37,990 nucleotides of DNA from a bacterium (lineage in GTDB: Bacteria; Zhuqueibacterota; Zhuqueibacteria; Zhuqueibacterales; Geothermadaptataceae). The notes under the pieces are model-generated. The model had not been told where the DNA came from, did no database searches, and saw only the letters and a list, made by a program, of their open reading frames with translations. The DNA lies in NCBI GenBank assembly GCA_024275575.1, contig JAJRYV010000135.1, positions 1 through 37,990 of the forward strand, in the 5' to 3' direction. The position numbers and the translations under genes are program-made. Positions 1-37,990 of the stretch are shown in pieces (positions within the stretch are counted from its first letter, which is position 1; each line of letters opens with the position of its first letter).

Positions 1-506
1 CTGCTGTAAGCGCGGTCGAAGAGCACCACTTTATCGATGCTCACCGGCTCGGAAAAATCGAGTTTAAGCCAGACACCGATCGCGCCATTTTTGTTTTCAA
101 CCCATTCGTTGGTATAATTTCCATCAGCCACAAGTTTGCCGTCGATGGTGCTAGCCGCGACCTGGCCATATTTCGTCGTCTCGTGGCTGGCGCTCGCCGT
201 AGCGATATCGGTGACATTTTTATATTCCCCCTGCGGCTGGGCAGCGGTCTGAAAACTGAAAACCGATGACCCGGTCTCATTGCCGGCAGCGTTTTGCGGC
301 GTGCTGTATCGCCCCTGTGCGCCCAATACTTCGTCAGACTGCCACTGCGTTTCTGCTGTGATGGAATTATTGCCTGTCAACGCCTTTCCTGCAAGGCCGG
401 CGCCGGCATACACCTCGGGGTGAGATGTATTTACAATGGGTTGGTGTGCATTTAAAGTTGACATGAAGATGAAAAAAAACGAAAAGAGAAATCGCCCTGG
501 TTTCAT
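1..506 (-). CDS. Secreted protein with a discoidin (F5/8 type C)-like domain, C-terminus cut by window edge
   Basis: This reading frame is open from an ATG at 504-506 to the left edge (168 codons) with no stop. A GGGAG ribosome site lies about 7 bases before the ATG. Residues 1-20 (MKPGRFLFSFFFIFMSTLNA) form a basic, hydrophobic Sec signal peptide, so the product is exported. A low-complexity stretch rich in Gly, Ala, Gln and Asn follows. From about residue 100 the sequence has the pattern of a galactose-binding/discoidin fold: ATASASHE, then STIDGKL, NEWVE, then VWLKLDFSEPVSIDKVVLFD, the last being the typical strand of F5/8 type C or DUF7402 modules. Such domains usually bind carbohydrate, often on larger secreted enzymes. 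Any catalytic part lies outside the window. The next gene is divergent and far away. Confidence 0.72.
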   Translation of the reverse strand, partial: MKPGRFLFSFFFIFMSTLNAHQPIVNTSHPEVYAGAGLAGKALTGNNSITAETQWQSDEVLGAQGRYSTPQNAAGNETGSSVFSFQTAAQPQGEYKNVTDIATASASHETTKYGQVAASTIDGKLVADGNYTNEWVENKNGAIGVWLKLDFSEPVSIDKVVLFDRAYS

Positions 507-1149
507 TTAAAACTCCCGTGGGATGTACAGCCCGGTTCCGAGTAAACAGTATTATATCAGCTATTGTCAGATACCATTATCAGGCAGGTTTGCATAGTTT
601 TATTCTGTTCTGATTCCGAATTTGAAGACGAATTGCTAAACCAGCGATCAATTAATTACAATCCATGTCAATGAAAGTTTTGCCGCAATTTACAACGGAT
701 CGGGCAAATGAACGGGCCTGCAAAAATCCTTTTGAGAGGCGGGATATAAAATACAATTCTCCGGGAAATGCGCATTTATCCTGATTTCAGGTAAACAGTT
801 GCATCAAATGATGCCGGATTTTTCCGGAACAATGTTATCAAATACCAGCCACAGCTGGAAAATGAGGAAAAGAATATTCCCTGAAAGGGTCTATTTTTAT
901 GCCACTTCAATCAAACATTCATCCTGAGCAAGCTGTCAATTCCGTAGCAGCCAATCATCGATTACATTCGCATGAGGCGATTTCGCACTCTGTGCGACTG
1001 AGGAAAGGAAACGGATTATTCGTTTCCTTAAAAAAAGATTCATCGTTCGGCTGTTTTCGCTTGCGAATAATGATATTTATTCATACTAAACATTATAAAT
1101 TTATTTACAGCTAACTTTATGTATTTTATATTCTTATTTTAGATATTAA

Positions 1150-1190
1150 TAAAACTACTATGGTGGTCGAACTGCTTCAGTAGTTTTATT
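1150..1190 (+). terminator. Possible factor-independent terminator or attenuator upstream of the hydrogenase operon
   Basis: A perfect 10-base inverted repeat (TAAAACTACT at 1150-1159, AGTAGTTTTA at 1179-1188) encloses a 19-base loop and runs into TTTTATTTT. The stem is AT-rich and therefore weak. It could end a short transcript made in 507-1150, or act as an attenuator in the hydrogenase leader. There is no known gene upstream on this strand for it to terminate. Confidence 0.35.
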
Positions 1191-1191
1191 T

Positions 1192-1275
1192 TGAAGCCTG
1201 GCCCGCTTCACAAGGTTGGATGTGGTGTAATACGCGGGGTAAAACCCGAGAACGATGCCCGCAGATTGCAGGAGT
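1192..1275 (+). ncRNA. Candidate structured leader RNA upstream of the hydrogenase operon, class unknown
   Basis: About 100-180 bases before the small-subunit ATG the sequence becomes GC-richer than its surroundings and can fold. TGAAGC (1192-1197) pairs with GCTTCA (1205-1210). GTGT pairs with ACGC around AAT near 1225-1235. CGGG and CCCG flank a GTAAAA loop near 1234-1249. An outer GCGGG can pair with CCCGC at 1258-1262. This resembles a leader with several short helices, such as a riboswitch or protein-binding leader. I could not match it to cobalamin, Moco, NiCo, fluoride or other riboswitch consensus patterns I know. It could also be just the untranslated leader. Confidence 0.25.
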
Positions 1276-1374
1276 TTTATTTTCTACCCTGGTATCATTT
1301 ATCGATTGATATAAATACGCATTTGCAAAACCGTGCACAGTTGTCATGATTAATGAAATATCCATGGAGGAAAA

Positions 1375-2502
1375 ATGCCGAAGAAACTACCATCCTTTTG
1401 GGAAGCGATCGAAGAGAAAGGTTATTCACGCCGCGATTTTCTGCGCTATTGCAGCATCGCCGCAGCGATGGCCGGAATTGAAGCCGCCGGGCTGCCGAAA
1501 GTTGTCCGCGCCTTTGAAAAGAAATCACGCCCGCCTGTTATCTGGCTCCATTTTCAGGAGTGTACCTGCTGCAGTGAATCTTTTATTCGCTCCTCACACC
1601 CCATCGTTGCTGATGTCATACTCGATTATCTGTCCCTTGATTACACCGAAACTTTACAGGCTGCCGCCGGACATCAGGCGGAAAAATGCTTGCAGGACAC
1701 CATTAAAAACAGTCGGGGAGAATATATCTTACTGGTTGAAGGTTCCATCCCGGCCGGCAACGATGGTATTTTCTGCATGATCGGCGGTCGTTCTGCCGAG
1801 CAAATTTTCAAGGAGGCCGCTCAAGACGCCGGCACAATAATCGCCTGGGGAAGCTGCGCTTCCAACGGCTGCGTTCAAAGCGCAAAACCCAACCCGACCA
1901 ATGCAACACCGATCCACAAGCTCACCAGCAAACCCGTCATCAAAGTTCCCGGCTGCCCGCCCATCGCCGACGTGATGACTGGTGTCATCACCCACTTGCT
2001 GGTCTACGGCAATGTGCAACAATTAGACAGCCAGGGACGCCCGAAAGAATTTTACTCCCGCCGGGTGCACGATACCTGCTACCGCAGGCCTTATTACGAT
2101 GCCGGGCTTTTTGTGGAATCATTTGATGATGAAAACGCCAGAAAAGGCTATTGCCTTTACAAAATGGGCTGTAAAGGTCCGGTGACCTACAACGCCTGTG
2201 CTGTGACAAAATGGAACGAAGGCACCAGCTTTCCCATCCAGTCCGGGCATGGTTGTATCGGCTGCAGCGAAGACAATTTTTGGGATAATGGCCCCTTCTA
2301 CCGGCACCTGCCCAACTTTCCGGGATTCGGCATCGAATCCACTGCCGATACGATCGGCACAACGCTCGGTGTTGCGACTGCCGCCGGTATAGCCGCCCAT
2401 GCTGTCGCAACCAATATCCGCAAGAAAAAATTAATCGATGGGCAAAAGGAACGCGCATTAAAAGATAAAGATCTCAATGGTGACGAAGGAGGGAAAGAAT
2501 AA
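1375..2502 (+). CDS. hyaA: [NiFe]-hydrogenase small subunit, Tat-exported, O2-tolerant type
   Basis: This is the electron-transfer subunit of a membrane-bound H2-uptake hydrogenase, 375 residues, close along its length to E. coli HyaA. It has a twin-arginine signal (SRRDFLRYC, residues 18-26) followed by a hydrophobic stretch. The proximal-cluster region reads ECTCCSES with C63, C65 and C66, then GSCASNGCVQ with C161 and C166, and PGCPP with C194. C65 and C166 are the two extra cysteines that define the [4Fe-3S] cluster of O2-tolerant group 1d enzymes; standard enzymes have Gly at these places. Medial and distal cluster Cys/His follow (DTCYRR, GYCLYKMGCKG, HGCIGCSE). A C-terminal membrane anchor lies around residues 320-345, ending in basic residues. 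A GGAGG ribosome site precedes the ATG. The stop overlaps the next start by one base (TAATG), indicating translational coupling. Confidence 0.96.
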   Translation: MPKKLPSFWEAIEEKGYSRRDFLRYCSIAAAMAGIEAAGLPKVVRAFEKKSRPPVIWLHFQECTCCSESFIRSSHPIVADVILDYLSLDYTETLQAAAGHQAEKCLQDTIKNSRGEYILLVEGSIPAGNDGIFCMIGGRSAEQIFKEAAQDAGTIIAWGSCASNGCVQSAKPNPTNATPIHKLTSKPVIKVPGCPPIADVMTGVITHLLVYGNVQQLDSQGRPKEFYSRRVHDTCYRRPYYDAGLFVESFDDENARKGYCLYKMGCKGPVTYNACAVTKWNEGTSFPIQSGHGCIGCSEDNFWDNGPFYRHLPNFPGFGIESTADTIGTTLGVATAAGIAAHAVATNIRKKKLIDGQKERALKDKDLNGDEGGKE

Positions 2503-4223
2503 TGGCACGTATCGTAGTAGACCCCATCACCCGTATCGAAGGGCACCTGCGCATCGAAGCAGTTGTCGAAAACGGCGTCATCGTTGATGCTTTCAGTTCA
2601 GGCATGATGGTTCGCGGCCTGGAAATCATTCTCAAAGGCCGTGATCCGCGTGATGCCTGGGCTTTTACCCAGCGCGCCTGTGGCGTTTGCACGACCGTAC
2701 ATGCCCTGGCCAGCGTGCGCACAGTCGAAGATGCCATCGGCATTTCAGTGCCGCGCAATGCCGAGCTCATTCGCAACATCATGGAAGCAGCACTTTATGT
2801 GCAGGATCACGTGGTGCATTTCTACCACCTGCACGCACTGGATTGGGTCGATGTCGTCAGCGCTTTATCGGCGAATCCACAGTCGACTTCCGCCATCGCG
2901 CAATCCATTTCGAGCTGGCCGAAATCATCGACCGGTTACTTCAGAGATGTACAGAAACGCATCAAAACCTTTGTTGAGAGCGGCCAACTCGGTATTTTTG
3001 CCAATGGCTATTGGGGCCACAGCGCTTTCAAATTGCCGGCTGAAGTTAACCTGCTCGCTGTCGCGCACTACCTCGAAGCCCTGGAATGGCAAAAAGAGCT
3101 GGTTAAAATCCACGCTATTTTTGGTGGAAAAAATCCCCACCCCAACTATCTCGTCGGCGGTGTGCCTTGCTCCATCAATCTCCATGAAGTTAATGCTATC
3201 AATTCGGAGCGGCTCAACCACGTCGCCAAACTGATCAAGGATGCCAATACTTTTGTCAATCAGGTTTATATTCCAGACCTGATGGCGATCGCTGGTTATT
3301 ATAAAGATTGGGGCGCTATTGGCGGCGGCTTATCCAACTATCTCTCTTATGGCGATTTTCCCGTCAACGGCTATAATAATTCAGACTCGTTCAAAATTCC
3401 ACGCGGCATCATTCTCGATCGTGATTTGAGTACTGTCCACCCAGTGGATACGAAAAACGCCGAAGAAGTACGCGAATATATCAAACATTCGTGGTACAAA
3501 TACGCTGGTGGCGATGATGTCGGTTTGCATCCATTCGAAGGTGAGACTGAATTCAATTACACCGGTCCCAAACCACCGTTTGATAATCTCCAAACCGGTG
3601 AGGGTGACAAGTACTCCTGGGTGAAAACGCCGCGCTGGAAAGATAAAGCCATGGAAGTTGGCCCCCTTGCCCGCGTTTTAGTCGCTTATGCCAGCGGCTC
3701 CAAAGAAGTGCAGGAGATCGTCAATTCGACCTTGAAAACGCTGGATGTACCCGTCGGTGCGCTCTTCTCCACCCTCGGCCGCACGGCTGCCCGCGGGCTG
3801 GAAACCAAACTCATCGTCGGTTGGCTGCAGGGATTTTTTGATGACCTCGTCGCCAATATCAAAAGCGGTGATACAACGACATTCACCCGAGAAAAGTGGG
3901 AGCCCTCGTCATGGCCTTCCACCTGCGAAGGCGTCGGCATGACCGAAGCGCCACGCGGCGCGTTGGCGCATTTCATCAAAATCAAAGACGGCATTATCGA
4001 CAACTATCAACTGGTCGTTCCGACGACGTGGAATGCTTCACCGAAAGACCCGCAAAATCAGCGCTCTTCTTTCGAAGCGGCGCTCATCGGTACACCGGTT
4101 GCAAACCTCGACCAGCCGCTGGAAATTTTGCGCACCATCCACTCGTTCGATCCCTGCCTTGCCTGCGCAGTGCATCTCTACGACCCGGATGGCAAGCTCA
4201 TTCACGAAATCAAAGTGGCATAG
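2502..4223 (+). CDS. hyaB: [NiFe]-hydrogenase large subunit
   Basis: This is the catalytic subunit carrying the Ni-Fe(CN)2CO site, 573 residues, normal for group 1 enzymes. The N-terminal Ni ligand motif is RACGVCTTVHA (C60, C63). The C-terminal motif is DPCLACAVH (C552, C555, H558). A 15-residue tail after H558 is expected to be cut off by the maturation protease once Ni is inserted. ITRIEGHLRIE at the start is the family's conserved N-terminal block. The protein lacks a signal of its own and would be co-exported with the small subunit by Tat. It is coupled to hyaA by a one-base overlap and followed after 9 bases by the cytochrome gene. With the six-Cys small subunit it should form an O2-tolerant H2-uptake enzyme feeding electrons to quinone. 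Confidence 0.96.
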   Translation: MARIVVDPITRIEGHLRIEAVVENGVIVDAFSSGMMVRGLEIILKGRDPRDAWAFTQRACGVCTTVHALASVRTVEDAIGISVPRNAELIRNIMEAALYVQDHVVHFYHLHALDWVDVVSALSANPQSTSAIAQSISSWPKSSTGYFRDVQKRIKTFVESGQLGIFANGYWGHSAFKLPAEVNLLAVAHYLEALEWQKELVKIHAIFGGKNPHPNYLVGGVPCSINLHEVNAINSERLNHVAKLIKDANTFVNQVYIPDLMAIAGYYKDWGAIGGGLSNYLSYGDFPVNGYNNSDSFKIPRGIILDRDLSTVHPVDTKNAEEVREYIKHSWYKYAGGDDVGLHPFEGETEFNYTGPKPPFDNLQTGEGDKYSWVKTPRWKDKAMEVGPLARVLVAYASGSKEVQEIVNSTLKTLDVPVGALFSTLGRTAARGLETKLIVGWLQGFFDDLVANIKSGDTTTFTREKWEPSSWPSTCEGVGMTEAPRGALAHFIKIKDGIIDNYQLVVPTTWNASPKDPQNQRSSFEAALIGTPVANLDQPLEILRTIHSFDPCLACAVHLYDPDGKLIHEIKVA

Positions 4224-4232
4224 GAGGCTGGT

Positions 4233-4925
4233 ATGACTGAATTCAACTCACCGGTTTTTCGCCGCATTTATGTGTGGGAATTTCCTGTGCGCATCTACCA
4301 CTGGCTTAACGCCACTTGTGTTATCCTGTTGATTATCACAGGATATCTCATCGGTAATCCACAGCGAATTTTCTATGCCAATGAAGCCTACCAGCAATAC
4401 TGGTTCGGCACCGTCCGTTTCACCCATTTTGTCACCGCGTTCATTTTCTTCTTCAATTTTGCCGCCCGCTGTTACTGGGGTTTCGTCGGGAACTCGTTCG
4501 CCCGCTGGACTAATTTTATCCCCCATAAAAAATCACAGTGGAAAAAAATCGTCGAAGTTTTGCGTATCGATATACTGCAGACTACGCCTTCAAAACACAC
4601 GGATATCGGGCATAATCCTCTGGCCGGCCTGATCTATTTCCTGTCATTTCTCGTCTTCGCCTTCCAGTCGATCACCGGGTTTGCGCTTTACGCCGCCAAT
4701 AGTACCTCACTGCTGCCTAAATTCTTCACCTGGATTGTTCCATTGATGGGTGGCGATTTCGCCGTGCGGCAGTGGCACCACGCTTTTATGTGGTTTTTTA
4801 TCCTGTTTACCATGGTGCATGTCTATCTCGTATTCTATCATGATTATATCGAAGGCAGAGGGACGACATCTTCCATGGTCGGAGGCTGGAAATTCGAAAA
4901 AGATGAAGAATTGAAGCGTGACTAA
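4233..4925 (+). CDS. hyaC: Hydrogenase cytochrome b subunit (HyaC/HupC family)
   Basis: This 230-residue integral membrane dihaem cytochrome b anchors the hydrogenase and passes electrons to the quinone pool. Four hydrophobic segments are visible (about residues 25-42, 62-85, 130-155 and 183-203). Histidines sit in the helices at the expected places for haem b ligation: H23 (RIYHWLN), H65 (RFTHFV), H182/H183 (QWHHAF) and H196 (MVHVYL). The end HDYIEGRG and a short cytosolic tail are typical of the family. The start ATG follows AGGAGG closely. The last 8 bases overlap the protease gene. The four-gene order hyaA-B-C-D is the usual core. The later hyaE/hyaF chaperone genes common in proteobacteria are not present. 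Confidence 0.95.
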   Translation: MTEFNSPVFRRIYVWEFPVRIYHWLNATCVILLIITGYLIGNPQRIFYANEAYQQYWFGTVRFTHFVTAFIFFFNFAARCYWGFVGNSFARWTNFIPHKKSQWKKIVEVLRIDILQTTPSKHTDIGHNPLAGLIYFLSFLVFAFQSITGFALYAANSTSLLPKFFTWIVPLMGGDFAVRQWHHAFMWFFILFTMVHVYLVFYHDYIEGRGTTSSMVGGWKFEKDEELKRD

Positions 4926-5364
4926 AATACTGATCCTCGGAATCGGAAACATCCTGATGGGGGATGAGGGCATCGGTGTGCACGCAGTGCGGCAAATCGA
5001 GAAAGAGGATTTGCCGCCCAACGTCACCTGCCTCGATGGTGGCACCGGTGGCCTCATCCTGCTGGAACCGATGCAAAATGCAGACAAGGTTATTCTCATC
5101 GATGCAACGCTGGATGACGGTCAACCCGGTGCGATCCGTCGCCTCCAGCCCCGTTTTTCCGCCGATTATCCGAAAGCGCTCACCGCCCACGATATCGGCC
5201 TCAAAGACATGCTCGACGCCTTCTATCTCACCGAAAAAGTGCCGGAAGTCGTGCTCTTTGCCGTGACTGCGAAAGATATCGATGAGGTCAAACTCGAGCT
5301 CTCCCCGGAACTGGAAAAAGCACTGCCAAAAATTGTGCGAGCGGTGTTGCAAGAAGTGCTTTGA
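4918..5364 (+). CDS. hyaD: Hydrogenase maturation endopeptidase (HyaD/HybD family)
   Basis: This 148-residue protease removes the C-terminal tail of the large subunit after nickel insertion. The N-terminal motif LGIGNILMGDEGIG includes E17. D62 lies in LIDATLDDG and H91 in TAHDIG. These match the three Ni-contacting residues of E. coli HybD (Glu16, Asp62, His93). The start is a GTG inside the end of hyaC, giving an 8-base overlap, and no other in-frame start fits the N-terminal motif. It is the last gene of the operon; a 12-bp hairpin follows just after the stop. The substrate is presumably the HyaB product 0.7 kb upstream. Confidence 0.94.
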   Translation: MTKILILGIGNILMGDEGIGVHAVRQIEKEDLPPNVTCLDGGTGGLILLEPMQNADKVILIDATLDDGQPGAIRRLQPRFSADYPKALTAHDIGLKDMLDAFYLTEKVPEVVLFAVTAKDIDEVKLELSPELEKALPKIVRAVLQEVL

Positions 5365-5369
5365 TTACT

Positions 5370-5406
5370 TTGATTCCATCACTCTGGTTTAGAATGATGG
5401 AATCAA
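5370..5406. terminator. Hairpin after the hydrogenase operon
   Basis: A perfect 12-bp inverted repeat (TTGATTCCATCA at 5370-5381, TGATGGAATCAA at 5395-5406) with a 13-base loop starts 5 bases after the hyaD stop. There is no T-tract after it on the plus strand. It may therefore be a Rho-assisted end or an mRNA 3'-end stabiliser rather than a classic intrinsic terminator. Confidence 0.5.
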
Positions 5407-5500
5407 TCTACTTCAAACACAATCCACTTTCCCCATTGTTTCGGTTATGCTTGCAAGAGTGATAACAGCACTGAGAAGCAGAGAAATTATCGCAGATGCT

Positions 5501-6559
5501 CTAAAAATCGATCACATAGTCAAGCCCGATGTATCGCAAATCTTCCATGCGGAACTGGCCGTGGGGATTGATGCCGTCATAATAGTTGATCTGCCAGCGC
5601 ACTGTGCGTTCACCTATCAATGCTAAATATTGACCATAAATGATGCCCAGCACATAGTTTTTCGACCACACTCGTTGCGGATTCACCACCGCATATTTAT
5701 TATGATGCTGAAAATCCGTTGCGATAAAAAGATATTGCGGTGCGAGAAGCTTGCGCAACCATCCCCAACCCGAATTTTGCTCGGGGTCCGGCCAGCCTTG
5801 CAACAAGACCTCAGCCCCGCTTTCGATTTCATTTTTCTCACCGACCTGCAAACGTGCGGTTTCGAGGTAATCTCCGGTAAATCCCTGAAATGAATCGGTG
5901 TTGAGCCAGCGTTTACCGCCATAAATCCGGCCATATAAAAAATGCCCCCAATGCCTCGGCGATGCAAGATGATCCAGTGCAAGATAGAGTTCATTGGCTT
6001 CATAGCTCACATTGTAGCGCCGAAAATCAGGATTGAGGGCCGCACTGAGTGTATATTCATCGCCGAGATGGGTGCTTTCATGAAAAAAACGGTAACGTGC
6101 ACTCAATTTGTGAATCAAGGGAAAACGCATCGCTGCTCCGACACCAACGCGATAATCGGTGTTGATCACATCATTCGAAACAGTATAAAAATCGAGCATC
6201 ATGTGGGCGCTTCCGGCGATAAAAAAGGCAATTCCCGGCAAAACCATCGCTTTGTCTTCCGTTTCCTTTATGAAATTGAAACCAAAAATGGGGAAATATT
6301 CGCCAAAACTGGGGTCAAAGAAAATATGGTCCTCATCGTTTCGGCCCTCATCATTATTGGAAAATTTGACAGCATCTGCCTGATAAAATCGGGCATGATT
6401 TTGCGGCGTACGCAGGTCGGCAATCATCGGTTTGTAATATTGAAAATCTTTCAGAAAATAGCTGCGGGATTTCAATGTTTCCAGCGCCGAGCCGGATTGT
6501 GCTTTGAGCGATGAGTCCGAAAACAACAGAAATGCGAAAAACAAAGCTAAAATACGCAT
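5501..6559 (-). CDS. DUF1207-like exported protein
   Basis: This is a 352-residue exported protein of unknown function. Residues 1-20 (MRILALFFAFLLFSDSSLKA) are a signal peptide ending in an AQ-type cleavage site. The segment YYKPMIADLRTPQNHARFY and the later FFHESTHLGDEY resemble conserved blocks of DUF1207, a family thought to form a small outer-membrane beta-barrel. Alternating hydrophobic strands and many aromatic residues fit a barrel. The protein ends in F. AGGAGG precedes the ATG. It is a single gene between the hydrogenase operon (convergent) and the sigma-54 activator (same strand, about 170 bases upstream). No specific substrate can be read from the sequence. Confidence 0.65.
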   Translation of the reverse strand: MRILALFFAFLLFSDSSLKAQSGSALETLKSRSYFLKDFQYYKPMIADLRTPQNHARFYQADAVKFSNNDEGRNDEDHIFFDPSFGEYFPIFGFNFIKETEDKAMVLPGIAFFIAGSAHMMLDFYTVSNDVINTDYRVGVGAAMRFPLIHKLSARYRFFHESTHLGDEYTLSAALNPDFRRYNVSYEANELYLALDHLASPRHWGHFLYGRIYGGKRWLNTDSFQGFTGDYLETARLQVGEKNEIESGAEVLLQGWPDPEQNSGWGWLRKLLAPQYLFIATDFQHHNKYAVVNPQRVWSKNYVLGIIYGQYLALIGERTVRWQINYYDGINPHGQFRMEDLRYIGLDYVIDF

Positions 6560-6728
6560 AAGAGCCTCCTTAAAATTGTTTAGGCAAAACTGTGAGAAAC
6601 AGAAAATGAGGGGAGCGAGATGATATGATTACTGTTGTACAAATCTAACAAATTATTGATTTAAAATTTCTCTATACGATTTTCTCCAGGCCGTCTCATG
6701 AAGTTGCAGGGCTAAAAATCTAAAAAAA

Positions 6729-8663
6729 TTAATCCGTAGTATTTTTATCGACGCCGTATTCGCGCAGTTTTCGCCACAAAGTCGTCCGTCCGATTTCCAG
6801 GGTTTTGGCTGCTTCCTCATAATTCCACTGACAGTGATCGAGGATTTTGAGAATATGATGTTTTTCGACGTCTTTGAGCGTCAGAAATTCAGTCTTCTTT
6901 TTTGCCTGTTGAGCGTGCAAAGCAGTAGGAAAATCGTGAATAGTAATGCTTTTCCCAACAGCGAGCGCACAGGCGCGTTCGATGGCATTTTCAAGCTCAC
7001 GCACATTTCCCGGCCAGTGATAATCCAGCAGTGCCTGACGTGCTTCCACGCTAAATTCACGTACTTCTTTCTGAAAAGTCTCATTGATGCGGCGGAGAAA
7101 ATATTGCGCGATATATAAAACATCCATACCGCGGTCACGCAGTGGCGGCAGGGTCAGTTGCAGCACATTGAGGCGATAGTAGAGATCGCTGCGAAAGCGC
7201 CCTGCATCCACGAGATTGGCTAAATTTTTATTGGTTGCTGCCAGTACCCGCACATCGGGATGACTGGTTTCGTTGCCGCCGACACGTTTGATTTCCCCTT
7301 CCTGCAAAAAGCGCAACAATTTCACCTGTAAACTGGGCTGCAACTCCGCTATTTCATCGAGTAAAATAGTGCCGCCGGTAGCTGTTTCGATCAACCCAGT
7401 TTTGTCAACATCAGCGCCGGTAAAAGCGCCTTTCACGTGGCCGAACAGTTCACTTTCCAGCAGGGTTTCGGGAATTGCACCGCAATTGACGGCGACGAAT
7501 GGTTTTTTCGAACGCGAACTCAAACTATGGATTGCTTTGGCCACCAGCTCCTTGCCGGTGCCGCTTTCGCCATCGATGAGAATGGTGATATTGGTGCGTG
7601 CCACACGCGAAATCAATTCGAAAATCTGTTGCATCTCCTGTGAGGCGCCGATCATGCCAGAAAAATTATAGCGTTCATCTGAATCTAACCATTGGAAGAA
7701 ATTGTGGCTTTCCTCCAGAATCCAGGCATCGATCTCCGGCCGAATCTCTTCACGATTCGATTTATTGAGTTCGATAAAACGTGACAGTTCGGCCTCGTCG
7801 TAGCAGAAGACGTTGTAAATTCGCTTAATGTCTTTGATTGCATCGCTATCGGATGAGTAATTGCAGATGAACAGACAGCTATTATTCTGCGCCACCATAC
7901 GCCGGCTGATTGCGCTTTTCTGCAACTGGAATTTTTTATTTGGCGAGCCGATGAAAATCAAGTCCGCCGTTTCCAGTTTGCCGTTTAGCTGATCCGGCGC
8001 AATGTTCGACTGATGAACCCGGCTATCGATATTTTTCGGATTGCTGCAGTGCAGGGTGAAATCGTGGGCGCCGTTGGATTCCAGTTCGGAAACGATATTC
8101 TCAAATCCGGGGTTCCAGCCGATAAAATGCACGCTTTTATTGTTCACCGTCCCAAAAATTTTGCCGGCCAATTCACACACCACCGCCGCCGGATGTACGG
8201 CAAATTTAAAATAAGTCGATTCCATGCGAATTTTTTCATGCAGCCAGATACCTTTTTGAAAAAGGTGATGCAACACCGGGCCGGTAAAGCCGTCATCCGA
8301 GGCCTGCTCAAAAGCATCGCGGATGGGTTCGAGCAGCCAATGTCCGAGGTTGTCGAACGTAAGACCGGCAACATTTTGCAGAAAATGAACCACGGCATTC
8401 TCATGTTTTTGCAACTCGGCGCCGGCACAACGGCCGGGCAGTTCCGGATAAATCTTTCCGATCACTTTCTGCATACTTTCGACTGTGGGGATCTGCCTGT
8501 TTTCTTCAAAAACAGTAAACAGTTCACAAAATCCGGGATAATTCAGCAGCAGCCATTCGCTGGCGCCAAGCTGAATATGCAATTTTTTCTGTTGCGCTTT
8601 TTCAAGGGAGTGAAGCAGCGTTTCAGCTGTTTTAGACGAAAAGATGTAGAGGCAAATTTTCAT
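6729..8663 (-). CDS. Sigma-54 activator with a degenerate glutamyl-tRNA reductase (HemA)-like N-terminal sensor
   Basis: This is a 644-residue regulator. Residues ~335-640 form an NtrC-type activator: Walker A GESGTGKE (365-372), sigma-54 contact loop GAFTGA (412-417), Walker B TILLDEIAEL (432-441), arginine finger region RFRSDLYYRLNV (489-500), and a Fis-type HTH near 597-637. There is no receiver, PAS or GAF domain. Instead residues 1-326 align by eye with glutamyl-tRNA reductase. HENAVVHFLQNVAGL (87-101) and IRDAFEQA...GPVLHHLFQK (114-137) match the catalytic-domain helices, KIRMES the KRVRTET segment, 156-265 the NADPH domain, and NVFCYDEAELSRFIELN (284-300) to FFQWL (322-326) the dimerisation start. 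The catalytic TCNRTE position reads YPGFCE (Pro for the active Cys), and the glycine loop reads GWNPG. Enzyme activity is therefore probably lost. The start is chosen at ATG 8663; a TTG at 8681 is possible; neither has a clear ribosome site. It is coupled to the HemX-like gene. Confidence 0.9.
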   Translation of the reverse strand: MKICLYIFSSKTAETLLHSLEKAQQKKLHIQLGASEWLLLNYPGFCELFTVFEENRQIPTVESMQKVIGKIYPELPGRCAGAELQKHENAVVHFLQNVAGLTFDNLGHWLLEPIRDAFEQASDDGFTGPVLHHLFQKGIWLHEKIRMESTYFKFAVHPAAVVCELAGKIFGTVNNKSVHFIGWNPGFENIVSELESNGAHDFTLHCSNPKNIDSRVHQSNIAPDQLNGKLETADLIFIGSPNKKFQLQKSAISRRMVAQNNSCLFICNYSSDSDAIKDIKRIYNVFCYDEAELSRFIELNKSNREEIRPEIDAWILEESHNFFQWLDSDERYNFSGMIGASQEMQQIFELISRVARTNITILIDGESGTGKELVAKAIHSLSSRSKKPFVAVNCGAIPETLLESELFGHVKGAFTGADVDKTGLIETATGGTILLDEIAELQPSLQVKLLRFLQEGEIKRVGGNETSHPDVRVLAATNKNLANLVDAGRFRSDLYYRLNVLQLTLPPLRDRGMDVLYIAQYFLRRINETFQKEVREFSVEARQALLDYHWPGNVRELENAIERACALAVGKSITIHDFPTALHAQQAKKKTEFLTLKDVEKHHILKILDHCQWNYEEAAKTLEIGRTTLWRKLREYGVDKNTTD

Positions 8664-8673
8664 ACCAGAATGT

Positions 8674-9489
8674 CTAACCAAATTGATGTTGAGTTGTGAA
8701 CGCCAACGAGATGACGATGAAGGAAAACAAAATCCAGAGAAAACCGATGATGGATATGATCGCCGCGCGATTTCCCTGCCAGCCGAGCAGCTTGCGGCTG
8801 ATCAAATGAAACCCATAAGTCGCGATGATGATGAGAAATGATGAAAACTTGGCGTCCGAAACCATGAGATTATCCCAGACGATATTGGCGCCGTAGAGCC
8901 CGAGTCCAAGACCGAAGATGGCGAAAAACAAACCGGAATCGACTGCAACATTGCTTATTTTTTCAAAAAAAGTGAGCGACGGCAATCGCGTATAAAAAAC
9001 ACCCATCGACAGTTTTTTCAGCTCCCGGGCCAGTAAGTATTGCAGCAGGCTGGCAATAAATGAGAGTGTAAAAGCACTATAAGAAAGCAGCATGCTGAAT
9101 ACATGGATTTCAAATTTAAAGTCTTTCAGGATGGCGGCGATCTCGGGAGCCGGGTCAAAAAGAAGGTTGGAGATTGCATGCAAAACCAGAAGCACGGGCA
9201 AGATAAAGGTTCCCATGCTCGGTTCATGGAGACGTTTTTCCAGCACCCAATACATCAGGGCGGTGAAAAGTACGAATGAATTCATCGCCTCGCTGATATT
9301 GGCGATATGCAGCCTGCCCTGATCACTGAGAAAGAAGATAAAAAAAGCAAAATGTATCGCGATAGCGACGGTTAGCAAATTTATTTTCAACTTGTTTTTT
9401 TTACGTTCGGCACCGATAAAATCACGCCAGTAAAATACAGTTGCACCGGCGTAAAAAACCCAGATTATCCATTGGATTATGAGACTCAA
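8674..9489 (-). CDS. HemX/CcsA-like eight-helix membrane protein
   Basis: This 271-residue integral membrane protein belongs to the cytochrome c assembly (CcsA/HemX) family. Eight hydrophobic segments can be drawn, as in Bacillus HemX. The family core EIHVFSMLLSYSAFTLSF (about residues 128-145) and GLFFAIFGLGLGLYGA are present. Histidines occur in the helices at AIHFAFF, IHVFSM and YGFHLI. The WG.YW.WDPKE motif of true CcsA haem-handling proteins is degraded to IVWDNLMVSDAK, so the protein is closer to HemX. HemX lies beside hemA in many bacteria and affects the HemA level. Here the next gene carries a HemA-like domain, keeping that order. The TTG start is supported by AGGAG 6 bases upstream. 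The stop lies within about 10 bases of the downstream start. The pair may form a membrane-linked sensor; this is inference. Confidence 0.78.
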   Translation of the reverse strand: MSLIIQWIIWVFYAGATVFYWRDFIGAERKKNKLKINLLTVAIAIHFAFFIFFLSDQGRLHIANISEAMNSFVLFTALMYWVLEKRLHEPSMGTFILPVLLVLHAISNLLFDPAPEIAAILKDFKFEIHVFSMLLSYSAFTLSFIASLLQYLLARELKKLSMGVFYTRLPSLTFFEKISNVAVDSGLFFAIFGLGLGLYGANIVWDNLMVSDAKFSSFLIIIATYGFHLISRKLLGWQGNRAAIISIIGFLWILFSFIVISLAFTTQHQFG

Positions 9490-9524
9490 GGGAGCTCCTG
9501 TTTCTTTAAAATCCGATATTTGCC

Positions 9525-9544
9525 GATCGTCGTTATAAACGATC
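9525..9544. repeat. Short palindrome between the TetR and HemX-like genes
   Basis: GATCGT (9525-9530) and ACGATC (9539-9544) form an inverted repeat around 8 bases in the 65-base gap between the TetR gene and the HemX-like gene. It could be a regulator half-site pair or a weak mRNA hairpin. There is no T-tract, so it is not an obvious terminator and the three genes may be co-transcribed. Confidence 0.3.
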
Positions 9545-9554
9545 AGCTTCAGTT

Positions 9555-10166
9555 TTATTTTGCCAGGCCTGAGAGAAAAAGCTGTGTGATCGACGTGCTT
9601 GCTTTTCTCATATCTAAAACTTCAGGGTCGAGGATATATTGCAGCATGATGCCATCGAAACAACCGAGAAGAATCGAAGCCGCAACTTGTGAATCTGTCT
9701 CGCGAAATTGCCCCCGGGCAATCCCTTCATCGATAACTTTAGCCACGAGTCTGCGATAGGTTTGATAAACAGCTTTAAGATTAAAAACCTGTTCCATTTC
9801 ACCTTGCTGATGGTGGCGAATACCATCAGCCCAAAAATCCATAAGAATGCCACCAAAATCGCCGGCAGCGAGAAAGCTGTTGATCGAGACCTCGATCATG
9901 GCGCTCAATTTTTCGATCGCATCACTTTTCTCGGTAATAATCTGACTGTATGCTGCTTCGATATCAGCGATGAAATAATGGAACGCTTCATGAAAAATCT
10001 GATCTTTGCTGCGGAAATACTCATAAATCGTTCCTTTACCGATGCCTGCCTGTAGGGCAATTTCACTCATTCTGGTTCGGGCAAAACCTTTTTGCGCAAA
10101 GACCTTCATGGCTGCCTCAAGGATCGCCTGTTTTTTCGCGCCTTTATCGATAGCTTTCGGTGACAT
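9555..10166 (-). CDS. TetR/AcrR-family transcriptional regulator
   Basis: This is a 203-residue one-component repressor. The N-terminal DNA-binding domain is clear: ILEAAMKVFAQKGFARTRMS, then the recognition helix in GIGKGTIYEYFRSKDQIF (about residues 41-58). The remaining helical domain would bind an unknown ligand. FGGILMDFWADG and the Gln-rich loop after it give no specific hint. AAGGAAC lies 11 bases before the ATG. It is the first gene of a minus-strand run that continues with the HemX-like protein (65-base gap) and the HemA-like sigma-54 activator, so it may control them. An 18-base inverted repeat 80 bases upstream could be its operator. Confidence 0.9.
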   Translation of the reverse strand: MSPKAIDKGAKKQAILEAAMKVFAQKGFARTRMSEIALQAGIGKGTIYEYFRSKDQIFHEAFHYFIADIEAAYSQIITEKSDAIEKLSAMIEVSINSFLAAGDFGGILMDFWADGIRHHQQGEMEQVFNLKAVYQTYRRLVAKVIDEGIARGQFRETDSQVAASILLGCFDGIMLQYILDPEVLDMRKASTSITQLFLSGLAK

Positions 10167-10245
10167 TTGTTAAAGTTCCTTGCCTGCGCTAATTTTTAGC
10201 CGACTACTGGGTCAAATAAATTAATAAAAACGGGCGAATCCAAGG

Positions 10246-10263
10246 GAAATTTTTCAAAATTTC
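10246..10263. promoter_or_regulatory. 18-base inverted repeat, candidate TetR operator
   Basis: GAAATTTT and AAAATTTC flank a 2-base centre, forming a perfect 8+2+8 palindrome. It lies in the 266-base gap between the divergent TetR gene (starts 10166) and the DUF2911 gene (starts 10433). Size and symmetry suit a TetR-family dimer. AT-rich palindromes also arise by chance, and no second copy was noted. The rest of the gap is AT-rich promoter-like sequence without a clear element. Confidence 0.35.
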
Positions 10264-10432
10264 TCATCCGGTTAATATGTATCCGTTTTGACAACTGTCT
10301 GCCACTTTTTCGATAAAATAATATTTTATTTCTTTGCAACAAATATTTGTTTTCACTGATCTATTTATTATTAACGGCTGATCTTCTTCAAAAGGTATGG
10401 ATATTTTATTACAATAAAAATGGAGGACAAAA

Positions 10433-11044
10433 ATGAGAATTAAAACTGTTCTGTTATTTGCACTGATTGGTTCGGCATCTGCTTTGATGGCACAAGAAGG
10501 AAAAGGCGCGTTGCAGGTATTCGGTGGTGAAATGACAGAAAGAGCGGAAGCCCGGTTGTTATTTTGGAATTCGGCGAAAAATACGGCTGCCGGTGAATTT
10601 GTCATCACCTATGGTCAGCCTGAGTGGAAAGTGGAGTATAACAAAAGCGAGAACTTTGACAAGATGACCAAAGGCAAAGTGTGGCGTCTCGGAAAAAATT
10701 TCTGGACCATGCTCGATACAAATTTGCCGTTGCGTATCGGCGGCGAACAAGTAGCGCCCGGACAGTATTATCTCGGCGCCAAGCGTTCCGCAGATGGTGC
10801 GACCTGGAAACTTTGTTTCATCGATCCGACGACTGCCCGCGCTGCAAGGCTCGATGCGTCCGGCATTAATAATGCTGAAATTGCATTCACTGCACCGCTA
10901 AAATTTAGTCAGAGTGAATCATCGAGGGAAAAACTTGATATTTCATTAATCAAAGCCGGCAGCAAACTCAACCGGGCGCAGTTGGTCATCGCCTGGGGCG
11001 GTTTTGCATTAAAAACAACTGTGGTGGCGCGATTGCGGAAATAA
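10433..11044 (+). CDS. DUF2911 domain exported protein
   Basis: This is a 203-residue protein with signal peptide MRIKTVLLFALIGSASALMA (cleavage before QEG). The middle matches the conserved block of DUF2911: KVWRLGKNFWTMLDTNLPLR at about residues 82-101, then PGQYYLGAKRSADGATW. The function of this family is unknown; it is common in Bacteroidota and relatives and is probably periplasmic. GGAGG sits just before the ATG. The gene stands alone between a divergent TetR gene and a convergent DUF5916 gene. A good terminator hairpin follows the stop. Confidence 0.85.
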   Translation: MRIKTVLLFALIGSASALMAQEGKGALQVFGGEMTERAEARLLFWNSAKNTAAGEFVITYGQPEWKVEYNKSENFDKMTKGKVWRLGKNFWTMLDTNLPLRIGGEQVAPGQYYLGAKRSADGATWKLCFIDPTTARAARLDASGINNAEIAFTAPLKFSQSESSREKLDISLIKAGSKLNRAQLVIAWGGFALKTTVVARLRK

Positions 11045-11079
11045 CAGATTCCAAAACCGATTTTCAGGAAAAAACTGAG

Positions 11080-11112
11080 AACCCTGCGCCAGTCGGGGCA
11101 GGGTTTAATTTT
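11080..11112 (+). terminator. Intrinsic terminator after the DUF2911 gene
   Basis: AACCCTGC (11080-11087) pairs with GCAGGGTT (11098-11105), followed by TTTAATTTT. On the other strand the stem is followed by a TTTTTT run a few bases on, so it could also serve the convergent DUF5916 gene, whose stop lies within the element's 3' edge. Confidence 0.7.
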
Positions 11113-13276
11113 AAAAATAATAAAGATATTTCACCTTAAAAACTGCGGCGCGTGCAGCAACGCTTAAAGCATCTGGCCGGCTGCTGCCGAAATAGTCGTT
11201 GCGATCCTGAACTTCGTTGAAGGCAAAATAAATCCAGTTTTTCGGCGAAAAATTGTAGGCAAAATACAGTCCGGCGATGATTTGTTCCAGTCGGTCTGAG
11301 GAGGTGAAATAGAGTCCATCGATATAGATTCTGATATTCAGGTCATTGACAGGCGTAAGAGAAATATACGGCCGCATATTGAATACCGTATTTTCAACGC
11401 CGCCGGCCGGTCTGCCCTCGATGTAGGTATTGAGGGAAGAACCTAGGCGCAACGTGCTTAAAACGCTCCAGCTAAATTGCCCGCCCATCCAGGAATAATA
11501 AGCCAGATAATCGCGGCTAAAGTTATAGGTTTTCGAATAGCCCCCCCAAAGATTGCCGTTCCATTTTGGTGACCAGTTGAACCAACTGCTGAAATTCGTC
11601 GAGAACTCATTGTATTGCCGGCCGTTATCTTTTGCATTACCGAAGTCCATATTGACTTCCCAGCCCCAGAAACGGCGGTAATTGAAATTGATACCAACGA
11701 CACCGCCGCGGTCAAAATAATCGTCAATTTCCTCATAATTGCCAAATCCCCCGGCATAGAGCAAAATTGCGCGAATGGCGCCTTTTTCTTTATACCAGCG
11801 CGGACCAGTGAGCAATACCGTGTTCCACGTACCCCGCCACGGCACGAAACCGACCTGATCGACATCGAACTTTTTGCCGATGTAGCGGCTGCGAAACATA
11901 TTGACCCACTTTTCGCCAAATTGGGAGAAACCAGCAGAAGCTGCGTAATCACCTTCGGAATTTTTAAACGAACGGGCAAATTGATAGGCCAATTGCCAGT
12001 TATCACCGCGAAAAGCGCCATCAGCATCGAGCACGCCGTAAGTATTGCCGCGCTCGAATTTGCCGACATAAAGCATACCCAGCGTTGAATTATCCATGAA
12101 CTGCTTTTTGATGCGCGCTGAGGTGAAAGTGGCTTTTCTCTCATCATATTTGTTGCCGCCGCTCGAGTACTCTTTTTCACCCGTTGTCGCGACGAAACCG
12201 CCGTATTCCCAATTGTCGAAGCGGCCAAAAGCGCGCGCGCCGAGCAGCAACGGCACCTCACTGCCATCAGGCAGTTTTTTCCCGACGCGCCGGGGATAAA
12301 ACAGCTCCAGCGGCCGATAAAAGCCGCTGTTGCGCTGCCGTCCGGAAGGGTTAAACACCTCCTGCCCTTCGATGAAAAAAGGTCGTCTTTCGGAAAAATA
12401 GGACTCATAGCGCGAGATATTAAAATCGAAGGGGTCGGCCTCGATTTGCGCGAAATCAGGATTGCTCGTTAATTGAAAAGTCAGGGCAGATGAAGGGTTG
12501 TAGAAAATATCGAGACCGGCTGTTGGTTCGAAGTTATATTCTCTATTGCCGGTGTAACTTGACTTCAATAAACCTACAGGATAAATCTCGAGATTGAGCC
12601 CGACTACTTTGGGTTTAAACCCATCGAAGACGAGGACGCCGAATTTCGATATGCGCTGGCCTTCATTTTCCTGATAGTTACACCAGTAAATATCCTCGCT
12701 ACGAGCGATAATCCAGCGATCGAAATCGAGCCCCCACTGACTCGCGTTTTTATCGTACTGGATCGATTTATAGGGAATTTCCATCTCGGCGATAAAACCC
12801 CAGTCGTATCGCTGGACGGCGGAAAACCAGATGCCGTCCCAGTTATAATCACGATCACGCGCATCATCAAGCAAGCGGGAATCCATGCGGGCGCCGGCAG
12901 CAGTAACGCCGATCTTATAGGCTGTTTTCTTGTCATTAAAAGTATCCAGCATGATGGTTACGCCATCGCCACCAAAGTTATCGAGCATGCCGGTTTGATA
13001 TTCGGTCACCTGGCCGCTATCGTAGCACATTATCAATACAAAAAGCGAGGTCTCGGTAGAAATGACTTTAGCCACTGTTCTTTCAGTCGGTATGCTGCCG
13101 GGATATGGCTGATGTTGCACAAAATCAGAGACGGAATCGGCCAGTACCCAGGCAGATTCAACGATGCCATCGACACGAATTTCAGCATCGGTTTTTTTCA
13201 GATGAAGTATTTTTTCCGAGTTATTACGGGCGAACAGCAAAGCGGGCAGGATCAGCAACAGGAGCATTTTTCTCAT
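11111..13276 (-). CDS. DUF5916 outer-membrane protein with N-terminal CBM9-like domain
   Basis: This 721-residue protein has signal peptide MRKMLLLLILPALLFA. Residues ~22-210 form a CBM9-like beta-sandwich: AEIRVDGIVESAWVLAD near the start, then DGVTIMLDTFNDKKTAYKIG and FIAEMEIPYKSIQY, all typical of this module. The remainder is the DUF5916 barrel. Its marks are LTSNPDFAQIEADPFDFNIS, RRPFFIEGQEVF, and many aromatic, alternating strands ending in KVKYLYYF. Such proteins are large outer-membrane barrels in Bacteroidota-type bacteria; the bound substrate is unknown. There is no adjacent glycosidase to suggest one. AGAGAG precedes the ATG by a few bases. It seems monocistronic. Confidence 0.86.
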   Translation of the reverse strand: MRKMLLLLILPALLFARNNSEKILHLKKTDAEIRVDGIVESAWVLADSVSDFVQHQPYPGSIPTERTVAKVISTETSLFVLIMCYDSGQVTEYQTGMLDNFGGDGVTIMLDTFNDKKTAYKIGVTAAGARMDSRLLDDARDRDYNWDGIWFSAVQRYDWGFIAEMEIPYKSIQYDKNASQWGLDFDRWIIARSEDIYWCNYQENEGQRISKFGVLVFDGFKPKVVGLNLEIYPVGLLKSSYTGNREYNFEPTAGLDIFYNPSSALTFQLTSNPDFAQIEADPFDFNISRYESYFSERRPFFIEGQEVFNPSGRQRNSGFYRPLELFYPRRVGKKLPDGSEVPLLLGARAFGRFDNWEYGGFVATTGEKEYSSGGNKYDERKATFTSARIKKQFMDNSTLGMLYVGKFERGNTYGVLDADGAFRGDNWQLAYQFARSFKNSEGDYAASAGFSQFGEKWVNMFRSRYIGKKFDVDQVGFVPWRGTWNTVLLTGPRWYKEKGAIRAILLYAGGFGNYEEIDDYFDRGGVVGINFNYRRFWGWEVNMDFGNAKDNGRQYNEFSTNFSSWFNWSPKWNGNLWGGYSKTYNFSRDYLAYYSWMGGQFSWSVLSTLRLGSSLNTYIEGRPAGGVENTVFNMRPYISLTPVNDLNIRIYIDGLYFTSSDRLEQIIAGLYFAYNFSPKNWIYFAFNEVQDRNDYFGSSRPDALSVAARAAVFKVKYLYYF

Positions 13277-13589
13277 GCTTCTCTCTTTCTCAAAAATTAA
13301 TCACACCACAGATACTTGTCTGATTGCAGACAGAATCCGGCGTAATTTGTTGAAAAGATTGTAAGTATTCAAAACCATACGCTGCTTTTATAAAGATGTT
13401 ACCAGCCCCTTTTTCGTTTACAGTTTATTTGCGATCGCGATAATAATCTAACGATCGCCTATCGAATTATCTCATGAAAATTTGTCACGCCGGTTATCAA
13501 TCACCTCTTTTATTTATAAAAAAAAATACAGATATTGGAACTGATTAACCGATAACCATAACTTTTAACCTGATTCGACCCGACTGCGC
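13277..13589. other. Divergent intergenic region between the DUF5916 gene and hypA
   Basis: This 313-base AT-rich region must hold promoters for the DUF5916 gene and for hypA. A self-complementary GCGATCGC near 13431-13438 and a second GATCGC about 25 bases on are the only short repeats seen. I see no gene and no clear terminator. Confidence 0.5.
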
Positions 13590-13934
13590 ATGCACGAACT
13601 TTCCATCGCTCAATCCATTTTCGAGACCGTTTTGCAGGAAAAAGAAAAAAGCCGATTACCCGCTATCGAAAAAATCGGCTTACGCATTGGGGCAATGAGC
13701 GGAATTCTCGCCGATTCCCTCGAATTCAGCTTTGACGCCATCAAAATAGATACCGAACTCGCTGAAACAAACCTGGAAATCGAAATTGTTCCATTGAAAG
13801 GCTGCTGTCAATCCTGCCGGCAGGAATTCAAGGTGGAGAATTATGCCTTTTTTTGTCCCCATTGTGAATCCGGGCGGATCGAAGTCATGCAGGGAATGGA
13901 TATGGAGATTGCTTATCTTGAGGTTGAAGATTGA
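13590..13934 (+). CDS. hypA: Hydrogenase nickel-insertion accessory protein HypA
   Basis: HypA brings Ni2+ to the hydrogenase large subunit together with HypB. The protein is 114 residues, the usual size. The N-terminal MHELSIAQSI holds the Met1-His2-Glu3 nickel site. Two Zn knuckles follow: CQSC (C73, C76) and CPHC (C89, C92). IGLRIGAMSGI and SLEFSFDAI are the conserved core. There is no clear ribosome site before the ATG, but the MHE start is fixed by function. It is on the same strand as hypC-hypD but separated from them by 329 bases. HypB, which normally pairs with it, is not in the window. Confidence 0.95.
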   Translation: MHELSIAQSIFETVLQEKEKSRLPAIEKIGLRIGAMSGILADSLEFSFDAIKIDTELAETNLEIEIVPLKGCCQSCRQEFKVENYAFFCPHCESGRIEVMQGMDMEIAYLEVED

Positions 13935-14263
13935 AGGTTGCATTGTTTGGTCTGAGTCGGGTTGAGATGAAAAAAGCTGCGGGATTTATTCTGTAGCTCA
14001 ACGTTCAACTGAAATGCGAAGCTAAGGGCTCAATCAAAAATCTCAATAAAGAGAACTTTGCGTGAGATATTTTTAAAATTTATTATTGATAACATGTATC
14101 TGTTCAGCCTTACTCGCGATCAATAGAGCGGAGCGATATCCTGAGCTCGCCGGGCGGCATGAGTGTTTCGCTCGGCGGGGACGCCTTCGCTGCTATCTTC
14201 AGAAATTGTGCCGGCTGAAACGTAAATTTATGAATAATTCAATATAAATAATCGAGGTGAAAA
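13935..14263. other. Intergenic region between hypA and hypC with a GC-rich element
   Basis: This 329-base gap contains no frame worth calling. The part from about 14120 to 14215 is clearly richer in G+C than its flanks and can pair with itself (for example CGCCG near 14149 with CGGCG near 14174). It contains GCGGAGCGAT (14128-14137), which recurs in inverted orientation at 17947-17956 in another gap. This looks like an inserted intergenic repeat element. It separates hypA from hypCD. A GAGGTG ribosome site for hypC ends the region. Confidence 0.4.
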
Positions 14264-14569
14264 ATGTGTCTTGCCATCCCCGTAAAAGTGATTGAGCTTT
14301 ACGAAGAAAATGGGCTACAAATGGGTAAACTGGATTATGCGGGAACAGTGAACACCGCCTGCCTGGCTTATGTGCCGGAAATTAAAATTGGACAGTACGC
14401 GGTGGTGCACGCTGGTTTTGCCATCAGTATTCTCGATGAGGAAGAAGCGCAGAAAACCTACGAAATCTGGGATGAGATGGTCGAGGGTGCTGCAAAAGAG
14501 GGGCTGGATATTTTCGGCATGCCATTCGAAGAAAAGCAGGATGATGAAAAAGGGGACACGAAAAAATGA
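14264..14569 (+). CDS. hypC: Hydrogenase assembly chaperone HypC
   Basis: This small chaperone works with HypD to build and carry the Fe(CN)2CO unit and then holds the large-subunit precursor. It is 101 residues, slightly longer than usual (about 75-95) owing to an acidic-lysine tail. The [10 protein letters not shown] start with Cys2 is diagnostic; Cys2 becomes the N-terminal ligand after Met removal. [16 protein letters not shown] is the second family mark. GAGGTG precedes the ATG. Its TGA overlaps the hypD ATG (ATGA), so the two are translationally coupled. Confidence 0.95.
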
Positions 14570-15657
14570 AATACCTCGAAGAATACCGTAATCCGGAAAT
14601 CGCCAAACGCATTCTCGATGAAATTTTTGCAGTGACCACAAAACCCTGGGTCATCATGGAAATTTGCGGTGGGCAAACCCATGCGATCATGAAAAACGGC
14701 ATCGACCAAATTCTGCCGAAAGAGATCGAGCTGGTGCATGGCCCCGGCTGTCCGGTCTGCGTCACACCTTTGGAAAAAATCGATCGCGCTCTGGAAATTG
14801 CTGCACAGCCGGAGGTGATTTTTACCTCCTTTGGCGACATGCTGAGAGTTCCGGGATCGAAAAAAGATCTGTTCATGGCGAAATCTCAGGGCGCCGATGT
14901 GCGCATTGTCTATTCGCCGTTAGATGCCGTCAAAATTGCCCGTGAAAACCCGGATAAAAAAGTGGTGTTTTTTGCCGTCGGTTTCGAAACCACAGCGCCA
15001 ATCAATGCCATGGCGGCTTTTCAGGCAAAACGCGAGGGATTAAAAAATTTTTCTCTGCTCGCCTCGCATGTCCTCGTTCCACCGGCGATGCGGGCCTTGC
15101 TTTCCTCGCCGCAAAATCGGGTGCAGGGCTATCTCGCTGCCGGGCATGTCTATACGATTATGGGCATCGAAGAATACCTGCCCATCGCTGCGCAATACCA
15201 GGTTCCCATCGTCGTCACCGGTTTTGAACCCTTAGATATTCTCGAGGGTTTACTGTGTGTGATCAAACAACTGGAAAACGGCCAGGCTATGGTGGAGAAC
15301 CCCTATTCACGCGTCGCCCGTGATACGGGAAATCCTGCTGCACGTAAATTATTGCTCAGCGTTTTTGAAGTTGTCGACCGCAAATGGCGCGGCATTGGCG
15401 AGATCCCCCAAAGTGGATTCGGCATGCGGCAGGAATATGCAGAATATGATGCTGAAAAAGTGTTCGCGATTGATGAGATCGACGTTGAGGAACCTGATGA
15501 ATGTATCAGCGGCGTCATTCTGCAGGGATTGAAAAAACCCAATGAATGTCCGGCATTCGGCACCAAATGCACACCACAAAAACCCCTGGGCGCCACCATG
15601 GTTTCCTCCGAAGGTGCTTGCTCGGCTTATTTTACTTATGCCCGTACCAGGCGATGA
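14566..15657 (+). CDS. hypD: Hydrogenase formation protein HypD
   Basis: HypD is the iron-sulfur scaffold on which the Fe(CN)2CO group is assembled. It is 363 residues, normal for the family. C34 lies in [10 protein letters not shown]62 and C65 lie in HGPGCPVC, the redox pair. VGFETTAP is the conserved central block. Four C-terminal cysteines for the [4Fe-4S] cluster are in [18 protein letters not shown] and GACSAYF. The start overlaps hypC by 4 bases. The hypE and hypF genes needed for cyanide ligand synthesis do not follow; the next gene is convergent. Confidence 0.96.
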
Positions 15658-15721
15658 AATCAGTTCCTTTCTGCGTAAAAAAAAGGGTTGACTGATCCAG
15701 CGGCCATCCGGCCTTGTCATT

Positions 15722-17803
15722 TCAATGCTTTTTTTCAGTAGAGTGTTCATTCGTTGCCGCCGCAACCAGCTTCTCCATCGCCGGGGTCACCATGAGTTCG
15801 ATTTGCCCGGGGTTTTCAGCAGCGGCGATGAACCATTTCTTTACCTCAGCAAAATCAGAGGCCCGAGATTCCCCTGCCTTTTCAAGAATTTCCAGCGCCC
15901 GCAAAGCGAACGCGGCGCAATGTGCCAACGCTTCACTAAGCGGACGAATTTCCTGCAATACCGGTGAAATCCTGATGATTTCATCCAGTTGCTCATGATT
16001 TTTTTGCCACAGTTCGAGGTCATATCGCAGTTTCTGCACCTGTTCAAACGTGCGTTTTTGCAAATACCGATCGACGGTTTTACCGAACTCTCGCGCAACT
16101 TTCGCATCCGGGCGCGCGGCGTCGATGACGCGTGTCAGCGGCGATGATGAAGTGTGTTCACGCAGGTCGTTACGGCGGTAAATTTTCACCGGTTCAACCA
16201 CGTCGACAAAGTTTTTTAAAGCGGTAATATCATGGCCGCGGGTGAGGCGCCGCAACATCATTTCGTAGTTCTTTTCGTGCGTCAGGCCATGCTCTTCCAA
16301 CTGCCGGGAAATGATTTCCAGGCGGCGATACATGTCATCGACATCGTTGACATTCGCAGGCGACCATAAACGTTCGGCAATGGCTGCGGTGCGCGGCCAG
16401 ATGCGCGAATCGATATTTTCAGGCGAGACGAATTCCGACCACATCGTCGCCTCACCCCCGAGAATGAGTTTCTGTTCAGAAGCGTTCAAAGGCGTATCAG
16501 CCGGCAGCGGGTCGGTGAGATAATGAAATGCAGTGGGTTGAATCAGATCGATGTAATAACCTTTCGAAAGAAGACTGCGAAAGCCTGCTCTCGCCGCATC
16601 AACCATGGCCGTGGTGCCACGCCATGACTGGATGACGATGTTTCGCGGCATGGATTCGTGCAAAATTTCTTCCCAACCGATCATGATTTTTCCATGTCTG
16701 GTGAGAATTTCCAACACATGGCGATTAAAATAGGCCTGCAGCGCAGCATTGTCTTTGATGCTGTTTTTTTTCATAAAAGCCTGAATTTCGGGATTTTTAT
16801 TCCAGTGTTCCGCTTTGTGATAGTCCCCCTGCTCCACTTCATCGCCTCCGATATGGAAAAAAGGATCGGGGAAAAGGGCTGCCATTTCGCCAAAAAAATT
16901 ATCGAGAAATTCCAGTACGGTGGCTGAAATTGGATTTATCGCCGGGTATTTTATTCCCCAGCCCCGTTCGATTTTATAGGGGCCGGGCGCACTGCCGAGT
17001 TCGGGATATCCCACCAGCCATGAGGCGGCATGGCCAGGCACGTCAAATTCCGGCACCACGCGGATGCCGCGGTTTTCTGCATAAGTGAGAATATCTTTGA
17101 CCTGTTCCTGCGAATAATAAAACCCGTCCGAACCGAGTTCATGCAATTTTGGATAGATTTTCGATTCGATGCGAAAACCCTGATCTTCGCTCAGGTGCCA
17201 GTGCAAAACATTCATTTTCATCGCAGCCATACCGTCGAGGTTGCGCTTGATGACCTCCACCGGCATAAAATGACGGCCCACATCGATGAGCAATCCACGC
17301 CACTGAAATCGCGGCTGATCGATGATTTCGCAGCCCGGAAAAAAATAACCATCGCCATCAGCATTTAAGAGTTGCAACAAGGTTTCGAGGCCGTGTTTGG
17401 CACCGATATCATTTTCAGCCTGCAGCAAAATTTGACCGGCGTCGACGGTCAATGTGTAACTTTCATCTTCACCGAGTTGCACGGAACCGGCACGTCTGTA
17501 GTTGATGAGCAGTGACGGCTGTGCGACTTCCTCGCCCGGCTGCAACACATGCTGTTCAAAAAACAAACCGGTGCGTTCACCGAGGCGACGCAGGAACCGT
17601 GTTGCTGTTGCATAAAACCGCTGCTGCGGGGCGCCGGTGATGGCGATTTTAAAATCGGCCTGCAGGCGGTATTCCCCTGTTGTGGATGAAATTTCTGCCG
17701 GTTTCGGCATCAGATTAAATTGCATGTTTTTTCCCTCTGCCGGTAATAATGATGTTGAAATTAAAAAAAACAAGATTGCGCCAAAATCAGTTTTCATTGC
17801 CAT
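15722..17803 (-). CDS. Beta-N-acetylhexosaminidase, glycoside hydrolase family 20
   Basis: This enzyme removes terminal GlcNAc or GalNAc from glycans or chito-oligosaccharides, 693 residues. An N-terminal hydrophobic segment (residues 8-22, ending LLPAEGKN) indicates export. Residues ~28-160 are the GH20b beta-domain (NLMPKPAEI...). The TIM barrel starts at FQWRGLLIDVGRHFMP (~167-181). The substrate-assisted catalytic pair D321-E322 is in FHIGGDE. NVLHWHLSEDQGFRIES and PEFDVPGHAASW are family marks. The ~190-residue C-terminal extension (after ~505) is helical and charged, of unknown role. It lies downstream of a ROK kinase and a NagC-like regulator on the same strand, giving an amino-sugar use unit. 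A 182-base gap separates it from the kinase. Confidence 0.94.
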   Translation of the reverse strand: MAMKTDFGAILFFLISTSLLPAEGKNMQFNLMPKPAEISSTTGEYRLQADFKIAITGAPQQRFYATATRFLRRLGERTGLFFEQHVLQPGEEVAQPSLLINYRRAGSVQLGEDESYTLTVDAGQILLQAENDIGAKHGLETLLQLLNADGDGYFFPGCEIIDQPRFQWRGLLIDVGRHFMPVEVIKRNLDGMAAMKMNVLHWHLSEDQGFRIESKIYPKLHELGSDGFYYSQEQVKDILTYAENRGIRVVPEFDVPGHAASWLVGYPELGSAPGPYKIERGWGIKYPAINPISATVLEFLDNFFGEMAALFPDPFFHIGGDEVEQGDYHKAEHWNKNPEIQAFMKKNSIKDNAALQAYFNRHVLEILTRHGKIMIGWEEILHESMPRNIVIQSWRGTTAMVDAARAGFRSLLSKGYYIDLIQPTAFHYLTDPLPADTPLNASEQKLILGGEATMWSEFVSPENIDSRIWPRTAAIAERLWSPANVNDVDDMYRRLEIISRQLEEHGLTHEKNYEMMLRRLTRGHDITALKNFVDVVEPVKIYRRNDLREHTSSSPLTRVIDAARPDAKVAREFGKTVDRYLQKRTFEQVQKLRYDLELWQKNHEQLDEIIRISPVLQEIRPLSEALAHCAAFALRALEILEKAGESRASDFAEVKKWFIAAAENPGQIELMVTPAMEKLVAAATNEHSTEKKH

Positions 17804-17985
17804 GATTTCTACCTGTCAAATGTGAAAAGTTGGTGGATGCCGCTTTACAAACGGTGCGACAAACTCGAATAACTTTTACTCAAACTGAACAATTATCCCT
17901 ATACAGACTCCGACAAGATGCGGGGGCTGAGCTTGTCTAGGTCCGAATCGCTCCGCCTGGTTTTCCAAGCCTGTAGCCGGCGAAT
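17804..17985. repeat. Gap with GC-rich repeat-like element between GH20 and ROK kinase genes
   Basis: The part from about 17908 to 17990 contains GACAAG (17912-17917) pairing with CTTGTC (17932-17937). It also has ATCGCTCCGC (17947-17956), the reverse complement of GCGGAGCGAT in the hypA-hypC gap. Its base composition differs from the AT-rich rest of the gap. This fits a dispersed intergenic element, but two 10-base matches are weak evidence. Confidence 0.3.
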
Positions 17986-18936
17986 TCAACGGTTGACCAA
18001 TGCGGCCGCACCACGTATAGCCGAATGGCCGTCTTGCATATCGGCCATTAAAACCTGTGCTTCTCGTTTATATATATTGAGTGAATTTTGTCTGAAGCTG
18101 TCGATGGTTGGTTTTAACAGCAAGTCACCGGCTTTTGCCAGACCGCCAAATAAGATGATGGCTTCCGGGTTAAATATCACCGCAAGATTTGCCAGTGCCG
18201 GGCCCAGAACAGCGCCGGTGAATGCGAAAACCTCACCTGCCAGCGCATCGCCGCGGTCGGCGGCGCGGGCAATTTTTTCTGCTGTCAGCACAGCCGGCGG
18301 GATAGCGTGCAACACACTTGCGCACTGTTTTTGCGCCATCAGCATGGAGGCGCTGCGGCAAATCCCTGTTGCCGAGACATAAGTTTCGAGGCAGCCGGCG
18401 CGCCCACAGGCGCAATCGCGCCCGCCCGGCTCGACGATGATATGCCCCAGTTCCCCGGCAAGTCCGTCGGTGCCATAGTAAATCTCGCCGTTGAGAATGA
18501 TGCCGCAGCCAAGACCGGTTCCCAAAGTCAGCACGATGAAATTTTTCATACCCTTGGCCACCCCGAAAACCATTTCTTCCAATGCCGCAGCATTGCCATC
18601 GTTGGTGATCACCGTTTTCACCTTAAAATGGTTCTGCATAATTTTGACAAATGCCACCTCACCCCAGTTCAGATTTGCCGGTGATTCGATGGTGCCGCGA
18701 AAAAAATTCGCCATGGGCGCCGCCGCACCAATTCCGGACAGGGCAAACTCACCCGGCATCAACGCCAGCAGCTGCTCAATTTCATCGATCAGCCGGCCTA
18801 AAAACGCTGACGATTGCTCGTATTTCTGCGTTGAAAATGAAGATTCCTGCAATACCCGGCCCTCGCTGCTGATGAGACCAAGCGCGGTATTGGTTCCTCC
18901 GATATCGATTCCGGCAAATAGTTTTTCTTTGTCCAT
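17986..18936 (-). CDS. ROK-family sugar kinase
   Basis: This is a cytoplasmic sugar kinase of the ROK type. Numbered from a TTG at 18945 it has 319 residues; I prefer the ATG at 18936 (MDKEKLFAGIDIGGTN). The phosphate-1 motif is GIDIGGTNTALG (12-23). The catalytic Asp is D116 in ITNDGNAA, and LTLGTGLGCGI is the phosphate-2 loop. The ROK zinc site is complete: H168 in GELGH, then C178, C180 and C185 in CACGRAGC. Glucokinase or N-acetylglucosamine/N-acetylmannosamine kinase are the options. The GH20 neighbour and the NagC-like regulator directly upstream (10 bases) favour an amino sugar. No ribosome site is visible; coupling to the upstream gene is likely. Confidence 0.88.
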   Translation of the reverse strand: MDKEKLFAGIDIGGTNTALGLISSEGRVLQESSFSTQKYEQSSAFLGRLIDEIEQLLALMPGEFALSGIGAAAPMANFFRGTIESPANLNWGEVAFVKIMQNHFKVKTVITNDGNAAALEEMVFGVAKGMKNFIVLTLGTGLGCGIILNGEIYYGTDGLAGELGHIIVEPGGRDCACGRAGCLETYVSATGICRSASMLMAQKQCASVLHAIPPAVLTAEKIARAADRGDALAGEVFAFTGAVLGPALANLAVIFNPEAIILFGGLAKAGDLLLKPTIDSFRQNSLNIYKREAQVLMADMQDGHSAIRGAAALVNR

Positions 18937-18946
18937 TGTAGTCAAT

Positions 18947-20158
18947 TTAAACGGTGATTCTGAAATCGCTGAATATTTCTTTGATGGCCAGCGTGGCAGC
19001 GCCGACCAGGCGCGGACTCTCTTTCAGTGAACTCGGCTGCAAGTTTATTTTTTTGGCCCGGCCCGAAAACGTTTTGCGCTCTACTGTACGCACGATTTCA
19101 GGATAGATGATGTCCCATGCCTGGGCGAGTTTGCCGCCGAGAATAATCATTCCGGGGTCGACAGTTTTGATGATTGTGGATATTCCCAGGCCAAGATAAT
19201 AGCCGGTTTGCAGCAAAACCTTCCTTGCGACCGCATCCCCGCCAAAGGCAAACCCGATGATATCCTGCAGTGAAACTGCCGGTATAACGTCGGGTTTGAC
19301 GCCTTTATGTTTATAATACCGGGCAACCGTGGCGCGGTCACAGGCATAGGCTTCCCAGCAGCCCCGGTCGCCACAGGCGCAAGGCTCGCCGTTTTCGAAA
19401 AGTGTGATATGGCCAAACTCGCCGGCGGCAAAATTTTCGCCGGCCAACAATTTTTTACCGACGACGATGCCTGTCCCCAGGCCGACGCCAACAGATAAAA
19501 AAATGAATTCACCAAGTTGTGAACGAAACCGGCCAAACCACAGTTCAGCAAGGGCTGAAGCTTTGGCGTCATTTTCGATCGACAAAATACCGATATGAGG
19601 ATTGATCTCGCGAATGAGTTGCCCGAGTTCGAGATTTTGCCAGCCGAGATTAGGTGCATAGCGCACTTGCGCCCGTATGCTGTCAACAATCCCGCCGACA
19701 CTGACGCCCAGACCTGCCAGTTGGCCGATGCTGTTTTTCTGCTGTAAATCAGCGAGTTTTTCCAAACATCGTGCGATAAAAGCTTTGCCCTGCTGCGGTT
19801 GCGTTACCATGCTGGTCGCCTCAACCATATTGCCGTCGATTGTAAAAACTGCAATATGCGTCAGCGATGAATCCATGTTGACAGCACCGACATAATGGCC
19901 CTTTGAATTGATGCTCAGGTTGTAGGGGTTGCGGCCGACGTTTCTATCGGCGTTGACTTCCTCCGAAATGAGGTTTTCCTGCAGCAGGCCGGCAACGATA
20001 CTGGAGACGGTGCTCTTGTTCAGTCTGGTCAGTCGGGCGATACTGACGCGTGAGATCGGCTGTTTCTCACGAATGATGTTGAGTACGACCGCGCGGTTGA
20101 TATTGCGAACGACCCTGGAGTTGCCGCTGATAAAATTCTGCTTTTCTTTTTCCGACAT
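18947..20158 (-). CDS. ROK-family transcriptional repressor (NagC/Mlc/XylR type)
   Basis: This sugar-responsive repressor has 403 residues from the chosen ATG at 20158. An in-frame ATG at 20221 would add 21 residues but gives a longer N-terminus than NagC-type proteins usually have. The winged HTH is at about residues 20-65 (PISRVSIARLTRLNKSTVSS). The ROK domain follows, with the phosphate-1 Gly motif replaced by GAVNMDSSLTHIAVF. It retains SIENDAKASALAE with the Asp and the zinc motif GEFGHITLFENGEPCACG...GCWE. Loss of the first glycine motif is normal for regulators that bind but do not phosphorylate sugars. It probably controls the downstream ROK kinase and GH20 genes in response to a sugar or sugar phosphate. 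Confidence 0.88.
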   Translation of the reverse strand: MSEKEKQNFISGNSRVVRNINRAVVLNIIREKQPISRVSIARLTRLNKSTVSSIVAGLLQENLISEEVNADRNVGRNPYNLSINSKGHYVGAVNMDSSLTHIAVFTIDGNMVEATSMVTQPQQGKAFIARCLEKLADLQQKNSIGQLAGLGVSVGGIVDSIRAQVRYAPNLGWQNLELGQLIREINPHIGILSIENDAKASALAELWFGRFRSQLGEFIFLSVGVGLGTGIVVGKKLLAGENFAAGEFGHITLFENGEPCACGDRGCWEAYACDRATVARYYKHKGVKPDVIPAVSLQDIIGFAFGGDAVARKVLLQTGYYLGLGISTIIKTVDPGMIILGGKLAQAWDIIYPEIVRTVERKTFSGRAKKINLQPSSLKESPRLVGAATLAIKEIFSDFRITV

Positions 20159-20335
20159 AATTTTTTCATTAATTTCAATTAGTTGTTCAAACAAACCAAA
20201 TATTATCCCCATTGTCAACATTTTTCAGGAAAAATACAAAAAAAGAAACTATTCCGTATGAGAGCTACCTTAATACTGGCCAGAGATAAAACCCAGCGAA
20301 TGCATGTTTTTAATAATGGAACGCCTCATTTCATT

Positions 20336-20364
20336 TTGAAAAGAAAATAGTGTTACTTTATTAG
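20336..20364 (+). promoter_or_regulatory. Possible sigma-70-type promoter for the haem-uptake pair
   Basis: TTGAAA (20336-20341) and TATTAG (20359-20364) are 17 bases apart in the AT-rich 399-base gap between the ROK repressor and the TonB receptor. The -10 box is a poor match, and FCB bacteria often use a different consensus, so this is weak. The gap also contains an in-frame but unlikely upstream ATG at 20435. Confidence 0.25.
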
Positions 20365-20462
20365 TTTTTCTAAAATAAAGATATTCCTGTCGGCATAAAA
20401 AACATAAGCGAACATAAACAAAATTAGGATATTAATGCATTTATTGCAATATCGGATTCGCT

Positions 20463-20479
20463 TTGGCACATCTCTTGAT
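20463..20479 (+). promoter_or_regulatory. Imperfect sigma-54-like -24/-12 element
   Basis: TTGGCAC (20463-20469) is followed after 5 bases by TTGAT (20475-20479). The sigma-54 consensus is TTGGCAC-N5-TTGCA/T, so the -24 half is perfect and the -12 half lacks the critical C. It lies about 80 bases before the receptor start. It is of interest only because a sigma-54 activator with a haem-pathway-like domain is encoded in the same window. Confidence 0.25.
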
Positions 20480-20557
20480 ATTCAAAGCACATTTAAAAAC
20501 CTTATAATAGTACTCTCGCTATCGAGCAATCCTGGCAGCGTCATTTCGGGAGATAAA

Positions 20558-22747
20558 ATGAGAAAAACCTTTACCAATTTCATGTTTCTGGCCATTCTTG
20601 CAGCCATCACAAGTCCTGTTTGTTTACTGGGTAATAAAAACGGAATAATAAAAGGGACGGTCGCACTGGGCCAGCAAAAAGACCTCGAGCCGGGCGCCAA
20701 CATACTCGTCCTCGGCACAGCCTGGGGTACGACAACCAACCGCACCGGTGAATTTACCCTCACCCGCATTCCCGCCGGAGAATACACACTCGAAGCAACT
20801 TTTATCGGTTTTAAATCGGTGAAAAAACAAAATATCATTGTGCGCTCTGGAGAAATAACGCAGGTGAAGTTCCACTTGCCCGAAAGCATCATCGCTATGG
20901 ACGAGATCGTCGTAACCGGCAGTTTTGTCAAACACTTATTAAAAGACACACCGGTGATAACGGAGGTCATTTCCGCGCAAAAAATCGCTGATACCGGCGC
21001 TTCGGATCTGGTGGAAGTCATCCGCGAGCAGACGGGAATCGAAATCAGTTACGGCATCGGACGGACGCAAAGCGCCCAATTGCAGGGTTTGAACGATAAC
21101 CACGTGCTCATTCTTATCGATGGAGAAAGAATTACCGGCAAAGTCGACGGCGCCCTGGATTTGGGGCAAATTCCCCTCGATCAGATCAAACGGGTAGAAA
21201 CGGTTAAGGGGCCGATGTCATCAATATATGGTTCCGATGCCCTCGGTGGTGTGATCAATATTATCACCAAATCACCGATCAGCGCCCCGCGGGCCACCGC
21301 TTCCATTGATTTCGGGAGCAACGGACGCCAGGATTACCGCCTGGCACTGGCAAAAAAATGGATGAATATCAACAATCAGGACCGTTCACTGGCGTTCAGC
21401 CTCAGCAGCAACTGGAACAAGTATTTTGGCGTCGATTATGTTGAGGAAGATAATTTTTCCGAACTGCCGGCATATGATAAAAAAAACGCCACAGTGAATT
21501 TTCTTTACAAACATGAAAACCACCTCGAATTTGAGCTCAAATCTTCATTTTATAAAGATGAGAACGAATGGCTTTCAGGCGATCGCCGCAACCGCTTCAC
21601 CGATATAACCGGCAACACAAAAACCGGCATGGTGGGGCGCCTGAAATATAGTTTTGCGCCGCGCTTTAGCCTGCAGGGTGTCGCTAATTTTTCCGGTAAT
21701 GAACACACACTGGATGAGTATGCCGCTTCCGGAAAACTGGTGAAATCGGATGTGAGCTATACCTCGCTGGCCAATTACCGTTTGCAGGCCACCTTCCTGC
21801 CCTATCAATCGAGCGTGCTCACTTTCGGTATCGAGCAAATCATCGATGCGATCGAATCCGACCGCATCATCGATCGCAAAAAAGATTATACCACCGATGT
21901 GCTCTATGCCGAGAACGAGTGGATCATCTCTGATTTGACGCTGACGCTGGGCGGCCGTTATTCGGACAACTCAGTTTACGGCAGTTTTTTCGCCCCGAAA
22001 ATCTCGGTGCTCTATGCGCTGACCAACGATTTGCGCTTGCGTTTCGGTTACGGACGCGGTTTTCGCCAGCCGAGTATGAAAGAGCTGTTCATCGATTTTT
22101 TCAGCACGGTGGGTTATTCCGTTCGCGGCGAACCGAACCTCAAACCTGAACGTTCCCATGGTTTCAATCTGGGTTTGGAATATAACCGCCAGGGGCTGAT
22201 GTGGCTACGCATCAATTCGTTCTATAATCAGGTCGAATCCTTGATCGACTATTACACCTGGGGTGAGGAAAACGGACATATTGTTTTCAGCTATTATAAT
22301 ATCTACGAAGCGGTCACCAAAGGTGTGGAAATCGACGCTTCGCTGCAATTTTTCGCGGGTTTAAGCGGCGAGGTGGGCTACGGCTACACCAGTGCTGAAA
22401 ACAATAACGGCGTCGATCTGCCCTATCGTGTGCCCCATTTCTTCAAATGGAAATTCGCTTATGATTTTGATTTTTATAACTTGCGAGCAAATATTCGCGG
22501 GCGCTGGTTCGACGAAAAGCCGGTGCTGGATGATCAGGTCAATAAAGATATCTTTTCCGCCGAAGCCCCCATCAATTATTCGTATGTCAGCGCTTATCAT
22601 TTGCTCGATTTCCAGCTTGCTGCCGAACCGCTGAAAAACTACCGGGTGCAGGCGGGGATCAACAATGTCACCAACGAACAATCCTATCCGTTCGGCCAGA
22701 TTAAAGGCCGGGAATATTATATCACCTTTAGGGTCACCATTCAATGA
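20558..22747 (+). CDS. TonB-dependent outer-membrane receptor, probable haem receptor
   Basis: This is a ligand-gated outer-membrane transporter, 729 residues from ATG 20558, which has GGGAG just upstream and is followed by a signal peptide (MRKTFTNFMFLAILAAITSP). An upstream in-frame ATG (20435) would bury the signal. Residues ~27-110 form a carboxypeptidase regulatory-like domain (IKGTVALG...FTLTRIPAGEYTLEATFIGF). Next come the TonB-box-like MDEIVVTG and the plug (LVEVIREQTGIEIS, VLILIDGERITG, VETVKGPMSSIYGSDALGG). The barrel includes GFRQPS...GEPNLKPE, like the FRAP/NPNL motif of haem/haemoglobin receptors, and ends in a C-terminal beta strand (YYITFRVTIQ). The HmuY-like lipoprotein 20 bases downstream supports haem as substrate. 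Cobalamin or a siderophore are alternatives. Confidence 0.9.
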   Translation: MRKTFTNFMFLAILAAITSPVCLLGNKNGIIKGTVALGQQKDLEPGANILVLGTAWGTTTNRTGEFTLTRIPAGEYTLEATFIGFKSVKKQNIIVRSGEITQVKFHLPESIIAMDEIVVTGSFVKHLLKDTPVITEVISAQKIADTGASDLVEVIREQTGIEISYGIGRTQSAQLQGLNDNHVLILIDGERITGKVDGALDLGQIPLDQIKRVETVKGPMSSIYGSDALGGVINIITKSPISAPRATASIDFGSNGRQDYRLALAKKWMNINNQDRSLAFSLSSNWNKYFGVDYVEEDNFSELPAYDKKNATVNFLYKHENHLEFELKSSFYKDENEWLSGDRRNRFTDITGNTKTGMVGRLKYSFAPRFSLQGVANFSGNEHTLDEYAASGKLVKSDVSYTSLANYRLQATFLPYQSSVLTFGIEQIIDAIESDRIIDRKKDYTTDVLYAENEWIISDLTLTLGGRYSDNSVYGSFFAPKISVLYALTNDLRLRFGYGRGFRQPSMKELFIDFFSTVGYSVRGEPNLKPERSHGFNLGLEYNRQGLMWLRINSFYNQVESLIDYYTWGEENGHIVFSYYNIYEAVTKGVEIDASLQFFAGLSGEVGYGYTSAENNNGVDLPYRVPHFFKWKFAYDFDFYNLRANIRGRWFDEKPVLDDQVNKDIFSAEAPINYSYVSAYHLLDFQLAAEPLKNYRVQAGINNVTNEQSYPFGQIKGREYYITFRVTIQ

Positions 22748-22767
22748 ACAATTAGAGGAGTACACCG

Positions 22768-23727
22768 ATGAAATCACTGCAAAAATTTGCCATCATTCTC
22801 ATTTCAATTTCAGTTTTTTTTGCTTGTGAAAACAAAAAGAATCCGGCAAAAAACAATGAAACCGAATATGCCACCATGCAAACGACAAATATCAAGGATG
22901 GCGCCGTCTATTTCAATTTCACCGATGAAAAAACGGTTGCCGTGTATGATTTAAAATTCGGCACCTATAACCGCAGTCCGGAATTTCATCTCAACCCGGC
23001 GCTGCTTGGCGAAGGTTTTGTTGAAATTTATGTTGTGGAAGGCGCGGATATCGCTGATGTCGATACGGTCGATTTTGCCGCATTTTCAACAGATTCCGAT
23101 ACTTCGGTTACCGGTGGCGCCTGGTACAATTATGACTTCCAGACCCACACTCTCTCAGCCAAACAAAACGTCTATGTTTTAAAAACAGCCACCGGCATCG
23201 TCTATAAATTCCAGATTTCCGAATACAAAGCTGATGGTAGCTACGATATCAAATATGCCGCATGGGATGCAACGACCAGTCAATTTGGAACTGAAAGAAC
23301 AGTCAATGTCGCCGGCTCTGCTGCAGAAGAGATTTTCTTTTCCTTCACAAACGGTCTCGTCACCCCTGCCCCGTGGGATATTAAACTCTGCATCATTCAG
23401 ACATATATCGCCGAAGCCGGTTTCTTCATGAGTTTCCCTGCTGTCTTGCTGAACTCCACAGAAGGCGTCGCGGGCGCAGCAGTAACCGACCAAACCTTCG
23501 CCGATGTCGATAAAGACGCGGTCAGCGGTTTGCAACTGGAAAATCCGGAAGCAACAATCGTCGGCGCCGACTGGTTTGATTATGATTCCAATACGCACCG
23601 CGTTGTCAGTAAAGACCTGACCTACGTCATCCAGACCACCGGTGCGGAAAGAGTCAAATTTCATATCACCAATTATTACAACGAAGATGGTGTCTCCGGT
23701 TTCATGACGATCGAATATGAAAAATAA
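22768..23727 (+). CDS. HmuY-like haem-binding lipoprotein with two tandem domains
   Basis: This is a 319-residue surface or outer-membrane lipoprotein. The lipobox is VFFAC with C20 as lipidation site. HmuY proteins take haem from host or environment and hand it to a TonB receptor. The HmuY pattern W-Y/F-x-Y-D..TH..., V/I-Y-V..KT, Y-K-F-I, G-I-Y appears twice. First copy: GGAWYNYDFQTHTLSA, VYVLKTATGIVYKFQISEY (to about residue 170). Second copy: GADWFDYDSNTHRVVS, TYVIQTTGAERVKFHITNYY ending FMTIEYEK (about 185-319). Single-domain proteins of about 210-220 residues are usual, so this looks like an internal duplication. GAGGAG precedes the ATG. It is in an operon with the upstream receptor. Confidence 0.8.
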   Translation: MKSLQKFAIILISISVFFACENKKNPAKNNETEYATMQTTNIKDGAVYFNFTDEKTVAVYDLKFGTYNRSPEFHLNPALLGEGFVEIYVVEGADIADVDTVDFAAFSTDSDTSVTGGAWYNYDFQTHTLSAKQNVYVLKTATGIVYKFQISEYKADGSYDIKYAAWDATTSQFGTERTVNVAGSAAEEIFFSFTNGLVTPAPWDIKLCIIQTYIAEAGFFMSFPAVLLNSTEGVAGAAVTDQTFADVDKDAVSGLQLENPEATIVGADWFDYDSNTHRVVSKDLTYVIQTTGAERVKFHITNYYNEDGVSGFMTIEYEK

Positions 23728-23806
23728 GAGGAGCCATCATTGGCGCTGCATTTAAAGTTGAAAACCTGGTTATGTTTTTGGGGAGAAGGATTTCAGGCTG
23801 GAGCAG

Positions 23807-23842
23807 TAAAAATACCGGAGCCATTTGGGGAGCTGGCTCCGG
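23807..23842 (-). terminator. Intrinsic terminator for the pepD gene
   Basis: CCGGAGCCA (23815-23823) and TGGCTCCGG (23834-23842) form a perfect 9-bp GC-rich stem with a 10-base loop. Read on the minus strand the stem is followed by TATTTTTA. It starts 16 bases after the pepD stop and also separates the convergent lipoprotein gene. Confidence 0.75.
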
Positions 23843-23857
23843 CAAACGAAAAAATTA

Positions 23858-25309
23858 TCAGGCAAGTTCTTTGAGGGATTTCAGCAACATGCCATAAAAC
23901 GTTGCCACTGTGTCGATTTTAACACGCTCGTCGGGGCTGTGGGGGAATTCGATCTGCGGGCCGAAGGAAATCATATCCATGCCATCGTATTTCGCCCCGA
24001 TGATGCCACATTCGAGGCCGGCATGAATGGCGCCCACTTCAGGTTCGATCCCGGTTTCTTTGGTGTATAAAGCTTTCATCACTTTGAGAAGCCGGGAATT
24101 CATGTTGGGCTTCCAGCCGGGGTAGGCATCGGATTCTTCCAGCTTACCGTTCACCAGGCCAGCAACGGCGTGTATGCGCTGGCGGATGGCATCCATGCCG
24201 GAGGCAATAGAACTGCGCGAGCTCATCAGCACGAAAATGACATCTTCATTTAAAGTGAGTTTGGCGAAATTGGTGCTCGTTTCAACCAGGTCGGGAATAT
24301 CATAGCTCATCGCGATGACGCCGTGCGGCATTGCCAGGGCAAAATTCAGCAGCATTTGCGAGCTTTTGTCATCGAGCACCGCAGCGGTGGCGATACCATC
24401 CGCCGCCTCAAAGGTTAAATCCGGTTCCACTGTTTTATATTCCCCGGCCATAACCGCCATTTCATGCTTCATTCTGGCGATGAGATTATCCTTGTTTGCC
24501 GTTTCAATAACCACAGTAGCGAATGCCTCCCGCGGAATGGCGTTGTGCTTATCACCGCCGGCAATATCAGCGATATTGAATTGCATCGCCTCGGAACAGG
24601 CGAAGAGCGCACGCGCTAACAACTTGAGGGCATTGCCCTTTTGCAGGTGAATATCACAGCCGGAATGGCCGCCTTTGAGGCCGGTGAGTTTAAATTGAAT
24701 TGCCGTTGTTCCCGCAGGTTGGGGCATGCGGCTAACCGGCACCGTCACCCGGGTATCGCCGCCGCCGGCACAACCGACACACAGGCTGTTTTCTTCTTCA
24801 GTGTCGAGATTGAGCAACTGCCGTCCCTGTAAAAGATCGCTTCCCAACTCCTGCGCACCTGTCAACCCGGTTTCTTCATCGATGGTGAAAAGGAATTCGA
24901 GCGGGCCATGTTCGAGTGAATTATCACTCATCACCGCCAGCATCGCTGCGACACCGATGCCGTTATCTGCGCCTAATGTCGTGCCGGATGCTTTGAGATA
25001 ATCACCATCCAGCAGAGGCTGCAGGGCATCATTTTCAAAGTCGAATTCGACGTTGGCGTTCTTTTCATTAACCATATCGAGATGTGCCTGCAGAATGATA
25101 CCGGCGGCATTTTCATGCCCTGCGGATGCCGGTTTGCGGACAACAACATTGCCGATGGGATCCTGTACGTACTCAAGGTTATGTTTTTCTGCGATGGAGA
25201 TGATGTAACGCCGAATCTTGTCTTCATTTTTTGAACCACGGGGAATAGTCAGAATTTCATCAAAATAGCGCCATAAAATTTTCGGTTCAAAATCTGAAAC
25301 GAAAGTCAT
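23858..25309 (-). CDS. pepD: Aminoacyl-histidine dipeptidase (Xaa-His dipeptidase, M20 family)
   Basis: This cytoplasmic zinc peptidase has 483 residues, the usual size of PepD. The M20 metal ligands are all present: LQAHLDMV (H76, D78), GADNGIG (D115), DEETGLTGA (E145 catalytic base, E146), NLDTEEEN (Asp), and AGLECGIIGAK near the C-terminus with the family GLECG motif. GGHSGCDIH is the lid or dimer-domain mark. It cleaves dipeptides such as carnosine and other unspecific dipeptides. AGGAGG stands directly before the ATG. The gene appears monocistronic, with its own terminator downstream and an AT-rich 200-base gap upstream. Confidence 0.95.
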   Translation of the reverse strand: MTFVSDFEPKILWRYFDEILTIPRGSKNEDKIRRYIISIAEKHNLEYVQDPIGNVVVRKPASAGHENAAGIILQAHLDMVNEKNANVEFDFENDALQPLLDGDYLKASGTTLGADNGIGVAAMLAVMSDNSLEHGPLEFLFTIDEETGLTGAQELGSDLLQGRQLLNLDTEEENSLCVGCAGGGDTRVTVPVSRMPQPAGTTAIQFKLTGLKGGHSGCDIHLQKGNALKLLARALFACSEAMQFNIADIAGGDKHNAIPREAFATVVIETANKDNLIARMKHEMAVMAGEYKTVEPDLTFEAADGIATAAVLDDKSSQMLLNFALAMPHGVIAMSYDIPDLVETSTNFAKLTLNEDVIFVLMSSRSSIASGMDAIRQRIHAVAGLVNGKLEESDAYPGWKPNMNSRLLKVMKALYTKETGIEPEVGAIHAGLECGIIGAKYDGMDMISFGPQIEFPHSPDERVKIDTVATFYGMLLKSLKELA

Positions 25310-25514
25310 AAATCCTCCTTAAACCGGTTGAAACCGCTCCGTAATACTGTTAAATAATTATACATCCTGTATTAAAACCGCTATCCGAAATACTGCTCAG
25401 CAAATATTGTCGGTCGAAGAAAGTAGCAAGATTGATTGAAAATTCCAAGTTAAAGTTACGCTATACTAAAACGATAAACCGGCGTGATTCCCCTTAAACA
25501 GCCGACTTTAAAGC

Positions 25515-26243
25515 TCACGAATTCATCAATGGCGACATCACAATATCGTGGCCTTTTTCCACAAGATCATGCAGTTGTTCCGGGCTATAGTGCGTCACAT
25601 CGATGGGATCGTGAAAAATTAATTCCGCTTTGCCGGGGCGCACTTTTATCGATTTTGCCGGAATTATTTTTTCAGAGCCTAAAATCGTGACCGGCAGGAT
25701 CGGCAGGTTTAAATCGAGCGCCATGCGAAAAGCGCCTTTCTTAAATTGCCCCGGCTGGTTTTGGCGTGTGCCTTCCGGAAAAAAGAAAATGGAGATACCG
25801 TCCCTGATTTTCTTTTGCGCTGCCTGCAACGAATGAATCGCTGCTTCAGTGTTGGAACGGTCGATAAATACATGCCCAAGTTTATAGCTTGAGTAGCCCA
25901 TAACAGGATATTTTCGCACTTCCTTTTTGATGACCCATTTAAAATCGAGACCGAGCCAGCCATAGACTAGCAGTATGTCAAAAGCGCTGGGATGGTTAGC
26001 GACGATGACGTAGGACTGCCCCTGCCGAATCTTCTCCCTGCCGCGAACAGAAATTCGCGACATCGTCAGCCAGACATTAGTACGTCCCCAAATGCGCCCC
26101 ATGACCCGGCTGGCAAATTCCGGGAAACCCAAAAAAGAAATGCTGACTGCAAAGAATCCACAAATAGCGGTTGTCAATCCGAAAACCGGAAAAATAACCA
26201 GCCAGCGGTATACGATAAATACTATGTCAATGATCCGTCTCAT
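25515..26243 (-). CDS. plsC: 1-acyl-sn-glycerol-3-phosphate acyltransferase (PlsC family)
   Basis: This is a 242-residue membrane-bound acyltransferase that adds the second acyl chain to lysophosphatidic acid in phospholipid synthesis. The catalytic HX4D motif is NHPSAFD (H84, D89). The glycerol-phosphate site is FFPEGTRQ (about 154-161). An N-terminal hydrophobic stretch (residues 5-40) would place it in the inner membrane. VFIDRSNT and LPILPVTI are further family blocks. No strong ribosome site is seen. It is divergent from the YheT-like hydrolase, and the 237-base gap between them is AT-rich with no further features seen. Confidence 0.92.
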   Translation of the reverse strand: MRRIIDIVFIVYRWLVIFPVFGLTTAICGFFAVSISFLGFPEFASRVMGRIWGRTNVWLTMSRISVRGREKIRQGQSYVIVANHPSAFDILLVYGWLGLDFKWVIKKEVRKYPVMGYSSYKLGHVFIDRSNTEAAIHSLQAAQKKIRDGISIFFFPEGTRQNQPGQFKKGAFRMALDLNLPILPVTILGSEKIIPAKSIKVRPGKAELIFHDPIDVTHYSPEQLHDLVEKGHDIVMSPLMNS

Positions 26244-26480
26244 CGTCTTCGTACGCTCATCCTTTAAAAAACTACGACGCCAATTTGCGGCTGTAACCAG
26301 AAAAAAAGAAACGCCCTGGGATATTTTTTTTCGGCAGTCACCTTTCTCCTGTTTGAAAATTAAAACGGGATGTTAACATAATTATCTGGCATCTCTTATT
26401 CAACATCTTTTTATTATCGTTGCCCCGGAACCATAAAACCAAAGAGCGAACTTAGAGATTTAAATAACAAAGAGCAGGTT

Positions 26481-27449
26481 ATGTTTCCCCAATTTGAACA
26501 ATATAAAGCACCACGATTGCTTACGAACGGGCATTTACTCAGCATTTATCCCTCGCTTTTGCGAAAACTGCCGCAGCCGTTTTATCACCGCGAACGTATT
26601 GCAACACCGGATGATGATTTCATCGATATCGACTGGGCAAGAACCGGCGCCCGGCGCGCGGTGATCATTTCTCACGGGCTCGAAGGCGATACAAAACGAT
26701 CGTATGTGATCGGTATGGTACGCGCCTTGAATAAAGCCGGCTGGGATGCCGTACCCTGGAATTTTCGCGGCTGCAGCGGTGAACCCAACAATAAAATTTA
26801 TTCTTACCACAGCGGCCGCTGGCAGGATTTGCACACGGTCTGTGAGTTTGTTTTAAAAACCGGAGATTACGATACCCTCGCTCTCGTCGGTTTCAGCATG
26901 GGCGGCAACATGAGCCTGATGTATCTGGGACAAAAGGCAATACCTGTCGATCCGCGAATTCGAGGTTGCGTCGCTTTTTCCGTGCCCTGCGATTTGAGTG
27001 CCGGCGCGGCACAATTAGCCGAATTTAAAAATAAAATCTACATGCGCCGCTTCCTGCGCATGCTGCATCAAAAAATAAAAGAAAAAATGGAAAAATTCCC
27101 CGCTGAGATCGATGAGGCCGGGTTTCACAAGATCAACTCCTTCGCGCAATTCGACAACCGCTATATCGCACCGATGTGGGGCTTTCGCGATGCCGAAGAT
27201 TACTGGCGGCAATCGAGTTCAAAACCATACATCGGGCAGATTCGTGTGCCAACGCTACTGATCAACGCACTCGATGATCCCTTTCTCGCACCGCAGTGCT
27301 TTCCTTTTGCTGAAGCGGCGGCCAACCCGGCTGTTTCTTTGAAAACGCCGGTTCATGGCGGGCATGTCGGTTTTGTTTTATTTAATAAAGAAAAGGAGTA
27401 CTGGTCAGAAAAACAAACGGTGGCGTTCCTACAACGCATTATTGGTTAA
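26481..27449 (+). CDS. Alpha/beta hydrolase of the YheT (COG0429) family
   Basis: This is a 322-residue cytoplasmic hydrolase. The strand-turn block ISHGLEGD (64-71) and WNFRGCSGEPN (93-103) form the family's oxyanion-side region. The nucleophile elbow is GFSMGGN with S139. The acid is in NALDDPFL, and the base His in HGGHVGF near the C-terminus. These match E. coli YheT, an esterase-like protein of unclear substrate. AGCAGG lies before the ATG. It converges with the DUF4249 gene, 7 bases away, with no terminator between. Adjacent plsC suggests a lipid role, but that is only proximity. Confidence 0.9.
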   Translation: MFPQFEQYKAPRLLTNGHLLSIYPSLLRKLPQPFYHRERIATPDDDFIDIDWARTGARRAVIISHGLEGDTKRSYVIGMVRALNKAGWDAVPWNFRGCSGEPNNKIYSYHSGRWQDLHTVCEFVLKTGDYDTLALVGFSMGGNMSLMYLGQKAIPVDPRIRGCVAFSVPCDLSAGAAQLAEFKNKIYMRRFLRMLHQKIKEKMEKFPAEIDEAGFHKINSFAQFDNRYIAPMWGFRDAEDYWRQSSSKPYIGQIRVPTLLINALDDPFLAPQCFPFAEAAANPAVSLKTPVHGGHVGFVLFNKEKEYWSEKQTVAFLQRIIG

Positions 27450-27456
27450 TATAAAC

Positions 27457-28380
27457 TTAAAATGAGTTCCGGGGCATTTTTCTAAACCGTGAAACCCGGG
27501 GAGACCTCAATTTAATGCTACCGGAATACGAAATCGGCCACACCCTTATCTCTTGCTTTGCGGCGTTGAAACCGGCAAAAACACCCAGCCCGTTTGTGAT
27601 ATTATTGTATACAAAAACCGGCTCTGCAAAAGGGTTTTCATACTGGTTTTCAAACTGATGGTATGATTTAAAATATTTATAATATTCCGGGGTTATGCTG
27701 ACAAGATTCACCCACAACGTTGTACCGGTAATGCTCCAGCGCCGTAGCCGGATTTTGAGTGAATATGATTTCCCACTAAACAGGTCATCTGTAAATACCG
27801 TTCCCCATCCCCGTCTAAAAACCAGATCGTCGCTTTCGTATTCATAATATTTCGCATCGATGCTCATTATTTCCTGCGAACTCAGGACGAGCTGGTAATA
27901 ATTACTTTCCTCCGGCGGATCGGTAAAATTAACGGCAATTTCCAGTTCATCAGCTCCGAAAGCCTTGCGAAACCGGCGAGTGGCGATAGACTCAATGGGT
28001 ACGACAGCCGGAACAATACTGCTCGCAGAAACAGATTCATAGCCCGGTGCAGAAACATGAACCGTATACTTTTTTCCCGTCAGGGGCAACAGAGCGCTAA
28101 TGCTGTAATAATATCCATCGAAGTTGCGCGACAGCCGCCATGCCATGCCCCCGGATGAAATTTCAACACGGGCATTTTCAATTGGCTGAATAGCGCTGGT
28201 ATCCAAAATTGCCTTGCTGTGATTCACCCGTACGATCCATTCTGTCTCCGGAGAGAAAAAGCTATTGACGACCAAAACCGGTTTATATGCCGGTAAGTCG
28301 ACATCGACAATCATTTCGCAATTCACAAGAAGCAGCAGGAAAACGGCTGCAATAATGGAGTCTTTCTTTTTAAAAAACAT
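27457..28380 (-). CDS. DUF4249 lipoprotein, partner of the upstream TonB receptor
   Basis: This is a 307-residue lipoprotein with lipobox LLVNC (about C21). The N-terminal half has the DUF4249 pattern: DVDLPAYKPVLVVNSFFSPE, then IENARVEISSGG and GKKYTVHVSAPGYESVSA. DUF4249 proteins occur almost always beside TonB-dependent receptors in Bacteroidota-type genomes and probably form a surface part of a transport complex. Here the receptor gene lies 42 bases upstream on the same strand. The substrate is unknown. Confidence 0.85.
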   Translation of the reverse strand: MFFKKKDSIIAAVFLLLLVNCEMIVDVDLPAYKPVLVVNSFFSPETEWIVRVNHSKAILDTSAIQPIENARVEISSGGMAWRLSRNFDGYYYSISALLPLTGKKYTVHVSAPGYESVSASSIVPAVVPIESIATRRFRKAFGADELEIAVNFTDPPEESNYYQLVLSSQEIMSIDAKYYEYESDDLVFRRGWGTVFTDDLFSGKSYSLKIRLRRWSITGTTLWVNLVSITPEYYKYFKSYHQFENQYENPFAEPVFVYNNITNGLGVFAGFNAAKQEIRVWPISYSGSIKLRSPRVSRFRKMPRNSF

Positions 28381-28422
28381 CGATAATTTTCCATCTTTCC
28401 CGAAGAATGAGATTTTAAATGT

Positions 28423-30789
28423 TTAAAAAGAATAACTGTAACTCAGCGAGGGGATGATCGGAAACAGGCTGGCCTGTTTGACCACCATCATGCCATTTTC
28501 CTCTTCGCTGAAAAAGTAGAAAAAGGGATTTTTACGGTTATAGGCATTATAAGCCCCCAGCGCCCAGATACGTTCGCGACCATTGCCGCGTTTGACAAAG
28601 CGCAACGCCAGATCGAGGCGGTGATAAGCCCGCATACGCGTCCCGTTGCGCTCGGAATAGTATTTGATATCATCGATCTTTTCGCCGAGAAAACTGCGGT
28701 TGTCGATAAATCCACTGTAGTTTGCACCTGGCATGGAAATGCTGTTGCCGGTGCCAAAAACCCAGGTGCCGGAGAGTTCGATGCCGCTGTGGAAGCGGTG
28801 ATTGACGATGAATGACAAATCATGACGGCGGTCGTAGCGATAGGGGAATTTTCGCCCGAAATTGAGCTCCGCAAAGCGGCGATTGCTCCATGACAGGGTA
28901 TATCCCAACCATCCGGTCGTGCGGCCGCGTTTTTTTTGCAGGAAAAACTCAACACCGTATGATTCGCCTTTGCCCGAGGTGATTTTATCTTCCCACAATT
29001 CATCCAGCCCGACAAAATTTGCCCCTTCTTTAAAAGCAGTGAGGTTGGCCATCTCTTTGAAATAACCCTCGATACTGGCTTCCAGTGATTTTTTTTTGAA
29101 AGTATGCGCCAGTCCGAGTGCAACCTGACGGCTTTTTTGTGGTTTGACTTTCGGCGTCGTTGGCACCCATAAATCTGTCGGCAGACCGATGCCGGAATTG
29201 GTGAGCAAATGCACGTATTGTGTCATCGTGGCAAAGGATGCCTTGACCGCCCATCGGCCCATTAAATAGCGAATGGAAAGTCGCGGTTGCAGCGATGAAT
29301 ACAATTTTGAATTGACCGAAAAGCTCGATGCGTGCAGTCCGGCATTTATTTTCAAAAGCGGCGTCAACTCAAGATCATCTTCGATATAAACACTGGATTC
29401 GATGGCATTCTCTTCATGCACCGGTGCAATCAGCGTATCAATATCAACGAAATCCGAGCTTGTTGCTTTAAAATGTGCCGCTCCGGGGCGAAAAGTATGG
29501 CTGATAAAATCGGCGCCGAATTTAACCGCATGCGCCGGATTGGGTAAAAAATCAAAATCGACGGCGGCTGTCAAATCCTCAATCCCTGAAAGATATTTCA
29601 GAAAATAAGATTCGGAAAATGATGATGCGGTGTTCACATTATTTTCAGTATAATCGACATTGAACTGATATTTGCTGTACATCAGTGTTGTGTTGCTGAA
29701 AAGTTTCTGCGAAATGAGCCAGTTCCAGCGCAAAGTCGAAGTGATATTTCCCCACCAGAGATCGTTTTCAAACTTGCGGGTTGCTGTTGCCCAGTTATCT
29801 TCCTGCTGTACATGCGCCTTGTCGAGGCCGGAATAAATACTGAGAAAAAGCCGGTTTTTATCAGAAATTATCGTGTTGAATTTGGCATTGAGATCGCCAA
29901 AATAATAGCCGTTGCCACGCTCGCTCTCTTTTACAAATGGCTGCGCCAGCAAATCGATATAAGTCCGCCGTGCAGACAAAATAAACGACGATTTCCCTTT
30001 TTTAATGGGGCCTTCGATATTAAACCGCGAGGCGACCAGGCCAAGCGTAAATTGCCCATCGAATTCCTGATTATTGCCATCTTTCAAATTGATTTCCATC
30101 ACCGAGGACAAACGGCCGCCGAATCGTGCCGGAAACCCGCCTTTTGTCAGCCTGACATTTTTTATCGCATTGGAATTAAAAACAGAGAAAAAACCGAAGA
30201 GATGGGTTGCATTATAAACCGGAGCGCCGTCGAGCAGAATGAGGTTTTGATCGGGCGCGCCGCCGCGCACGTACATGCCGCTACTGCCCTCGGAGCCCGA
30301 TTGCACGCCGGGCAAAAGCTGCATCGCTTTGATGATGTCGACTTCGCCGAGCAAGGCCGGAATGTGCTGCAATTGATCGATAGGAACATCGATAACGCTC
30401 ATCTGCGATTTTTTTTCGATGGGTTCCAGTATCGCGGTAATCACTTCGACAATTCCGCCTTGCAGGACAGTGGGTGATAACGCGATGGTTATCTGCTGAT
30501 CCTTATTCGCCGGCAATTTTTGCTGCCAAAGGCGATAACCGATATAAGAAGCAGACAATATCAGCGAATCCATTTCACTCACAGGCAAAGTCAGGCTGAA
30601 AAAGCCGTAGTTATTGGTCGCACTGCCGCGGTTCTGATCTTTAACAAAAACGTTAGCGCCGATCAGTTTTTCACCTGTTTTTCGATCTTGCACATAACCA
30701 CTAATGGTAAATTTTTGGGCTGGCAAAGGCGATGAAAAAATGATACTGGTGTAAAATAGAATAACAAGCCGCCGGTTCCCTGAAAACAA
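28423..30789 (-). CDS. TonB-dependent receptor with carboxypeptidase-like N-terminal domain
   Basis: This is a 788-residue outer-membrane receptor. A signal peptide (residues 1-24, ending SSPLPAQ) is followed by a carboxypeptidase-like domain (FTISGYVQDRKTGEKLIGAN...) and a plug. Plug marks are LGEVDIIKAMQLLPGVQSGS, GMYVRGGAPDQNLILLDG and FPARFGGRLSSVMEI. The beta-barrel ends in SLSYSYSF with a C-terminal Phe. The start is a TTG, supported by GGGAGGT 5 bases upstream; no ATG fits. This receptor class pairs with DUF4249 lipoproteins, as here. Its ligand cannot be told from sequence. It is distinct from the haem-type receptor at 20558. Confidence 0.92.
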   Translation of the reverse strand: MFSGNRRLVILFYTSIIFSSPLPAQKFTISGYVQDRKTGEKLIGANVFVKDQNRGSATNNYGFFSLTLPVSEMDSLILSASYIGYRLWQQKLPANKDQQITIALSPTVLQGGIVEVITAILEPIEKKSQMSVIDVPIDQLQHIPALLGEVDIIKAMQLLPGVQSGSEGSSGMYVRGGAPDQNLILLDGAPVYNATHLFGFFSVFNSNAIKNVRLTKGGFPARFGGRLSSVMEINLKDGNNQEFDGQFTLGLVASRFNIEGPIKKGKSSFILSARRTYIDLLAQPFVKESERGNGYYFGDLNAKFNTIISDKNRLFLSIYSGLDKAHVQQEDNWATATRKFENDLWWGNITSTLRWNWLISQKLFSNTTLMYSKYQFNVDYTENNVNTASSFSESYFLKYLSGIEDLTAAVDFDFLPNPAHAVKFGADFISHTFRPGAAHFKATSSDFVDIDTLIAPVHEENAIESSVYIEDDLELTPLLKINAGLHASSFSVNSKLYSSLQPRLSIRYLMGRWAVKASFATMTQYVHLLTNSGIGLPTDLWVPTTPKVKPQKSRQVALGLAHTFKKKSLEASIEGYFKEMANLTAFKEGANFVGLDELWEDKITSGKGESYGVEFFLQKKRGRTTGWLGYTLSWSNRRFAELNFGRKFPYRYDRRHDLSFIVNHRFHSGIELSGTWVFGTGNSISMPGANYSGFIDNRSFLGEKIDDIKYYSERNGTRMRAYHRLDLALRFVKRGNGRERIWALGAYNAYNRKNPFFYFFSEEENGMMVVKQASLFPIIPSLSYSYSF

Positions 30790-30907
30790 CCTGACCTCCC
30801 TGAGAGAAGTGCAAATTCAAAATCACATTAGCCTGTTACAGATTAAGCAATTTAAAATATGTTTTCAACCGGGAAAACGGCAAAAAAATCCCTGATTAAA
30901 TAAATGC

Positions 30908-30942
30908 CAAACCCTCAGGGTTTTTAAAACCTTGAGGGTTTG
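30908..30942 (-). terminator. Long AT/GC palindrome, probable terminator after the TonB-C gene
   Basis: Bases 30908-30924 pair with 30926-30942 around a single-base centre, giving a 17-bp stem with one G-T wobble. It lies 15 bases after the minus-strand stop at 30957. On that strand it is followed by TTTATTTAAT. The same palindrome type (AAACCCTCA/TGAGGGTTT) may be a dispersed repeat in this genome, which cannot be tested here. Confidence 0.65.
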
Positions 30943-30956
30943 CAGCGAACCTAAAA

Positions 30957-31547
30957 CTATTTCAATTTGAATATCACCGGGATGCCGACCCATGTTTCTA
31001 CGGATTTACCGTTCTTTTTTGCCGGAATCCACTCTGTTTCTTTTATTGCGGCAACAGCGGCTTCAGCACAGCCATCGTTTCCAGCGCCAATGTCCTTTAA
31101 AATCTTTGTATTTTTGATTTTCCCATCGGCGCCGAAAAAGACCTGAATGACGATCTCTCCCTCAATCCCTGCCTTGCGGGCAAGCTCAGGATATTTGAGG
31201 TTTTGCTGTACCGATTTGAATCCACCAACCGGCTGAGGCAGTTCATCAAATTCCTGCGATTTGCCGAGGGTAGGTACGCGATAAACCATGCCTGTTTCGG
31301 AATCTGTTTTCAGCGCAATATTAGCGCCCTGGTCGTTCGGTTTGCTCTTGCTCCCACCGTTCAGCCTGAAAATAATCGGGATACCAACCCACACAGCCAC
31401 AGGTTTGTCTTCATATCTGGCCGACTGCCATTTCACTGCGCGCACGGCTGCAATGGCTGCCTCGGCGCAGCCATTGTTGCCCTCACCCAAATCTCTGAGG
31501 ATTCTCACATCTTCAACCTCACCATCCACACCAACGAGCACATTCAA
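30957..31547 (-). pseudogene. TonB C-terminal domain pair, 3' part of a frameshifted M56 peptidase gene
   Basis: This open frame encodes 196 residues: most of one TonB-C domain (VLVGVDGEVEDVRIL... to IIFRLN), a linker, and a full second one (PVGGFKSVQQNLKYPELARK... to IPVIFKLK). It starts inside a domain with no ribosome site and only a TTG or GTG. The missing start of the first TonB-C domain (SPVGGFAAIQENLKYPKIAR) is found, in another frame, at the end of the upstream peptidase gene 3 bases away. This part is therefore almost certainly the C-terminus of a split protein of about 560 residues. It could still be made by re-initiation, but alone it would lack the membrane helices. TonB-C domains at the end of M56 proteins are common in FCB bacteria. 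Confidence 0.82.
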
Positions 31548-31549
31548 AA

Positions 31550-32650
31550 TCAGCCAGCCTTACGAGCAATTTTCGGGTATTTGAGATTTTCCTGGATCGC
31601 GGCAAAACCTCCCACTGGCGACGGGGCTTTGTCAAATTCCACAAACTTTTTGCCGCTTGCAGCCTGATTTTCCTCTGGCGGGGTCAATAATCTTTTGTTG
31701 GAACATTGCCAACTGAGCGGCAGGATCGCCGCACACACGCTTGCCACAACTAAATAATGCCACCAACGCATTTTTTGCACTCCTTTTTTAGAGATTTCAA
31801 AAATGTGACTGAACCGTTTAAAAATCGCCTGAGAGTCTTCTGCAAAATAGATCCCGGAGACCAAAGCAGCAGGTTTTTGTTGATTTTTAAGAATATCGTA
31901 TAAAAACCGGCTGTATTCGGTGGGATGAATGCCGGTCGTACCGATGGCATATTCATCACAGCGTAGCTCGCGCACATGCAGCAAACGGCGGTGCGTGAGC
32001 CACACCAGCGGGTTAAAACCGAACAAAATCAATCCTGCGGTCTGCAGTGCCAAAACCCGGAGATCGTGGTTTTTCAGGTGGGCGATCTCGTGATGCAGCA
32101 TTGATTCGAACTGCGCCGGCAGCCACGACTTGTAATTTGCCGGCAGATAAAGCGCCGGGCGAATGATGCCGGTAAGCAAAGGGGTTTGCAGAAAGTCACT
32201 TGCGAATAAATGGAGGTTATTTATTGAGTTTAGTTGTGTGCAATTTAGTGTGTCGGTTTCGAATGCTTTTGCGCCGGCAAGCTGAAGCCGCAACTTGCGG
32301 TTTTTCAGCCAGAAAATCAGGGCAAAACTGAATGCTGAAAAAAGCCAGATTAAAGCCAGCCAGCTTGCAATGGAGAACGCGGATGTCTGTTGTGTAAAAA
32401 CGGAATTCGTGGATATTGGCGCCAACAAAACCAGACTTTGCTGCGTTATTTGCGCCTGTTGCGGCAATTGCAAAACAGGGGGAATAAAAATCTTGGCCAG
32501 CGCCAGCAGCCAGAGCCAGTAGCGGATTTTTGTATTCAAACGGAAAACAGTATCAACAATCCAGATGAGCGCAATAAACAGAGAAAATTCAAAAACATGG
32601 ACTGCGAAATATTGCAGCCAGACTACAGATAAATTATTGATATAATCCAT
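31550..32650 (-). CDS. M56-family (BlaR1/MecR1-like) membrane metallopeptidase, truncated by frameshift
   Basis: This is a 366-residue sensor-peptidase. N-terminal helices lie at about residues 10-62 and 92-114. The zinc motif HEIAH is at 187-191 (H187, E188, H191), followed by RELRCDEYA (E228) as the third ligand region. A last helix is near 313-333. It probably cleaves or inactivates the BlaI-type repressor encoded 19 bases upstream in response to an envelope signal. The ATG at 32650 has GGAGG 5 bases before it; an in-frame start at 32731 would overlap the BlaI gene. The frame ends just after NLKYPKIARKAG, in the middle of a TonB-C domain whose rest continues in the next frame. Judged by the second TonB-C copy, about 13 bases are missing, so the C-terminal domains are cut off. 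Confidence 0.9.
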   Translation of the reverse strand: MDYINNLSVVWLQYFAVHVFEFSLFIALIWIVDTVFRLNTKIRYWLWLLALAKIFIPPVLQLPQQAQITQQSLVLLAPISTNSVFTQQTSAFSIASWLALIWLFSAFSFALIFWLKNRKLRLQLAGAKAFETDTLNCTQLNSINNLHLFASDFLQTPLLTGIIRPALYLPANYKSWLPAQFESMLHHEIAHLKNHDLRVLALQTAGLILFGFNPLVWLTHRRLLHVRELRCDEYAIGTTGIHPTEYSRFLYDILKNQQKPAALVSGIYFAEDSQAIFKRFSHIFEISKKGVQKMRWWHYLVVASVCAAILPLSWQCSNKRLLTPPEENQAASGKKFVEFDKAPSPVGGFAAIQENLKYPKIARKAG

Positions 32651-32669
32651 ATTGCCTCCAGGGAAAAAA

Positions 32670-33071
32670 CTATTCGTTTTCTCGCTTGCCCTCATTTTTC
32701 TCTTGCTGTTCAATGAGTTGTTTGATCTCATCGAGTTCAGCAGAAGTCAGCTCGCCTGATTTGACAAGATGAGTTGCCAGGGCGCCGAATGAACCGCGAA
32801 AAATACTGGCCACCAGCGAACGGGTTTCATTTTTCATCGCCTGCTCCCGGCTGACGCGGGCGCTATAGAAGTTAACCATACCGATTTTTTGTTTGCGCAG
32901 GAAACTTTTATCGACGAGAATATTCATCATCGTCTGCACGGTCGTGTAGGCTTTTTCACCATTGGGAAAAAGCCGGTTATGCACTTCCCGTACGGTTATG
33001 CGTTTCGGCATTTTCCAGATGCAATCCATCAGTTCACTTTCGGCAGGGGATAGTTTTTTGATTTTCTTCAA
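32670..33071 (-). CDS. BlaI/MecI/CopY-family repressor
   Basis: This is a 133-residue dimeric winged-helix repressor. LSPAESELMDCIWKMPKRIT and VREVHNRLFPNGEKAYTTVQ (about residues 7-46), then MMNILVDKSFL with the wing at KIGMVNFYSARVS, match the BlaI DNA-binding domain. The C-terminal helices (SFGALATHLVKSGELTSAEL) form the dimer part that M56 peptidases cut. The start is a TTG with AGGAGAG 6 bases upstream. It is directly followed by the M56 peptidase gene. The pair usually controls its own operon; no beta-lactamase is nearby, so the regulated genes are unknown. Confidence 0.92.
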   Translation of the reverse strand: MKKIKKLSPAESELMDCIWKMPKRITVREVHNRLFPNGEKAYTTVQTMMNILVDKSFLRKQKIGMVNFYSARVSREQAMKNETRSLVASIFRGSFGALATHLVKSGELTSAELDEIKQLIEQQEKNEGKRENE

Positions 33072-33502
33072 GAATCACTCTCCTGATAAATTCAAAGCAT
33101 AACTCTAAATTCAGGTATTTTTAGCGCTATTTTTTCAAACAAATCTATGCGCAAGATGGTAAATTTTAAAATATGACTCCCGATCTTTAGGTCAATTAAA
33201 AAAATAGTCACACAACTAAACTATTAGTAGTATAAAATCATTTTTCACGAATGCAAGTAAATTCGCTAAAAATCGCAAGTTTGTGTTCAAAATAATCGAA
33301 TAATCCAGTTTGGTTTATAACCGCAAGCCGTGTGACAAAGATGATGGAGGAAAGGAACAGGATTGCACCGGATAGTGCGGCGGCCGCGGCAGGTTTAATT
33401 CTTATTCTGAAAAAATTCCGGCGCATTGAGGCCAATTTACTGACAGCGCCGGAATTTTGACAAAATCCATTTTGTTGATTTTGCAGCCGGGGAGTGTAAG
33501 GA
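33072..33502. other. AT-rich region between the BlaI gene and the haemerythrin gene
   Basis: This 431-base gap must hold the blaI promoter. ACTATTAGT (33220-33228) is a small palindrome that might be a BlaI half-site pair. ACAAAAT (33460-33466) and ATTTTGT (33469-33475) form a 7-bp repeat after the haemerythrin stop. A minus-strand frame of 96 codons at 33238-33528 includes a hydrophobic stretch (residues ~47-70), but it overlaps the haemerythrin end and has no good start, so I do not call it a gene. Confidence 0.45.
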
Positions 33503-33910
33503 TCAGGCGTTTGCTGTTTTTTTAACACAAAATTTCAAATGCACATCAACGCCGCAAATGTGTTTTACCAGCCAAGCTTCCGCTGTTTTATGTAATTCCT
33601 TGGCCAGTTCATCACTATAGCCTTCGGTACGAAAACGCTCGGCAAATTGTGAATAGGTTTGCAAAAAAGATGTGTGCGCCTGAACGTTTTTCGCAGCCAC
33701 GGGACATTTCATTTCTTCCATACATTTTTCTTCGAAGTTGAAGTGCGTCTTGACATAATCACCGAGAAACGAGAGTGTCTCATGGATTGTGCTTTCAGCC
33801 TTTTTCTCGCGAATAGACTTGTCAAATGCATTGATCATATCAAAGAGTTTCTTATGCTGATTGTCAACTTCCCGCACCCCGGTTTCATACATGCTGTTCC
33901 ATTGTAACAT
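33503..33910 (-). CDS. Bacteriohaemerythrin
   Basis: This 135-residue four-helix protein has a di-iron O2-binding site and may store, carry or sense O2. Ligands: H19 (DNQHKKLFD), H56 and E60 (THFNFEE), H79 (AHTSFL), H117 and D122 (KHICGVDVHL). The residue at the place of one further His (four before H79) is N75. This matches a bacterial subgroup with a CPxAxxNxxAHxxF pattern. The site therefore has one His fewer than classic haemerythrin. GAGGAG precedes the ATG. It is a single gene. It could support an organism living near oxic-anoxic boundaries, in line with the O2-tolerant hydrogenase. Confidence 0.9.
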   Translation of the reverse strand: MLQWNSMYETGVREVDNQHKKLFDMINAFDKSIREKKAESTIHETLSFLGDYVKTHFNFEEKCMEEMKCPVAAKNVQAHTSFLQTYSQFAERFRTEGYSDELAKELHKTAEAWLVKHICGVDVHLKFCVKKTANA

Positions 33911-34154
33911 GGCGGCTCCTCAAACAAGTTAGTTATAATGATAGCGACGTAATTCTAATTCGGCATATAAAAATTGATCATCACATTTCTACAGATTTTT
34001 CACATCGGTTAGCCGGTTAGCGCAAAATGCGGGAATTCCAATGTTGCGTTTTTGCAAAAAAATTATAGTTTCGATCTGTTGCTCTGCTCAAATCCGGCAA
34101 AACGGCAGGGTTAGTTGCGCAAATCCACATGACCTTTCAACGAAAGGATGATAA

Positions 34155-35792
34155 ATGAATTTTTCAGCAATCGATTATGGCGTATTTTTCGGATACATCA
34201 TTTTTATCGTCGGTCTCGGACTCTGGGTTTCGCGGGAGAAAAAAGGCCATGTAAAGGATTCAAAAGATTATTTTCTCGCCGGCAAGGCGCTGCCCTGGTG
34301 GGCGGTGGGTTCATCGCTGATCGCAGCGAATATTTCCGCCGAACAATTCATCGGAATGTCCGGCTCCGGATTTGCCGGCGGTTTAGCCATCGCCTCCTAC
34401 GAATGGATGGCGGCGATCACCCTGCTCATCGTCGGTAAATTTTTCCTGCCGATTTTCATCGAAAAAGAACTCTACACCATTCCGCAATTTATCGAAAAAC
34501 GCTTCAGCACCAATCTGAAAACCATACTCGCCGTTTTTTGGGTTGCCCTGTTCATTTTCGTCAATTTAACTTCTGTGCTGTTTCTCGGCGGTAAAGCGAT
34601 CGATACCATCATCGGTGTCGGTGACGGCAGTATTTTGATGTATGCCGTCCTCGGGCTGGCGTTTATCGCTGCGGCATATTCGTTATATGGCGGGCTGGCG
34701 GCAGTGGCCTGGACCGATGTCGTGCAGGTCGTACTGCTGATTCTCGGCGGTTTGATTACTTCATTCATCGCGCTGAACCATGTCACACCGGAGGGTGGTG
34801 TTTTTAACGGATTAAGCCATATTTACAACGTAGCCGGCGATAAATTTCACATGGTATTAACCCGGGATAATCCTGAATTTAACAACCTGCCGGGCATTGC
34901 CGTGCTCATCGGAGGGATGTGGGTGGCCAATCTTTACTACTGGGGATTTAACCAATACATCATTCAGCGCACTTTAGCGGCAAAATCTCTCGCTGAAGCG
35001 CAAAAAGGTATTGCCCTCGCAGCTTTCCTTAAAATGATTATTCCACTGATTGTCGTCATTCCGGGCATCGTGGCTTTTGTGCTTTATGCACAACCTGAAG
35101 GCACAGCAATTATCGACGGGGTGAAAGAAGCATTCACAAAAGCAGACGGCACGCTGAATAACGATAAAGCTTATCCCTGGCTCATCAGCGTTTTTATTCC
35201 CACCGGCCTGCAAGGACTGGTGCTCGCTGCTCTTACCGCCGCCATCGTTTCCTCGCTCGCTTCGATGCTCAATTCGACTTCGACCATTTTTACGATGGAT
35301 ATTTATAAACCTTTCGTCAACAAAGACGCCTCTGAACAAAACCTGGTTACCGTCGCCCGAATTACCGCTGCTATCGCCCTGCTCATCGCCATTCTGATGA
35401 CTCCGGTAATGAGCAATATCCCGCAGATGTTCCAGTACATTCAGGAATACACCGGTCTGGTGAGCCCGGGTATTCTCGGCGTTTTTTTAATGGGGCTGTT
35501 CTGGAAAAAAACCACCAACAAAGCGGCCATTGTCGGGGTGCTGTGCTCCATCCTCACCGCCTTCTTTTTAAAGGCCTCCATCGTTGATCTGCCGTTCCTC
35601 GACCAAATGTTTTATACCCTGACAATCACCATGGTGATTATCGCCGGCGTGAGCATGACCACGTCTGTGACCGACGACGATCCCAAAGGTATCCCGTTAA
35701 CCGCAAAAACATTGTATACGGAATCCGTATTTAATATCTCCGCCTATATCATTTTGCTGATTGCGGCCATGCTCTACACCGTTTTCTGGTAG
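34155..35792 (+). CDS. Na+/sugar symporter of the SSS family, close to Vibrio SGLT
   Basis: This is a 545-residue inner-membrane transporter with about 13-14 helices. The sequence is strikingly close to vSGLT (Na+/galactose) over its length: LPWWAVGSSLIAANISAEQF, SYEWMAAITL, GFNQYIIQRTLAAKSLAEAQ, ASMLNSTSTIFTMDIYK, IQEYTGLVSPGILGVF. The sugar-contacting residues known from vSGLT appear kept: Q64 (SAEQF), E83 (SYEW), the Asn and gate Tyr of GFNQY, and the Gln of IQEYTG. Galactose or glucose are thus the likely substrates. AAGGATG lies just before the ATG. It is a single gene with no sugar enzymes beside it. A weak hairpin with a following T-run (about 35821-35857) may end it. Confidence 0.92.
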   Translation: MNFSAIDYGVFFGYIIFIVGLGLWVSREKKGHVKDSKDYFLAGKALPWWAVGSSLIAANISAEQFIGMSGSGFAGGLAIASYEWMAAITLLIVGKFFLPIFIEKELYTIPQFIEKRFSTNLKTILAVFWVALFIFVNLTSVLFLGGKAIDTIIGVGDGSILMYAVLGLAFIAAAYSLYGGLAAVAWTDVVQVVLLILGGLITSFIALNHVTPEGGVFNGLSHIYNVAGDKFHMVLTRDNPEFNNLPGIAVLIGGMWVANLYYWGFNQYIIQRTLAAKSLAEAQKGIALAAFLKMIIPLIVVIPGIVAFVLYAQPEGTAIIDGVKEAFTKADGTLNNDKAYPWLISVFIPTGLQGLVLAALTAAIVSSLASMLNSTSTIFTMDIYKPFVNKDASEQNLVTVARITAAIALLIAILMTPVMSNIPQMFQYIQEYTGLVSPGILGVFLMGLFWKKTTNKAAIVGVLCSILTAFFLKASIVDLPFLDQMFYTLTITMVIIAGVSMTTSVTDDDPKGIPLTAKTLYTESVFNISAYIILLIAAMLYTVFW

Positions 35793-35892
35793 AATTTCCC
35801 GATATGAGGTGGATTGCTCAGCATCCGCCTGATGCGCTGAACGAGATACTTTTTTTCGGCGCCACTGCGGCTCGAGAATAAAAAAGGTTAGA

Positions 35893-37990
35893 TCATTTCT
35901 CCATCGCCAGTGTTTTTTTCATTCCCCTTTGCACAGCTTCGATCAGATAGGGCCGCAAACGCTGCGGCGGGATGATTTTATCCACTGAACCGACTTTTTC
36001 GGCGCGCTGCACACTGTGAACGGCATCAAATTCATCGGCCACTTCGCCGAGTTTTTCCGAGTAAACCGCCTGATAGATTCTCTCGCGCGCATCTTTTAAA
36101 GCAGCTATTTCTGCTGGACCTGCTGCGGCAATATTTGCTTCAATTTCCTGCATACGTGCATCGGCGAGCACACGTTTTTTCACTTCGCGGGCGAAAACCA
36201 CCGCTGCAGCCGGTGCACCGCCAATCACCGAGGCGTAAGTACCTTCGAGAGCAATCACTTCCATATTATCATGCAACGCATTGGAAAAAACCACAAAAGC
36301 GCCGCCGTGGTAGCGCGAAACTACTGCAAAAATAATCGGCCCTCTAAAATTGACCACCGCCCGGCCGATTTCTGCGCCATATTCCAGTTGCCAGTTGCGC
36401 AGACTTTCCGGCGAACCATCGAAACCGGAGAGATTGGCGATCACCACGAGCGGCCGGTTGCCGCTGGCCGCGTTAATCGCCCGCGCCACTTTGCGTGAAG
36501 CCTGCGGAAAAAGCGTGCCGCCGGTCCATTGTTTCGGGCCATCGGCAGGCACATAACCGGTGCGCTCCATGGGCCGCGATTCGATACCGAGCATGCAAAC
36601 CGGCTGGCCGCCGAGATGTGCATCCCAAACCACAGCGACTTCAGCATCCTGCATGGCAAACCAGCGCTCGAGGTGCGGATGGTCCAAATCCTTGCAGGCG
36701 CGCATCACCTGACGAATATCGAACGGTTTTTTACGCCCGGGGTTGGTGACATCGGAAAAAACATCACCGACGCGCTCGAATTCACCTCCATGCGGGAATT
36801 CGCAGACATCGCGCTCAAAACTGTCCGTCGTTTTTACCGGCCGCGGAAATCGTTCACCGGGCATGCGATAGGCATGATCATAATAATTCAGTAAAATCCG
36901 GCATGCCTCGGCGATATTTTTAGCAAAATATTGCGCCTGTCCGTTGGGCCCCATCACCCGTTCATAGCCGCCGATGCCCTGATTATCTTCCGCCGCCACG
37001 CCGCCGCTGTATTCCAGCGCCTGTTTTCCGGTGAGTACCATAGCGCTTTCGGGCATCATGATGAGAATGCCGCGGGTGTGCATCAGCATCGTCGCCTCGG
37101 CGTTCCAGTAAGGCTGGGCGCCGACATTGATGCCGGCGACGATAATGTTCACTTCGCCGCCGTTTTGGGTGAAAGTGATCAACCGCCGTAAAACGCGGGA
37201 AATCCAGTCCATATTTTCCGTGCCGCTGTCCATGGAAATTTTCGCCCCGGCCGAGATAGCGAACCATTCGACGGGAACCTGCATTTTTTCCGCGAGATCG
37301 ATGCCCGCGTGGATGCGCCGGCATTCCGGCGCGGCCAATGCACCGAGAGCTTTGCCGGGGTCGCTGAGCAGGGCGACACGTTGCATGCCTTCAGGATACT
37401 TCGCCGTGTAATTGGTCAAAATACCGACGATAATATTTGCCGTATTCCCGCCATATTCACGTTCTACCGGGACCAGTTTTCCAGCGCTATCAAAATCATA
37501 TTCGACGAAATCTCCGGGAGGATATTCAGATTGATCGCTGTCTTTTTCCGGTGTCAGCATGCGGATGAGCTCGTAGGGATAGATGATGCCGCGCCGGCGC
37601 AGCCGTACAACTTTACGCGTATATTCGGACATGCTGCGGATTTTGTGCATTCCCGGCGCACATCGCCGCACGACGACGCCGCCATTGGCCGGGTTGGAAA
37701 ATTCGAGAATGGTTTCGCGCAAACCGCCCGTTTCCGGGACCGGCACTTTGGCGCGTACGACGACTTTTTCCAACGCCAGCCCCGCTGTCGCAGGCGCAAG
37801 CCGCCGCTGAATCTGCCGCACAACCGGTTCGGGCAAATCCATCGGCGGCCACAGGTTAATGACGATACGATTCCAGTATAGCCGTTTCCCGGGCTGCAAA
37901 TCGCTGAGGCGGGCGCGGATGCTGCTGAGCGCATTGTGTAACACATGTTCGAACTCCGGCAACTGCACACTTTGCCCGTCCGGACTTTTC
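35893..37990 (-). CDS. Acyl-CoA carboxylase carboxyltransferase region, N-terminus beyond the window edge
   Basis: The frame is open to the right edge; no convincing start is present (a GTG at 37968 is internal and preceded by in-frame codons). About 699 residues are visible. The first ~140 (RLYWNRIVINLWPPMDLPEP, ..., MHKIRSMSEYTRKVVRLRRR) are not part of a standard bacterial AccA/AccD or PccB. The carboxyltransferase core follows: ISAGAKISMDSGTE, IIVAGINVGAQPYWNAEATM, MPESAMVLTGKQALEYSGG, and the C-terminal half with GGTLFPQASRKVARAI, VIANLSGFDGS, SRYHGGAFVVFSNALH and IGGAPAAAVVFAREV. Both CT halves are in one chain as in eukaryotic-type multidomain carboxylases. It transfers CO2 from carboxybiotin to an acyl-CoA, likely acetyl- or propionyl-CoA. 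Biotin carboxylase and carrier domains may be encoded upstream, outside the window. Confidence 0.88.
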   Translation of the reverse strand, partial: KSPDGQSVQLPEFEHVLHNALSSIRARLSDLQPGKRLYWNRIVINLWPPMDLPEPVVRQIQRRLAPATAGLALEKVVVRAKVPVPETGGLRETILEFSNPANGGVVVRRCAPGMHKIRSMSEYTRKVVRLRRRGIIYPYELIRMLTPEKDSDQSEYPPGDFVEYDFDSAGKLVPVEREYGGNTANIIVGILTNYTAKYPEGMQRVALLSDPGKALGALAAPECRRIHAGIDLAEKMQVPVEWFAISAGAKISMDSGTENMDWISRVLRRLITFTQNGGEVNIIVAGINVGAQPYWNAEATMLMHTRGILIMMPESAMVLTGKQALEYSGGVAAEDNQGIGGYERVMGPNGQAQYFAKNIAEACRILLNYYDHAYRMPGERFPRPVKTTDSFERDVCEFPHGGEFERVGDVFSDVTNPGRKKPFDIRQVMRACKDLDHPHLERWFAMQDAEVAVVWDAHLGGQPVCMLGIESRPMERTGYVPADGPKQWTGGTLFPQASRKVARAINAASGNRPLVVIANLSGFDGSPESLRNWQLEYGAEIGRAVVNFRGPIIFAVVSRYHGGAFVVFSNALHDNMEVIALEGTYASVIGGAPAAAVVFAREVKKRVLADARMQEIEANIAAAGPAEIAALKDARERIYQAVYSEKLGEVADEFDAVHSVQRAEKVGSVDKIIPPQRLRPYLIEAVQRGMKKTLAMEK

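Follow-up and report, generated by a model that had tools for sequence, protein, structure and literature searches.

A truncated M56 receptor gene and its intact relative

The gene for an M56 (BlaR1-type) protease in the window (the whole 37,990-nucleotide stretch analysed here) is broken within its C-terminal tail. The M56 frame (minus strand, 31550..32650; PF05569, 3.5e-23) runs from an ATG at 32650 to a TGA at 31550 (366 codons plus stop), contains the zinc motif HEXXH in the form HEIAH, and is cut off inside the first TonB_C repeat, ending ...NLKYPKIARKAG. The remainder of the tail is out of frame with it (minus strand, 30957..31547; 196 aa with two TonB_C stretches, PF03544 2.2e-26) and is still open over 196 codons; the Pfam matches to TonB_C in the window are at 31362-31559 and 30963-31202. 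A BlaI-type repressor gene is located upstream of the M56 gene (minus strand, 32670..33071; PF03965 1.3e-28), and a TonB-dependent receptor gene (minus strand, 28423..30789; PF07715 and PF13715) adjoins the module both here and in G001, a genome of the same genus. With one query protein, these two were the only ones of the compared loci in which such a receptor was found beside the module. A DUF4249 protein is encoded next to the receptor gene on the same strand (27457-28380).

The G001 ortholog (L004) is one uninterrupted frame (564 codons, stop to stop) with 72% aa identity to the window gene (262/366 residues before the break and 104/183 aligned residues after it), and the two genomes are collinear over window positions 27893-35796. 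In the DNA alignment of the orthologs, the window lacks 13 nt between 31553 and 31552 (minus strand). The sequence-only reading had proposed that a gene of about 560 codons is broken inside the first TonB_C repeat through the loss of about 13 bases, and the alignment agrees with it on the position of the break, its size, and the length of the intact gene. Its further suggestion of a phase-variable event finds no support, as there is by eye no tandem run beyond a short GGCTGGCTG, and the G001 frame is unbroken. A programmed frameshift at the break was set aside, since G001 needs none. No further split genes were noticed by eye in the ORF list for the window.

As regards the break only, it is a serious possibility, although we put it somewhat below an even chance, that the 13 missing nt reflect an error of consensus or assembly, the organism itself carrying an unbroken gene; the alternative, raised in the sequence-only reading, would be a real recent deletion. 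The assembly is of a metagenome type, in 144 contigs, and the 196 open codons downstream with recognisable TonB_C repeats fit such an error; however, a loss of 13 nt is no single-base error, and the M56 TonB-repeat tails of two genomes of another genus, G020 and G025, also look frame-broken. In the G020 gene (L254) the later TonB repeats fall in other frames, and the G025 gene (L253) has a frame that stops within the second repeat at a place where that of G015 (L252) runs on. There are six more TonB_C matches elsewhere in the window's genome, and these may stand in for any lost TonB function.

A candidate start site before the last M56 helix

Within the M56 frame, 0.2 kb upstream of the break, there is an in-frame ATG (minus strand, 31769..31771) immediately ahead of the final hydrophobic segment of the M56 part, preceded by the Shine-Dalgarno sequence AAGGAG (minus strand, 31780..31785); the predicted start site has the form AAGGAG-N8-ATG (31785-31769) and lies within AAAAAAGGAGTGCAAAAAATG. 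Around it is an 84-nt block (minus strand, 31745..31828) that is identical to G001 in the DNA alignment and is the longest exact run between the two from 33230 to 30957 (the next longest are 37 and 35 nt), whereas the M56 genes as a whole are 74% identical. At residues shared by the window and G001 proteins the same codon is used in 18/18 cases near the site compared with 122/210 elsewhere. In other gene pairs the picture varies, codon conservation being higher near the site in many and not in some; the L020/L016 pair, for example, uses the same codon at 5/12 positions near the site and at 70/160 elsewhere.

Initiation at the internal ATG would give a short product (minus strand, 31550..31771) that is 73 aa long in the window, after the break, and 262 aa long in G001, where it includes two TonB_C domains (PF03544 1.2e-39; TIGR01352). 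Because the predicted start of the tail is upstream of the break, the break shortens two predicted products, of 366 aa and 73 aa, and neither would be expected to retain a TonB_C fold. The earlier proposal that the break frees the peptidase from its TonB_C tail overlooked the tail's own predicted start.

A PF05569 profile search (E <= 1e-15) identified M56 genes in 55 of 82 genomes of the window's phylum. The 101 unique M56 ORFs, read stop to stop, form 93 clusters at 80% identity, and 90 of these were evaluated, with three left out of the count that either have no HEXXH or end before the site. Among the 38 TonB-tailed genes, which include those of the window and G001, 32 have an ATG located 98-110 codons after the HEXXH, and every one of these 32 ATGs has an exact Shine-Dalgarno match of at least 5 nt at a usable spacing. 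In one other gene, L102, the script had anchored on another HEXXH, and its inclusion brings the count to 33/38; the TonB-tailed genes lacking the site are L005, L007, L022, L086 and L100. Among the other ATGs of these genes, 24/1056 in frame and 36/1583 out of frame score equally high, as do 29/1519 ATGs in 208 other ORFs (3/98 where a transmembrane segment follows). Other ATGs that precede a transmembrane segment in the M56 genes also reach at least 5 nt in 11/93 cases, and some of these may be genuine gene starts because the ORFs were read stop to stop. A canonical internal Shine-Dalgarno sequence with an ATG is general in the phylum and occupies an equivalent position in most of its TonB-tailed M56 genes.

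The site is not restricted to genes with TonB tails. A Pfam scan of ten further M56 proteins reveals six with M23 peptidase tails and one with an ExbD tail, and a second ExbD match, in L091 (G075), which has the internal start, falls just under the Pfam cut-off. When tail classes are assigned to the 90 genes with models built from the scanned proteins, the site is present in 33/38 TonB-tailed genes, 2/2 ExbD-tailed genes (the very two from which the ExbD model was built), 12/20 M23-tailed genes, and 1/30 with other or unrecognised tails; the comparison of TonB, ExbD or M23 tails with the others (46/60, with TonB taken as 32/38, versus 1/30) gives a Fisher probability of 1e-11. Eight of the 20 M23-tailed genes are without a 5-nt match, and three of these have a 4-nt match. 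TonB, ExbD and M23 proteins also occur as anchored periplasmic proteins in their own right, and a product made from the internal ATG could therefore be complete. By hydropathy only, there is a strong hydrophobic window within 24 aa of the start at 33/47 sites. We also note that L093 (G046) is an M56 protease gene with an ExbD-like tail and an internal start. Among M56 genes whose tails were not recognised, only L094 (G030) has an internal start; the tail in this case may be a further effector able to stand alone.

The genes flanking the M56 frames differ between loci with and without the site. Loci were counted where at least 1 kb of upstream sequence was available, which left out 3/34 site-bearing loci and 1/6 site-lacking loci (L225, with only 651 bases upstream of the M56 frame). 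All five of the remaining site-lacking, TonB-tailed loci (L220-L224) have, next to the blaI-type gene and in the same orientation, a separate tonB gene with a clear Shine-Dalgarno sequence, compared with 1/31 site-bearing loci (L240; Fisher 1.6e-5). When placed on the M56 tree the label needs four changes, two of them forced, and the five loci amount to some two lineages (the families f1 and f6), so this complementarity weighs less than its p-value suggests. A BlaI-like ORF lies beside most of the compared loci. There is no clear separate M23 gene in the flanks of the five M23-tailed loci that are without any match. The M23-tailed loci showed no such partner except at L263 (G075), where an M56-M23 gene is followed by a second M23 frame with an overlap of about 30 bases.

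A two-product reading and its alternatives

We propose, with a probability of roughly three in four (about 0.77) judged from sequence comparisons, that internal initiation in the M56 receptor gene makes a functional short product, a free form of the tail protein. The gene would encode a BlaR1-type receptor, comprising a membrane M56 metalloprotease and a periplasmic TonB_C tail, that is paired with a BlaI-type repressor, and ribosomes would also start at a second in-frame site just before the last helix. The short product, made up of the last helix, a linker and the tail, would amount to a minimal TonB, ExbD or M23 peptidase anchored in the membrane, such that a single gene would yield a sensor-protease and a free effector in a linked ratio. 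For the TonB types, the free form would perhaps work on receptors of the outer membrane, and the full-length form may use its TonB tail to report engagement to the protease, which would inactivate BlaI; these signalling details are held less surely than internal initiation itself.

Several features of the DNA bear on whether the signal is selected as such. Permutation of synonymous codons within genes gives an expected 10.1 matches of at least 5 nt (maximum 17 in 500) compared with the 32 observed; for matches of at least 6 nt in the TonB-tailed genes the expectation is 3.5 (maximum 9) versus 22 observed, and for other M56 genes with an ATG at this place it is 5.2 (maximum 11) versus 15/25. 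At 47 sites the RNA from -25 to +35 shows less structure than the remainder of its gene (mean z +1.10, with 96% above 0), whereas 460 other ATGs average a z of -0.05; the p-value of 2e-14 is indicative only because the sequences are related, and in the window itself the site shows no such reduction (z 0.00).

The internal Shine-Dalgarno sequence and ATG could instead be a relic of an old fusion of a tonB, exbD or M23 gene with an M56 gene, unused now, and the closeness of the site to the M56/tail junction and the occurrence of such tails elsewhere as separate genes would both fit this. We regard it as unlikely, since an unused signal should decay, yet the 32 ATGs all keep it among genes that share about 30% of their residues; moreover, the synonymous shuffles, the low RNA structure and the either/or relationship with a separate tonB gene all point to present use. 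It is still less probable that the constraint is on the protein, with a charged motif of the K-E-x-x-M type before the helix that happens to be encoded by AAGGAG...ATG. K-E-x-x-M is indeed common in one clade, but the same DNA signal is present in two codon phases and the residues vary, with K-E-x-x-M, Q-E-x-x-M, M-E-x-x-M and G-E-x-x-M among them and K-K-G-V-Q-K-M in the window, and synonymous shuffling falls well short of the observed number of matches. We give least credence to a role in pausing, in which a Shine-Dalgarno-like sequence slows ribosomes for insertion of the last helix and the ATG is incidental, for although the motif lies just upstream of a transmembrane segment, M56 genes with other tails have this helix too, yet the motif without a spaced ATG is found at this place in only 6/29 of them compared with 293/2171 same-length stretches elsewhere, and this near lack of enrichment speaks against it.

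The two-product reading can be compared with several known systems. The module resembles BlaR1/MecR1 with BlaI/MecI in having an M56 domain with HEXXH, a repressor gene directly upstream, and a C-terminal periplasmic domain, but differs in its tail, which is TonB_C, ExbD or M23 rather than a penicillin-binding sensor, and in a predicted internal start that precedes the last helix; the window protein, with its TonB_C tail, has no penicillin-binding sensor and scores far under the cut-offs of the NCBIfam BlaR1 models. BlaR1 signalling is summarised in the available extract of PMC7593790. The predicted short product is similar to TonB energy transducers, with an N-terminal hydrophobic anchor, a linker and TonB_C, but would be encoded within another gene, and has two TonB_C repeats in G001; any contact with a motor is putative. 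The motor-contact motif in the TonB anchor is given as S-x-H-x-L-x-S in the extract of PMC12204202; by eye the G001 anchor has the H-x-L and lacks the serines. The closest precedent, from the extract of PMC9430671, is that of phage endolysins in which two polypeptides have been shown experimentally to come from single genes; those are lysis enzymes with experimental support, whereas here the protein is a bacterial membrane receptor and the case is built from sequence. A review of M23 hydrolases (PMC9662197) notes proteins that combine M23 with M56, the domain pair described here, with no mention of an internal start in the extract available. We found no description of an internal start in M56 genes, or of M56-TonB receptors, in the accessible portions of the open-licence literature, nor anything in the open-licence literature on what M56-TonB receptors sense; the extracts of PMC12204202, PMC12578637, PMC10470040 and PMC6807378 have no bearing on M56 internal starts.

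More tentatively, and at somewhat less than even odds, M56 receptor genes may in general be built for two products. Where the tail acts as a periplasmic effector in its own right (TonB, ExbD, M23, and perhaps Clostridia lipoproteins), an internal start would add a free copy to the receptor, and sensing would then compete with the sensed activity or be calibrated against it. If the two-product reading is correct, then one class of membrane-protease receptors outside of the beta-lactam pathway has a second product that annotation has missed, a free effector (TonB, ExbD or M23) is tied to its own sensor by a single mRNA, and there is a testable model of what the M56-TonB receptors sense. A single truncation in a gene of this kind could then affect two proteins.

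Related loci and possible operators

Eight TonB-tailed M56 genes are from outside the phylum or bear the title of another, and in only three of these (L114, L200 and L204) is the site found in the same position. L114 is from Krumholzibacteriia by title and its TonB tail is confirmed by Pfam, which also confirms TonB tails in L256 and L257, containing the L200 and L204 genes. Two others of the eight, L213 and L215, have a similar signal 10-12 codons earlier, and there is no such signal in L124, L131 or L212. L121, from Calditrichia by title, is an M23-tailed gene with the site. The one beta-lactam BlaR1 gene compared, from Metabacillus (L169), lacks an ATG over the region scanned, and the Spirosoma M56 gene L168 has a 4-nt match only. 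The phyla of G159 and G332, represented by one and three examined genomes respectively, yielded no new gene, and plasmid records contain few M56 homologs. In L132, L149 and L151 (by title Clostridiales, Herbinix and Anaerocolumna) there is an AGGAG-type Shine-Dalgarno sequence and ATG before the last M56 helix, and the sequence from that ATG resembles by eye a lipoprotein signal peptide ending in L-T-G-C; these genes may follow the same plan and yield a lipoprotein.

Upstream of the blaI-type gene the window has 37 nt identical to G001 (minus strand, 33194..33230), and this block is a probable promoter/operator. Comparison of the sequence upstream of blaI with the M56 gene at 59 loci speaks against a general intragenic operator: apart from those of the window and G001, a match of more than 12 nt is seen at L239 only (17 nt, of different sequence, in tandem modules). 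In the window, the 14-mer AGTTTAGTTGTGTG is present at 33209-33222 (minus strand), inside the 37-nt block, and again in inverted orientation at 32227-32240 (plus strand), inside the M56 coding sequence. These are exactly two copies, without mismatch, in the 4.96-Mb genome, both are also present in G001, and the pair are possibly BlaI operators.
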